Of a stretch of DNA of 53,141 bases, positions 1 through 53,141 are shown in pieces. Under the pieces are notes generated by a model. It ran no database searches. It saw only the letters and a list, made by a program, of their open reading frames with translations, and was not told the origin of the DNA. A program made the translations under genes and the position numbers. Source of the DNA: Rhodospirillaceae bacterium MC! (GTDB taxonomy: Bacteria > Pseudomonadota > Alphaproteobacteria > MC1); assembly GCA_002632265.1 (NCBI GenBank), contig NQOV01000013.1:1-53141 (forward strand), given 5' to 3'. Each line of letters begins with the position of its first letter. Position 1 is the stretch's first letter.

Positions 1-64
1 TAGACATACATGTCAATAACTTTTTTTATTTTTATATGATATTTATGGTAATGTGTTGTTTTGG

Positions 65-679
65 TTAAATTTCTATTATCTCATAATTCCAATATCCATA
101 ACTATTACGATAGATATGAATGGGAATCCCATTTGGTACAGCAGATCTTAAATATTCCATTGACAAGGATTCTATCAGCGATCTAAAAACCCCACCATGG
201 CCGACGATTAAAGGAATACCTTCAAGATTTTTCTCTTTAGATTCTAGATAGATTTCCGATAAGCCAGCAAGTACTCTTTTTTGCATGCTTGGCATGGTTT
301 CCACATCAAAGGGCAGACGGTTTTTTTTCGCCACCGAATATGGTTTTCCGTCCCAACTTCCTGACGCTCGTTCCATTATGCTATCGTTTAAGTAAATATC
401 GATAGCTTTATCTTGAATGATAAGCTTAGATGTATCAATGGTTCTTTTCATAGGACTTGTCCAACATGCACTGATATTATTAAACTTATGGAAAGCATTA
501 CCTAATTTTGTTGCTTGCTGGATACCATTTTGATTAAGTTCCACATCAGTCCTACCTGTGAAGAGTTTATTTTTATTATAATCTGTCTGCCCATGACGTA
601 CGAAATAAAATTCCTGGGGAATTAAGTTCCACATATAGTCAAGGGATATATATTTTTTCATAGTCCCCATTGCTTTCAT
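65..679 (-). CDS. Histidine phosphatase family (phosphoglycerate mutase-like) protein
   Basis: The protein has 204 residues and carries the family signature RHGQTDYN near residues 28-35, whose His is the phospho-acceptor. A second conserved His lies in VGHGG near residue 160. Members include phosphoglycerate mutases, sugar-phosphate phosphatases and cobalamin-pathway phosphatases; nothing here fixes the substrate. The N-terminus is about 20 residues longer than usual before the RHG motif. The first ATG has no ribosome binding site. The third ATG (base 661) is preceded by GGGGA and may be the true start. A well-spaced promoter lies at 705-733. The gene stands alone, so context does not help assign a pathway. 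Confidence 0.8.
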   Translation of the reverse strand: MKAMGTMKKYISLDYMWNLIPQEFYFVRHGQTDYNKNKLFTGRTDVELNQNGIQQATKLGNAFHKFNNISACWTSPMKRTIDTSKLIIQDKAIDIYLNDSIMERASGSWDGKPYSVAKKNRLPFDVETMPSMQKRVLAGLSEIYLESKEKNLEGIPLIVGHGGVFRSLIESLSMEYLRSAVPNGIPIHIYRNSYGYWNYEIIEI

Positions 680-704
680 TTTGTTAAATGTTCATTATGA
701 TACT

Positions 705-733
705 AGTATAACAAAAACTATTGAAATTAGCAA
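705..733 (-). promoter_or_regulatory. Promoter of the histidine phosphatase gene
   Basis: On the minus strand, TTGCTA (728-733) and TATACT (705-710) are separated by 17 bases. The predicted transcript would start about 20 bases before the first ATG. Confidence 0.6.
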
Positions 734-935
734 TAAATATTTACTTTTTATTCTGATATCTCTGTTATTTGATAGGATATATTATTGAGTTATCTTATAA
801 GTTATATTTCATATGTATTTGGATTTGCTTTACTATTTAGCATGGAGATATTTGTATCATAAAGGAACTTAACAGGCGAAATTTAATGGGAAGATTTCAC
901 AAGAAGATCACAAGTAGATCGTAATAAATAAGAAC

Positions 936-1322
936 TTACTCTAGCGGATCTTTTAAGGGATCTTGTTCATTTTGCATAACAGTATCGTAAGCGTCCACTA
1001 AAGTATCGCCATAGCCACGTAGGAATACAGATCCTTTAATTGTGCGTTGAATCAATACGTTACGCTTATCTTTTTCATCTGGTTTACGCTTTACAAGTTC
1101 CAGACCCACAAGCTTATCTACCGCTCGAGTTACGGCAGGTTTGCTGATGTTGAGATTCTTAGACATCAATTTGACCGTGTGCGGGGCTTCTGTTATATAG
1201 ACTGTCAATAATATCGCCATTTGACGTGGGGATAAATCTGCGATATTAGAATCTTTAACGCAAGTACTATAGGTTTTTAACATTATATCTAACATAGCAT
1301 TTGCTCTTGTAAGAGATTGCAT
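936..1322 (-). CDS. MarR-family winged-helix transcriptional regulator
   Basis: This 128-residue protein matches the MarR DNA-binding core. It has LSPRQMAILLTVY, then a recognition-helix region LNISKPAVTRAVDKL near residues 56-70, then a wing with DEKDKRNVLI around residues 82-91. MarR proteins act as dimers that repress, or occasionally activate, nearby or distant genes and are often released by small ligands. The protein is shorter than the usual 140-160 residues, mainly at the C-terminus. It is transcribed away from ffh. A 28-base dyad at 1334-1361 lies between its promoter and its start codon, suggesting autoregulation. The regulated genes and ligand cannot be read from the sequence. Confidence 0.85.
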   Translation of the reverse strand: MQSLTRANAMLDIMLKTYSTCVKDSNIADLSPRQMAILLTVYITEAPHTVKLMSKNLNISKPAVTRAVDKLVGLELVKRKPDEKDKRNVLIQRTIKGSVFLRGYGDTLVDAYDTVMQNEQDPLKDPLE

Positions 1323-1333
1323 TTATGACCTCA

Positions 1334-1361
1334 CTAATATATTTAAAATTCATTATATTAG
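1334..1361. promoter_or_regulatory. Palindromic operator candidate upstream of the marR-like gene
   Basis: CTAATATA (1334-1341) and TATATTAG (1354-1361) form a perfect 8-base dyad around a 12-base centre. It overlaps the predicted transcription start and lies 12 bases before the start codon, where a MarR dimer would block its own promoter. Binding is inferred. Confidence 0.5.
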
Positions 1362-1365
1362 CGTT

Positions 1366-1395
1366 ATTATAATCATAATCCGAGCATTTTGTCAA
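1366..1395 (-). promoter_or_regulatory. Promoter of the marR-like gene
   Basis: On the minus strand, a consensus TTGACA (1390-1395) and TATAAT (1366-1371) are separated by 18 bases. This is one of the strongest promoter matches in the window. The rest of the 400-base gap to ffh is AT-rich. It holds an imperfect hairpin near 1450-1480 and a TATAAT at 1690-1695 that probably serves ffh. Confidence 0.65.
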
Positions 1396-1723
1396 GCTTT
1401 TACTCATAATGTGTAAAAAATAAGTTAAAAAAAATAAGCTAAGATGTATTTTCACTCCAAACTTGCAAGAGTGTGAAAATACTTCTTGACTTTCAAGATA
1501 ATATGAATTAGAATGATCTTTATAAAGTATCATGTATATGACTCTTAAAATAAAATATTTACGAATATGATTAATGAAAAGAGAAACCAGCCGACTAGTT
1601 TTAGTTCACTGGTTATTTTCTGCTAGTTATTGTATTTATCTGATATTTTAAGATGATCTTCTATGATTTTTATATGTTAATTTCAAAGGTATAATCTTAT
1701 GCTTTTTACTTTAAGGAGCGAAA

Positions 1724-3238
1724 ATGTTCAACTCTCTATCGGATAAATTAGGCAAAACTTTTGACAAGCTTAAAGGACGTGGCGTACTAAAGGAATCAGA
1801 CATTGATTCGGCATTACGTGAAGTTCGTATGGCCTTGCTTGAAGCTGATGTGGCTTTATCTGTGGTGCGTTCGTTTATTGAATCTGTAAAGAAAAAAGCC
1901 TTAGGCGAGAATGTCTTAAGATCCGTAACCCCAGGGCAACAAGTTGTTAAGATCGTACACGATGAGCTTGTGAATGTCTTAGGTGGTTCTGAAGTTAGTG
2001 AGCTAAAAGTTTCCAATCCTGCGTCGGTTGTGTTAATGCTTGGTCTTCAAGGTGCAGGTAAGACGACCTCTTCTGCTAAATTAGCCGTATGGTTTAAAAA
2101 GCAAAAGAAAAAGGTCTTGTTGGCGTCGCTCGATATTTACCGTCCTGCTGCCATGCAACAATTGAAAGTACTAGGCGAGCAAATAGAAGTTGACGTTTTA
2201 CCTATTATCTTTGGTCAAAAGCCTGTGGAGATCGCCGAGCGTGCCAAATCTGAAGCACGTAAGAACGGATACGATATCTTAATCCTAGATACCGCAGGGC
2301 GTTTGCACATTGATGAAGAGTTAATGGATGAAGTTGCTCTCGTATCTAAAGCGGTTAATCCTGCGGAAACCTTACTTGTTGCTGATGCGATGATGGGGCA
2401 AGATGCGGCAAACGTTGCCAAGGAGTTCAACGAAAAAGTAGGTGTTAGTGGTATTATCCTAACACGTATGGACGGTGATTCTCGTGGTGGTGCGGCCTTA
2501 TCTATGCGACATATATCAGGATCGCCCATTCGTTTCCTAGGTATCGGCGAGAAGACGGACGCTCTACAAGCTTTCACCGCTGAACGTTTAGCGGGTCGTA
2601 TCTTAAATATGGGGGATATCGTTTCCCTTGTGGAAAAGGCGAGCGAAGTAATGGACGCAGAAGAGAGCGAACGTTTAACAAAACGTATGTTCTCTGGTCA
2701 ATTTAATCTTGATGACATGTTGCAACAGATCCGCCAAATGCGTAAAATGGGCGATATCGGTGGCTTAATGAGTTTGATCCCTGGTGTCGGCAAGATGAAA
2801 AAGGCTCTCGCTCAAGCAAATGTTGATGATAATATGATAGCACATCAAGAAGCTATCTTACTTTCAATGACAAAAAAGGAACGTGCTGAACCTCGCTTGT
2901 TGAATGCCTCTCGTAAGAAACGTATTGCAAGTGGGTCAGGAACTACAGTCCAAGAAATTAACAAGTTACTAAAACAATACCAACAAACCTCATCTATGAT
3001 GAAAAAGATGGGTAAAAAAGGTATGGGCGGTATGATGAAAGCTCTCATGGGTGGCGATATGCCCGATATGGCAGGTGGATCTCCACAAGGTGGCATGCCC
3101 GATTTAAGCAAATTACAGTTACCGCCTAACTTAGGCAAAGGCGGTAACTTCCCTGGTGGTGGCGGTTTACCTGGTTTAGGTGGAAGCAACAACCCTTTAG
3201 GGCCAGGTGGTGGTTTCCCTTTCGGTAAGAAGAAATAA
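1724..3238 (+). CDS. ffh: Signal recognition particle protein Ffh
   Basis: Ffh binds 4.5S RNA and signal sequences and delivers nascent membrane proteins to FtsY as a GTPase. All modules are visible in the 504 residues: the helical N domain (1-90), the G domain with P-loop GLQGAGKTT (107-115), DTAGR (189-193) and TRMDGD (247-252), then the methionine-rich M domain (about 300-440). The C-terminal 60 residues are rich in Gly, Pro and Met, as in several alphaproteobacterial Ffh proteins. The start is supported by AAGGAG at 1713-1718 and a TATAAT at 1690-1695. It is followed by rpsP and rimM, the usual order, although the spacing is wide. Confidence 0.97.
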   Translation: MFNSLSDKLGKTFDKLKGRGVLKESDIDSALREVRMALLEADVALSVVRSFIESVKKKALGENVLRSVTPGQQVVKIVHDELVNVLGGSEVSELKVSNPASVVLMLGLQGAGKTTSSAKLAVWFKKQKKKVLLASLDIYRPAAMQQLKVLGEQIEVDVLPIIFGQKPVEIAERAKSEARKNGYDILILDTAGRLHIDEELMDEVALVSKAVNPAETLLVADAMMGQDAANVAKEFNEKVGVSGIILTRMDGDSRGGAALSMRHISGSPIRFLGIGEKTDALQAFTAERLAGRILNMGDIVSLVEKASEVMDAEESERLTKRMFSGQFNLDDMLQQIRQMRKMGDIGGLMSLIPGVGKMKKALAQANVDDNMIAHQEAILLSMTKKERAEPRLLNASRKKRIASGSGTTVQEINKLLKQYQQTSSMMKKMGKKGMGGMMKALMGGDMPDMAGGSPQGGMPDLSKLQLPPNLGKGGNFPGGGGLPGLGGSNNPLGPGGGFPFGKKK

Positions 3239-3399
3239 ACCTTTTAGTATTTGATCTAATATACTTTGCACATTTTATATGTAGTGTGAAGATCTTAGGG
3301 GAATATTAAAATAAAACTCATATGAATTAATTTAATAGGAAATTAATTTCGTATATATATTATACACATTTATTTATTTTTGTTTGGAGATTTAACAAA

Positions 3400-3840
3400 A
3401 TGGCTCTTAAAATTCGTTTAACACGTGGCGGTTCGAAAAAGCGTCCTTATTATCGTATTATTGTTGCAGATGTTCGTGCGCCTCGTGATGGTCGTTACAT
3501 TGAGAAAATTGGCTCATACGATCCTATGTTGCCAAAAGATCATGCAGATCGCATTAAATTTGACGTGGCACGTGTGGAATATTGGTTAAGTGTTGGTGCT
3601 AAGCCGACAGATCGTATAGCTCGTTTCTTACAATCTGCTAAGATTGGTTCTGTAACTCGTACTATTCCTAATCAAACGAAGAAAAACCAACTTAAAGCAA
3701 AAGCTAAATTACGCTTAGAAGAAGCTGCAGCTAAAGCCGAAGAAGCTAAAGCCGAAGCAAAGGCTAAAGCTGAAGAAGCAAAAGCTGAAGCAAAAGCAAA
3801 AGCCGAAGCTCCTGCCGAAGCTGAAGCTAGTGCAGAATAG
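3400..3840 (+). CDS. rpsP: 30S ribosomal protein S16
   Basis: The N-terminal 80 residues are S16, opening with the typical [20 protein letters not shown] and including [14 protein letters not shown]16 is a small-subunit assembly protein. Beyond about residue 100 there is a tail built almost only of Ala, Glu and Lys, with a repeating [11 protein letters not shown] pattern that should form one long charged helix. The total of 146 residues is well above the roughly 80 of E. coli S16. Such tails occur in alphaproteobacteria, and their length here may vary by slippage of the repetitive DNA. GGAG sits 12-15 bases before the ATG. Confidence 0.96.
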
Positions 3841-3928
3841 ACACAATCTAAAGTAAGAATATAATTTATATATTACAATTATATGTATATAATATGTATG
3901 TAACATATTGTAATTCTGTAGAGTTATA

Positions 3929-3971
3929 AATTATGTCTGATTCGTCCTATTGTGATGAGTCAGACATAATT
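3929..3971 (+). terminator. Hairpin between rpsP and rimM
   Basis: AATTATGTCTGA (3929-3940) and TCAGACATAATT (3960-3971) pair perfectly over 12 bases with a 19-base loop. A second inverted pair, ATTACAAT (about 3874-3881) with ATTGTAAT (about 3907-3914), lies just upstream, and GTAAGAAT/ATTCTTAC can bracket the whole. No strong T-run follows, so it could be a processing or attenuation structure rather than a full terminator. Confidence 0.5.
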
Positions 3972-4063
3972 CTTACTTTAACATCTTACCTTAAAATAGA
4001 ATAGTTTACTTTAAGTTTAAGCTTTATTTTTAAGATTCTATGCTACAAAATTGGAACAATTAC

Positions 4064-4615
4064 ATGGCAACAGATAACGACAACAATTTAATATGTATGG
4101 GAATAGTAGCCGACGCCCATGGCATTAGAGGTTCAATAAAAATTCGTAGTTATACAGAAATTTTAGATGATATCCAAAAATATGGCCCCTTTCTAGATGA
4201 AAATGGTAAAGAATTATTTTCCGTAAAAATCGTAGGACACACAACCAAAGGATTACTCATTTGTAATGTGGAAGGTGTGAAAGATCGCAACCAAGCCGAA
4301 GAACTCAAAGGTTTAGAATTATATATTAAACGTGAACTTTTACCCCAAGAAGACGAAGATGAATTCTATCATGTGGATCTCATGGGCTTAAGCGTTATAG
4401 ATAAAGACGGGAAAAATATCGGATCAGTAACCACAATTCATAATTTCGGTGCGGGCGATATCCTAGAATTTAAATCCATAGATAATCGTCTAGAAGTAAT
4501 TCAATTTAGCTTAGCCGAAGTGCCAAATGTTGATATAAAAAATAAAAAAATAACCCTAAGCCGTACCTATGAAGAGATCCTAGATCTTCGCCGTAGCTCT
4601 GCTAGTAAAAAATAA
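4064..4615 (+). CDS. rimM: Ribosome maturation factor RimM
   Basis: RimM binds S19 and helps mature the 30S head. The sequence shows the N-terminal RimM barrel (GIVADAHGIRGSIKIRSYTE at the start) and a C-terminal PRC barrel with EFYHVDLMGLSVID, GAGDILEF and the ending around EEILDLRR. I place the start at 4064 (MATDNDNN), which follows TTGGAAC. An upstream in-frame ATG at 4040 would add eight residues. The normal partners trmD and rplS do not follow; two small membrane genes do. The last 51 bases of the gene, including the stop, are repeated at 4774-4824 (see the separate entry). Confidence 0.93.
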   Translation: MATDNDNNLICMGIVADAHGIRGSIKIRSYTEILDDIQKYGPFLDENGKELFSVKIVGHTTKGLLICNVEGVKDRNQAEELKGLELYIKRELLPQEDEDEFYHVDLMGLSVIDKDGKNIGSVTTIHNFGAGDILEFKSIDNRLEVIQFSLAEVPNVDIKNKKITLSRTYEEILDLRRSSASKK

Positions 4616-4773
4616 TATCAATGGGAGTATCGTCATTAAATCATAACTGCCAATCCTTCTACTCTTGAGTATGATGCTAGATTGTATATACGATCTAAAA
4701 GCAAAAAAACACAAAGAATTTTCTACGCAATTAAGCAACTAATAAGATAAGACAAAATAAAATAAAATTTATT

Positions 4774-4824
4774 GAAGAGATCCTAGATCTCCGCCGTAAC
4801 CCTGCTAGTAAATAATAATATCAA
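4774..4824 (+). repeat. Second copy of the rimM 3' end
   Basis: Bases 4774-4824 match 4571-4621, the end of rimM with its stop codon, at 47 of 51 positions without gaps (hand alignment). The copy still reads in frame as EEILDLRRNPASK plus stop but has no start codon. The 152 bases between the copies hold no gene. This resembles the scar left when an element inserts in a gene end and restores it, or a local duplication. Confidence 0.85.
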
Positions 4825-4873
4825 CCTACAACAATTAATAATCAAATTCAATTTCAAAAAAAGGAAATATATC

Positions 4874-5095
4874 ATGCCAATCGCAATCATTCTCATCATT
4901 CTTGTACTAATTCTAATATGGTACATACAAATACAAAAACATAAACAAAAGAAACTACTAAAACAAGAAAGAATCTCCCGAGAAGACTATAAAATAAATA
5001 TGGCCACATACAAAAAATACGATATTCTCATCGCTATCATAGCCATTGGCTCTGTCGCACTTGTTATATTAACCAAATTAAAAATCATTGGATAA
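4874..5095 (+). CDS. Small membrane protein with SHOCT-like linker
   Basis: The 73-residue protein has hydrophobic segments at about 2-18 and 51-68, separated by a charged stretch containing KKLLKQERISREDYKIN. That stretch resembles the SHOCT motif (Leu-rich helix, Gly-Ile-Ile-Ser/Thr, acidic-aromatic helix), although the usual Gly is Glu-Arg here. AAAGGA precedes the ATG. The next gene begins four bases after its stop and has the same architecture, so the two look like an operonic pair of paralogues. No function can be assigned. Confidence 0.6.
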   Translation: MPIAIILIILVLILIWYIQIQKHKQKKLLKQERISREDYKINMATYKKYDILIAIIAIGSVALVILTKLKIIG

Positions 5096-5099
5096 TAAA

Positions 5100-5336
5100 A
5101 TGATTAGTTTTGCAAATCTCACCCCCTTAAGTATAGTAACGCTACTAATTACTATCGCCTACTTAATTTTCCTAATCTACCTAAAATACGAAGTAAGAAA
5201 AAAAAGATACCTCCTAGAAGAACAAATCCTCTCCAAAGAAGAATACCTAAAATACCTTTCCCACACCAATAAAATAAAATTTATAATGGTAATAATATTG
5301 ATAATACTAACCTATTTTGTTTTTAAGAATAAGTAA
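5100..5336 (+). CDS. Small membrane protein, paralogue of the preceding gene
   Basis: The 78-residue protein repeats the layout of its neighbour: a hydrophobic helix (about 10-27), a charged linker with KKRYLLEEQILSKEEYLKYL, and a second hydrophobic helix near the C-terminus. An alternative TTG start at 5088 would overlap the previous gene. The ATG at 5100, four bases after the previous stop, is more likely. The shared helix-linker-helix pattern, with LLxxxxxSxExY in both linkers, supports tandem duplication. It is followed directly by simple repeats and the family B/C block. Confidence 0.6.
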   Translation: MISFANLTPLSIVTLLITIAYLIFLIYLKYEVRKKRYLLEEQILSKEEYLKYLSHTNKIKFIMVIILIILTYFVFKNK

Positions 5337-5345
5337 CCCTTATAA

Positions 5346-5450
<105 letters not shown>

Positions 5451-5452
5451 TA

Positions 5453-5660
5453 TCAATATGTCTTGTTATTCCACATTATAACAGAACATCACAAATAAAA
5501 TAGGCTGTTTTATATTGTGTTTATTATATTTGCTGGCCTAAAGTGAAGTATATAATAAATATACTTATTGCTATTTTAAGTATGGTTTAATAAATATCTA
5601 AACTAGCATTATATATACTTATATTAAAGTTGATTTAGGCCAGCAATTATCAATTTCAAC
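5453..5660 (+). repeat. Family C palindromic repeat, copy 1
   Basis: A leader with TTATAACAGAACATCACAA is followed by a segment bounded by TTGCTGGCCTAAA (near 5530) and TTTAGGCCAGCAA (near 5633), about 115 bases of AT-rich DNA between inverted ends. A second copy lies in reverse at 19355-19640. No open reading frame is present, so this is a non-coding palindromic element. Confidence 0.7.
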
Positions 5661-5717
5661 AATGATAAATTCCAACAGTATTAAATACATAAATATCACA
5701 ACATCAACATTCCCCAT

Positions 5718-5771
5718 ACTAATACTAATACTAATACTAATACTAATACTAATACTAATACTAATACTAAT
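5718..5771. repeat. Hexanucleotide microsatellite (ACTAAT)9
   Basis: Nine perfect ACTAAT units with no interruption. It is not in a gene or an obvious promoter. Perfect identity of the units implies recent slippage expansion. Confidence 0.95.
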
Positions 5772-5799
5772 ATTATAGACAATCAGCTATCTATACCCT

Positions 5800-5910
5800 T
5801 AAAGTGGGATCTAACAAACTTTGTGAAACATCGCTATTTAGGACCATCTAGCAAGAGCAAACATCCACCCAAAGAGTGCTACCGTCTAGCAAGACAGCCC
5901 TAAGCACAAG
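5800..5910 (-). repeat. Family B 3'-flank repeat after alr
   Basis: On the minus strand, two GTCTTGCTAGACGG-like cores occur after the alr stop, followed by TAGCGATGTTTCACAAAGTT. The latter nearly matches TAGCGATGTTGCACAAAGTT in the copy near 28560. Orientation follows the upstream gene. Confidence 0.7.
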
Positions 5911-7113
5911 CTAGATACAATTAAATAGGCGTTGGATGTTAGGTAAGTCGAGTAATTTTTTGTTGGGGTTGAAGTGGCCGTAGGGGATTCGTAGGACACG
6001 GCGGCCGGCGGTGCCGTAGACTTCGCCTTCGGTGGATACCCATTGGCTTAGGTGGGCTTTGTCGCCACCGATGTATGCCCAATCTCCTTCTAGGAATTGG
6101 GGGTTGGGGAAGTTGTTGAGTTTTATGGTTGTGTAATCCATACTCACAGTACCAACTATAGGGGCGGGTTTGCCTTTTACTATGACGTGGGGATTTTCGT
6201 TATCGGCTTGGATTTTTTTCATGATACCATCGGCATAACCGAAAGAGACAGTGCCGATCCATTCTTGATCATCTTGAGCTAAATATGTGGCGTCATAGCC
6301 TACGGATTCGCCTTTATTTAGTTGTTTTACCGAGATAATTCTTGCAAATAACTCAACGGCTAGCTTAAGATTTACTTTATCTAAAATGGGCTTTAGGGAG
6401 TTTGCTCTATTGTATAAGCCGATCCCTGTACGGATGAAATCATAATAATAATCTTCACCTAGTAATAAGCCGTCTGTTGCAGAAAGGGAAAGTTTAGCTT
6501 GTTTATAGTCGAGAATTTCCACCATTTTATCGAAATTAGCTTTCTGCTCTTTATTTTTTGGAAAGTCTTTACCTTCGTCGGCACATGCCAAATGAGTCAT
6601 GATAAGTTGCACATTAAGATTATCGAACTTTTTACCAGATTTGATATCTTCCACATCTTTCATATTTAAACCAAGGCGTCCCATACCTGAATCCAATTGA
6701 ATGGCACAAGGATAATTTTCCCCTGAATTTTTCGTGTGTTCTAACCATATATCAAACTGTTTTGGAGTGTTTAATATGGGGGTTATGTTGTTATCACTAT
6801 AATAAAAGCATGTTTGTTGCTCTACAACGCCGTCAAATACGTACACTTGAGCCATACTCTCATGAAATTCTGCAAGAATACATCCTTGAGTAGCTAAAGC
6901 CTCGCTAATTGTAGCAACAAAAAACACTCTACACCCTGATTTATAGAGCGTAGGAACTACATTTTCTATACCTAAATTATAGGCATTAGCTTTCACAACT
7001 GCCGATACTCTATGATCTGTTAACTTTGTAAGTTCTTGCCAATTGTGATGAATAGCGTCCGTATCAATGAGCATTACCGCACTTGCCAATTCTGGCGTAT
7101 TATAACTTTCCAT
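5911..7113 (-). CDS. alr: Alanine racemase
   Basis: Converts L-alanine to D-alanine for peptidoglycan using PLP. The 400 residues show the PLP lysine K41 in SAVVKANAYNLG, the opposing catalytic Tyr273 in VGYDATY, RTGIGLYNR, and EWIGTVSFGYADG, which is close to the classical Geobacillus sequence. The region MDY replaces the more common MDQ or MDL near the substrate site. AAGGAAAA precedes the ATG. It lies 48 bases downstream of a diverged paralogue on the same strand, so the two are probably co-transcribed. This copy is the more canonical of the two. Confidence 0.93.
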   Translation of the reverse strand: MESYNTPELASAVMLIDTDAIHHNWQELTKLTDHRVSAVVKANAYNLGIENVVPTLYKSGCRVFFVATISEALATQGCILAEFHESMAQVYVFDGVVEQQTCFYYSDNNITPILNTPKQFDIWLEHTKNSGENYPCAIQLDSGMGRLGLNMKDVEDIKSGKKFDNLNVQLIMTHLACADEGKDFPKNKEQKANFDKMVEILDYKQAKLSLSATDGLLLGEDYYYDFIRTGIGLYNRANSLKPILDKVNLKLAVELFARIISVKQLNKGESVGYDATYLAQDDQEWIGTVSFGYADGIMKKIQADNENPHVIVKGKPAPIVGTVSMDYTTIKLNNFPNPQFLEGDWAYIGGDKAHLSQWVSTEGEVYGTAGRRVLRIPYGHFNPNKKLLDLPNIQRLFNCI

Positions 7114-7161
7114 AATATTTTCCTTTTTTGTAATGATAAATCTTGTGATTGTGAGATGATT

Positions 7162-8352
7162 CTATTTAGCTATGGATATCAAAGCCTCTTTAATATTTTT
7201 ATAGCTAAGTTTTTCTTTATCAGGATTAAAATTCCCAATATTTATCCTTGGTACTCGTGTAGATATAGTACAATATAGTTGACGTTCGTTATTCACCCAA
7301 TTACTAAGGAGAGAATTTTGATCCCCAATACACGCCCATTCATTGAGCAGTTTTTCTGGATCATGATGTTGATCAACATTCAAGACAATATAATCCATAC
7401 TAATGCGACCAGTAATCTTATAAGGCTTATTATGAATTAAAGCAAAGGGAGCGATTTTTTGCGGTTTGTCATATATTTCTCTCATCATTCCATCGGCGTA
7501 TCCCATGGCGATAGTGGCAAGATACTCATCCTTAGGAGTGGTATAAGTATCATTATAGCCAACCGTATATCCCTGTGGTAAATTCTTTATGGCGATAACT
7601 TTTGAGACCAATCGTGCCACAACCTTAAGATCATGATCATGATTATCAACTCCATTAAAGCCATATAAACCTATGCCGAATCTTACCACATCGTATCTAT
7701 ATTTATCATCGGCGAAATAGCCGTCTGTTGCACTAAGGGATTTTGTGATGTTGTGAAAGTTTAGTTTTTCGATAATCTCATCAAAATACGCCTTTTGCTC
7801 GTCGTTCTTTTTGTTGTTGCTGGCAAAGGATAAATGAGACATCACAATATCGATATTTAGATCATCTAAAAGAGATCTATCCTGATAAAGTTCTTTAACT
7901 TCGTTCGGCGACACACCATAACGACCAATTCCAGTATCAAAATGAATACCGCATGGTAATTTCTCATTCTTGTTCTGACAATACTCATTCCAAGATGAGA
8001 TCTGCGATAGGGTATTTAAAATGGGAATGAGATTATTTTCATAGAAAATATCCAGTTCCTGCTCGGATAAAATCCCATTTAAGACATAGATTTTAACATC
8101 CTCATAACGCAAAGATACAACAATCTGTATTGCCTCTAAAGCTTCCACAATACTCGCCACAAAGAAGATCCTACAACCTGATTTTAATAGGGTAGGCATG
8201 GTATTTTTAATATACAGACCGTAAGAACTCGCCTTAATTACCGCTCCTGCTGTACCGTTAAATGAATTATTTAGCCATGTCCAATTGTGGCTTAAAGCGT
8301 CTGTATCTATGAATAGATAGTTGCTTGCGTATTTTGTTTTATAGTCATTCAT
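7162..8352 (-). CDS. Alanine racemase paralogue (diverged)
   Basis: This 396-residue fold-type III PLP protein shares its plan with the downstream alr: K40 in AVIKASSYGLY, the catalytic-Tyr region TVGYNDTY, RFGIGLYGF and TIAMGYADG. The PLP lysine and Tyr are kept, so activity is likely. The loop after the lysine departs from KANAY, however, and the substrate-side motif is MDYI. It may be a second alanine racemase or act on another amino acid such as Ser or Lys. No clear ribosome binding site precedes the ATG. A heptad repeat at 8366-8407 sits just upstream, which could make its expression variable. Confidence 0.85.
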   Translation of the reverse strand: MNDYKTKYASNYLFIDTDALSHNWTWLNNSFNGTAGAVIKASSYGLYIKNTMPTLLKSGCRIFFVASIVEALEAIQIVVSLRYEDVKIYVLNGILSEQELDIFYENNLIPILNTLSQISSWNEYCQNKNEKLPCGIHFDTGIGRYGVSPNEVKELYQDRSLLDDLNIDIVMSHLSFASNNKKNDEQKAYFDEIIEKLNFHNITKSLSATDGYFADDKYRYDVVRFGIGLYGFNGVDNHDHDLKVVARLVSKVIAIKNLPQGYTVGYNDTYTTPKDEYLATIAMGYADGMMREIYDKPQKIAPFALIHNKPYKITGRISMDYIVLNVDQHHDPEKLLNEWACIGDQNSLLSNWVNNERQLYCTISTRVPRINIGNFNPDKEKLSYKNIKEALISIAK

Positions 8353-8365
8353 AATGGGTTATTCT

Positions 8366-8407
8366 TATATGTGATATGTGATATGCGATATGAAATATAT
8401 GATATCT
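8366..8407. repeat. Heptamer tandem repeat upstream of the second racemase gene
   Basis: Six heptads of the form GATATGT (with variants GATATGC, GATATGA, GATATCT) occupy the gap between aspC and the racemase paralogue, starting 14 bases before its start codon. A change in copy number would shift any promoter relative to the start. Confidence 0.85.
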
Positions 8408-8415
8408 AACATGTG

Positions 8416-9621
8416 TTATTTTAAAAGATCAAGAGCATGGGAAACATTATCTAATGCTTTGTTAAGAGTTTCATCGGCGGTGGCGTAACTTAGTCGCATG
8501 TAAGGAGCTAAACCAAAGGCCGTACCTGGCACTAAGGCGACTTTTCCCTCTTGTAATAAATATTCGCAGATCTCAACATCAGTATTTAATACTTTACCTT
8601 GCGGTGTGGTTTTGCCGATGACTTTTGAAATGTTAATATATACATAAAAAGCCCCTTTCGGTTTACGTGCCGAAAGTAGATCTATTTTATCTAATCGTGC
8701 AAGAACAAGATCCCTACGACGTTTGTAACCTTCCTTAAATTCATCCAAGAAATCAAAGGGCGAAGTTAAGGCCTCCAAGCTTGCATATTGGGAAACTGTG
8801 GAAGTGTGCGAACAAAGTTGAGATTGTATTTTATTTATGGCTTTAATTAATTCTTGATTGCTAGTGATAGCGTATCCCAAACGCCAACCAGTCATCGCAA
8901 AGGTTTTCGATACTGCCGAACACATTACCATTCTCTCAAGCAAGCTACTATCAACCGATAAGAGATTTTTAAACTCGCCCTCATACACAAGAAATTCATA
9001 AACATCATCACTTAAAATATGAACATGCGGATACTTTTTTAAAACTTCAGCGATATCCTTTAAAGCTTGCTCTGTATATACCGCACCTGTTGGATTAGAT
9101 GGCGAGTTAAAGATTATCCATTTAGTTTTAGGGCTTATGGCCTTTTCCAATTCTTCGGCGGTCATCATGAATTCGTTATCTTCACTCGTGTCGATAATCA
9201 CAGGCGTCCCCTGTGCCATTTTTACCATTTCAGGATAACTGACCCAATAGGGTGCAGGAATGATCACTTCATCGCCCACATTTAAAGTGGCATATAAGAT
9301 ATTAAATAACACTCCCTTACCGCCTACTCCTGTAGTTACCGATTCCTGTGTGTAAGTTGTGTTATATCTTTTATTAAAATGCTCGGCTATGGCATTACGT
9401 AAAGCCATGATCCCCGGCACTGGTGTATATTTAATTTTGTTACCGTCTTTTATCAGCTCAATGGCCTTTTCTCTTATGTGGCTCGGCGTATTAAAATCAG
9501 GCTCTCCCGCCGCAAGCGAGATCACATCTTCGCCCCTTTCTCTCATTTCTGTAGCCAAAGCATTAATCGAAACCGTTACCGACGGACTAATATTTTTTAA
9601 TCTATTTGCTAATAATGACAT
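8416..9621 (-). CDS. aspC: Aspartate aminotransferase (class I, alpha-type)
   Basis: Transfers the amino group between aspartate and 2-oxoglutarate (PLP). The sequence matches the prokaryotic subgroup: LAAGEPDFNTPSHI near residue 36, NSPSNPTGAVY, and the PLP lysine in SAVSKTFAMTGWRLGY around residue 235. A longer frame reaches 9690, but I choose the ATG at 9621 (MSLLANRLKNISPS) because AAGGG lies nine bases before it and homologues start there, giving 401 residues. A promoter at 9674-9702 fits this choice. It is followed by the two racemase genes on the same strand, perhaps linking amino-nitrogen supply to D-alanine formation. Confidence 0.93.
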   Translation of the reverse strand: MSLLANRLKNISPSVTVSINALATEMRERGEDVISLAAGEPDFNTPSHIREKAIELIKDGNKIKYTPVPGIMALRNAIAEHFNKRYNTTYTQESVTTGVGGKGVLFNILYATLNVGDEVIIPAPYWVSYPEMVKMAQGTPVIIDTSEDNEFMMTAEELEKAISPKTKWIIFNSPSNPTGAVYTEQALKDIAEVLKKYPHVHILSDDVYEFLVYEGEFKNLLSVDSSLLERMVMCSAVSKTFAMTGWRLGYAITSNQELIKAINKIQSQLCSHTSTVSQYASLEALTSPFDFLDEFKEGYKRRRDLVLARLDKIDLLSARKPKGAFYVYINISKVIGKTTPQGKVLNTDVEICEYLLQEGKVALVPGTAFGLAPYMRLSYATADETLNKALDNVSHALDLLK

Positions 9622-9673
9622 AATAACAACCCTTTTTGTATTACTTAACTGTAATAAATCCAATAATATATTG

Positions 9674-9702
9674 ATAATATCACAGATCATACCAAATTAC
9701 AA
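9674..9702 (-). promoter_or_regulatory. Promoter of aspC
   Basis: On the minus strand, TTGTAA (9697-9702) and TATTAT (9674-9679) are separated by 17 bases. The site lies upstream of the ATG at 9621 but overlaps the longer N-terminal frame, supporting the shorter start. Confidence 0.55.
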
Positions 9703-9879
9703 CAAATAATTTTATAATTTTCTCCAAAAATCCAATTTAAAACTATTAATTAATATCCATTCTCCACTTGATTACATACATAATTAAGTTCATAAGTATT
9801 ACACAAAACTTACTTAATCTCATATATCTTAATTGTATGGCTATGGCTTGTGATTGGAGTTTAGTTTGGTATAAAGCAA

Positions 9880-12636
9880 TTATTTTTTAGGTTCTAGAAC
9901 CATGGTTTCTTTGTTAACGGATCTAATTAGATCGCTAAGGGAAATTGGTTTTGAGTAGTAAAAACCTTGGATGACACGGTGGCCGCAAAGTTCTTTGATT
10001 AGGGATAGTTGTTCGGTGGTTTCTACGCCTTCGATTACTGTGCCTACCAATAATAGATCGGCTAATTCTATGATTTTTTGCAATATCGCTTCGGATGTTT
10101 TTTGTTTTTCGGCTTCGAGTACGAATGCACGGTCGATTTTTAGGAAGTCAAGGGGCAGTACGCTTAGATATGATAGTGATGAATATCCAGTTCCGAAATC
10201 ATCAAGAGAGATTTTTACGCCCATTTGACGGATTGTGGTTAACATTTGGGTAGCGAAAGACATATCGTCAACGAATGCACTTTCGGTAATTTCTAGGCAC
10301 ATGATTCCTTGGGGAATTTCGAATTCGCTGATACATTCTCGTACAATTTGAATTAGGCTTGCGTCTTTCATTTGTACCGCTGATACGTTAAAGGCTACTT
10401 TAAATTGTTTTTGTCCGAAAATTGAACACATACGGCGAGCGTCAAAGCATGCTTGCTTGATAACCCATTCGCCCAGCTCTAACATTAAGCCATCCACTTC
10501 TTCGACCACTGGCATGAAGATACCAGGCGAGACCATTTTTCCATCTCTAAACCAACGAATTAGGGCCTCTACCCCTACGATTTTGTTAGTTTTACTATCG
10601 ATTTGTGGTTGATAATATAATACAAACTCGTTATTGGCGATCGCTTGACGGATGTCATTTTCAATGCGATACTTAACGGAAAATTTATCTTGCATTTTTG
10701 TTTCGTATAGACGGAATGGGGTTTTGGTATCACGTGCTAAAACGCAAGCTTGATAGGAGAACTGCATTAGCCAATGGTAAGAAGTGGCGTCTTTTGGGGC
10801 ATTTGCTGCACCGATATAAAATTCTAGAACATATTTAGTTTCACGGAAAACAAAAGGCAGGCTAATATTTTCATGAATTTTTGCGATAATGCGATTAAGA
10901 TCCGCTTCACTATCCCCATGACGGTTTAGAACAATGGCGTATTTATCATTTGATAAACGCACAACCACATCAAAAGGCGTGATGTTTTCACCGATACGAT
11001 TGGAAATCGAACGTAAGAAATCTTGAGTTTCATAGAAACCGTAAGAATATGTCATTTTATGGAGATTGTGAATATTAATGTATAAGACCCATAAATCTTC
11101 TTCGCCACTTTTCACTTCTTCACGATCTAGGGCTTGGGAGATGTAATCTTCTAGCATATTTGCGTTACCCATTTGGGTACTGCGGTCGAAATATGCCATG
11201 TCGTATAATTCTTGTTTTTGATCCATATATACTTCGATGGTTTCAGATATGGAATTCAACCAACTATCCCACGGATCAGGCAATTTTTTCGAAAGAATTC
11301 GCTTGTAATAGAATCTGTTGGTTTCATTGCCCATAATGGCTTTATGGATATATGTTAATAGGGTATTAGCAGGAACAATAAAATTTCTATAGGAAAAATA
11401 AAAGGATAAAAATGTTACTAATAACCATACAATAATCGTTAAATGAATGATCAAATAGTATCTTTCTATTAACATCATGATGATGTTAGTATGTAAAGAA
11501 AATGATTGCCCTACTATCCAATCTGTGCCGACTATGGGTTTTACTTGGTTGATTTCCAAATGGGATAAATCATAACTTGATGTATGATTATAATCAGGAG
11601 TTTTTAAGAGTTTTAAGAGTTTTTCTCTGGTTTCTATATATTGCGAAATGTTCCCAACTTCCGAGATACTAGAATATAAGACCTTATGATTAGGATTAAA
11701 TATCATTAAAGAATGAGCCTTGCCAAAGGAGAATCTGCTCTTATAGTCGTGAGAGAAAAGCGTAAATAAAGTATTTGAATAGGAATTCGATAGGAATTTC
11801 AAATAGGTACTATTATCCAAAGCAAGGGATAAGAAACCTTGACGAATCCCATTAATAAAAATCGCCTTAGTAACATAAATATAATCATTGCGAGAACAAG
11901 AATCCTTATTTAAGACCTTATCGATTACCGTAAATTTATTTAAAATATCGGATTTTCTTTGGGAATGATTCATGGAATAGCCAGCAAAATCATCCTTAAG
12001 CCTGCTTAAACAATTACGTGTTCCATCGCTGTCGGCATTATAGAGATAGTTCATTCCCCTTGTGCTAATTAGCGTGCCGTCCTTTGAATAGAACATAATT
12101 TGTTTCGCATACTTAAAGCCCCCAAGTAAGTTATAGATATTATCTAAACTATAAATCGTAGCTCCCACATATTCCTTAGCATGAGAGATATCTTTATCGT
12201 TACTCACGGCAACAAATGGCGTTTTGTCTTCAGGGATATTGGGATAGCTAGTCAGTTTGAAAATTAATTGTTTTTTACCTGTATGGAAATCCAATTGTTC
12301 TTGCGTATTGATGTATTGTAAATAGCTTTTATCTTCCTTAGCTCTTAGTAATCCTTTAGTAAATTCCAAAGATAAAGCCTCGAGATTTTCCCCAGTGGTA
12401 GTCAAGCCGTCATTAATAATGTTACTCGAACGCATATCAATTACGCTTAAATCTGTCTCGATAGTATTTTCATAGGAATTATATTGATTAATGATCAACA
12501 AGCTAATCATAATAAATGGAGCTAGTAAAAAAATTAAATTATAATACAGATAGCCATATCGCAAAGATTTAAATGAAGATTTTGAGGTCTCATCTTTGAA
12601 TTGTAATTTGCTTTGTAATATGGGAGCTTCAGACAT
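9880..12636 (-). CDS. Membrane c-di-GMP phosphodiesterase with degenerate GGDEF and EAL domains
   Basis: The 918-residue protein has a membrane helix at 34-50, a large periplasmic sensor region to about 390, a second helix at 393-414, a GGDEF-like domain (about 475-645) and an EAL domain (about 655-905). The GGDEF signature is replaced by SNDKY (562-566), so cyclase activity is not expected. The EAL domain keeps its catalytic set: EALIRW (690-695), Asn750, LEITES with Glu782, DDFGTGYSS (812-820), Lys833, EGVE (869-872) and QGFYYSKP. It probably degrades c-di-GMP in response to an extracellular cue, and may control motility or biofilm together with the chemoreceptor at 23.8 kb. It sits downstream of gatB, 90 bases away. 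Confidence 0.9.
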   Translation of the reverse strand: MSEAPILQSKLQFKDETSKSSFKSLRYGYLYYNLIFLLAPFIMISLLIINQYNSYENTIETDLSVIDMRSSNIINDGLTTTGENLEALSLEFTKGLLRAKEDKSYLQYINTQEQLDFHTGKKQLIFKLTSYPNIPEDKTPFVAVSNDKDISHAKEYVGATIYSLDNIYNLLGGFKYAKQIMFYSKDGTLISTRGMNYLYNADSDGTRNCLSRLKDDFAGYSMNHSQRKSDILNKFTVIDKVLNKDSCSRNDYIYVTKAIFINGIRQGFLSLALDNSTYLKFLSNSYSNTLFTLFSHDYKSRFSFGKAHSLMIFNPNHKVLYSSISEVGNISQYIETREKLLKLLKTPDYNHTSSYDLSHLEINQVKPIVGTDWIVGQSFSLHTNIIMMLIERYYLIIHLTIIVWLLVTFLSFYFSYRNFIVPANTLLTYIHKAIMGNETNRFYYKRILSKKLPDPWDSWLNSISETIEVYMDQKQELYDMAYFDRSTQMGNANMLEDYISQALDREEVKSGEEDLWVLYINIHNLHKMTYSYGFYETQDFLRSISNRIGENITPFDVVVRLSNDKYAIVLNRHGDSEADLNRIIAKIHENISLPFVFRETKYVLEFYIGAANAPKDATSYHWLMQFSYQACVLARDTKTPFRLYETKMQDKFSVKYRIENDIRQAIANNEFVLYYQPQIDSKTNKIVGVEALIRWFRDGKMVSPGIFMPVVEEVDGLMLELGEWVIKQACFDARRMCSIFGQKQFKVAFNVSAVQMKDASLIQIVRECISEFEIPQGIMCLEITESAFVDDMSFATQMLTTIRQMGVKISLDDFGTGYSSLSYLSVLPLDFLKIDRAFVLEAEKQKTSEAILQKIIELADLLLVGTVIEGVETTEQLSLIKELCGHRVIQGFYYSKPISLSDLIRSVNKETMVLEPKK

Positions 12637-12726
12637 ATGATAATTTAACCATTTTAGTAAGTTATTTAATTTTAAGAAAGAAAATGAAAGTGAAAATTAA
12701 GATAAAAGTTAAGATAAAAAATAAAG

Positions 12727-14202
12727 TTAAGAAAGTTTATCTTTTAAGATCTTATTAACCACACCAGGGTTAGCTTTACCTTGGGTTTGTTTCATTACTT
12801 GCCCCACAAACCAACCAACAACTTTAGTTTTACCTTCTTTAAATGCTTGCACATTTTCAGGACTAGATTCGATCAGCTCATCAATGATTTTTTCGATAGC
12901 CGAAGTGTCAGTAATTTGTTTTAAGCCTTTTTCTTCCACGATTTTTTCAGGATCTTTGTCATCAGTGGCCATAATTTCAAATACTTGTTTGGCGATTTTA
13001 CCTGATATAACATCATCGGTAATAAGTTTAATAAGTTTACCTAAATTACTCGCAGAAATGGGACTATTGGCAATGGTCTTATTTTCTTCCTTTAATAGGG
13101 CGAATAGGTTGGTTGTTATCCAGTTAGCTGATAATTTCGGATCGGCAATTTTTGCTACGATCTCATAATATTCGGCAGTATTACGATCATCAATTAGCAC
13201 CGCCGAATCATAGGGCGAAAGTTTAAACTCTTGAATAAAACGTTCTTTTTTAGCGTCTGGTAATTCTGGTAATTTGGCTTTTAGCTCGGCAATTAGTTCA
13301 TCACTCACAACCAAAGGCAAGAGATCAGGTTCAGGGAAATAGCGATAATCATGGGCATTTTCTTTGGAACGCATGGAACGAGTTTCGCCCTTATTGGGAT
13401 CAAATAATCTTGAAGATTGAATGATTTCATCCCCACGCCCTGCCTCGTAAAGTTCCACATGTCTTAGAGCTTCGATCTCGATAGCCTGCATAACATAGCG
13501 TACAGAGTTTACGTTTTTGATTTCGCAACGTGTACGCAATTCAGTTGATCCCACAGGACGCACAGAGACATTCGCATCACAACGCATAGATCCTTCATCC
13601 ATATTGCCATCGCAAGATCCCACATAGCGGACGATCGCACGTAATTTACGCAAGAAAGCTCCTGCCTCTTCTGGGGTTCTGATATCAGGATCGGAAACGA
13701 TTTCCATTAAGCCAACGCCTGCACGGTTAAAGTCGATAAAACTACTGTCAGGATGTTGATCGTGCATGGATTTACCTGCGTCGATCTCCATGTGCATACG
13801 TTCCAAGCCGATATTTCTTGTTGTACCGTCTGGCATATCAAGAACTACGACACCAGGGCCCATGATAGGCTTATCGGCTTGTGATATTTGATAGCCTAAA
13901 GATAAATCAGCATAAAAATAATTTTTACGAGAAAATTCCGAAACATTATTCACTTGAGCGTTTAACGAAAGAGCAGTACGCACGGCTTGGCGTACGCATT
14001 CTTCATTGATCACAGGCAACATACCGGGCATGCCTGCATCTAAAAATTCCACATTCGAATTGGGAGCAGAACCGAAATTCGCAGGAGCGTTGGAAAATAA
14101 CTTTGATTCCGATTTTATTTGGCAATGAACTTCCAAACCGCAAACTACTTCCCAGTCATGTTTTTCGCCTTTAATGATGTAAGATGATGTTGATTTTGTC
14201 AT
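12727..14202 (-). CDS. gatB: Aspartyl/glutamyl-tRNA amidotransferase subunit B
   Basis: GatB binds misacylated Glu-tRNA(Gln) or Asp-tRNA(Asn) and activates it for amidation with ammonia from GatA. The 491 residues contain the family marks VVCGLEVHCQIKSESKLFS near the start, DFNRAGVGLMEIVSDPD, SMRCDANVS and DYRYFPEPDLLPL, followed by the C-terminal YqeY-like helical tail. AGGAATC precedes the ATG. Its presence implies indirect Gln-tRNA and/or Asn-tRNA synthesis. It follows gatA on the minus strand, giving the order gatC-gatA-gatB. A short octamer repeat (ATATGCTA) lies in the gatA-gatB gap near 14245-14270. Confidence 0.96.
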   Translation of the reverse strand: MTKSTSSYIIKGEKHDWEVVCGLEVHCQIKSESKLFSNAPANFGSAPNSNVEFLDAGMPGMLPVINEECVRQAVRTALSLNAQVNNVSEFSRKNYFYADLSLGYQISQADKPIMGPGVVVLDMPDGTTRNIGLERMHMEIDAGKSMHDQHPDSSFIDFNRAGVGLMEIVSDPDIRTPEEAGAFLRKLRAIVRYVGSCDGNMDEGSMRCDANVSVRPVGSTELRTRCEIKNVNSVRYVMQAIEIEALRHVELYEAGRGDEIIQSSRLFDPNKGETRSMRSKENAHDYRYFPEPDLLPLVVSDELIAELKAKLPELPDAKKERFIQEFKLSPYDSAVLIDDRNTAEYYEIVAKIADPKLSANWITTNLFALLKEENKTIANSPISASNLGKLIKLITDDVISGKIAKQVFEIMATDDKDPEKIVEEKGLKQITDTSAIEKIIDELIESSPENVQAFKEGKTKVVGWFVGQVMKQTQGKANPGVVNKILKDKLS

Positions 14203-14291
14203 TATACTTGATTCCTATATTTATCTTTATATTTATATTTCATATACTAATATGCTAATATGCTAATATCTAACTTACTGATTTTTTAAAC

Positions 14292-15770
14292 TTATTCTTT
14301 TAAACCATTGGGATTTAGTTGGAAATCCACGGCCTCTTCAATGACAGAGGCTAAAGAGAACATGGTATTTTCATCAAAATGTTTACTAATTAACTGCATA
14401 CCTAAGGGTAAACCATTACTATCTAAGTTAGTTGGTACATTCATCGCAGGCAATCCCGCCATAGACGCTGGAATAGTAAAGATATCACTTAAATACATTT
14501 CTAGCGGATCTTTCGGCTCTTTACCGATAGTATAAGCCGAACTTGGAGAAGACGGCGTTAAAATAGCGTCAACCTTTTCGAATGCTTGCTTAAAATCTTC
14601 GGCAATTAAACGGCGAACTTTTTGGGCTTTTGTGAAATATGCGTCATAAAAGCCAGATGATAACACATATGTACCCATTAAAATACGGCGTTGAACTTCA
14701 TCGCCAAAGCCTTGGGATCTGGTTTTAAGATACATATCATCAAGATTATCGAAAGGTCCATCAGCACGGAAACCGAAACGCACACCGTCGTATCTTGAAA
14801 GATTTGCCGACGCTTCAGCAGGAGCGATAATATAATATACAGGTCCGGCATATTTAGTAGTAGCTAGGGAAATATCCACCAATTCGGCCCCTGCGTCTTT
14901 TAAAATCTGTGCTATGCGATCCCACTCTTTAGATATTTCTTCGTTCAATCCGTCCACACGATATTCTTTAGGGATACCAATACGCATTCCTTTTACGCTT
15001 TTGCCAATGGCATTTTCAAAGCACGGCACATCACGATTAGCAGATGTTGAATCCTTTTGATCGTATCCAGCCATGGCCTCAAGCATGATAGCCGAATCTC
15101 TTACGGTTCTAGTCATGGGACCAGCTTGATCAAGGGATGAGGCAAAGGCTATAGTTCCCCAACGAGAACAACGTCCATAGGTGGGTTTTGCTCCCACTAA
15201 GCCAGTAAAGCTGGCAGGCTGACGAATTGATCCGCCTGTATCTGTTCCTGTAGCACCGATGGCCATAAAGCCAGATACGGCAGTAGAAGAACCACCAGAA
15301 GAACCACCTGGCACAGTATATTCGCCCTTTTGATCTTTCCATGGGCTTTTTACTGTACCAAAAAAGCTAGTTAAGGTTGTTGATCCCATGGCGAATTCAT
15401 CACAAGCCACCTTACCAAGCATAACCGCTCCTTGAGAAAATAAATTACTGGTAACAGTTGATTCATATTCGGGAATGAAATTCTCTAGAATTTTTGATGA
15501 TGCGGTAGTTCTTACCCCTTTAGTACAAAAGAGATCTTTAATGGCAATGGGCATGCCTTCCATTAATCCAGCATTACCTGCTTTGATACGCTTGTCGCTT
15601 TCTTCGGCTTGTTTCAGGGCTATCTCGCTTGTTTCTGTGATAAAAGCGTTGAGATCTCTATTTTTTTCCATGGCTTGAATGTAAGATTTAGCCAATTCTA
15701 CCGCACTAAATTCGCCCTTTTTCAGACTATTACGCACTTGATCCATAGATAATTTATTTAAATTTGTCAT
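14292..15770 (-). CDS. gatA: Aspartyl/glutamyl-tRNA amidotransferase subunit A
   Basis: GatA is the amidase that releases ammonia from glutamine. The amidase-signature triad is visible: Lys in [10 protein letters not shown] (near residue 78), the cis-Ser in [12 protein letters not shown], and the nucleophilic Ser in [14 protein letters not shown]. The length of 492 residues is normal. The start codon lies four bases after the gatC stop, and its GGAG ribosome binding site is formed by the last codons of gatC, so the two are translationally linked. Confidence 0.96.
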
Positions 15771-15774
15771 TATA

Positions 15775-16068
15775 TTACTCCACTACTTTCGGTACTAAAA
15801 AATGTTCTTCCATTTGTGATGGGGCATTTTTAAGAACTTGCTCCACCTTATTACCGCCTGTAGCTTTATCTTCACGCCATGGGGCAGATCCAAATAAACT
15901 GCTAACATTTACCAATGGTTCAACTTTAGATGTATCCACTTCATTTAGTGAATCCATCCAATGGATTACGTTATCGAGCTTGGAAATTACATCTTGTTTG
16001 TTCTCTTCTTTTATCTCAATGCGACTAAGCTCGCAAATACGATCAAGAGTTTTAGTATCTACACCCAT
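15775..16068 (-). CDS. gatC: Aspartyl/glutamyl-tRNA amidotransferase subunit C
   Basis: GatC is the small belt subunit that stabilises GatA on GatB. The 97 residues show the conserved LSRIEIKEE helix near the start, VEPLVNVS in the middle and the C-terminal [19 protein letters not shown]. It is the first gene of the operon. AAGGAAG precedes its ATG and a promoter is visible at 16110-16138. Confidence 0.95.
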
Positions 16069-16109
16069 AAGTTACTTCCTTATATAATGAAATTTATAAA
16101 ATAATTTTT

Positions 16110-16138
16110 ATTATACATAAGTTATATGTCTTTTTCAA
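16110..16138 (-). promoter_or_regulatory. Promoter of gatCAB
   Basis: On the minus strand, TTGAAA (16133-16138) and TATAAT (16110-16115) are separated by 17 bases, about 40 bases before the gatC start. Confidence 0.65.
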
Positions 16139-16214
16139 GTAAATTATATATGTTCTTAGTATTTAAGGATTTTCAAAGCTAAAAAACACTATATTTACAT
16201 AGATTAAATTACAG

Positions 16215-16435
16215 TTAGGGGTAGGGAAAATTAGTCAAGATGTACCTTAAAGTATGGCGACATGTACTCATGTTTACTTTAGCCATGCTTTAGGGTGCAG
16301 ATTGGCTAATTTCTCTCACAAACACCTTAGGGGTAGGGAAAATTAGTCAAGATGTGCCTTAAAGTATGGCGACATGTACTCATGTTTACTTTAGCCATGC
16401 TTTAGGGTGCAGATTGGCTAATTTTCACACCCCTA
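16215..16435 (-). repeat. Family A hairpin, tandem pair, after engB
   Basis: Two units of about 112 bases (16215-16326 and 16327-16435) differ at one position in their first 97 bases. Each is an imperfect palindrome. One arm reads AAAATTAG, a variable stretch and CCTTAAAGTATGGC. The other is its partner, GCCATGCTTTAGGGTGCAG to CTAATTTT. The loop contains ACATGTACTCATGT. The inner unit reaches the engB stop codon, which forms part of its outer stem. Together with the gatC promoter this accounts for the 364-base gap between engB and gatC. Confidence 0.85.
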
Positions 16436-17152
16436 AAAAGAAAATTGTTGCGACAACCTAAATAACGACGCTCTAAGCTCTGGAATTCCTTTTTTTTCTT
16501 TACTGCTTGTCATGGCAATGAAAGGATAGGCTGCGGCTTTGCTTTGGATAACATCTTTGGTAGTTGTGATGAGTTTTTCTAGATCTTTTTTCGAGATTTT
16601 ATCTATTTTAGTAAAGACTATTTGATAAATTACGCCACTAACTTCTAAGATCTTCATAATTTCATGATCAACATCCTTTAGGCCACGGCGTGAATCCACT
16701 AACAACATCACACGCACCAAGGACGCACGCCCTTTGAGATAATCTAAAATCAGCCCCTGCCACCTTGCGATCTCACTTTTGGACGCACGAGCAAAGCCGT
16801 ATCCGGGTAGATCCACTAAAAACATTTGCTGACTTAAATCAAAAATATTTACCTGTTTTGTATGGCCTGGATTGGAAGATGTGCGAGCCTTTTTATTCTG
16901 ACCTAACAAAGCGTTAATGATCGTCGACTTACCGACATTTGATCGACCTGCAAAGGCAACTTCAGGTAATGTTGGCGTTGGCAATTGAGATTCAACTGTA
17001 GCTCCTGCAACGAACTCACATTGTTGACAAAACATTTTTCGCCCTGCCTCCATTTCATCACTGGAGAATTCTTCATTCACTGGAATTTCAAAGAAATCCA
17101 CTCCATCTTCAATGGCCTCTTGATTTGGAATTTGTTTACCGATTTTATTCAT
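16433..17152 (-). CDS. engB: Ribosome biogenesis GTP-binding protein EngB (YsxC/YihA)
   Basis: EngB is an essential small GTPase that acts in 50S subunit assembly. The 239 residues show G1 FAGRSNVGKST (67-77), the switch II region DLPGYGFARASK, and G4 TKIDK. The N-terminus has about 60 residues before the G domain, longer than the roughly 25 in E. coli and with a Cys pair at C42/C45; homologues in alphaproteobacteria also tend to be extended. The gene stands alone, with no strong ribosome binding site. Its stop codon lies inside the outer stem of a family A hairpin. Confidence 0.94.
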   Translation of the reverse strand: MNKIGKQIPNQEAIEDGVDFFEIPVNEEFSSDEMEAGRKMFCQQCEFVAGATVESQLPTPTLPEVAFAGRSNVGKSTIINALLGQNKKARTSSNPGHTKQVNIFDLSQQMFLVDLPGYGFARASKSEIARWQGLILDYLKGRASLVRVMLLVDSRRGLKDVDHEIMKILEVSGVIYQIVFTKIDKISKKDLEKLITTTKDVIQSKAAAYPFIAMTSSKEKKGIPELRASLFRLSQQFSF

Positions 17153-17241
17153 AATATTTTTTATCTTTACGCTATGTATATCTCATATGTATATATCATA
17201 TGTATATGGTTTTTAAGTAATTTTCATATACTACTAAATTA

Positions 17242-17279
17242 AAAAGCTAAAGTCAACAAAATTGTTAACTTTAGCTTTT
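17242..17279 (-). terminator. Intrinsic terminator of the dgo operon
   Basis: AAAAGCTAAAGTCAACAA pairs with TTGTTAACTTTAGCTTTT with one mismatch and a two-base turn. On the minus strand it is followed by a T-rich run. It lies 130 bases beyond the dgoK stop, with family A repeats in between. Confidence 0.8.
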
Positions 17280-17281
17280 AA

Positions 17282-17420
17282 CCATGGTCATACTTTAAGG
17301 TACAAATTAGCCAATTTTCTCTCACAAATATCCATAGGGATAGAGAAAATTAGCCAAGATGTGCCTTAAAGTATGGCGACATGTACTCATGCTTTAAGGT
17401 GCAGATTGACTAATTTTCAA
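17282..17420 (-). repeat. Family A hairpin with a partial second unit, after dgoK
   Basis: A complete unit (about 17339-17420) has lost some 16 bases of its loop region. Beside it (17282-17318) is the right half of another unit, joined by the same CTCTCACAAA linker as at 16.3 kb. The last codons of dgoK (GAAAATTAG) lie in the stem. Confidence 0.8.
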
Positions 17421-18339
17421 GGCCTTTAAGGATATGTTTAAGACCGTTTATGCTAGCTTCTTTAGCACTTACCCAACGGTTCTTTACGCCGTAATGATCT
17501 AGAGCCATGTGATAGGGCGAGGCTAGGGTCTTGCTACTAACTATAATCACTTCGCTAGTTTCCACATCTTCAATGGTTGATACGGCTTTGAAAACTTCAT
17601 AACCAATTAAAATGCCTGATAGATACGATCTAACATGATTACTTTCTATTTTTTCCTTACCAACAAAAGTAGCTCGTACTTTAAATAGACTGTTAAGTAG
17701 ATTATCGTTGTCTTTGGCTTCTTTTAAGCCTTTTTGGAAATATTCTTTATCTAAATCCTTAGGATTTTCGTCATTAATTAGAGTACCTAAAAGGGAATGA
17801 TCTTTAAATAGGTTAAAGGTTTCGCCTGTCATCATGGTTTCGAATTTAGAGATTTGATCTTCCTTAAAGAACAACCATTTACTATGAGTACCAGGTAAAC
17901 ATATTGTTGTATTTTTATCACTTATGATATCACGTATGCCGAAAGCTTGGATTTCTTCGCCACGGATAAGATCGTAAGTTTCTATGGCGTTAGTTTCCTT
18001 AATACCTGGTATGATAAAGATATTTTTAAAATCTTTAATTTCATACATATGCTTTGAAAGTTCTTTTGCATTAATTGGTACTGGCAATTGTGGAGCTAAT
18101 TCCCAACCGTAAGGAGCTGATCCGACCATTCCTGATAGATAAACGCATATGCTTTCATCTTTTCGTAGGGGTAATATGTGATTCTTATAGAACTCAATAT
18201 AATTTTCCTTGTTTTGCAGAGTTAAGATCCCTGCTGATGGATGATCAAACTCTTCAAGTAGTTCATATTTCGAATTTAAGGTATAAATACGGCAATTGGT
18301 TGTTCCCCAATCGATATAAATGTATGCTGTATCACTCAT
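17410..18339 (-). CDS. dgoK: 2-dehydro-3-deoxygalactonokinase
   Basis: Phosphorylates 2-keto-3-deoxygalactonate in the De Ley-Doudoroff galactonate pathway. The 309-residue protein opens with the ASKHA phosphate-binding signature DWGTTNCRIYTL (10-21) and contains GTHSKWLFF, typical of DgoK, around residue 150. It starts two bases after the stop of the aldolase gene, so kinase and aldolase are co-translated. Its last codons are part of a family A hairpin. The dehydratase that would make the substrate is not in this window, so the sugar source is unknown. Confidence 0.9.
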   Translation of the reverse strand: MSDTAYIYIDWGTTNCRIYTLNSKYELLEEFDHPSAGILTLQNKENYIEFYKNHILPLRKDESICVYLSGMVGSAPYGWELAPQLPVPINAKELSKHMYEIKDFKNIFIIPGIKETNAIETYDLIRGEEIQAFGIRDIISDKNTTICLPGTHSKWLFFKEDQISKFETMMTGETFNLFKDHSLLGTLINDENPKDLDKEYFQKGLKEAKDNDNLLNSLFKVRATFVGKEKIESNHVRSYLSGILIGYEVFKAVSTIEDVETSEVIIVSSKTLASPYHMALDHYGVKNRWVSAKEASINGLKHILKGLEN

Positions 18340-18341
18340 GA

Positions 18342-18998
18342 TTATTTTCCTTTTAAGTTATTATAGTTGTTTGTGAATTCAATGGCGATTTTCTTGATTT
18401 CATCAACGGCACGCCCTGGTTTATATAAAGAACTGGCGATTCCAAAGCCGTCCACCGCTACATCTGTATAGGGTTTCATGTTTGTAGGATCAATTCCTCC
18501 TACCGCCAACACTTGCGTGCCAACTGGTAACACTGCTTTTATGTTCTTAATGTAATTCGCTCCTAATGTGTTCGCAGGGAAAACCTTAATGGCTGTAACG
18601 CCCATAGCTACCGCACTAAAACATTCCGACGGACTAAAGCAACCTATTAAAGATACGAAATTATATTTCATAACTTCCTTAACAAGCTCTTCATTAAAAT
18701 TGGGAGTAACGATTAATTCTGCGTTGATATCGTTTAACTTCTTTACATCTTCAATATTTAGAACCGTACCCGCACCCACTAAAATATCCGCAGGGCAATG
18801 CTTTCGCAATAACTCAATACTTTTTAATGGCTCTGGCGAATTCATGGGAACTTCAAGCATGGTAAAACCACCCGCAATTAACGCATCAGCCACTTCACAA
18901 ACCTCTTCAGGCTTAACCCCACGCAAAATAGCTACTAAGGGCAACTTACTCGACGCTTGCTCATACATTTTTGTTAAATTTTTATCTTGATTCTTCAT
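18342..18998 (-). CDS. dgoA: 2-dehydro-3-deoxy-6-phosphogalactonate aldolase
   Basis: A class I aldolase that splits KDPGal to pyruvate and glyceraldehyde 3-phosphate. The Schiff-base Lys138 lies in AIKVFPA and the general base Glu49 in MLEVPMNSPEP; the 89-residue spacing equals that of the E. coli enzyme as I recall it. GAGTVL is also present. A longer frame reaches 19037, but the ATG at 18998 has AAGGAA seven bases upstream, giving 218 residues. Pairing with dgoK favours the galactonate enzyme over the glucose-type KDPG aldolase (Eda). Confidence 0.9.
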   Translation of the reverse strand: MKNQDKNLTKMYEQASSKLPLVAILRGVKPEEVCEVADALIAGGFTMLEVPMNSPEPLKSIELLRKHCPADILVGAGTVLNIEDVKKLNDINAELIVTPNFNEELVKEVMKYNFVSLIGCFSPSECFSAVAMGVTAIKVFPANTLGANYIKNIKAVLPVGTQVLAVGGIDPTNMKPYTDVAVDGFGIASSLYKPGRAVDEIKKIAIEFTNNYNNLKGK

Positions 18999-19354
18999 TT
19001 TACATTCCTTAACTTGTTGTATTACATATATTATCATATATCAACTTCAATAAATATACTTCCGTTTTAAAGGAATTGTATATCTGATATATTCATATAT
19101 CTTGTATTATATATTAATTTGACAAACAAGTCAAGAATTTTCTACTTTTTATTTCCCCCCCCACCCTTACCAGCAAAAATATACAAGATTCCTAAAGAAA
19201 ATTAGCCATAAATACAAATAGCCATGACTATATTCATTCATATTATGTTATGTGAAGTTATATTATATTATTGTCATATATTATATTGTCATTCCAGATT
19301 ATATCTCCTCCCGCCAATAAAAAGACCCATTATGTATCATTTCTATCGTTTATA

Positions 19355-19640
19355 CTTGCAGGCCTAAACTAAATCTAATATAAGTAGATATAATACTACT
19401 TTAAATATATTATAACAAACTAACAGCATATCTACAAACCGCCACTTTATTAAATCATACTTAAAATAGTAATATATATACTAATTATATACCTATATTA
19501 GGCCAGCAAACATAATAATAAGCAGAATACAACACAATCATATTTTCTTTGTAATATTGTAATATTGTGATGTTCTGTTATAACTTGAAATAATAATACA
19601 ACCATATTTATTAAGATATTATTTTTGTCTGTCCTGCAAT
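19355..19640 (-). repeat. Family C palindromic repeat, copy 2
   Basis: On the minus strand it starts with a leader holding TTATAACAGAACATCACAA, then a segment bounded by TTTGCTGGCCTAA (near 19500) and AGGCCTGCAAG (near 19360). Both copies also share an inner TACTTAAAATAGTAATA-type motif. It is longer than copy 1, because the inner part has diverged. Confidence 0.65.
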
Positions 19641-19641
19641 C

Positions 19642-19678
19642 TATCATATCAGGCCTATTATTTAGGCCTGATATGATA
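19642..19678 (-). terminator. AGGCCT-centred hairpin after pgm
   Basis: TATCATATCAGGCCTA and TAGGCCTGATATGATA pair perfectly over 16 bases with a five-base loop. A related hairpin follows the sirtuin gene at 26147-26203. No T-run follows directly, so a terminator role is probable but unproven. Confidence 0.5.
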
Positions 19679-19699
19679 AAGCAAGCAAAACATCTGCCC

Positions 19700-19760
19700 C
19701 TAAAAAATGCGACCACCTAGCAAGATATTGGCTTGGGTAGGTGGTGTAAAAACTATGGCG
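19700..19760 (-). repeat. Family B 3'-flank repeat after pgm
   Basis: On the minus strand, CCACCTA and TAGGTGG enclose CTTGC, followed by TGGTCGCA. This matches the CGGTCGCAC portion of the copy at 28.5 kb. It begins within a few bases of the pgm stop. Confidence 0.55.
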
Positions 19761-19764
19761 ATGG

Positions 19765-21387
19765 TTAGAATACAGATAGATCGGGTTTATCTTTATTGGC
19801 TAACTCTTGTAGTTTGGCAAGTTTTGCCCCTAAGATTGATACTGCGTTTAATTTGCTTGGCACTGGGGAAGTTGTGTCATTTTTATCGTAAGCACTTACA
19901 TATACTCGTAGGGTTGCTCCGACTGTGCCTGTGCCTGATAGACGATATACCAAGCGAGATTCATTTTCAAGATCAAGGATAACACCTTGATTATCGGCTT
20001 TATTTCCGTTGATTGGATCTTCATAATTAAAGACATAAGCGTCAAGAATTTTCACATTATCCACGCTAGTACCTTTTAGGGATTTAGTTGCACTAGCTAG
20101 AGAGTTATAGATATTTGCTCCTTGTTCTGATGATACATTATAATCATTACGCAAGAAGTAATCACGTCCGTATTTTGCCCAGTGTTCTTCGACGATTTCA
20201 TCAACGCTCATATTACGAGCTGTAAGGATAGAAAGCCATGCAAGAATTGTCCATAGGCCGTCCTTTTCACGTACGTGGTTTGAGCCTGTACCGTATGATT
20301 CTTCTCCGCAGAGAGTGATTTTTCCTGCATCAAGTAATGAGCCGAAGAATTTCCAACCTGTTGGTGTTTCGTAGCAATTCATATTCAGCTCTTTTGCCAC
20401 ACGATCGACCGCTCCTGATGTGGGCATAGATCTTGCTACACCTTCAACCTTTAATCCATTTAAGTATTGCGAATTGGCACATAAGATAGCTAAGCTATCA
20501 GAGGGAACAACTGCAGATTTACCACCAACAATCATATTACGATCGCCATCGCCATCGGACGCAGAACCGAAAGAAATGGAAGAATCATTTTTCATTACCG
20601 AGATTAACTCATGGGTATTAGTGGGATTAGGATCAGGATGTAAACCACCGAAATCCGATAAAGTAACACAATTTAACAGACTACTTTCATCCAAGCCCAA
20701 GCGATTTACGAAGATTTCACGAGCGTATCCGCCTGTAACTGCGTTCATGGCGTCAAATCTGATTTTTAAATTCTGCTCTTTAATTTTAGTTTTCATCATG
20801 GAAAAATCGAACAAGCTTTCCATAAGATCGGCGTATATTTTAGTTGTGTCTAGAACTTCGATAGTTGTAGAACCTGCCTCGATAGTATGTTCCTTTGAGA
20901 TATCAAAATCATCCACATCAGCAAAAGAGAAAAAGCTTATATTTTTCGACTGATTATATATGGCCCCTGTAACATCTTCGGTAGCTGGACCACCATTTTT
21001 AGTATTATATTTAATACCGAAATCCTTATCTGGTCCTGCTGGATTATGACTTGCTGATAAAATAATCCCGCCTTCTGCTTGACGTGTGCGAATTAAATGG
21101 GAAGCACAAGGAGTCGACAAAATACCATTCTGCCCCACAATAACACGGCGAATTTCAAAAGCTATCGCCATTTTTAAGATTTTTTGAATTACCACATCAT
21201 TATAATAACGTCCATCGCCACCTAAAACAAGGATACCACCTTTTAAACGTCCGCTAGCTTTGAAGATTGCAGTAATGAAATTTTCCACATATGTGGGATT
21301 TTGAAAAACTTCGGTTTTTTTTCTCAATCCGCTAGTACCAGGATTTTGATCATCAAATGGTAAAGTATCTATTGTTACGATTTTCAT
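19765..21387 (-). CDS. pgm: Phosphoglucomutase (alpha-D-glucose phosphate-specific)
   Basis: Interconverts glucose 1-phosphate and glucose 6-phosphate, feeding UDP-glucose and glycan synthesis. The 540 residues show the phosphoserine loop in SASHNPAGPD (Ser113), the magnesium loop DGDGDRN, the sugar-binding GEESYGTGSNHVREKDGLW, and the C-terminal phosphate-binding RLSGTGTVGATLR. The SASHNP form and the length place it with the PGM1-like type rather than the shorter phosphomannomutase type. AGGTG lies about eight bases before the ATG. It is transcribed alone. Confidence 0.94.
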   Translation of the reverse strand: MKIVTIDTLPFDDQNPGTSGLRKKTEVFQNPTYVENFITAIFKASGRLKGGILVLGGDGRYYNDVVIQKILKMAIAFEIRRVIVGQNGILSTPCASHLIRTRQAEGGIILSASHNPAGPDKDFGIKYNTKNGGPATEDVTGAIYNQSKNISFFSFADVDDFDISKEHTIEAGSTTIEVLDTTKIYADLMESLFDFSMMKTKIKEQNLKIRFDAMNAVTGGYAREIFVNRLGLDESSLLNCVTLSDFGGLHPDPNPTNTHELISVMKNDSSISFGSASDGDGDRNMIVGGKSAVVPSDSLAILCANSQYLNGLKVEGVARSMPTSGAVDRVAKELNMNCYETPTGWKFFGSLLDAGKITLCGEESYGTGSNHVREKDGLWTILAWLSILTARNMSVDEIVEEHWAKYGRDYFLRNDYNVSSEQGANIYNSLASATKSLKGTSVDNVKILDAYVFNYEDPINGNKADNQGVILDLENESRLVYRLSGTGTVGATLRVYVSAYDKNDTTSPVPSKLNAVSILGAKLAKLQELANKDKPDLSVF

Positions 21388-21549
21388 ATATTACACCTAT
21401 CTTTTTTATGGTTTGCTAATGATTGTTATTCATGCTAATTAGTAACTTATAACATAATATTACGTATTTGTCAAATTAAAAATATATTTTTGCGGAATAA
21501 TATTTTTTTACATAGACTTAATAGGAACTTTTTTCCACTCAATAGTTCT

Positions 21550-21582
21550 ATTTTAAAGGGTGCATATTATGATCTGTAGCAG
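21550..21582 (-). repeat. Half copy of family A after the class IV aminotransferase
   Basis: TTTTAAAGGGTGCATATTAT resembles the right arm of family A (CTTTAAGGTGCATATTAC) at the same position relative to a stop codon. The partner arm is missing, so this is a decayed or partial copy. Confidence 0.4.
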
Positions 21583-21586
21583 ATTT

Positions 21587-22537
21587 TTATTCGACGAATT
21601 CGCTCGAATTTTCGATACTTTCAAGAATTAACTTTCTCGCTAACTTAGCCATGTCTCCCACTTTGCCGTTGGCGATTTCTTTACCGTCCACATTAATAAT
21701 AGGCACTGCTTGGGTTGTTGTTCCTATGGCGATAACTTCTTTGGCTTGAAAGATTTCTGCTTTCTTGATCGCTTGATCCTTAAGAACGCTATGACCATTT
21801 TTAATCAATAAATCGGCTAAAAGATTCACAGTAGTTCCCTTTAAAGCACGCTTAAAAGAGGGAATTAGAATGTTATCATTTTGATCTACTATAATGATAT
21901 TTTCGGTTGTTCCCTCGGTTAAGATATCATGTTCATCGAATACCAAAGGCAGATCATAACCCTTATCCAAGGCTTCTTTTTTCATTAACACATTCGGCAG
22001 ATAATTCAAGCTTTTTACTGTAGCTAAATACTCTTCTTTTGCTCTATAGCTTGATGTTAAAGCTTTAACACCGTCAATATACACATGTTCTCCATAGCCT
22101 GTGAAAACAGTACAGATAACATATAAACTACTTTCTTTACAATCCTTAGGATTTACGCCGAAACTCCCGACGCCACGTCCAACAAAAATACGAATGACAG
22201 ATTTTTTAACTTTTCCCGCCAAGGCCACTTGTGCGATAATCTTGCGTAATTCATCTAAACTACAAGGCAAACTTATGCCGATTTTTTCTGCCGATATTTT
22301 CAAGCGTTCCAAATGCTCACTCAATAAGAAGAAGCTGCCATTGTTATGGGCCAAAGCCTCGAAAACTCCGTCGCCACGGTGGACCATATGATCATCCAAC
22401 GGCACTAAACACAAGCGAGGATTTTCACATATGGCCTTAATATGACTATTATAAAAAGCAAGAATATTATTCTCTCCTGCTTTTGGCGTATTTTTGATTT
22501 TATTAAAATACTGATCTGTATCTAAAACTGGTAACAT
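21587..22537 (-). CDS. Class IV aminotransferase (D-amino acid transaminase-like)
   Basis: This 316-residue fold-type IV PLP enzyme has the lysine K175 in TVKSLNYLPNVLMKKEAL. That sequence is closer to D-amino acid aminotransferase than to IlvE or aminodeoxychorismate lyase. Other marks are DDHMVHRGDGVFEAL (49-63), VGRGVGSFGVNP, and LTEGTTENIIIVD, which binds the PLP phosphate. The N-terminal DDHMVHRG is shared with plant enzymes that act as both D-amino acid transaminase and aminodeoxychorismate lyase, so folate synthesis is an alternative role. AAGGAAAAC precedes the ATG. The two racemase genes nearby make D-amino acid metabolism plausible. Confidence 0.85.
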   Translation of the reverse strand: MLPVLDTDQYFNKIKNTPKAGENNILAFYNSHIKAICENPRLCLVPLDDHMVHRGDGVFEALAHNNGSFFLLSEHLERLKISAEKIGISLPCSLDELRKIIAQVALAGKVKKSVIRIFVGRGVGSFGVNPKDCKESSLYVICTVFTGYGEHVYIDGVKALTSSYRAKEEYLATVKSLNYLPNVLMKKEALDKGYDLPLVFDEHDILTEGTTENIIIVDQNDNILIPSFKRALKGTTVNLLADLLIKNGHSVLKDQAIKKAEIFQAKEVIAIGTTTQAVPIINVDGKEIANGKVGDMAKLARKLILESIENSSEFVE

Positions 22538-22628
22538 TATCTTGTTTTCCTTAAATTGTAAATTGTAAATTATGATTTGTGTTTTATGCTTTGAAAAATA
22601 AGCGAAAATGTACTTTTTCCCACTCTTT

Positions 22629-23522
22629 TTATCTATTTAGGAGTCTATCGAGATTATACAATTTATATTTCTCTATGGTATGTTGTAAGATATCAACATA
22701 TTCATTTCCTATGCCTGAATATCCGTGAAGAGCGTTGATCATGTAGCTACTTGAAAAGTGGTGTGAGCGAATTTCTCGTAAGTCTCGATATCTTCGACCT
22801 CTACCGAAAACCCGAATATAGGAATACATGGAATCATAAATACTATTAAAAGCTTTTATGCGATGTTTCATTCCTGCTTTTCTGTGTCTTGGAATTATCC
22901 CTTTATCAAGTTTTTTATATGTCCATTCGCCGAATAAGGAATTGCCTTTTCTTGCGAAGTATGATCTCCCCCACGCACTTTCTACTATGGCTTGAGCTAT
23001 CATCATACTCATGGGGACAGCGTCAACCCGAGCTAAGAAATCGGCTTTGTTTGCTCTTTTACCTGCAAAATCCTTTTCTAACTTGGCAAGTAGCAACTCT
23101 TCATTGGTTGATAAGTTCTTTTTAGACAATAAATATTTCAATCTTGCACGCAAACTCAAAACATGCTTATTCACAAGGAGAGCATTGGGAATCAACATAC
23201 ATACAAAGTACTTATTTGCTTTCAGAGTATATTTTTTATTGTCCATATCAAAGGGGATATTTTTAATCAACTTTTTAGGTTGGGAATAGTTATTTATATT
23301 ATCACAATTATAGCCATTTTCCTTATAGATTGATTCCAACTGGGAAAAGCTATTCACATAAATATATTGTACATTTTCCTTATACTGATAATCAAAGGTA
23401 GCATAGTGCATGATTGTAACTTTACTTTTTTGCTTTCTTGTTAAAAAATATCCCTCACTTAGTACCACCAATAGCAATACTAATATCAGAAAAAGATATC
23501 GAGCCAATATTATAATTTTCAT
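22629..23522 (-). CDS. Membrane-anchored Bax-like glucosaminidase
   Basis: The protein has an N-terminal signal-anchor helix (about 3-24) and a C-terminal Bax/FlgJ-type glucosaminidase domain. VPMSMMIAQAIVESAWGRSY contains the catalytic Glu (residue 181), followed by ARKGNSLFGEW and later FNSIYDSMYSYIR. Such enzymes cut peptidoglycan glycan strands in the periplasm. The frame extends to 23549, but the ATG at 23522 has AGG at a sensible distance and starts directly before the anchor, giving 297 residues. It lies between the chemoreceptor and the class IV aminotransferase, each apparently a separate unit. No flagellar genes are nearby. Confidence 0.85.
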   Translation of the reverse strand: MKIIILARYLFLILVLLLVVLSEGYFLTRKQKSKVTIMHYATFDYQYKENVQYIYVNSFSQLESIYKENGYNCDNINNYSQPKKLIKNIPFDMDNKKYTLKANKYFVCMLIPNALLVNKHVLSLRARLKYLLSKKNLSTNEELLLAKLEKDFAGKRANKADFLARVDAVPMSMMIAQAIVESAWGRSYFARKGNSLFGEWTYKKLDKGIIPRHRKAGMKHRIKAFNSIYDSMYSYIRVFGRGRRYRDLREIRSHHFSSSYMINALHGYSGIGNEYVDILQHTIEKYKLYNLDRLLNR

Positions 23523-23585
23523 AATATCCATACCTAAATTAAAACACATTTGAATAATTTTTAACTATTATAACAAATAATTACA

Positions 23586-23625
23586 AAAAAAGCATTAACT
23601 TTTATTATAAGGATAATGCTTTTTT
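23586..23625 (-). terminator. Intrinsic terminator of the chemoreceptor gene
   Basis: AAAAAAGCATTA (23586-23597) pairs with TAATGCTTTTTT (23614-23625) around a 16-base loop, with T-runs on both strands. It lies more than 200 bases beyond the chemoreceptor stop, with family A copies in between. Confidence 0.75.
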
Positions 23626-23640
23626 ATATATGGTTTTCAT

Positions 23641-23832
23641 GAGTACATATCTACCTTAGCCATACTTTAAGGTGCATATTACGACCTATTAAAGATCGTG
23701 AAAAGGATCGTGAAAAGGATCGTGAAAAAGGTCGTGAAAAAGGTCGTAAGATGTGCCTTAAAGCATGGCGACATGTACTCATATCTACCTTAGCCATACT
23801 TTAAGGTGCATATTACGACCTTTAGCACGATC
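23641..23832 (-). repeat. Family A hairpin plus half copy and 12-mer tandem repeat, after the chemoreceptor gene
   Basis: A full unit has arms at 23738-23769 and 23793-23823 (GTCGTAA...CCTTAAAGCATGGC against GCCATACTTTAAGG...TTACGAC) and a loop with GACATGTACTCATATCTACC. A half unit lies at 23641-23690. Between them, about four and a half units of GATCGTGAAAAG repeat (23694-23750). The outer stem sequence here (GGTCGTAA) differs from that at engB and dgoK (AAAATTAG) and is matched in both arms. Confidence 0.85.
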
Positions 23833-23833
23833 C

Positions 23834-25555
23834 TTACTTCATGGATGATAGGAAATTACTTACAGACTGTTCTAAGCTTAAAGTCTCCTCTGATAACTGT
23901 TTTGATGCTTCGAGAACTTGAAGAGATGAGGAATTAACTTCTGTAGATCCTGATTTAACTTCTTCTACTCCTGAAGATATTTTCTGTGCACCTAGGCGGA
24001 TTGTATCCATACTGCGGTTGATTTCTCCCATGGTGGCGGTTTGCTCTTCAATGGCTGAAGATATCGCTCCGTAGCGTTCGGATGTATTTTGGATCACTCC
24101 AACAATATTATTTACCGCAGATGAAGCTTCGCTTGTTTCTCCTTGGACTGTTTCAATTTGTGAGCGAATCTCTTCGGTAGCTTTAGCGGTTTGTTCCGCT
24201 AAATTCTTCACTTCTGACGCTACCACGGCGAATCCTTTCCCTGCGTCGCCTGCACGAGCGGCCTCGATTGTGGCATTTAAAGCAAGCAAGTTAGTTTGAT
24301 CAGCGATATCGGTAATTAAGCTTACCACTTCGGAAATCTTACCAACGGATTGGACTAATGTGGCAATGGTGTCAACGGTTTGTTGTCCTTCGGTTGCTCC
24401 CTTTTGAGCGGCGGTTGCTCCTTCGGATATATTATGGCTAACTTCTTGGATAGAGGCGTGCATCTCTTCGGCAGAGGCTGCCACACGATCGATATTTTCT
24501 GATGATTCGTTAGCCGAATTGGAAATGGAAATGGATTTCTTTTCCGAAGTAGAGGCCACACTACTCATATGAGTTGCGGTATTTCTCATGAGCTTTGAAG
24601 ATTCGGTAAACGCAGTGATAACCGTTGAGATCTGATCTTCAAAAATCTTAATACGCTCTAAAAGATCCTTTTTGGCTTCCTTTTCCACACGTTTAAGTTT
24701 TTCTTCTTGTTGTGCTTCGGCTTCTTTGGCTGATCCCAATTGGGATCTAAATATCTCAATTTGGATACCGATATCGCCAATGGATGAATTATAATTCTTT
24801 TGCAAAACCGCTTCCGACAAATCGCCATTTGCCATTCTTCCCACATGGGCAGTGATTTTGCGGATCTGCTTAACAATCTCAATTGTCATCATAATGGCAA
24901 AGATCAACATTACAATGGCCGATACACTAATCACTATCATGATAATTAATTCTAAATCATTTAATTCTTTTTCCGCATTATCGATTGAGCCACTGTGCAT
25001 ACCTGCCCCAAATGTCCACCCCCAACGTGAAGTTTTATAAACAAAAGCGGTTTTTTTCGTAACAGTCCCTTTGTTATCCGTTAACTGATAATACACAGTC
25101 CTAATCTCTCCAGGATGATCTTTCGCTCCATTTACCACGGTTTGATCTCCTGATTTATATGGCTCTGGCACATTATGAAAGTTTTGACCTATTTGATTCT
25201 TAACAACATGTGCGAGAATTATATCATGATTATCAAAAGCAAAAATATAATCATCGCCGATCTTACCAGTGGAGTTTGTAAATTCTATTTTATTGAGAAT
25301 CTTTTTAGCTCGTGCTTGGGCAACTTCTTTTGTTAAAATGCCGTCGGCCTCCATTTGCTCAAGAGCTACAATGGAAATTCGTACCGAATCAACCAAGTTA
25401 TGGGAATTTTGTAAGGCCACATTCCTATAACTATCCATATTACGATCGGCTATTCTCGAAAAAAGCTTTGCCGATATCCCAATCGCTACAAAAGAAAGAA
25501 TTGACATTATAATCAAAATTACAAATGCCATTTTAATTGAAATTTTTTTCAACAT
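23834..25555 (-). CDS. Methyl-accepting chemotaxis protein with single Cache sensor
   Basis: A transmembrane chemoreceptor of 573 residues. It has a membrane helix at 10-30, a periplasmic sCache-type sensor (about 35-195, with [19 protein letters not shown] and WGWTFGAGM), a second helix at 202-224, a HAMP domain (about 225-277) and a signalling domain. The signalling tip is [20 protein letters not shown] followed by [13 protein letters not shown]. sCache domains often bind small organic acids, but the ligand is not predictable here. No CheR-tethering pentapeptide is visible at the C-terminus. AAAAAGG precedes the ATG. Chemotaxis kinase and flagellar genes must lie elsewhere. Confidence 0.93.
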
Positions 25556-26146
25556 TTTTTATATACCTTTTTGAATACCATTATTAAGTTATTTAAGTTA
25601 CTAATTGTAATTCTAATGATTAATCTATTTTATAATTAATCTTCTAACTTAAACTATTATAACTATTAATTAATTAGTTAAGCGTATAATCTATGCTAAC
25701 ATGTTTATATTATAATTACAATAGTTTTTATTCCCTATTAATTTGTCTTACAAGGATAATAAATATATCGGACATATTTCACTCAAGAATAAGTATTTGT
25801 TTTAAAAGTAAATATCTTTACTCACTTGTATTTATAATACAAAATCAATAAAATAATATTTCTCAAAAAAATAGCCATATATAATGGATTTTATAAAATA
25901 ACTATCCTAATAAAATTAATATCCCAAACATCCACCCACTCCAAACAAAAAATATTCCCCTCACCTCAAACAAAAACCCACAAAACCCCACATATTAACA
26001 CCAGAATACCAACAATTCCCGCATATACCACCTTTTATCCCACAACCAATACAAAAACCTAAGATAATCACATAAATTAGCCAAAAAAATTTAAAACCAA
26101 CCACAACCATACATCCATCTTCTTTTTATGTTATATATCTTATCTT

Positions 26147-26203
26147 GCCATACTCTTACTATGTCAGGCCTAAATATTAGGCCTGACATAGTAAGAGTAT
26201 GGC
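26147..26203 (-). terminator. Perfect 27-base-pair hairpin after the sirtuin gene
   Basis: The arms 26147-26173 and 26177-26203 are exact reverse complements, with GGCCTAA at the tip and a three-base loop. The centre resembles the pgm hairpin, but the outer stem sequence is different. No T-run follows, so it may act in mRNA stability or as a DNA cruciform rather than as a standard terminator. Confidence 0.7.
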
Positions 26204-26270
26204 CGTCTATCCAGATCTCCACCCAAGCAGAGCCATAAAGCAAGCCTTAAACTACGAGCCAGACAGTAAC
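26204..26270 (-). repeat. Family B 3'-flank repeat after the sirtuin gene
   Basis: On the minus strand, TCTGGATAGACGGCC follows GGGTGGAGA. An upstream TCTGGCTCGTAGTTTAAGGC resembles TCTAGCTTGTGCTTAGGGC after alr. It occupies the space between the stop codon and the long hairpin. Confidence 0.55.
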
Positions 26271-26271
26271 A

Positions 26272-26991
26272 TTAACTACCACCTTGAATATAATCATCCA
26301 CCCATTTTTTCACTGTTTTACTTGATTCGCCGATGATTGTTTCGTCGAAGAAGTCGGATACTAGGGTATTATTTAAGTTAAATTCTATGGTTTTCGCTCC
26401 GTATTCCTTGGCGAATCTTACGAATCCGCTTGCTGGGTAGACGTTGCCCGATGTTCCTATGGAGCAGAAAATATCACAAGAGCGTAATTTATCGTCAATA
26501 ACATCCATCATCAAGGGCATTTCTTCAAAAAATACGATGTTCGGACGTAAAGCAGATTCGCTACAATGGGGGCAAGAAGTATCTTGAGTGAAATCTTCCA
26601 TATATTCGCCAACGGAGTTACAAGCGGTACATCTATAAGAATTTAAACTTCCGTGCATATGGATTATCGCCTTACTTCCGCCTCGTTCATGAAGATTGTC
26701 CACATTTTGAGTAATGAGAGTAAATTCGTTATTATCATCATCCAAGCCATTAATATGATCTTCCAAGCGTGCAAGTTCCTTATGGGCAGGATTCGGATGA
26801 ATATCGCCTGAATTTAATTTGCGACGTAAGTTATTATAAAACTCATATACAAGAGTGGGATTTTTCTCTAAAGCTCTTGGAGTACATACATCTTCTACTT
26901 TATGATTTTCCCATAATCCATTATCGGCTCTAAAGGTATGCAAGCCACTTTCTGCCGAAATTCCTGCTCCTGTTAAAATAACAATTTTCAT
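26272..26991 (-). CDS. cobB: NAD-dependent protein deacylase (sirtuin)
   Basis: Removes acyl groups from lysine using NAD. The 239 residues show GAGISAESGLHTFR (8-21), TQNVDNLHERGG, the catalytic His113 in HMHGSL, a zinc site with Cys121, Cys124, Cys140 and Cys143, and CSIGTSGNVYPASGF. Class III sirtuins such as CobB and SIRT5 use a Tyr-x-x-Arg pair to bind succinyl-lysine. Here the aligned segment is FYNNLRRKL, so Tyr52 is kept but the Arg position is Leu55, and Arg appears only one residue later. Acyl specificity may therefore differ. AGGAAAA precedes the ATG. It is divergent from the next gene and followed by a family B element and a long hairpin. Confidence 0.92.
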   Translation of the reverse strand: MKIVILTGAGISAESGLHTFRADNGLWENHKVEDVCTPRALEKNPTLVYEFYNNLRRKLNSGDIHPNPAHKELARLEDHINGLDDDNNEFTLITQNVDNLHERGGSKAIIHMHGSLNSYRCTACNSVGEYMEDFTQDTSCPHCSESALRPNIVFFEEMPLMMDVIDDKLRSCDIFCSIGTSGNVYPASGFVRFAKEYGAKTIEFNLNNTLVSDFFDETIIGESSKTVKKWVDDYIQGGS

Positions 26992-27095
26992 TTTTAAAAT
27001 TTTCCTATCTATTTATGTTAATTTATAGTATACTGTATTAAAAGTATATTATACGGCAATTATTTCTTAAAACCATAAGATTCGAATTAATTGTA

Positions 27096-27125
27096 TTGGC
27101 TTTTGCTAACATTCCACCTTATAAT
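27096..27125 (+). promoter_or_regulatory. Promoter of the unknown gene and nuclease-like gene pair
   Basis: TTGGCT (27096-27101) and TATAAT (27120-27125) are separated by 18 bases, about 60 bases before the start of the first gene. Confidence 0.5.
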
Positions 27126-27188
27126 CTATTTTCAAGATAACATAATTTATGACTTTTTACAAAGAATTTAACAAAAAGGATTACTCTT

Positions 27189-27644
27189 ATGACCGATGAA
27201 ATCATTATTCAAACTCAAAAGCATTCGCAACAAATGATAGAAGCTGGCTTGTCTGCGGATTCTGTATTTGAGTTTGTCGCCTATAACAATTTAAATGTAC
27301 TATCAACCTTTATGCTAGTCGCAGAAATGGTCTTGGAAAAAAAGGACATGGCAGGCATAGAAAGATCCTTAGCAGATTTCGCCTTGCAAGTGAAGAAATT
27401 ACCTGCCTTAGAAAAGGGCTTAAAAGGTGGGAAACCGATCCAACAAGCTCTTTCTTTAATCTACGCAGAATTGGGATACTTGTCCGACGAAGGGGAAGAA
27501 GATCTCTCCGAGGCCATTATAGTAGCTATGAATTATATTAAGTTTCACAATCCCCAACTTCGCCGATTGGTAATCGCCATAAATCAAGATGCCGTTGATT
27601 CCGATTTTAATTTTGAATATGAAATACATCTATGGAGTAAATAA
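27189..27644 (+). CDS. Uncharacterised helical protein
   Basis: I do not recognise this 151-residue protein. It is acidic, mainly helical by appearance, with no signal peptide, membrane segment or metal motif. Conspicuous stretches are VFEFVAYNNLNVLSTFMLVAE, LEKGLKGGKPIQQALSLIYAE and a C-terminus ending FNFEYEIHLWSK. AAGGA lies about ten bases before the ATG. The next gene starts two bases after its stop, so the two are surely co-transcribed with an exported nuclease-like protein, though the cytoplasmic look of this one leaves the link unclear. Confidence 0.7.
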   Translation: MTDEIIIQTQKHSQQMIEAGLSADSVFEFVAYNNLNVLSTFMLVAEMVLEKKDMAGIERSLADFALQVKKLPALEKGLKGGKPIQQALSLIYAELGYLSDEGEEDLSEAIIVAMNYIKFHNPQLRRLVIAINQDAVDSDFNFEYEIHLWSK

Positions 27645-27646
27645 TT

Positions 27647-28411
27647 ATGACTAAAAACATGCTTTCCATTGCTTTATCGCTTTTAATATTCTGTGCCTTA
27701 TCTTTAACAATATCTAATGTATCTTACGCCAAGAGAACAAGATCACAGAAGATCTCAAGATCCGCTTTCCACACCTATACAAACCACTATAAAATAGGTA
27801 CAAGATTCGTAACAAAAACCTATAATATCATTGACGGTAGTAGCATTCAAACCAACGATCAGCCCTTTAAAAAGATACTATTATGGGGTATCCAAGCTCC
27901 TGCATATTATCAAACATGCGAAGATAAACGCAACAAACATATCATTTATTGCGGTAAAAATGCAACCAAAGCCCTAATGAAATTTACAAAAGGCCAAGCA
28001 ATTACTTGCGTAGTAAGCGGAACAGATCAATTTGGGCAAGTATTAGCCGAATGCCAAAACATTAACGATGACAATATCAATACTCTCATGACAACATCAG
28101 GAAACGCCCTAGCACAAACCGATATAACACAAGAATTCCTTTATGCAGAAATCAGTGCCAAACGTGCAAACGTCGGCATATGGTCAACTATTTTCGTCCG
28201 CCCTAACACTTATCTAGCCAACATCAAAAAACTTCACAAAGACCTCGCTGAATACATGCGTCAAAAGAAAAAAGAACGCCTACTAAAAGATTCTAAAGAC
28301 AAGAAAAAAGGCTTCAACGACAACTCCAACACCGACATTTTCGGCATAACTGGCGACCACTCAAACTACTCCAACAACCTAAACGACACCAACTTCAACG
28401 ACCATTTTTAA
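27647..28411 (+). CDS. Exported nuclease-fold (SNase-like) protein lacking catalytic residues
   Basis: The 254-residue protein has a signal peptide ending near SYA (residue 28) and a thermonuclease-like barrel: VTKTYNIIDGSSIQ, ILLWGIQAPAYYQTC, IIYCGKNATKALMKF, TDQFGQVLAEC, YAEISAKRANVGIWSTIF. In active nucleases the motif RLxGIDAPE supplies Arg, Asp and Glu, and GR supplies a second Arg. Here these read Leu, Gln, Ala and Gln, so it is probably a binding or structural domain. The tail from residue 205 is Lys-rich, then Asn/Asp-rich, and its DNA is strikingly C-rich (32 C and 8 G in 28321-28410 by hand count). It is co-transcribed with the unknown gene upstream. Confidence 0.82.
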   Translation: MTKNMLSIALSLLIFCALSLTISNVSYAKRTRSQKISRSAFHTYTNHYKIGTRFVTKTYNIIDGSSIQTNDQPFKKILLWGIQAPAYYQTCEDKRNKHIIYCGKNATKALMKFTKGQAITCVVSGTDQFGQVLAECQNINDDNINTLMTTSGNALAQTDITQEFLYAEISAKRANVGIWSTIFVRPNTYLANIKKLHKDLAEYMRQKKKERLLKDSKDKKKGFNDNSNTDIFGITGDHSNYSNNLNDTNFNDHF

Positions 28412-28454
28412 CCCCCACCCCACCCCAAAAAATAAGAATACCACCATATCCGTG

Positions 28455-28640
28455 ATCTTCTGCGTACCCCTGTATCTTAACAGACATTCGCACTCTTTGA
28501 TTGGGATCTTAATAAACGGTCGCACGCTTTAAGTAGATGTCTTGATAGACGGTCCAAACATAGCGATGTTGCACAAAGTTTATTCGATTTCATGTTAGAG
28601 GGTATGGGTAGGCAATTGTTTATAATATAGTTCTAGTTAT
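28455..28640 (+). repeat. Family B 3'-flank repeat, longest copy
   Basis: It contains ATCTTAACAGACATTCGCAC, then TCTTAATAAACGGTCGCAC, then GTCTTGATAGACGGTCC followed by AAACATAGCGATGTTGCAC and ending GGCAATTGTTTATAATATAG. The succession of related cores suggests internal duplication. The last part closely matches the copies at 5.4 and 5.85 kb. Confidence 0.75.
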
Positions 28641-28807
28641 CATAATAGAAATATAAGTAATAGAAATGATGTATAATGAGTCTTTATATTTGTGGGGGAA
28701 GATATCATGTGGGATGAATCTTATATTAAAGTGTGAAAAAATGGGATAAGATGTGTGGTAAAATAAACAATGCAAACAATATCATGATTAATTAATTATT
28801 TATTTCC

Positions 28808-28836
28808 TTGCAAAAAAAATATTAATCAGATATAAT
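28808..28836 (+). promoter_or_regulatory. Promoter of tRNA-Trp
   Basis: TTGCAA (28808-28813) and a perfect TATAAT (28831-28836) are 17 bases apart. The predicted start falls about six bases before the mature tRNA. Confidence 0.8.
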
Positions 28837-28848
28837 ATGAAATATTGT

Positions 28849-28924
28849 AGGGGAATAGCTCAATTGGCAGAGCATCGGTCTCCAAAACCGAGGGCTGTGG
28901 GTTCGAGTCCCTCTTCCCCTGCCA
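28849..28924 (+). tRNA. trnW: tRNA-Trp (CCA anticodon)
   Basis: A full cloverleaf is visible. The acceptor arm AGGGGAA pairs with TTCCCCT. The D-arm contains AGCTCAATTGGCAGAGC. The anticodon loop CTCCAAA on the stem TCGGT/ACCGA gives anticodon CCA, and the T-arm contains GGGTTCGAGTCCC. The discriminator G is followed by a genomically encoded CCA (28922-28924). It precedes secE and nusG, the usual bacterial neighbourhood. Confidence 0.97.
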
Positions 28925-28927
28925 TAC

Positions 28928-29004
28928 AAAAATATACTATATTTTTACATGTGAGATTTATCTTTAAGAATCTGATACAATGTGTGAAAATATAGTATAT
29001 TTTT
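28928..29004 (+). terminator. Inverted repeat immediately 3' of tRNA-Trp
   Basis: AAAAATATACTATATTTT (28928-28945) and AAAATATAGTATATTTTT (28987-29004) are perfect 18-base complements enclosing 41 bases, with a further AGATT/AATCT pairing inside. It starts three bases after the CCA and ends in a T-run, so it may terminate the tRNA transcript or mark its processing before secE. Confidence 0.6.
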
Positions 29005-29079
29005 ATATGTATAGCTTGGAAAATACATGCTAATAAAGTACGATTTTTTTCATTCTTAAAAATAAAATGAAAAATTACA

Positions 29080-29108
29080 TTGTAACTACGAGAATTATAT
29101 GTTATATT
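29080..29108 (+). promoter_or_regulatory. Promoter of secE-nusG
   Basis: TTGTAA (29080-29085) and TATATT (29103-29108) are spaced by 17 bases, about 45 bases before the secE start. Confidence 0.5.
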
Positions 29109-29152
29109 AGCCATATTATAAAAGTACTAACGTTTATCAGGAGAAATTCACT

Positions 29153-29422
29153 ATGGCACACACCTCGCCAAAAAAATTCTTTTTACAAGTAAAATCAGAA
29201 GCAAAAAAAGTAACATGGTCTACTAGAAAAGAAACAATAATGACATCTGCAACAGTTATTGTTTTAGCGGTTTTAATAGCTTTCTTCTTTTTTATTGTCG
29301 ATAAAATACTAGATTCAGGGGTTACAAGTATCTTTAATCCTAATACACATATAGCGATCATTGGGGGCGTTATTGTTGTTATTATGGCTTGTATTGTACT
29401 TCTTTTAGGTGCAGGGGGATAA
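29153..29422 (+). CDS. secE: Preprotein translocase subunit SecE with an extra C-terminal helix
   Basis: SecE clamps SecY in the Sec translocon. The amphipathic start is typical (KKFFLQVKSEAKKVTWSTRKETIMTS), followed by the conserved membrane helix to about residue 55. The protein does not stop there as compact 60-70-residue SecE proteins do. It continues with a short polar link and a second hydrophobic stretch, HIAIIGGVIVVIMACIVLLL (about 63-83). This predicts two membrane helices, the extra one C-terminal, unlike E. coli SecE, whose extra helices are N-terminal. AGGAG precedes the ATG. nusG begins four bases after its stop. Confidence 0.92.
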   Translation: MAHTSPKKFFLQVKSEAKKVTWSTRKETIMTSATVIVLAVLIAFFFFIVDKILDSGVTSIFNPNTHIAIIGGVIVVIMACIVLLLGAGG

Positions 29423-29426
29423 TATC

Positions 29427-29975
29427 ATGGCAGAGCAAACAGATAAAAAAGCAAGGTGGTATGTTGTTAACGTACAAGCCAATATGGAAAAAAAAGTGCG
29501 TGAGCTGATTCTTGAAAAAGCCGAAACTCGTGGACTGGCTGATATGATCGAAGAAATTCTTATTCCTATGGAAAAGATTATCGATATCAGATCCCATAAA
29601 AAAGTTGAAGTTGAACGTAAATATTTCCCTGGTTATGTGATAGTTAAAGCAAAACTAACTGATAACGTATGGCATTTAATAAAAGATACGCCAAAAGTTA
29701 CAGGATTCTTAGGTGCGAGAAATCGTCCTATTCCTGTAAGCCAAGCGGAGATCGATAAAATCGTCAACCAAATGGAAGACGATAGCACACAAGCAACTTC
29801 AATTATCGATTACAGCGTAGGCGAAGAAGTTAAAGTGATTGACGGTGCTTTTACTGGCTTTTCTGGTTTGATCCAAGAAATCGACGAAGATAAAGCCTTG
29901 TTAAAAATCAATGTCTCTATTTTTGGGCGTGAAACCCCTGTTACCTTAGAAGGTAATCAAGTGGAAAAACTTTAA
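29427..29975 (+). CDS. nusG: Transcription termination/antitermination factor NusG
   Basis: NusG binds RNA polymerase through its NGN domain and links it to Rho or ribosomal S10 through its KOW domain. The 182 residues include KARWYVVNVQANMEKKVRE, FPGYVIVKAKL and the C-terminal YSVGEEVKVIDGAFTGFSG with SIFGRETPVTLE. A longer frame from 29409 overlaps secE. The ATG at 29427 is preceded by a strong GGGGG-type site formed by the last secE codons. The usual followers rplK and rplA are absent; trxA comes next with its own promoter. Confidence 0.96.
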   Translation: MAEQTDKKARWYVVNVQANMEKKVRELILEKAETRGLADMIEEILIPMEKIIDIRSHKKVEVERKYFPGYVIVKAKLTDNVWHLIKDTPKVTGFLGARNRPIPVSQAEIDKIVNQMEDDSTQATSIIDYSVGEEVKVIDGAFTGFSGLIQEIDEDKALLKINVSIFGRETPVTLEGNQVEKL

Positions 29976-29997
29976 CGATTCACAAAAATATTTACTA

Positions 29998-30026
29998 TTG
30001 ATTTTATAAGCAAATAATACTATAAT
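29998..30026 (+). promoter_or_regulatory. Promoter of trxA
   Basis: TTGATT (29998-30003) and TATAAT (30021-30026) are separated by 17 bases, 60 bases before the trxA start. Confidence 0.65.
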
Positions 30027-30085
30027 TATTTCATGTAAACAATATATATACATACACAATAAACAATCAAGAAAAGAGACTAATC

Positions 30086-30403
30086 ATGGCTAAAGAGTTA
30101 ACAGACGCAAACTGGACCGCAGAAGTTTTACAATCACAAAAACCCGTAGTAGTGGATTTTTGGGCAGAATGGTGTGGCCCTTGCCGTGCCATAGCTCCAA
30201 TCATTGACAAACTATCTACAGAAATGACAGATCAGGTAACAATCGGCAAACTAAACGTTGACAACAGCCCAGAAACTGCAGGAACATACCAAATCCGCAG
30301 TATCCCAACCATGATCATGTTCAAAAACGGCGAACCATTTGCCGTAAGAGTCGGCGGTTCTAGCGAATCCGACATCAAAGCTTGGATCGAAGAAAATATA
30401 TAA
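30086..30403 (+). CDS. trxA: Thioredoxin
   Basis: A 105-residue cytoplasmic disulfide reductase. The active site WCGPC has Cys30 and Cys33 within VVVDFWAEWCGPC, the buried Asp25 is present, and the cis-Pro motif reads SIPTMIMF. The length and order of elements match E. coli thioredoxin 1. It has its own promoter and converges with rpe, sharing a symmetrical hairpin between them. Confidence 0.97.
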   Translation: MAKELTDANWTAEVLQSQKPVVVDFWAEWCGPCRAIAPIIDKLSTEMTDQVTIGKLNVDNSPETAGTYQIRSIPTMIMFKNGEPFAVRVGGSSESDIKAWIEENI

Positions 30404-30439
30404 TTAGTTATTTTCCAAAAGAAATACATAAACTATCCC

Positions 30440-30471
30440 AATACAACAGTACTATATAATACTGTTGTATT
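30440..30471. terminator. Bidirectional terminator between trxA and rpe
   Basis: AATACAACAGTA (30440-30451) and TACTGTTGTATT (30460-30471) form a perfect 12-base stem with an eight-base loop, followed by GTATTTTATATT on the plus side. It lies midway between convergent genes. Confidence 0.7.
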
Positions 30472-30519
30472 GTATTTTATATTCTTTTAGTTTTATTTTT
30501 ATTTTTATTCTCGTATATC

Positions 30520-31194
30520 TTACTCACAGGCCTTTAGCTTTAACATGGAAATGGCTTGAGCGTAATCGTCGGTATTATATACGGCAGAGCCTGCAACAAA
30601 GGAGGTTGCTCCTGCTTGGTGAGCGGTGGTGATAGTGTTTTTGTTTATGCCACCGTCGAGTTCGATTTCAATATGGTTAATTTCGAGCATTTCGCATAGG
30701 GCTTGCAAGCTTTGTATTTTATTAAGGGATGTGGGAATAAAGCTTTGACCACCGTAACCTGGATTGACAGTCATTAAGAGAACCGAATCAATATCATGAA
30801 TGATCGGTTCGACTGTAGTTATGGAAGTGCCTGGATTTATGGCTACTCCTGCTTGGATATCAAAGGATTTAATTAATTGAATGGCTCTATGCAAATGTTT
30901 TTCGGCTTCCACATGGATATAGATTCGGTCTGCTCCTGCTTTAGCGAAATTTTCGATTTGTAACATGGGATTTTCGATCATTAAATGAACATCAAAAAAT
31001 AATTTTGAATGGGGTCGAATGGCTTTAACCACATCCGAACCGAAAGTAATGGGGGGAACGAAATGACCGTCCATAATATCAATGTGTAAATAATCAGCAC
31101 CTGCCTTTTCTACTGCCATAACTTCTTGGGCTAAATTGGCGAAATCTGCAGATAAAATAGACGGTGCTATTTTAATATAATTGGCGTTGCTCAT
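30520..31194 (-). CDS. rpe: Ribulose-phosphate 3-epimerase
   Basis: Interconverts ribulose 5-phosphate and xylulose 5-phosphate in the pentose phosphate pathway. The 224-residue TIM barrel shows KIAPSILSADFANL near the start, LHIDIMDGHFVPPITFG with the catalytic Asp and metal His, VHLMIENP, MTVNPGYGGQSF and the second catalytic Asp in ELDGGINKNT. The ribosome binding site AGGGAT overlaps the stop codon of the upstream cytochrome c gene, so the two are co-transcribed. Confidence 0.96.
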   Translation of the reverse strand: MSNANYIKIAPSILSADFANLAQEVMAVEKAGADYLHIDIMDGHFVPPITFGSDVVKAIRPHSKLFFDVHLMIENPMLQIENFAKAGADRIYIHVEAEKHLHRAIQLIKSFDIQAGVAINPGTSITTVEPIIHDIDSVLLMTVNPGYGGQSFIPTSLNKIQSLQALCEMLEINHIEIELDGGINKNTITTAHQAGATSFVAGSAVYNTDDYAQAISMLKLKACE

Positions 31195-31203
31195 TAATTA
31201 TCC

Positions 31204-31722
31204 CTATTCTTCTGGACGTTGTAAAGTTTTTAAGAGTTTTAAAATCGCTTGTCTATCGATGATACGATTTAATTTAAAACCCATTTTCCCACGTGCTTTT
31301 TTATTATTCAAGCGAGTTCTTAACATTACCTTAGGATTATATAAATACGCCATTAATAAATCTTCTGTCCATGTTGGTTCAAGAGTTCCTAAAGTTTTAA
31401 GATCTTCGGAATAGTTATACCCCCCTGCCTGTGCTATGGGACGCCCTACGATTCCGAACAATGTAGGCCCCGCATCAGGATTGGTTTTCTGCTCTTCTGT
31501 TGCTTCTAAAGCATGGCATTGGCGACAACTACTCACAACTAAGTTCGCCCTTTCGTTTACACTAATTGTTGCCTCGATTTTTTCTTTCTTATCGCTACCA
31601 CCTGCGGATTTTTTTTCTTCCGCTCCGTAAGCTCTTGTTGTGATTGTTAATAATAAAATGACTGATAACAATAATCTTAACAACAAGAATGTTGATGATC
31701 CTAATAATATTTTTTTCCACAT
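31204..31722 (-). CDS. Membrane-anchored class I cytochrome c
   Basis: This 172-residue periplasmic electron carrier has an N-terminal signal or anchor (about 3-32), heme site C66-R-Q-C69-H70, the c2-like loop AGPTLFGIVGRPIAQAGGYNYS (84-105), and the axial Met147 in RGKMGF. The long Lys/Glu-rich linker after the anchor (about 36-52) suggests it stays tethered. It probably shuttles electrons to an oxidase. It lies immediately upstream of rpe; the pairing has no obvious metabolic meaning. Confidence 0.88.
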   Translation of the reverse strand: MWKKILLGSSTFLLLRLLLSVILLLTITTRAYGAEEKKSAGGSDKKEKIEATISVNERANLVVSSCRQCHALEATEEQKTNPDAGPTLFGIVGRPIAQAGGYNYSEDLKTLGTLEPTWTEDLLMAYLYNPKVMLRTRLNNKKARGKMGFKLNRIIDRQAILKLLKTLQRPEE

Positions 31723-31772
31723 ATCTCTAACCTTTTAAATTCTAAACCTTTATATTAAATTCTTATGTTTTG

Positions 31773-32765
31773 TTATTTTGATCTATTCACAACAAAATCC
31801 AACAAATCGCCCAAATGTGTTTTGACTTCATGATCAGGCAAAAGCGATAAATTCCCATGAGCCTTTTCTACCCACACATGAGCCTCTTTAATGGAATAAT
31901 TGATAGCGTCATACTTTTGGATAATCTCTTGGACTCTTTGCCAATCATTATCGTGAATATCAAGCTCGCCAAAAGTACGCTTAAAGAACTCAAGCTCTTC
32001 TTGGTTTTTGTGTGCTTTGGCTTGGGATATACAATACAAAATTGGTAAAGTAACTTTACCTTCTTTAAAATCATCGCCTGTATTTTTACCTGTTTGCTTT
32101 TCATCTCCAACATAATCTAGTATATCATCAGAAATCTGAAATGCAATACCTAAATTCATACCATATTCATAGGCTTGTTGGATTTTCTCTGGCGTAGTTT
32201 CGGCAATTACCGCTCCCACTTGAGTAGCGGCGGCAAACAATACCGCTGTTTTAGATTTTATAACTTCCAAATAATCTTCATAGCTGATTTCAATATCGTT
32301 AGTAAACATCAATTGAAGTACTTCGCCTTGAGCAATCAATGCCGAGGCTTTCGAAAGGATTCCCATAACTTCAAGGGAATTACATTCTACCATAAGTTCG
32401 AAACTTCTAGTAAAAAGGAAATCTCCCACAAGTACCGAAGGTTTATTTCCCCATACCACACTTGCGGTTTCCGTGCCACGGCGAGTGGCTGATTCGTCGA
32501 CTACGTCATCATGAAGCAAGGTAGCTGTGTGAATAAATTCCACACATCCAGCCAATTTATGATGATAATCTCCCTGATAATCAAAGATCTTAGCAATCGC
32601 CAACGTCAACAACGGACGCAAGCGTTTACCTGAATTCATTATGATATATCCAGATAATTGCTGTATCAATTCCACAGGCGAATACATTTTGTCAACTATT
32701 AATTGATTGGTTTTCGTTACATCCTCGTTTAAAAGTTCATTTAAGGCTATTAAAGGGTTACTCAT
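31773..32765 (-). CDS. ispB: Octaprenyl (polyprenyl) diphosphate synthase
   Basis: Builds the long isoprenoid side chain of ubiquinone from isopentenyl diphosphate. The 330 residues show both Asp-rich motifs, DDVVD (86-90) and DDILD (213-217), with GKRLRP (46-51) and QGEVLQL. The small residues before the first Asp-rich motif fit a long-chain product. It is divergent from trmN6, an arrangement common in alphaproteobacteria. Confidence 0.94.
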   Translation of the reverse strand: MSNPLIALNELLNEDVTKTNQLIVDKMYSPVELIQQLSGYIIMNSGKRLRPLLTLAIAKIFDYQGDYHHKLAGCVEFIHTATLLHDDVVDESATRRGTETASVVWGNKPSVLVGDFLFTRSFELMVECNSLEVMGILSKASALIAQGEVLQLMFTNDIEISYEDYLEVIKSKTAVLFAAATQVGAVIAETTPEKIQQAYEYGMNLGIAFQISDDILDYVGDEKQTGKNTGDDFKEGKVTLPILYCISQAKAHKNQEELEFFKRTFGELDIHDNDWQRVQEIIQKYDAINYSIKEAHVWVEKAHGNLSLLPDHEVKTHLGDLLDFVVNRSK

Positions 32766-32858
32766 TACAATGATATCTTTCCAGTTTAAACAAATTCATT
32801 AAGATAATAAATTTACATTACGATAATCTCACAGATAGTCATAATATAAAAAAAACTA

Positions 32859-32886
32859 TTGACTTAATTTTATAATATTATACTAT
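32859..32886 (+). promoter_or_regulatory. Promoter of trmN6
   Basis: TTGACT (32859-32864) and TACTAT (32881-32886) are 16 bases apart in the 167-base divergent gap between ispB and trmN6. Confidence 0.5.
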
Positions 32887-32932
32887 CACTTATTAAGGAA
32901 AACATCAAGCATGAATTTTAGGTATTTCAAAA

Positions 32933-33691
32933 ATGGAAACAACAAATGATTATATACTAGGTAATCGAGTGTTATTAACTCAACCAAAATATGGTTATAA
33001 AGCAGGACTTGACGCCGTTTTACTAGCTTCTATTATCAAGATAAAAAAGAATCAAAAAATTATCGATATGGGTTGCGGTGTCGGTGCGATATCCTTGTGC
33101 ATGGCCTTTCATGCCTTTGAAAATGATATCCCATGCGAAATTCATGGCTTGGAAATACAAGAAGATCTAGCAAATCTCATGCAAGAAAACATCAAGCAAA
33201 ATCCCTTTGGCAAAAACATAAAAGTTATAAATGATAATCTAAAAAATATCCCCACAAATGATATTCCTTACAATTATTATGATCATGTGGTATGCAATCC
33301 CCCATATATGGACGCTACAAAAGGCTTAAAACCACAAAATACTTCTCGAGCAATCGCCCACGCCGAAAGCTCGGATATTACCCTTGAAACATGGATAAAA
33401 ACCGCCTTTAAGATAGTAAAAAATCGTGGAACAATTAGCTTTATCCACACAGCCGATCGTGCCGATGAAATCATACACCTATGCCATAAAACAGGCGGAG
33501 AAACAACCATTTACCCCATATTCTCCCACAAAACCCCCAACAAATCCGCTAAACGAGTTATTATCCAATCTCGCCGTGGAGTAAAAGGTGGCTCTCGCCT
33601 CATGCCCGGCCTTATCATCCACGATTCACACAATGATTACACCACACAAGCACAGAATATACTATTTAACGCACACACTATAGAATTTTAA
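32933..33691 (+). CDS. trmN6: tRNA1(Val) adenine-37 N6-methyltransferase-like protein
   Basis: A SAM-dependent methyltransferase of 252 residues. It opens with GNRVLLTQPKYGYKAGLDAV, the characteristic start of the TrmN6/YfiC family. The SAM motif is DMGCGVG (45-51), and the amino-methyltransferase motif NPPY (122-125) indicates N6-adenine methylation. The E. coli enzyme modifies A37 of tRNA1(Val). AGGT lies about ten bases upstream of the ATG. The last codons are C-rich, as in several other genes here. Confidence 0.88.
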   Translation: METTNDYILGNRVLLTQPKYGYKAGLDAVLLASIIKIKKNQKIIDMGCGVGAISLCMAFHAFENDIPCEIHGLEIQEDLANLMQENIKQNPFGKNIKVINDNLKNIPTNDIPYNYYDHVVCNPPYMDATKGLKPQNTSRAIAHAESSDITLETWIKTAFKIVKNRGTISFIHTADRADEIIHLCHKTGGETTIYPIFSHKTPNKSAKRVIIQSRRGVKGGSRLMPGLIIHDSHNDYTTQAQNILFNAHTIEF

Positions 33692-33840
33692 TATTAATAT
33701 GTTAGAGTCTTTATATAATAAGAGGCTTTAATATAATAAGAGTCTTTATATATGAGAGTCTTAAATATTAGAAACTACATAATTAATACAAAGACATACT
33801 AAAGATAAGACAATTAAAAATCATATTATTATAAAAGCAC

Positions 33841-33870
33841 TTGATTTTTGTAATCTAAAAATGATATACT
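33841..33870 (+). promoter_or_regulatory. Promoter of the small zinc-ribbon gene and probably glyQS
   Basis: TTGATT (33841-33846) and TATACT (33865-33870) are separated by 18 bases, 53 bases before the ATG at 33924. Confidence 0.55.
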
Positions 33871-33923
33871 GATATTCATAAAAAAAAGAATAATTTTAAT
33901 TTTATCATAAGGTGTATTTTACA

Positions 33924-34160
33924 ATGAGTAATTTACTTGTAATTTCTATAGTGCTATTGGTTGCGGTTGTTTTTATCGTTATACTTATTAGCAAAACATC
34001 CGCAAAATCAAAAAACAACAAATCTCGCAAGTATAAATCCCAGTATGGGGACGGCACTCAAGGATCGGACGTGGTGCAATGCCCTCGTTGTGGTGCTTTT
34101 GTTCCAGCGGCGGGCGGTCGCTCTTGTTTAGATAAAGAATGTCCTTTAAAAAGACCATAA
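33924..34160 (+). CDS. Small membrane-anchored zinc-ribbon-like protein
   Basis: The 78-residue protein has one N-terminal hydrophobic helix (about 4-24), then a basic stretch rich in Lys and Ser, then a Cys cluster CPRCGAFV...GGRSCLDKECPL near the C-terminus that could bind one zinc. I place the start at 33924, with AAGGTG upstream, rather than at 33912. It sits directly before glyQ in a region whose order is conserved in alphaproteobacteria. Function unknown. Confidence 0.75.
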   Translation: MSNLLVISIVLLVAVVFIVILISKTSAKSKNNKSRKYKSQYGDGTQGSDVVQCPRCGAFVPAAGGRSCLDKECPLKRP

Positions 34161-34269
34161 ACATAGCCAGATTATGACAATTTAGCTTAGCTTAGTTTAT
34201 TCTGTTCTTATGATGTTATAGACTTCTTTAAGCAGTACGCCAATCACATAGATATAAGGCAAAATTCCC

Positions 34270-35130
34270 ATGAAAAAAACCAGTTTTCAAGAAATTATAT
34301 TCAGACTCAATCAGTTTTGGTCCGATCAAGGATGTGTTAATCTAGCCCCCTATGATCTACGCATGGGAGCAGGGACTTTTCATCCGCAAAGTACATTGCA
34401 TGCTTTAGATAATCGTAATTACTCTGTTTGTTATCCGCAACCTTGTCGCCGTCCTGTTGACGGTAGATACGGTGAGAATCCCAACAGGTTGCAACATTAC
34501 TATCAATATCAAGTATTATTAAAGCCTGCCCCTGCTGATGTTCAAGATCTTTACATCCAAAGCCTAGAGCATTTGGGTTTGGATCTTAAGTATCATGATA
34601 TCCGATTCGTAGAAGACGATTGGGAAAGTCCGACGTTAGGTGCATGGGGTTTAGGTTGGGAAGTATGGCTTGACGGTATGGAAATCACTCAATTTACCTA
34701 TTTCCAACAGGTGGGCGGATTCGATATTAAATCTGTACCTGCGGAAATTACCTATGGTTTAGAACGTCTTGCCATGTATATCCAGAATGTGAATAATGTT
34801 TATGATCTTGCATATAATGATCATGGAGTAAAATATGGCGATGTCTTTTTACGTAATGAAAAAGAATTCTCTAGATTTAACTTTGAGGTGGCTGATGCTG
34901 ATATCCTACTAAAACAGTTTGATCAAGCGGAAACCCAAGCCAATCAAATGCTAGATCTAAAAGATCCCTTACCATTGCCTGCCTATGAATTTTGTATTGA
35001 AGCCAGTCATCTCTTCAACGTCTTAGACGCTCGTGGGGTTATTTCTGTTACGGAAAGAGCGGCGTATATTGCCAAGATCCGCCATATTACTCATAAATGT
35101 TGTAAAGCATGGATTGAGAGCCAAGAATAA
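34270..35130 (+). CDS. glyQ: Glycyl-tRNA synthetase alpha subunit
   Basis: This is the catalytic subunit of the bacterial alpha2-beta2 GlyRS, which charges tRNA-Gly. The 286 residues are typical: [17 protein letters not shown] near the start, [55 protein letters not shown] and [18 protein letters not shown] lies upstream of the ATG. The beta-subunit gene follows 77 bases downstream. Confidence 0.97.
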
Positions 35131-35207
35131 ACACATGGCATTCGAAATATGGCATGTGAAATATTGATAAACCATTCTAAATGAAAAAATAATTGTTAGG
35201 AACAAAA

Positions 35208-37346
35208 ATGAGTGAATTATTTCTTGAAGTATACAGCGAAGAAATCCCAGCAGGATTACAAGTGCCTGCACGAGATTCTCTAACTAAGATATTATGTGAA
35301 AATCTAGCCAATGCCAATTTAGAATACGATAAAGTGGAAAGCTATGTTACTACTCAACGTTTAGTATTTTCCATTGACGGATTGCCCGTTGATGAACCTT
35401 TAAAGCATGAAGAACGCAAAGGGCCACGCACATCAGCACCACAAAAGGCAATTGATGGTTTCTTACGTGGTTTAGGTGGTTCATATACCATTGATGATTG
35501 CCATATCAAAGAAGATAAAAAAGGCACATACTACTCGATCAATCTAGAAAGTGGTGGCGGGAAAACTAAGGATAGTTTAGGCGAGATTGTAAAAAAATCC
35601 CTATCCCAATACACATGGGCGAAATCCATGAAATGGTTTGACAATCACACAACATGGGTTCGCCCCATTCGTGGCATAGCATTTTTATTTGACGGCGAAA
35701 TAGTTGATATGAATTTTGGCGGTGTCCAATCTTCTAATACTTCCTATGGCCACAGATTCATCTCGAAAGAAAAATTTACCATAAAAGGTATAAAAGATTA
35801 CAAAGAAAGTTTAAAACGTCTACATGTGATTATCGATCAAGAAGAACGCAAGCGAATCATTGTTGAAGGTTCAAAAAAGATAGCACAAGAGCATAATCTT
35901 ACCCTAATTGAAGATCAAGATCTCATTGTGGAACTTGCTGGCTTAAACGCCTATCCCAATCCGCTCTTGGGTACGATAGACGCTGAATTCATGGAAGTAC
36001 CTGAAGAAGTTCTATTAACATCCATGAAAAGTCATCAAAAATACTTAGGATTGCGTGATCAAAACGGTAAAATGGCCCCACATTTCATCGTAATTACCAA
36101 TTCAATCGCTCCAGACGGCGGAAAAGAAATCCTACTCGGTAATGAACGAGTACTCCGTGCGAGATTATCCGATGCGAAATTCTTCTGGGATAATGATCTT
36201 AAAACTAGCCTAGATGAAATGAACGATAAACTTTCATCACAAGTGTATCACGATAAAATTGGGACAATGGGGCAACGTATTCGTAATATTGAAAAGCTGG
36301 CAAGAAATATTTCCTTTAAACTTAACAGTGATGTTTCACACATTACCCAACTAACCCTACAGGCTGCAAGCTATTGTAAGGTAGATCTCACATCGGAAGT
36401 GGTCTTCGAATTCCCAGAAGTCCAAGGGATCATGGGCGGATACTATGCCGAACGTGCAGGATTTAAACCGCAAGTAGTAAAGGCGATAAAAGAACATTAT
36501 TCCCCACGTAGCTTAAATGATTCCGTACCCACTGGCGATGTCTCAATCGCTATCGCTTTAGCGGATAAATTCAACACTTTAGCGAGTTTTTGGTCTGTTA
36601 ACGAAAAGCCTACAGGTTCGAAAGATCCTTACGCACTACGTCGTTGTGCCATTGGTATCATTCGTATTATTGTGGAAAATGAATTGCGTATAGATATCTT
36701 CTCAAAAATCACTCGTGCTTTAGATTTACTAATTCCGCAAATTGAACTACGTAACAATCCCGTTTCGCAAAAATGTGCCAATAATCTACGTAATTCTGAT
36801 CAATATGAGGCCGTAACAAGCGATCTTGTGAACTTCATCATGGAGCGTATGCGTATTGTTTTAGAAAAAACCTACGGCATTCGCTATGACGTGGTAAACG
36901 CCTGCATTCCAAGATCTCACAATGATCTCGGTAAACTTCATATGTTATCCACCGCCGTAAACGAATTGATTCTCACAGAAGACGGTAAAAATCTAATGGC
37001 TGGATACTTACGTGCTAACAACATCCTAATCAAAGAACAAACCAAAGACAACACTCTATATGAAGACGATGTTAATATGGACCTCTTAGAAAAACCAGAA
37101 GAAATCGCTCTCGTAGAACAACTAAACAACGTTAGCCCTAAAATTACAAAAACTATCACAATTGAAGACTACGAAAGCTCAATCTCACTCCTAGCCACCC
37201 TAAAAACTCCCATTGATGAATTCATGACTAAGATAATCGTTAACGACAAAAATAACGAAATCCGCATCAACCGTCTACATATCCTAAATAAAATCGTAAA
37301 ACTAATGCGACGCCTAGCCAACTTCAACGAAATCGAAGTAAAATAG
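35208..37346 (+). CDS. glyS: Glycyl-tRNA synthetase beta subunit
   Basis: The beta subunit binds tRNA-Gly and supports the alpha subunit. It starts MSELFLEVYSEEIPAGLQ at the ATG at 35208, which has AGGAAC upstream; a TTG at 35193 is less likely. Other family marks are ERKGPRTSAPQKAIDGFLRG, FPEVQGIMGGYYAERAGF, SVNEKPTGSKDPYALRR and the C-terminal DALR-like helical region. The protein has 712 residues. The last 250 bases shift to C-rich, G-poor codon choice. A family B element follows the stop. Confidence 0.96.
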   Translation: MSELFLEVYSEEIPAGLQVPARDSLTKILCENLANANLEYDKVESYVTTQRLVFSIDGLPVDEPLKHEERKGPRTSAPQKAIDGFLRGLGGSYTIDDCHIKEDKKGTYYSINLESGGGKTKDSLGEIVKKSLSQYTWAKSMKWFDNHTTWVRPIRGIAFLFDGEIVDMNFGGVQSSNTSYGHRFISKEKFTIKGIKDYKESLKRLHVIIDQEERKRIIVEGSKKIAQEHNLTLIEDQDLIVELAGLNAYPNPLLGTIDAEFMEVPEEVLLTSMKSHQKYLGLRDQNGKMAPHFIVITNSIAPDGGKEILLGNERVLRARLSDAKFFWDNDLKTSLDEMNDKLSSQVYHDKIGTMGQRIRNIEKLARNISFKLNSDVSHITQLTLQAASYCKVDLTSEVVFEFPEVQGIMGGYYAERAGFKPQVVKAIKEHYSPRSLNDSVPTGDVSIAIALADKFNTLASFWSVNEKPTGSKDPYALRRCAIGIIRIIVENELRIDIFSKITRALDLLIPQIELRNNPVSQKCANNLRNSDQYEAVTSDLVNFIMERMRIVLEKTYGIRYDVVNACIPRSHNDLGKLHMLSTAVNELILTEDGKNLMAGYLRANNILIKEQTKDNTLYEDDVNMDLLEKPEEIALVEQLNNVSPKITKTITIEDYESSISLLATLKTPIDEFMTKIIVNDKNNEIRINRLHILNKIVKLMRRLANFNEIEVK

Positions 37347-37409
37347 TTATACTATAGTTATTTTGCCTGTTGCTTTAAGTTGCTTTTTGCCTTATTTGTC
37401 TTGATATGA

Positions 37410-37500
37410 ATATGTCTTGATATTGATGTCTCTTGACAGACGATTTAAACAAAGCTGTTTTCTCGCTCGCACCTGTTGGAGTTTGTAGCTTATTATTCGT
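37410..37500 (+). repeat. Family B 3'-flank repeat after glyS
   Basis: Several TGTCTTGATAT-like cores precede CTCTTGACAGACGATTTAAA and GCTGTTTTCTCGCTCGCAC. It is more divergent than the other copies. Orientation follows glyS. Confidence 0.5.
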
Positions 37501-37546
37501 TAAATGAGTTTATAGAAAGTTCTTTTGTTGTGAATGTTTATAAATC

Positions 37547-38119
37547 TTATTTACTTTCGCTAGGGAAATGGGCGTCTATGCTGTATTGGGCACGGTAATT
37601 ACCTTGGTTAGCAGATAGGGTTAGCCAATGTAATGCTTTTTTGTTATCGATATCTACGCCTTTACCGTTGTAGTACATAATTCCTAGATTGTTTTGAGCG
37701 TCGGCATAGCCTTGGTTAGCGGATTTTGTGTACCAGTTAAGGGCTTGTTTATAGTCTTGTTTTACCCCTTTACCGTTGTAATACATAACTCCAAGATCAT
37801 ATTGAGCAGGAGCATAGCCAAGTTTAGCAGATTTAGTATACCATTCTATGGCCTTTTGCGTATCTTCCTTTGTGGTTTCGCCATGATTGTAGAGAATTCC
37901 CAATTCGTATTGAGCTTGCACGTTATTTTTATTGGCTAATGCTTCCAAGCATGATTTTTTATTCTCGCCCTTAGTGCATGCCATAACATCTTGATCAGCT
38001 TGAGGTTTTTCGTAGGCAAGAGTCTTACCATTTGTAGCATTATCACTCTTATCTGAATTATTAGAACATGCCATTAATGGTAAAAATATCATCGATAGTG
38101 TTATTATTGATTTTTTCAT
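37547..38119 (-). CDS. Sel1-repeat lipoprotein
   Basis: The 190-residue protein starts with a lipoprotein signal whose lipobox is LMAC, making Cys18 the modified residue. It is followed by an Asn/Asp/Ser-rich linker and three Sel1-type repeats of 36 residues with the pattern AQYxLGxMYYNGKGVxxDYKxALxWYTKSANQGYA. Sel1 repeats form alpha solenoids that bind proteins; many are involved in envelope or host interaction. A related but non-lipidated Sel1 protein lies at 47131. The gene stands alone on the minus strand. Confidence 0.88.
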   Translation of the reverse strand: MKKSIITLSMIFLPLMACSNNSDKSDNATNGKTLAYEKPQADQDVMACTKGENKKSCLEALANKNNVQAQYELGILYNHGETTKEDTQKAIEWYTKSAKLGYAPAQYDLGVMYYNGKGVKQDYKQALNWYTKSANQGYADAQNNLGIMYYNGKGVDIDNKKALHWLTLSANQGNYRAQYSIDAHFPSESK

Positions 38120-38280
38120 CTCTTCATCCTGCGTTATACAATTTATAATTTAACATTGTATCATAAATGGGAAACAATAGCAAGTATAATTAAATATTTC
38201 TTTATTATTTACCTTTATTTGAAATTTTTTTCATTCAAAATGCCACATGAAAAAGATCCTAATATGACAGATCCTAAACA

Positions 38281-38324
38281 AAAAAAGTTACATATAAATA
38301 TTACTACTTATATGTAACTTTTTT
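38281..38324 (-). terminator. Intrinsic terminator of hflKC
   Basis: AAAAAAGTTACATATAA (38281-38297) and TTATATGTAACTTTTTT (38308-38324) form a perfect 17-base stem with a ten-base loop. The minus strand continues in T residues. It lies 44 bases past the hflC stop, with a (TTAAC)4 tandem repeat (38343-38362) in between. Confidence 0.85.
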
Positions 38325-38367
38325 CTAATAAAAGAATTTTTATTAACTTAACTTAACTTAACTAAGC

Positions 38368-39237
38368 TTATCTTTTCTTAAATAGATATTGGAAGAAATC
38401 TAAATTCGAATTTAAGATGAGTTGATTTTTACTGCCTTTGAATGCGTCTTCGTAAGCGGTTAGGGATCTGTAGAATTTAAAGAAAGATTCGTTGACGCCG
38501 TAAGCTTTAGCTAGGATGATGTTACGTTCGGCGTCCCCTTCACCTTGCAGGATTTGGGCTTCTTTTTCTGCTTGGGCAAGGATCATAACCTTTTGTTTAT
38601 CGGTATTAGCGATGATTTCTTGTTTAGCTTGTTCGCCCTCGGCACGAAGTAAGTTAGCTTCTTGAATACGTTCGGATTGCATATTTAAATAGACACTTTT
38701 GGAAATATCTTTTGGTAGATCCGTACGACCTAGGCGAACATCAACCACTTCAATACCGTAGTTTTTACCTGATACTTTTGTTAATTTTGTTATTTGATCC
38801 ATAATATAATCACGTTTATTATTTAGGGTTTCGGCTAGGGAAAATTTACCCATAACTTGGCGTACTGTTGAATTCAAGATACTCCCAAAGCGACTATTAA
38901 AAGTAGCTATGGTTTCCACACTGATGTAAAATTTTAACGGATCTACAATTTTATAACGTGCATAACTATTCACATTAATACGTTTTTTGTCTCCCAACAA
39001 AATTTGTTCCACTGGTGGATCAAGATTTAAGATTCTTTTTTCAAAATATCGTACATTTTGAATGAATGGGATCTTGGCGTGCAAGCCAGGTTCTTGAATG
39101 GTAACCTTAGGATCTCCAAACTGGAATACTATGGCTTGTTCCGTTTGATTAACTATGAATAAAGCGTTAGTTAACAATATAACGACAATAATAATTACCG
39201 CCAATGTTCCTGCTAAAATACCTTGAATTTTGATCAT
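38368..39237 (-). CDS. hflC: HflC, membrane protease regulator
   Basis: HflC forms with HflK a periplasm-facing cage in the inner membrane that controls the FtsH protease. The 289 residues have one N-terminal membrane helix (about 7-28), the SPFH/band 7 domain (EQAIVFQFGDPK through VVDVRLGRTDLPKDISKSVY) and a coiled-coil region (SERIQEANLLRAEGEQAKQ). hflK lies upstream, but the gap is 161 bases, unusually large for this operon, and holds a family A hairpin. Confidence 0.94.
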   Translation of the reverse strand: MIKIQGILAGTLAVIIIVVILLTNALFIVNQTEQAIVFQFGDPKVTIQEPGLHAKIPFIQNVRYFEKRILNLDPPVEQILLGDKKRINVNSYARYKIVDPLKFYISVETIATFNSRFGSILNSTVRQVMGKFSLAETLNNKRDYIMDQITKLTKVSGKNYGIEVVDVRLGRTDLPKDISKSVYLNMQSERIQEANLLRAEGEQAKQEIIANTDKQKVMILAQAEKEAQILQGEGDAERNIILAKAYGVNESFFKFYRSLTAYEDAFKGSKNQLILNSNLDFFQYLFKKR

Positions 39238-39280
39238 TTTTATTTTCCTTTTAAAATTATGTGATATATAATGTGTGTGG

Positions 39281-39390
39281 GAAGACTGGGAAAAATTAGA
39301 TAAGATGTATCTTAAATTAGGGTCTACATGTACTTTAGTTTACCTTAGCTCTAATTTAAGGTACATATTAGCTAATTTTGCATAGTCTTT
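39281..39390 (-). repeat. Family A hairpin between hflK and hflC
   Basis: The arms AAAATTAG...CTTAAATTAGGG and GCTCTAATTTAAGGTAC...CTAATTTT, with outer AAGACT/AGTCTT, enclose a loop with TACATGTACTTTAGTTTACC. The stem uses AAATTAG/CTAATTT where other copies use AAAGTATGG/CCATGCTTT, so pairing is kept by change on both sides. It starts nine bases after the hflK stop. Confidence 0.85.
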
Positions 39391-39398
39391 ATTTTCCT

Positions 39399-40394
39399 TT
39401 ATTTGTTTTTTAGAGATGGTAACGGCATGTAAGGAACAATATTATTACCTGATGAGACTATGGCCTTAGGCTGATTAGCTAGGATCTTAGACATTGTTTC
39501 TAAATATAATCTTTCTTTGGTGATCTTAGGGCTTACAAGATATGATTTATATATCTTAGTAAACTTATCGGCTTCACCTTGAGCTAGGGCGATTTGACGA
39601 TTCTTATAAGCTTCTGCCTCTCTTACTTTAGTAACCGCTGCGGCCTTGGCTGCTGGTAGGGTTTTATTTTGATAGGCTTGGGCTTCTTTTAGCATTCTGT
39701 CTTTATCTTGGCGGGCTCTTTGCACTTCGTCAAAAGCGTCAATTACTTGAGATGGCGGATTAACTTCCAGTAATTCCACATTGTTAATTTCTACTCCTGC
39801 CTTATAGTCATTTAAGATATCTTGCATGCGAGAGCGAACTTTTTCAATAATAAGTTGCTTACCGTTGGTTAGTACAACCTGCAATTGGGATTGTCCGATA
39901 ATTTCACGCATGGCACTTTCTGCGGCCGCTTTAACGATCACGTCCACATTGCGAATATTAAATAGATAATCTTTCGGGCTAGATATTTTCCAATAGGCAA
40001 CAAAGTTAAGATCAACAATATTTTGATTAGCAGTAATCATTAAGCTTTCACTGTGTCCGCTATTGCCGTATTTTGCTGATGAGCGGAATCCTATATCTGT
40101 TCTTCTAACCTGTGCTACATTTGGAGTATATACACGCCCTATGGGAACAGGGGGAAACCAATGCAATCCTGGATTTGTTGTGGTATGATACTTACCAAAT
40201 AACATAGCGATACCCTTATGGCCTGATTGCACTCTATATATGCCAGTAAAAAGCCAAACGCCTATTATTACAATTACTATTAACAATCCTAACTTTTTCT
40301 CATGACCGCCAAGATTCTTTAAATTTTTGTGTATTTTTTCCGCTATATCATCAAGGCTTGGTTGATTATTATTGTCGAACGGGTTATTTTCCAT
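39399..40394 (-). CDS. hflK: HflK, membrane protease regulator
   Basis: The partner of HflC in the FtsH-controlling complex. The 331 residues start with a polar Asn/Asp-rich segment, then one membrane helix (about 38-54), the band 7 domain (RVQSGHKGIAMLFGKYH to VELLEVNPPSQVIDAFDEV) and a coiled coil with ARQDKDRMLKEAQAYQNKTLPAAKAAA, a classical HflK sequence. AGGATT lies upstream of the ATG and a promoter lies at 40435-40463. The N-terminus is shorter and less Gly-rich than in E. coli. Confidence 0.95.
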   Translation of the reverse strand: MENNPFDNNNQPSLDDIAEKIHKNLKNLGGHEKKLGLLIVIVIIGVWLFTGIYRVQSGHKGIAMLFGKYHTTTNPGLHWFPPVPIGRVYTPNVAQVRRTDIGFRSSAKYGNSGHSESLMITANQNIVDLNFVAYWKISSPKDYLFNIRNVDVIVKAAAESAMREIIGQSQLQVVLTNGKQLIIEKVRSRMQDILNDYKAGVEINNVELLEVNPPSQVIDAFDEVQRARQDKDRMLKEAQAYQNKTLPAAKAAAVTKVREAEAYKNRQIALAQGEADKFTKIYKSYLVSPKITKERLYLETMSKILANQPKAIVSSGNNIVPYMPLPSLKNK

Positions 40395-40434
40395 AGTTAA
40401 TCCTATATATATTTTAATGGTTTTTATCTTATAT

Positions 40435-40463
40435 ATTATAGTCTTTATTTTTGTAGATTACAA
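40435..40463 (-). promoter_or_regulatory. Promoter of hflKC
   Basis: On the minus strand, TTGTAA (40458-40463) and TATAAT (40435-40440) are 17 bases apart. Confidence 0.65.
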
Positions 40464-40470
40464 TAAAAAC

Positions 40471-40499
40471 TTGATTTTTCTTAAAAATAATTCTATTCT
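40471..40499 (+). promoter_or_regulatory. Promoter of the HAD hydrolase gene
   Basis: TTGATT (40471-40476) and TATTCT (40494-40499) are 17 bases apart. It is almost back to back with the hflKC promoter. Confidence 0.5.
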
Positions 40500-40561
40500 T
40501 ATGATATATATGAGAATATTTATAGAAATATTTATAGACATATTGACAATAGGAAAACAAA

Positions 40562-41239
40562 ATGATTAAAGCTGTCTTTTTCGACATGAACGAAACAATG
40601 TTAAACATAGAAATACTAGGAGAAAACTTCTCTAAATATTTTAATGATAAATATGTGGGAAAATATTGGTTTACAAAACTCTTACATTCATCGGTTATCA
40701 TGGGGGGAGTCATGGGAGAAGTATCCATAGAGAAATACGTAAACTTTGGCGAGCTTGCTCAAACCGCTTTAGAAAGCGTCTTTCATGAGCATGATATGAA
40801 ATTAACCGCAGAAATCAAAAAGGATATCCTAGGAGCTTTTTATAATATGCCTGCATATGATGATGTTATCCCCAGTCTTAAATACTTAAAAGATAAGGGC
40901 GTAAAAGTTTTTGCTCTCTCAAACTCTTCCTTAAAGATGATAAAAGAACAACTAGAAAATGCTAAGATTATCCATCTTTTTGACGCTTATCACTCGGTGG
41001 ATGCTGTAAATATCTACAAACCCTTTAAGGGAATATATCATCATGTGGCCTCGCAAGAAAAATTCTCTTTAAATGAAATCGCCATGGTAGCATCCCACGA
41101 TTGGGACCTCTTCGGAGCTAAAACCGCAGGTCTAACCACCGCCTACATTCCAAGAAAAAAAGAAATATACAATCCTCACTACACTCCAGCCGATTTTACC
41201 CATAATAACATGCTAGATCTAGTAAAATCATTAATATAG
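40562..41239 (+). CDS. HAD-family hydrolase, haloacid dehalogenase type II-like
   Basis: The 225-residue protein has the four HAD motifs: FFDMNETMLN with nucleophile Asp8, ALSNSS around residue 120, the Lys in NIYKPFKGIYHH, and ASHDWDLFGAKTAGLTTAYIPR. The FDMNET form and the H-x-W-D motif match type II haloacid dehalogenase-like proteins. Many of these are annotated dehalogenases, but their real substrates are small phosphate or halo esters, so the activity is open. AGGAAAAC precedes the ATG. rlmN follows 40 bases later on the same strand. Confidence 0.88.
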   Translation: MIKAVFFDMNETMLNIEILGENFSKYFNDKYVGKYWFTKLLHSSVIMGGVMGEVSIEKYVNFGELAQTALESVFHEHDMKLTAEIKKDILGAFYNMPAYDDVIPSLKYLKDKGVKVFALSNSSLKMIKEQLENAKIIHLFDAYHSVDAVNIYKPFKGIYHHVASQEKFSLNEIAMVASHDWDLFGAKTAGLTTAYIPRKKEIYNPHYTPADFTHNNMLDLVKSLI

Positions 41240-41279
41240 ACTAGCAATTACATACTCATTTAAGGATATCTTATAAATC

Positions 41280-42446
41280 ATGCAAGAACAATCAGCAAAC
41301 ACCCAAGATCAATCACAAAAACAAGAAAAACAACTAATAAATTTAATTGGTATGTCTCTTGCTGATCTGGAAAATTCCATGATAGATATGGGGGAAAAAA
41401 AATTCCGTGGCAAGCAAATCTACGGTTGGATATATCAAAAAGGAGCAAGATCCATTGATGAAATGAGTAACATATCCAAACCCTTAAGAGAAGAGCTAAA
41501 AAAGATCTTCCGTATTACTCGCCCTATCCTAGTAAAAGAACAAACATCAGTGGACGGTACTCGTAAATGGCTACTTAGAATGGAAGACGGTAACGAAATA
41601 GAAACCGTCTACATCCCACAAGCCGAAGGCAAAAATGCCATATGTATCAGTTCACAAATTGGTTGTACGCTCACATGTAAATTTTGCCATACAGGAACTC
41701 AATTGCTAGTTAGAAACCTCGAAGTTCATGAACTAATTGGACAATTTATGATAGCTCGAGATTCCTTTAACGATTGGCCCTCATCAGATCCTGAACGAAT
41801 TTTAACCAATATTGTAGTAATGGGCATGGGCGAACCTTTATATAATTACGATAACATGAAAAAAGCCATAGAAATCTTCACCGACGGATCAGCTCTCGCA
41901 ATTTCTCGCCGTCGTGTTACCCTATCCACCAGTGGAGTAGTGCCAGAAATGAAGAAAATGAGCGTAGAAATGGGATGCCAACTGGCCATAAGCCTACACG
42001 CTCCCAACGATGAAATCAGAAATCAAATCATGCCCATTAATAAAAAGTATCCCTTAAAAGAGCTTGTTGAAGTCCTAGAAAACTTCCCCAATAAAAACGC
42101 TCGCAGGATTACAGTGGAATATATTCTCATTAAAGATCTCAACGATCAAGAAAAACACGCCGACGAATTAGTCAAACTCTTAAAAAATGTCTACTGCAAA
42201 TTCAACCTAATCCCCTACAACCCATGGGACTCCTGCCCCAACAACTACCAACCACCCAGCCGTAACGCCGTTATGCGTTTCGCCAAACGCCTAAACACCC
42301 ACGGAGCAATCGCCACAATCCGAGAATCCCGTGGCGACGACATCATGGCCGCCTGCGGTCAACTCCGAAGCCAAAGCCAAAGAGTCCCCCTATATAAACA
42401 ACGAGAACAAACCCAATCCAACAACAAAAACGAAAATACAAAATAA
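41280..42446 (+). CDS. rlmN: Dual-specificity RNA methyltransferase RlmN
   Basis: A radical SAM enzyme that methylates C2 of A2503 in 23S rRNA and A37 in some tRNAs. The iron-sulfur motif is C129-x3-C133-x2-C136 in IGCTLTCKFCHTG. GMGEPLYNYDN, SLHAPNDEIRNQIMPIN and the C-terminal catalytic Cys in SRGDDIMAACGQL are present. The 388 residues include a Gln-rich N-terminal extension of about 18 residues and a polar tail. Codon choice in the last 270 bases is strongly C-rich (46 C and 14 G in 42181-42300 by hand count). Confidence 0.96.
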   Translation: MQEQSANTQDQSQKQEKQLINLIGMSLADLENSMIDMGEKKFRGKQIYGWIYQKGARSIDEMSNISKPLREELKKIFRITRPILVKEQTSVDGTRKWLLRMEDGNEIETVYIPQAEGKNAICISSQIGCTLTCKFCHTGTQLLVRNLEVHELIGQFMIARDSFNDWPSSDPERILTNIVVMGMGEPLYNYDNMKKAIEIFTDGSALAISRRRVTLSTSGVVPEMKKMSVEMGCQLAISLHAPNDEIRNQIMPINKKYPLKELVEVLENFPNKNARRITVEYILIKDLNDQEKHADELVKLLKNVYCKFNLIPYNPWDSCPNNYQPPSRNAVMRFAKRLNTHGAIATIRESRGDDIMAACGQLRSQSQRVPLYKQREQTQSNNKNENTK

Positions 42447-42479
42447 CAACAAATATATCAAGATTTTAACATTTTTTTA

Positions 42480-42509
42480 TTGACAATAAACAAAAAAATA
42501 TAATAAAAT
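42480..42509 (+). promoter_or_regulatory. Promoter of the duplicated membrane protein genes
   Basis: A consensus TTGACA (42480-42485) and TAAAAT (42504-42509) are 18 bases apart, 50 bases before the start codon. Confidence 0.5.
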
Positions 42510-42559
42510 ATATAACACTGATTATTTATATTTCTGTTGATGAAAGGGTTGTTATAGTT

Positions 42560-43462
42560 ATGTTTATGATTAAAATTAAGGATAAAGATCCGAAGTATTA
42601 TTTTACTATTATTAAAAGTGATCATCCCAACTTTAAGGTGAATGATAAAGGTGTGATACGTAATATTATTTCTGCTCCAATGTTTCCTATTTATTTGGTT
42701 ATCTGTCTGGTATGTCTTGGAATGTTTGGATTTATGGATTATAATGCTTTTTATAAATATAAATATGTATACCTTAATGTCTTTTTTAAGCAACGGGGTT
42801 TTTGGGCGATGTCGGTTGCTGGTTTTGGGTTTCTTATGACTTTGTGGTTTATGATCTATATCACTTACTATAGAAATAAAATTCAATTCCCCAGTGTGGC
42901 AGATAAGGACGGCAATTTATCTAAAAGGCTTTTTTCTCTCAATAAAATAAATATACAACCTGCAAATCAAGAACGCACCATATTTAGCGTAAATATTGAT
43001 CAAGCGGAAGTTGTCATCAAGCCCAATAATGATAAAGTTTTTGAGCTAAAAAACAGTTTTAAAGTACTTCAAAGTAATCTAGAACTCTTTAAGGTGGATA
43101 ACTATATTAAACTCAATAGCATAACACCAGCCTTTATCATATGGCGTCTGGTCATGTTTTGCTTGCTAGTGGGATTTAGCGTTTATCTAGCAAAGAATCA
43201 CGCTTTAGGTTTAACTCGATTCATACTTTATATGTGTGCATTCGCTTTAATGATCTTCACAACTGCGATGAAATTTTATCATGCTAGTAGGATCAAACTA
43301 CCATTTAGTAATCAAAGACTTCCGCTAAAATCCTTAAATTTAAAGCCTTTCAATGATGACCTTTCCCTTAAAAAATTCATCATTAATATGGGCAAATCCC
43401 AAGCGATTATCTTAGCTAGTAACGATGAAAGTTTTCAGATATTAAAAAAGTATAGCAAATAG
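42560..43462 (+). CDS. Uncharacterised membrane protein with two copies of a two-helix unit
   Basis: I do not recognise this 300-residue protein. It reads as two similar halves. The N-half has FTIIKSDHPNFKVNDKG, two membrane helices (about 40-62 and 76-98) and a soluble segment with INIQPANQERTIFSVNIDQAEVVI. The C-half has FKVDNYIKLNSITPAF, two helices (about 192-212 and 217-238) and LNLKPFNDDLSLKKFIINMG...QAIILASND. The downstream gene encodes a single unit of the same kind. GC content and codon use look like the neighbours. AAAGGG lies 15 bases upstream; an ATG at 42566 is an alternative start. Confidence 0.75.
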   Translation: MFMIKIKDKDPKYYFTIIKSDHPNFKVNDKGVIRNIISAPMFPIYLVICLVCLGMFGFMDYNAFYKYKYVYLNVFFKQRGFWAMSVAGFGFLMTLWFMIYITYYRNKIQFPSVADKDGNLSKRLFSLNKINIQPANQERTIFSVNIDQAEVVIKPNNDKVFELKNSFKVLQSNLELFKVDNYIKLNSITPAFIIWRLVMFCLLVGFSVYLAKNHALGLTRFILYMCAFALMIFTTAMKFYHASRIKLPFSNQRLPLKSLNLKPFNDDLSLKKFIINMGKSQAIILASNDESFQILKKYSK

Positions 43463-43502
43463 AATAGAATAAAATAGAATGAAATAAGGAACACCTAACC
43501 AC

Positions 43503-43973
43503 ATGATAATATTTATGAAAAACTCTTTTACAGTAGTTGAAAGCACCAACCCAGATTTTAAACTAAATACTAAATTTGCGGTATTTCCCTTAATACCTGC
43601 ATTAATGGCCATTTATATATTCTGCTTATGTTGGATATGCCAAAGCATATATTATTTTTACAGCCTAATAATCGAAGGTTATATCTCTCACAATATACCT
43701 ACCATATGTTTTTATAGTATTTTCACTCTTTTTATAGTTGGCGGAATTATTTTTGCTCTTTCCCATAAAAACCAAGTGAGATTCATACATAACGATAACA
43801 CTTTAGAAAAAACAGGATTTAAATTAAGAGATCTTAACATTCAGGCTTTAGATAATGATCTAACCCTAAAAAAATTCACTATCAATACAGATCAAACCCA
43901 AGTAGTTATCGAACCTAATAGCGATCTAGCATATAACCTACTAAAAAACAACATCCAAAAAAAAGGAGTGTGA
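43503..43973 (+). CDS. Uncharacterised membrane protein, single-unit paralogue
   Basis: This 156-residue protein matches one unit of the upstream 300-residue protein. It has FTVVESTNPDFKLNTKF (compare FTIIKSDHPNFKVNDKG), two hydrophobic helices (about 30-55 and 70-93), then LRDLNIQALDNDLTLKKFTINTDQ...VVIEPNSDLAYNLLKN, close to both soluble segments upstream. The two genes lie 40 bases apart and are probably co-transcribed. An ATG at 43515 is a possible later start. Function unknown; the conserved soluble segment after the helices is the likely working part. Confidence 0.72.
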   Translation: MIIFMKNSFTVVESTNPDFKLNTKFAVFPLIPALMAIYIFCLCWICQSIYYFYSLIIEGYISHNIPTICFYSIFTLFIVGGIIFALSHKNQVRFIHNDNTLEKTGFKLRDLNIQALDNDLTLKKFTINTDQTQVVIEPNSDLAYNLLKNNIQKKGV

Positions 43974-44031
43974 ACAAGACGTGATTCTTAAGTTTTTTTC
44001 ATAATAATATTAACAAGATAAGATTAATTTC

Positions 44032-44060
44032 TTGCAATTTAATATAATTATCTATATATT
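44032..44060 (+). promoter_or_regulatory. Promoter of degP
   Basis: TTGCAA (44032-44037) and TATATT (44055-44060) are 17 bases apart, about 65 bases before the start codon. Confidence 0.45.
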
Positions 44061-44125
44061 TAAAGCATACAGTTCTTTTTATATCTTATTCTGTTTACTA
44101 TTATATTTTAGGAGATTACAAAATT

Positions 44126-45580
44126 ATGTTTAAAAATATCATTAAAACTTCCGTCCTAGCAATGGGAATTCTAGGTGGTGCGGTGCTTATGACTACAGGA
44201 ATCACAACCAACGCTTATGCGGTTGCTACTCCTACTAGCTTTGCCCCTTTAGTTAAAAAGGTAATATCTTCAGTTGTTAATATTAGGACTGATGTAGAAA
44301 TTACTAACAATCAAAACATGAACATTCCACCAGAATTAAAAAACATGTTACCCTTTAAAATTCCTGATAAACCTCAAGTCCAAAAGGGAACTTCTTTAGG
44401 ATCTGGATTCATCATCAACGCTAGTAAAGGATACGTTGTAACCAACAACCATGTGGTAGCACATTCTAAAAAAATCACTGTGATTTTAAGTAATGGCGAT
44501 GAAATATCGGCAAGAATTAAAGGACGTGATCCTAAAACAGATCTAGCGGTCTTAGTACTAAATAAGCACAAACAACGCTTAAGCCAAGTTAACTTTGGTA
44601 ATTCGGCACAAGCACAAGTGGGCGATTGGGTTCTTGCGGTTGGTAATCCTTTTGGTTTAGGTGGCACGGTAACCGCAGGGATCATCTCGGCTCGCAATCG
44701 TGATATTCACGCAGGAAGTTACGATGATTTCATTCAAACGGATACCGCCATTAACCGTGGGAATTCGGGCGGACCGCTTTTTAATACTAAAGGCGAAGTA
44801 ATCGGCGTAAATTCTGTAATATATAGTCCTGCAGGAAATTCATCAAGTGCGGGAAGTGTGGGGATTGGCTTTGCTATCTCGTCGAATCTTGCCAAAGATA
44901 TCACAAATAAGCTCATAGCCCATGGATCTGTAGTGCGTGGATGGTTAGGTGTTACCATTACCGATGTTTCAAAAGACGAGGCCGCAGCGTTGGGATTAAG
45001 TACCAATCATGGGGCTTTGGTTAATGATGTATCGCCCAACTCTCCTGCGAGCAAAGCAGGTCTTAAAAAGACAGATGTGATTCTCTCATTTAACGGCAAG
45101 AAAATTGATAGCTCACGCCGAATTCCAACAATCGTAGCCGATACTCCCATTGGGAGAAAAGTACCAGTAATAATCTGGCGAAATGGTAAGCAGTTAACAA
45201 AATATGTAACAATTGAACTTCTTAAGCATCAAAATACCCCAACCACAACCAGACAACATCCGAATAAAAAGCAAGATTCTTCTTATGTGAAAAAGCTCGG
45301 TTTACATCTTAAGGTTTTAACCACAGCGGAAAAAAGCACTTATAATATACCGTCTAACGTCCATGGTTTGATCATTACTGCCATTGATAATAATTCCGAC
45401 GCTCAATCTAAAGGATTAGCACAAGGTTTAATTATCACACACGTAAATAATGTGCCAGTAACTAGCATTAATGATATCAACACCCAAATCAGACACGTAC
45501 AAGCTCAACACAGAAAAGCGATCATGTTAACTATCATGCTTCAAAATCAAAGCCGATTTGTAGCCTTAAAACTTAAATAA
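44126..45580 (+). CDS. degP: Periplasmic serine protease of the DegP/HtrA (Do) family
   Basis: Degrades or refolds damaged envelope proteins. The 484 residues carry a signal peptide ending near NAYA (about residue 32), a trypsin-like domain with catalytic His109 (TNNHVV), Asp139 (KTDLAVL) and Ser214 (GNSGGPL), and two PDZ domains (about 278-370 and 385-480). The two-PDZ layout fits DegP or DegQ/MucD rather than DegS. ATTTTAGGAG precedes the ATG by about 12 bases. With hflKC nearby it adds to an envelope quality-control theme. A 14-base-pair hairpin follows the gene. Confidence 0.93.
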   Translation: MFKNIIKTSVLAMGILGGAVLMTTGITTNAYAVATPTSFAPLVKKVISSVVNIRTDVEITNNQNMNIPPELKNMLPFKIPDKPQVQKGTSLGSGFIINASKGYVVTNNHVVAHSKKITVILSNGDEISARIKGRDPKTDLAVLVLNKHKQRLSQVNFGNSAQAQVGDWVLAVGNPFGLGGTVTAGIISARNRDIHAGSYDDFIQTDTAINRGNSGGPLFNTKGEVIGVNSVIYSPAGNSSSAGSVGIGFAISSNLAKDITNKLIAHGSVVRGWLGVTITDVSKDEAAALGLSTNHGALVNDVSPNSPASKAGLKKTDVILSFNGKKIDSSRRIPTIVADTPIGRKVPVIIWRNGKQLTKYVTIELLKHQNTPTTTRQHPNKKQDSSYVKKLGLHLKVLTTAEKSTYNIPSNVHGLIITAIDNNSDAQSKGLAQGLIITHVNNVPVTSINDINTQIRHVQAQHRKAIMLTIMLQNQSRFVALKLK

Positions 45581-45612
45581 TCCACTGTAATTTCAAAGAC
45601 TAAATGAATAAC

Positions 45613-45656
45613 TATTGCTTACACTAAGATTTTATGATACTATAGTGTAAGCAATA
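45613..45656 (+). terminator. Hairpin between degP and pgk
   Basis: TATTGCTTACACTA (45613-45626) and TAGTGTAAGCAATA (45643-45656) form a perfect 14-base stem around a 16-base loop. The following bases are AT-rich without a continuous T-run. Confidence 0.6.
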
Positions 45657-45720
45657 TTCAATTAAGCAATATTATCATACTTTACATATATTCAGAGATA
45701 AGGACAAGGAATTAATAATC

Positions 45721-46920
45721 ATGAGTAAATTTAAAACATTAGACGGTTTAGACGTTAAAGGCAAACGTGTTGTATTACGTGCGGATTTCAACGTACCATT
45801 CAATAAGGAAGGTCAAATTACAGACACAAGCCGTATTGATCGTACAGTGCCAACCATTCAAGAGCTGGTAAAAGGTGGAGCTTCTGTAGTTATCGTTACC
45901 CATGTGGGACGTCCAAAAGGGGAACGCAATCCAGATTATACAGTTAAGCCACTAGTTGCAGGCTTATCAAAAGCTTTAGGCGGTACATCTGTACAGTTTG
46001 CTGATGATTGCACAGGCGACGCTGTAGAATCTACTGCTAAATCTTTAAAAGCAGGCGAAATTCTTTTATGTGAAAACTTACGTTATTACAAAGAAGAAAC
46101 TAAAAACGATGCGGGCTTTGCCGAAAAATTATCTAAATTAGGTGATCTTTTTGTCAATGACGCTTTCTCAACTGCTCACAGAGCTCACGCATCTACAGAG
46201 GGTATTACTAAGTTTTTACCGTCATATGCAGGACGCTTAATGCAATCGGAAGTTGAGGCTTTATCTTCTGCCTTAGAAAAACCACAAAAACCAGTTGCTG
46301 CAGTAGTTGGCGGAGCGAAAGTTTCTTCTAAGATCGATGTCTTAACTAACCTAATGGAAAAAGTTGACGTTCTTGTTATCGGTGGTGGAATGGCTAACAC
46401 ATTCCTAGCGGCTCAAGGGATTAACGTTGGTAAATCTTTATGTGAAAAAGATTTCCTAGATACTGCTAGAAATATCATGGAAAAAGCAAAAAAAGTCGGT
46501 TGTGAAATCGTATTACCTACTGATGCTACAGTGGCAAAAGAATTCGCCGAAAACGCTCAAAATCGTGTTTGTTCAGTAAATGACATCAAAGAAGATGAAA
46601 TGATGTTGGATATCGGTACAGAATCAGCGAAATTCGTTGCCGAAAAACTTAAAACATGTAAAACAGTTGTTTGGAATGGCCCTATGGGTGCATTCGAAAT
46701 CAAACCATTCGACATGGGTACAGTTGCCGCAGCTAAAGCAGCAGCTCAAGCAACTAAAGCAGGAACTCTAACATCAGTAGCAGGCGGTGGAGACACTGTT
46801 TCCGCTCTAGAACTTGCTGGTGCGAAAGATGACTTCACATACATCTCAACCGCTGGCGGTGCATTCTTAGAATGGCTAGAAGGTAAAACTCTTCCAGGTG
46901 TTGAAGCTGTTAGAGCATAG
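45721..46920 (+). CDS. pgk: Phosphoglycerate kinase
   Basis: A glycolytic and gluconeogenic enzyme that transfers phosphate between 1,3-bisphosphoglycerate and ADP. The 399 residues show RVVLRADFNVPFNKEG (substrate site), VTHVGRPKGERNP, LLCENLRYYKEE, FVNDAFSTAHRAHAS, GGAKVSSKIDVL, VVWNGPMGAFE and the nucleotide loop GGGDTVSALE. AAGGA lies upstream of the ATG. A strong intrinsic terminator follows, so it is transcribed alone. Unlike many neighbours, its 3' end is not C-skewed. Confidence 0.97.
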   Translation: MSKFKTLDGLDVKGKRVVLRADFNVPFNKEGQITDTSRIDRTVPTIQELVKGGASVVIVTHVGRPKGERNPDYTVKPLVAGLSKALGGTSVQFADDCTGDAVESTAKSLKAGEILLCENLRYYKEETKNDAGFAEKLSKLGDLFVNDAFSTAHRAHASTEGITKFLPSYAGRLMQSEVEALSSALEKPQKPVAAVVGGAKVSSKIDVLTNLMEKVDVLVIGGGMANTFLAAQGINVGKSLCEKDFLDTARNIMEKAKKVGCEIVLPTDATVAKEFAENAQNRVCSVNDIKEDEMMLDIGTESAKFVAEKLKTCKTVVWNGPMGAFEIKPFDMGTVAAAKAAAQATKAGTLTSVAGGGDTVSALELAGAKDDFTYISTAGGAFLEWLEGKTLPGVEAVRA

Positions 46921-47009
46921 TTAATTCAATAAGTGCTTAATTCAATAAGAGCATAGTTCAATAAGATCTATCATGGAATAAGTATTTAATAACTTAAGCC
47001 AACCAAAAG

Positions 47010-47045
47010 GGCGTTATATGTTTAATTACATATAACGCCTTTTTT
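47010..47045 (+). terminator. Intrinsic terminator of pgk
   Basis: GGCGTTATATGT (47010-47021) pairs with ACATATAACGCC (47028-47039), a six-base loop, followed by a long T-rich run. This is the clearest Rho-independent terminator in the window. Confidence 0.92.
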
Positions 47046-47054
47046 CTTTTTTTG

Positions 47055-47083
47055 TTGACAATATATTATAGAATTATTAGAAT
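47055..47083 (+). promoter_or_regulatory. Promoter of the Sel1-repeat gene
   Basis: TTGACA (47055-47060) and TAGAAT (47078-47083) are 17 bases apart. It begins directly in the T-run of the pgk terminator. Confidence 0.6.
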
Positions 47084-47130
47084 TGTTAGAATTATTAACA
47101 GAATAAAATAACTAGATAAGGATAACATAC

Positions 47131-47940
47131 ATGAAAATGGTTGTGAAAAATAAACAAGTCGCACTTTCATCCCAAACTCTAAGGGGTGGGAAAAGTATTA
47201 TATTAATCATGGTACTATGTAATATATTCTTGTTACCAACCATAGCCTTTTCACAATCTGACTCATATTCCGTAAATACAGAGAAAAAAGAACCAAATAC
47301 ATCCATAACAAAACTAGCCTTAAAGAATGATAAAATTGCCCAAAATAAGCTCGGAGATTTCTATGAAAATCAAGCACACCCAGATTACGAAAAGGCACTT
47401 TATTGGTATGAGAAATCCGCCAACCAAGGATACGCCCCAGCTCAATATAACTTAGCTATAATCTATGAATTCAGAAACAGACTAAATCCAGAGTATAAAA
47501 AATCATTGTATTGGCTTAAAAAATCCGTCAACCAAGGCTACGCACCAGCTCAAAATGGTTTAGGCATGCTTTATTCCATGGGGCGAGGAATTCCACAAGA
47601 TAATAAAAAGGCCTTATATTGGTTTACTAAATCCGCTAATAATGGTGGTCGCATGGGTCAATATAATTTAGCACTATCTTATAAACGTGGAGACGGAATT
47701 AAACAAGATTATAAAAAAGCATTTTATTGGTTTACCAAATCCGCTAGGCAAAACTATTCCATGGCCTATGAAGAATTGGGAAAAGCCTACCAAAACGCCA
47801 ACGGAGTAGAAAAAGATTATCTTAAAGCACTAATTATGTACTATAAAGCGTTAAAACTCGGCGATACCAACGTAACAGAATACATAGAACAAATGAATCT
47901 CGACATCATAAAAAACGCCAAAAAACAATCCCTAGAGTAA
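47131..47940 (+). CDS. Exported Sel1-repeat protein
   Basis: The 269-residue protein has an N-terminal export signal (hydrophobic core about 22-40, likely cut near AFS/QSD) and about five Sel1 repeats between residues 65 and 255. Examples are KALYWYEKSANQGYAPAQYNLA and KALYWFTKSANNGGRMGQYNLA. Unlike the Sel1 protein at 37547 it lacks a lipobox Cys. AAGGAT lies upstream of the ATG. Its stop overlaps the 3' end of convergent speE by nine bases, so no terminator separates them. Confidence 0.88.
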   Translation: MKMVVKNKQVALSSQTLRGGKSIILIMVLCNIFLLPTIAFSQSDSYSVNTEKKEPNTSITKLALKNDKIAQNKLGDFYENQAHPDYEKALYWYEKSANQGYAPAQYNLAIIYEFRNRLNPEYKKSLYWLKKSVNQGYAPAQNGLGMLYSMGRGIPQDNKKALYWFTKSANNGGRMGQYNLALSYKRGDGIKQDYKKAFYWFTKSARQNYSMAYEELGKAYQNANGVEKDYLKALIMYYKALKLGDTNVTEYIEQMNLDIIKNAKKQSLE

Positions 47941-48789
47941 ATCAGCTATATAATTAGGCAAAGAAAACGACGAAACATGAATTTGTGGATTATAATACTT
48001 AGTTGTGATCCCTAAAGTGTTCCATTTTTTGCCGATTTGCTCACAGGTTTTTTGGCGGTTTTGTGGATCATCACAGCCCCAACCTAAAGTCATTAGTCCG
48101 CCGACGTAAGTTGGTACTGGGACAGTGGCAAAAGTGTTATCTTTAAAGCCTGCACTTTTCATACGATTGTTGGTAACGCTCACTTCATCAGGTTGGAAGA
48201 ATGGCACGCCGTTTTGAGTGATTAGAATTCCGCCAGTGGTTAAACATCGGCGACAATTTTTATAGAAATCTATCGTAAACAATACTTCGCCGACGCCAAT
48301 GGGATCGGTAGAATCTACGATTATCACATCGTATTTATTTGTTGTTTCTGCCACATATTTAATACCGTCGGCAAACATTAGATTTGTGCGTGGATTATCA
48401 AAAGCGTCGGCACAAATGGATTTAAAATATTTCTTAGAAATATCAACAACCGTCGAATCCAACTCCACCATGGTAACCGCTACATCCTGATGAGCTAAAA
48501 CCTCACGCAAGACCCCACCGTCGCCACCACCGATAATAAGGACATTTGATACATTCCCATGAGCCATGATCGGTAAATGTGCCATGATCTCATGATAAAA
48601 AAATTCATCTCGTTCTGTTACTTGGATAACTCCGTCTAAGGCCATAACGTTACCAAAATACGGATTTTTAAAGACTACTAACTCTTGGAATTCTGTTTTA
48701 TCCGAAAACAAAACCTCTTCCACATCAAACTTCTGTGCATAGCCCTTATTGACGATCCCCGCATGTAACTTTTCTTCATAAAACTTCAT
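47932..48789 (-). CDS. speE: Spermidine synthase
   Basis: Transfers an aminopropyl group from decarboxylated SAM to putrescine. The 285 residues show ALDGVIQVTERDEFFYHEMM-like substrate binding (here HEIMAHLP), the SAM-type loop IIGGGDGGVLREVL near residue 85, VELDSTVVDISKKYF and IIVDSTDPIGVGEVLF. speD lies immediately upstream on the same strand, so the two form a polyamine operon, although a family A hairpin separates them by 148 bases. Confidence 0.95.
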   Translation of the reverse strand: MKFYEEKLHAGIVNKGYAQKFDVEEVLFSDKTEFQELVVFKNPYFGNVMALDGVIQVTERDEFFYHEIMAHLPIMAHGNVSNVLIIGGGDGGVLREVLAHQDVAVTMVELDSTVVDISKKYFKSICADAFDNPRTNLMFADGIKYVAETTNKYDVIIVDSTDPIGVGEVLFTIDFYKNCRRCLTTGGILITQNGVPFFQPDEVSVTNNRMKSAGFKDNTFATVPVPTYVGGLMTLGWGCDDPQNRQKTCEQIGKKWNTLGITTKYYNPQIHVSSFSLPNYIADLL

Positions 48790-48841
48790 TCTATATTTTC
48801 CTTTTATATTTTCCTTATTATATTAATTTGTATCAGCATAA

Positions 48842-48962
48842 AAAATGCCTAATAGCTATGGTTTAGTATTGGCGAAAACATGGCCAGTAGGTGCTTTAAG
48901 GCAATACGTACATGTATATGTACTACCTTAGTATTGCCTAATGGCCGTGTTTTTCGCCAATA
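48842..48962 (-). repeat. Family A hairpin after speD, with a stem arm copied from the gene end
   Basis: On the plus strand, ATTGGCGAAAACATGGCCA (48868-48886) pairs with TGGCCGTGTTTTTCGCCAAT (48942-48961), allowing one bulge and one wobble. The second arm is the complement of the last six codons of speD. Inner arms AAGGCAATAC and GTATTGCCT and the loop GTACATGTATATGTACTACC complete the element. The loop keeps the TACATGTA and TACCTTAG signature of family A. Confidence 0.85.
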
Positions 48963-49342
48963 CCTCTTCTGTGGCGTTCAATTGTTGCTTTCTCCACCAT
49001 AAATTCTTCTTGAATCACGCTTGCGGATATATCTGGATTAGCATGACCACACATGAATATATCTATGGCGGCGTAGCGTTCTTCTGGCCATGAGTGGATC
49101 GAGATATGGGATTCGGCTAATACCAACACCCCAGACACACCAAAATTCGGCTCAAAGTGATGAAAGTGAGAGTATAAAATAGTTGCTCCTCCTGCTAAAG
49201 CGGATTTAGTTAGGATCTCTGCTATTTTTTCCTTATTGTCCAAATAGTGATCTGTCCAGATATCTACCAGTAAATGGCGACCAGCAAAGCGGATATCATC
49301 TTCGGTTATGAAATAATCAACATTATCTTTATGTTCTTCCAT
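48938..49342 (-). CDS. speD: S-adenosylmethionine decarboxylase proenzyme (SpeD/SpeH, class 1B)
   Basis: Supplies decarboxylated SAM for spermidine. The proenzyme cleaves itself between Glu77 and Ser78 in LAESHISIHSWPE, and Ser78 becomes the pyruvoyl cofactor. His83 and Cys98 keep the spacing of the Thermotoga enzyme (Ser63, His68, Cys83). I choose the ATG at 49342, which has AGGAGAG upstream, over a longer frame from 49390. The resulting 134 residues fit class 1B. The last six codons form one arm of a family A hairpin. Confidence 0.94.
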   Translation of the reverse strand: MEEHKDNVDYFITEDDIRFAGRHLLVDIWTDHYLDNKEKIAEILTKSALAGGATILYSHFHHFEPNFGVSGVLVLAESHISIHSWPEERYAAIDIFMCGHANPDISASVIQEEFMVEKATIERHRRGIGEKHGH

Positions 49343-49426
49343 GATATTTTTCTCTCCTGTTATTGTTTTTTTCAATAAGTAATTTTCCATAAAAATTATT
49401 ATGGCTAGTTTACAATATTACAGATC

Positions 49427-49479
49427 AAAATACAATATTAAAAATTAAAATGCAATATTAATTTTTAATATTGTATTTT
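49427..49479. promoter_or_regulatory. Perfect 20-base inverted repeat overlapping the pheST promoter
   Basis: The arms 49427-49446 and 49460-49479 are exact complements around a 13-base loop. The second arm contains the -35 element of the pheST promoter. It is therefore upstream of the predicted start of transcription. It could be a protein-binding site, a DNA cruciform, or a terminator of transcription entering from elsewhere. Confidence 0.65.
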
Positions 49480-49499
49480 TGTTCATATTCGTTTATAAT
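49471..49499 (+). promoter_or_regulatory. Promoter of pheST
   Basis: TTGTAT (49471-49476) and TATAAT (49494-49499) are 17 bases apart. Transcription would start near 49506, just before a ten-codon reading frame (49508-49540). Confidence 0.6.
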
Positions 49500-49507
49500 A
49501 TATCCAT

Positions 49508-49540
49508 ATGAAAAATAAATCTAAACTTGAGACTAGGTAA
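49508..49540 (+). CDS. Possible ten-codon leader peptide of pheST
   Basis: The frame reads MKNKSKLETR and stop. Its ATG would be two or three bases from the predicted 5' end of the mRNA, and its last codons contain the AGGT that serves as the pheS ribosome binding site. It holds no Phe codon, so it is not a classical attenuator leader; translational coupling is a possibility. Very short frames arise by chance, so confidence is low. Confidence 0.25.
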   Translation: MKNKSKLETR

Positions 49541-49546
49541 TCTAAT

Positions 49547-50608
49547 ATGGAAGAAATCAAAAAATCAGCTGAAGATAGTATCTTAAATGCTGGATCTATC
49601 AAAGATCTAGAAGATATCAGAGTGAAATATATGGGCAAAAAGGGCGAGATCACATCTTTAATGAAAAACATGGGCAGTTTATCCAATGAGGAAAAGCCCG
49701 CTTATGGTCAAGCCATAAATAACTTAAAGGATCACGTTAACACCCTGCTAGATAACAAAAAAAGCGAACTTAATACAATCGAATTAAACGCTCGCTTACA
49801 AGATGAAACATTAGATGTTACCTTGCCACCATACGAAACATTCGAAGGTTCTATTCATCCAGTAACTCAAACCATTGAAGAGATCATCTCTATTTTTGGC
49901 GAAATGGGATTCACTGTGGCAGAAGGTCCGAACATCGAAGATGATTGGCATAATTTCACCGCCTTAAACATCCCAGAGTATCACCCTGCACGCCAAGAAC
50001 ATGACACATTCTATTTACCAGCCGATGAAAACGATCAACGCTTTGTTTTAAGAACCCATACATCCCCTGTCCAGATCCGTACTATGGAAACACAAAAACC
50101 ACCTTTTAGAGTTATCTGTCCAGGGCGTACCTATCGCTCGGATTCCGACGCTACACATACCCCCATGTTCCACCAAGTGGAAATGATCGTGGTAGAAGAG
50201 AATGTCAATTTCGCCCACCTAAAGGGATGTATTATAGAATTCTGCCGTAAATTTTTTGGCGTAGATGATCTGCCAGTGCGTTTTCGCCCTAGCTTTTTCC
50301 CTTTTACCGAACCGTCGGCAGAAGTTGACATCGGCTGTTCTAAAAAGGACGGAGCATTAAAAATAGGCGGTGGAGATGACTGGCTAGAGATCCTAGGAAG
50401 TGGGATGATACATCCTAACGTACTGAAAAATGCGGGTTTAGATCCTGAAAAGTATCAAGGTTTCGCTTTAGGTATGGGGATTGAGCGTATTGCCATGTTA
50501 AAATATGGTATTGCCGATTTACGTACATTTTATGATTCCGATCTCCGTTGGTTACGTCATTACGGATTCAAAGCACTACAACAACCTAACCTATTAAGAG
50601 GAGAATAA
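49547..50608 (+). CDS. pheS: Phenylalanyl-tRNA synthetase alpha subunit
   Basis: The catalytic subunit of PheRS. The 353 residues include an N-terminal coiled-coil arm for tRNA binding (about 10-85) and the class II core: HPVTQTIEEIISIFGEMGF, TFYLPADENDQRFVLRTHTSPVQIR (motif 2 region), FHQVEMIVVEENV and motif 3 GFALGMGIERIAMLKYGI. The pheT start lies one base after its stop, so the two are translationally coupled. Confidence 0.97.
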   Translation: MEEIKKSAEDSILNAGSIKDLEDIRVKYMGKKGEITSLMKNMGSLSNEEKPAYGQAINNLKDHVNTLLDNKKSELNTIELNARLQDETLDVTLPPYETFEGSIHPVTQTIEEIISIFGEMGFTVAEGPNIEDDWHNFTALNIPEYHPARQEHDTFYLPADENDQRFVLRTHTSPVQIRTMETQKPPFRVICPGRTYRSDSDATHTPMFHQVEMIVVEENVNFAHLKGCIIEFCRKFFGVDDLPVRFRPSFFPFTEPSAEVDIGCSKKDGALKIGGGDDWLEILGSGMIHPNVLKNAGLDPEKYQGFALGMGIERIAMLKYGIADLRTFYDSDLRWLRHYGFKALQQPNLLRGE

Positions 50609-50609
50609 A

Positions 50610-53042
50610 ATGAAATTTACACTAAATTGGTTAAAAGAACATCTAGAAACCAACGCTACCCTAGAAGAAATTAGCTATAAACTTACCATGTTAGGCTTGG
50701 AAGTTGAAGGGATCGAAAATCCTGCTCAAATGTATAAGGATTACATCATCGGCGAAATTCGCAGTGCAAACAAACATCCTGATGCCGATAAATTACAACT
50801 ACTTAGCGTATTTGACGGCGAAAAAGAACACCAAGTAGTATGCGGAGCTCCCAACGCTCGTGCAGGACTTAAAGGCGTTTTTGGACGTGAGGGCGTATAT
50901 GTACCAGGTGGCGATTTCAAACTTAAAAAAGGAAAAATCCGTGGAGTAGAATCTTGCGGTATGATGATGAGCGAACGAGAGCTATGTATTTCCGATGAAC
51001 ACGACGGCATTATCGAATTCTCAAGCGATAACGAATTCGCCATAGTAGGTAATAATCCCGTTAAAGCCTTAGGATTAGACGACGCTGTTATCGAAATAGC
51101 AATCACTCCCAACCGTGGCGATTGTTGTGGCGTACGTTATATTGCTCGTGATCTTGCGTCGGCTGGATTAGGAACATTAAAACCACTAAAAACAATCTCA
51201 TACGACGGTACAGGATTCCAATCTCCCATTAAAACCGCCCTAAATCTTAAGGACGATAATAGCACACATAGTAAATTACTAATCGGTGCATATATTAAGG
51301 ATGTAGCCAACAAGCAATCCCCTGAATGGTTACAAAAAAGATTAAAAGCCATTGGCTTGCGTCCCATTTCTGCCTTGGTAGATATTACTAACTATTTCAC
51401 TTTCGATTTATGCCGTCCTTTACACACTTACGACGCTGATAAGATTCAAGGCAATATCTTACAAATCCGTATGGCGAGCGAAAATGAAAGCTTTACAGGA
51501 GTAGCCGATGATAAGGATTACACCTTAAGCCAAGATACTCTTGTGGTTGCCGATAATAACCAAGCCTTAGCCATTGCTGGAGTAATGGGCGGTAAGGATT
51601 CGGGCATTAATGAACAAACAAAAAACGTCTTTTTAGAAGTGGCGGTATTTAATCCTGTTACCGTGGCTTTAGCAGGGCGAAAATACAACATTCAATCGGA
51701 TTCTCGCTTTAGATTCGAACGTGGTATCGATGAGCAAGCCTCTTTAGAATATGCCAAACATGCCGTACAAATGATTCTTAATATCTGCGGTGGTGAAGCC
51801 AGTGCCTTAGAGATCGCCACATCACAAAGCACTTATGATGAAACATTCAAAGTTCCACCTATGGCATTCAATCCGAAAAAGGTAAAATCATTAACATCAA
51901 TTAATATCGCCTTAAAGGAACAAAAGATATATCTTGAAAGAGTTGGTTGTATCGTTGATGATTCGCAGGATATCTGGCAAGTGATTCGCCCGTCTTGGCG
52001 TTATGATATCTATACCCAAGCGTGTTTAGTGGAAGAAATCTTGCGTTTACATGGTTATGATAAGGTCGAGATTTTAGAATTACCTAAAAATGATTATCTG
52101 CCAAAACAGGTAACAACATCAGAACAAGAACGCCGATTCCGTTTAACCAGATCCCTAGCCTCTCACGGCTTACAAGAAGCGGTTACATTCTCATTTTTAT
52201 CGGAAAAAGAAGCCAAGTTATTCGGTGGCAATAATCCTAATCTTATTTTATCGAACCCCATTTCCGAAGATCTTAAGGTTATGAGACCAACCCTAATTCC
52301 CAATCTAGTGAGTGCCTTATCTCGCAATCTAGCCAAAGGATTAAATGGCGGAGCTTTATTCGAAGTTGGCCCTCAATTCCAAGGGGTAAAACCTGAAGAT
52401 CAACCAGTGGTTGTCGGCGGAGTGCGTGCAGGCGTTTCGCTCAATCGCTCATGGAATCATACGGGTCGCCAAGCGGATGTGTTTGATGTTAAAGCCGATG
52501 TTTATAAAGCTCTAGAATCTATCAACGCCCCAGTTGCCAACCTGCAAACTATCACAGAAACCCCCACATATTATCATCCCACACGTAGCGGAGCATTGGT
52601 CTTAGGACGCAACACTCTTGCATATTTCGGCGAGCTACACCCTGCGGTACTAAAAGATATGGGTTTTAAAGGTCGCATGGTTGCTTTCGAAATCTTCCTA
52701 GATAAAATCCCAGTAGCTAAAAACAAAGGCACAAGCAAGCCCTATTTAGATATTCCCCAATTACAATCCTTAAAACGTGATTTCGCTTTCGTTGTCGACA
52801 AAAATATCCAAGCGGAAAAACTTCTCCGAGCTGTAAAAGGAGCAGATAAGAAACTAATTACCGATGTTACACTCTTTGATATCTACGAAGGTACAGGCTT
52901 GGAAGACAACCAAAAATCCCTAGGCTTAACAATCTCAATCCAACCCCTAAGCAAAACCCTAACCAACGAAGAAATAGAAAACATATCACAAAAAGTCATA
53001 GCCCAAGCCGAAAAAACCTGCAACGCTTTTTTACGAGTGTAA
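50610..53042 (+). CDS. pheT: Phenylalanyl-tRNA synthetase beta subunit
   Basis: Forms the alpha2-beta2 PheRS and edits mischarged Tyr-tRNA(Phe). The 810 residues contain the N-terminal tRNA-binding fold (IIGEIRSANKHPDADKLQLL), the B3/B4 editing region (LVDITNYFTFDLCRPLHTYDADK and IAGVMGGKDSGI), the B5 domain, the catalytic-like module with LVEEILRLHGYDKVE and TFSFLSEKEAKLF, and the C-terminal anticodon-binding fold (RDFAFVVDKNIQAEKLL). GAGG lies before the ATG. The last 150 bases are C-rich on the coding strand. Confidence 0.97.
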   Translation: MKFTLNWLKEHLETNATLEEISYKLTMLGLEVEGIENPAQMYKDYIIGEIRSANKHPDADKLQLLSVFDGEKEHQVVCGAPNARAGLKGVFGREGVYVPGGDFKLKKGKIRGVESCGMMMSERELCISDEHDGIIEFSSDNEFAIVGNNPVKALGLDDAVIEIAITPNRGDCCGVRYIARDLASAGLGTLKPLKTISYDGTGFQSPIKTALNLKDDNSTHSKLLIGAYIKDVANKQSPEWLQKRLKAIGLRPISALVDITNYFTFDLCRPLHTYDADKIQGNILQIRMASENESFTGVADDKDYTLSQDTLVVADNNQALAIAGVMGGKDSGINEQTKNVFLEVAVFNPVTVALAGRKYNIQSDSRFRFERGIDEQASLEYAKHAVQMILNICGGEASALEIATSQSTYDETFKVPPMAFNPKKVKSLTSINIALKEQKIYLERVGCIVDDSQDIWQVIRPSWRYDIYTQACLVEEILRLHGYDKVEILELPKNDYLPKQVTTSEQERRFRLTRSLASHGLQEAVTFSFLSEKEAKLFGGNNPNLILSNPISEDLKVMRPTLIPNLVSALSRNLAKGLNGGALFEVGPQFQGVKPEDQPVVVGGVRAGVSLNRSWNHTGRQADVFDVKADVYKALESINAPVANLQTITETPTYYHPTRSGALVLGRNTLAYFGELHPAVLKDMGFKGRMVAFEIFLDKIPVAKNKGTSKPYLDIPQLQSLKRDFAFVVDKNIQAEKLLRAVKGADKKLITDVTLFDIYEGTGLEDNQKSLGLTISIQPLSKTLTNEEIENISQKVIAQAEKTCNAFLRV

Positions 53043-53057
53043 GCTTTATTGATAACT

Positions 53058-53141
53058 TTAAAAGATAGAATCAAGCAAGCCTTTTTTCGCTCCGTGTTTC
53101 ATGAGATACTTAATGATCTTATAGTTAGGGTTCTTATCGGC
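53058..53141 (-). CDS. C-terminal fragment of a probable ankyrin-repeat protein (cut by window edge)
   Basis: The last 27 codons before a stop at 53058-53060 read on the minus strand as ADKNPNYKIIKYLMKHGAKK and seven further residues. The pattern N-P-N-x-x-I-I-K-Y-L-x-x-H-G-A is the core of an ankyrin repeat. The start lies outside the window. It converges with pheT, with only 15 bases between the two stop codons. No more can be said of its length or role. Confidence 0.55.
   Translation of the reverse strand, partial: ADKNPNYKIIKYLMKHGAKKGLLDSIF

Follow-up and report, generated by a model that had tools for sequence, protein, structure and literature searches.

Several bacteria are known to have membrane PH proteins made of repeated modules, which in one case are reported to be needed for bacteriocin export; in the cited part of that work, YdbS has two TM segments and one PH domain, the neighbouring YdbT has six and three, and the ydbS and ydbT homologue genes are placed in one locus in the listed species (PMC8657885). 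The authors of the same work hold that DdE and DdF, which are YdbS/YdbT homologues, are both required for enterocin DD14 transport (PMC8657885, cited passage). In addition, the cited list of the sigma-W regulon contains ydbS-ydbT (PMC3498285). Xu et al. 2010 linked DUF304 and DUF1200 with bacterial PH domains, with DUF2244 as a possible further case, and described DUF2244 as having two N-terminal membrane helices, much like DUF1200 (PMC2817789). According to the cited passages of that paper, the domains are predicted to be intracellular, transporters or pores formed via PH-domain oligomers are supposed, and the membrane PH families seem to be without the first strand (PMC2817789).

Among 96 same-class genomes, a bPH_2 single-unit frame was located just before a multi-unit frame in two, with lengths of 163 and 544 aa in one (G063; two matches in the latter frame) and 170 and 661 aa in the other (G012; three matches in the latter). 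Together with the YdbS/YdbT arrangement as given in the cited part of PMC8657885, these pairs show that a membrane PH protein with repeated units is a known design. The initial annotation of the present locus had described an unrecognised family, and none of the libraries searched gave it a name, but for its architecture YdbS with one unit and YdbT with three are a known parallel (PMC8657885, cited part).

The locus studied here lies in the window, that is, the whole stretch of 53,141 nucleotides that was analyzed. ORF1 (42560-43462, plus strand; 300 aa) has four predicted membrane helices and comprises unit U1 (42560-43054, plus strand; residues 1-165), with its strand(s), membrane hairpin, and soluble segment, and unit U2 (43046-43459, plus strand; residues 163-300), which is in frame with the U1 end (ELKNSFKVLQS). 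ORF2 (43503-43973, plus strand; 156 aa), the protein used for modelling, contains the single unit U3 and is separated from ORF1 by 40 bp. The best hydropathy windows were two per unit (41-59 and 83-101 in U1, 192-210 and 215-233 in U2, 25-43 and 68-86 in U3), so that all three window units have the two membrane helices that the initial annotation had assigned to them and that are also a feature of bPH_2. The second bPH_2 feature, adjoining one-unit and multi-unit genes, was likewise found, ORF2 having one unit and ORF1 two. Similarly to YdbS/YdbT, a unit consists of a two-helix hairpin and a PH-like domain (modelled here only), and a single-unit gene stands beside a multi-unit gene; however, the cited counts are 1 plus 3 for YdbS/YdbT, in contrast to 2 plus 1 here, and the post-hairpin soluble part of the present units is ~60-70 residues (PMC8657885).

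Upstream of ORF1 is an RlmN-like gene (41280-42446, plus strand; name read from the sequence), and 152 bp downstream of ORF2 is a DegP/HtrA-type protease gene (44126-45580, plus strand; trypsin-like and PDZ domains by Pfam), which is a neighbour gene outside the repeated-unit family. No functional link was given by the neighbour genes. A promoter-like site (TTGACA-18-TAAAAT, 42480-42509, plus strand) with 11 of 12 consensus matches was located 50 bp before ORF1, but because the consensus scan found 17 such sites across the window against 11.3 (sd 3.5) in shuffles, it counts as a consensus match only. Terminator-like sites were absent from 42400-44200, which tells little since only 0.6 were expected by chance. 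A short AATAG/AATAAAATAG tandem repeat was also observed in the ORF1-ORF2 gap (43457-43487).

Relationship of the units

The division of the 300-aa protein into two units, with one more in the next gene, had been proposed in the initial annotation. BLASTP of ORF2 against ORF1 gave two separate alignments, one for each half of ORF1, the first with 27% identity over 159 columns (E 7e-15) and the other with 25% over 146 columns (E 3e-10). A fourth unit, U4, was found in contig C17 of the same genome (L002/L014, 6416-6859, minus strand); it is a single-unit protein of 147 aa with 30% identity to ORF2 (E 2.6e-11), and its gene is 84 bp before a dnaA-like gene (named by eye) on the same strand.

Smith-Waterman scores of the unit pairs were then compared with those of 1000 shuffles that kept the layout of hydrophobic and polar segments. 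The calculated z values were 7.8 for U1-U2, 14.6 for U1-U3, 11.7 for U2-U3, 8.2 for U1-U4, 7.0 for U2-U4, and 15.2 for U3-U4, and the real score was attained by 0 of 1000 shuffles in each of the six pairs. The four-unit alignment contained six invariant columns, namely, F9, S14, K20, L108, N112, and I136 in ORF2 numbering. The second codon position was the most conserved in all six unit pairs (0.52-0.61, compared to 0.35-0.47 at the third position), as for a selected protein, although base composition also contributes. The N-terminal motif strand was seen in the window units as FTIIKSDHPNFK, FKVLQSNLELFK, and FTVVESTNPDFK, and it was weaker in unit 2, as had been noticed before.

U3 was the top-scoring partner of U1 (154), U2 (113), and U4 (145), and therefore looks the least changed of the units, while the order of duplication is not derivable from four rows without an outgroup. 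The junction within ORF1 is tight, such that U1 passes directly into the KNSF that opens U2, and the same letters occur close to the beginning of U3; such a junction could result from tandem duplication in frame. At the level of sequence comparison, the duplication plus fusion of one unit, which had been proposed as a repeated event, is well supported by BLASTP, the unit alignment, and the shuffles.

Family libraries and related genomes

Searches of Pfam, NCBIfam, PHROGs, and PADLOC, in which NCBIfam was scanned with the two window proteins and Pfam also with all four units, resulted in weak scattered matches only. The lowest E was that of NF043065 to U3 (E 0.002; 18 bits, cut-off 170), and other matches were PADLOC DruE3 to U4 (E 0.0036, 12.3 bits), anchor_AmaP to ORF1 residues 44-121 (E 0.022, 14.5 bits against a cut-off of 55), and phrog_32920 to U4 (E 0.022). 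No Pfam family was shared by more than one of the four units. The searched profile libraries do not name the unit family, which the initial annotation had also left unnamed, and no strong sequence match to a characterized family with the same repetition was obtained.

A peptide search of genome contigs for the 300-aa protein gave 24 pattern stretches with no relatives among them; because it used short exact peptides, this search shows close relatives only. Among 41 genomes, we found matches in the own genome and two weak matches. The four-unit profile matched the own genome and three weak candidates (E 0.004-0.007) among 385 class genomes at E 0.01, and the own genome only among 398 phylum genomes at E 0.001, with no convincing homologue in either set; the own genome is included in both sets and is the single representative of its order in the searched set. 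No related stretch was detected among the 44 viral-contig stretches matching a single peptide pattern, and no homologue was found in plasmids and phages queried with ORF2, or in PDB sequences. An hmmsearch with the unit profile in 5810 ORFs of 80 rlmN loci gave a best E of 3.5. As far as searched, the unit family appears to be confined to one isolated lineage.

Two of the five weak matches were inspected individually. One (L005) was a one-helix protein with a SPOR-like tail by eye, and another (L010) was a permease-like protein by eye; both were taken as chance. In-frame stops were listed for the other three (L006, L008, and L009). A fifth match in the own genome (L015) contained four stops and overlapped the opposite-strand start of a Sel1-like gene, and was also taken as chance.

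Predicted fold and PH-related families

AlphaFold2 was employed on ORF2 with an alignment of three sequences (ORF2 and the two other window units), and the resulting model had a pLDDT of 66 and a pTM of 0.52, with no residues at 90 or above. The strands of this model were at residues 8-14 and 24-27, then at 91-95, 101-107, 112-115, 125-129, and 132-138, and the helices were at 33-58 and 65-87, forming the membrane hairpin, and at 141-154 at the C-terminus. The PH superfold is laid out as a seven-strand sandwich with a C-terminal helix cap, and the model has, at this pLDDT, seven strands and a terminal helix. ORF1 (300 aa) folded without an alignment gave a pLDDT of 46 and no strands, and this model was not used.

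Foldseek against the PDB returned 280 matches (E up to 10), and ~46 of the best 50 were PH-superfold domains, comprising PH, PTB, EVH1, FERM, RanBD, and similar classes, while the remainder were one unclear title and three WD-repeat, DDB1, or COPI entries. For the less obvious rows of Foldseek and VIA-align, the PH-superfold class is presumed from the titles. The best Foldseek E was 0.11, the query-length TM-scores in the best 50 were 0.16-0.31, and many alignments covered just 50-80 columns. By VIA-align, 50 of 50 among the matches listed belonged to the PH superfold, with 78-97 residues aligned and Z of 5.5-6.9, thus below 8 throughout, a range for which the tool warns that a common arrangement alone may be meant. 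The top VIA row was the eukaryotic PH domain of FAPP1 (PDB 3rcp; 85 residues aligned with Z 6.9 and rmsd 3.4), level with the rows that follow it, and it showed 6% identity to the ORF2 model, itself of modest confidence. A viral structure library gave 70 matches (E up to 10), none of them at 0.001, with the best one (0.05) to uncharacterized proteins.

Among the matches listed, the VIA alignments started at residues 1-7 and ended at residues 150-156; they begin before the hairpin, and the hairpin therefore appears to be inserted in the sandwich. In the model, the N-terminal strand probably belongs to the same domain as the post-helix segment, with the hairpin between them. The strand of the initial annotation is thus probably not an element of its own. 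Eukaryotic PH-superfold domains are not known to have a membrane hairpin within the fold. The membrane PH families of Xu et al. seemingly have no first strand in the cited description, in contrast to the ORF2 model, which has one before the hairpin (PMC2817789). A propensity measure over the four aligned units agreed with the post-hairpin model strands, and 0 of 67 circular shifts matched the real difference, although this check is not independent of the model, which was built from that very sequence. Of the seven strand segments, the first and fourth were without a strand-like moment, and the fourth and seventh did not prefer strand.

A PH-like fold with an inserted hairpin is thus proposed with modest confidence from the model, which has PH-superfold neighbours, but only at the pLDDT, Z (6.9 or lower), and E (0.11 or higher) given above. 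We estimate a probability of roughly one half that the units form a divergent, lineage-restricted family of membrane-anchored PH-like modules that was expanded through duplication and fusion. A serious alternative is a lineage-specific orphan membrane family whose soluble segment is not PH-like, so that the PH match would come from an uncertain small-protein model. This alternative would accommodate the low pLDDT of a model built from three rows, the VIA Z and Foldseek E values, the soluble part without profile support, and the second, 300-aa model without strands. Nevertheless, it has to face structural neighbours that are listed from one superfold with nearly no exception, VIA alignments that start ahead of the hairpin, and strand positions that partly agree with the propensities. 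If the fold is not PH-like, the units would be one more orphan membrane family in a little-sampled lineage.

The units could also be a highly diverged member of DUF2244, YcxB, or bPH_2 beyond profile recognition, which we regard as improbable. The HMMs of bPH_2 (PF03703, cut-off 22 bits; we take DUF304 to be its older name), DUF2244 (PF10003, 27 bits), and YcxB-like proteins (PF14317, 23.3 bits) had no match in the window proteins and the four units, and a scan of the own genome at E 0.001 gave none either; such an own genome without these families would fit a member diverged beyond recognition. DUF2244 is the nearest in length and layout as judged by eye against 28 DUF2244 proteins, with a pre-hairpin strand, a hairpin, and a beta segment of ~75 residues with a terminal helix, and the cited passage of PMC2817789 regards it as a possible PH family of bacteria. 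Similarly, a pre-hairpin segment, a hairpin, and a beta segment ending in a helix were seen by eye in five YcxB-like proteins. However, of the 28 DUF2244 proteins, 26 have by eye a GAWP motif between the helices, which is absent from all four units, and DUF2244 showed one match per frame in its loci. None of the 16 neighbour proteins of the units was matched in 30 DUF2244, 5 YcxB, and 28 bPH_2 loci (flanks of ~1.5 kb).

Profile-profile comparison (hhalign) was conducted with alignments from 28 of the 30 DUF2244 loci, where two short or weak matches were left out, and from 25 of the 28 bPH_2 loci. The DUF2244 score was the highest of the three families, but it was not significant (probability 3.5%, score 20.7; 4 of 200 segment-preserving column shuffles reached the score). 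The default alignment with DUF2244 covered 23 columns around the second helix, while a loose setting gave co-linearity over 107 columns. Comparisons with YcxB (probability 0.5%; 1 of 200 shuffles reached the score) and bPH_2 (0.4%) were also not significant, and when the comparison was confined to the soluble part, the scores were no better than those of shuffles, of which 91, 48, and 58 out of 150 reached the real score against DUF2244, YcxB, and bPH_2, respectively. This test is weak here, because a comparison of DUF2244 and bPH_2, families connected in a publication, got only 10%. Given the non-significant profile comparisons and the failed HMMs, we claim a likely resemblance to these families and not membership. 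Finally, it is hardly credible that the unit similarity arose by chance or composition among look-alike low-GC membrane proteins. Both ORFs are low in GC and membrane segments inflate similarity, but neither the result of the layout-keeping shuffles in all six pairs nor the second-codon-position conservation agrees with such an origin.

Proposed assembly and genomic surroundings

On the preferred reading of a membrane-anchored PH-like family, each unit would run from the first PH-like strand(s) into a two-helix hairpin through the membrane and back, and some five further strands with a C-terminal helix would then complete the sandwich. A single ancestral gene would have been duplicated at least three times, with two copies fused as ORF1, one remaining single beside it, and one before the dnaA-like gene. 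With two helices in every unit, orientation would be kept on fusion, and ORF1 would be a covalent pair of parallel units. The hairpin would anchor each unit in the inner membrane, with the PH-like parts together on one side. This side is probably cytoplasmic, as judged for U3 from charge and otherwise from the published prediction for related families. In U3, K+R numbered 0 in the 18 residues of the interhelix loop, and the positive-inside rule was clear for this unit only; the interhelix loops of U1, U2, and U4 (K+R 4/25, 2/10, and 4/16) were about as positive as the rest.

ORF1 and ORF2 would presumably be made together and could assemble via their PH-like domains into one inner-membrane complex. 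By analogy, we infer that such a co-assembly may serve envelope maintenance or small-molecule or peptide traffic, roles of the kind proposed for other membrane PH proteins. It is a tentative and rather doubtful proposal that the units are an independent membrane PH-like branch in one isolated alphaproteobacterial lineage, with the hairpin inside the PH fold after the first strands and with multi-unit proteins that arose, next to a single-unit partner, separately from YdbT. If it is true, the same repeat design would have evolved a second time, and an in-fold hairpin would be suggested as a common plan of the membrane PH families, which are described as being without the first strand. If confined to this lineage, such a family, in which proteins have one or two units and the single-unit member has 156 aa, would be a simple system for the question of pore or transporter assembly.

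The surroundings of the units were also surveyed. The search of genome contigs with the RlmN-like protein found 129 related stretches, in which Azospirillum led (51%) and one alphaproteobacterium was at 52%, so that the genome probably belongs to the Alphaproteobacteria. A search of the whole assembly for a 16S rRNA gene gave none. Near U4, a LOG-like protein (L014, 2845-3669; named by eye) was observed, relatives of which were present in 40 of 80 rlmN loci of other genomes, while in this genome rlmN adjoins U1-U3. Divergent from U4 is a weakly squalene/phytoene-synthase-like protein (L014, 6965-7927; 24.1 bits against a Pfam cut-off of 26). Two Sel1-repeat proteins in the window (37547-38119 and 47131-47940) were confirmed by Pfam, and a third was recognized by eye elsewhere in the same genome (L015, 1694-2521). 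Two tandem alanine-racemase-like genes (5911-8352, minus strand; 400 and 396 aa, names read from the sequence) are apparently another local duplication in the window.
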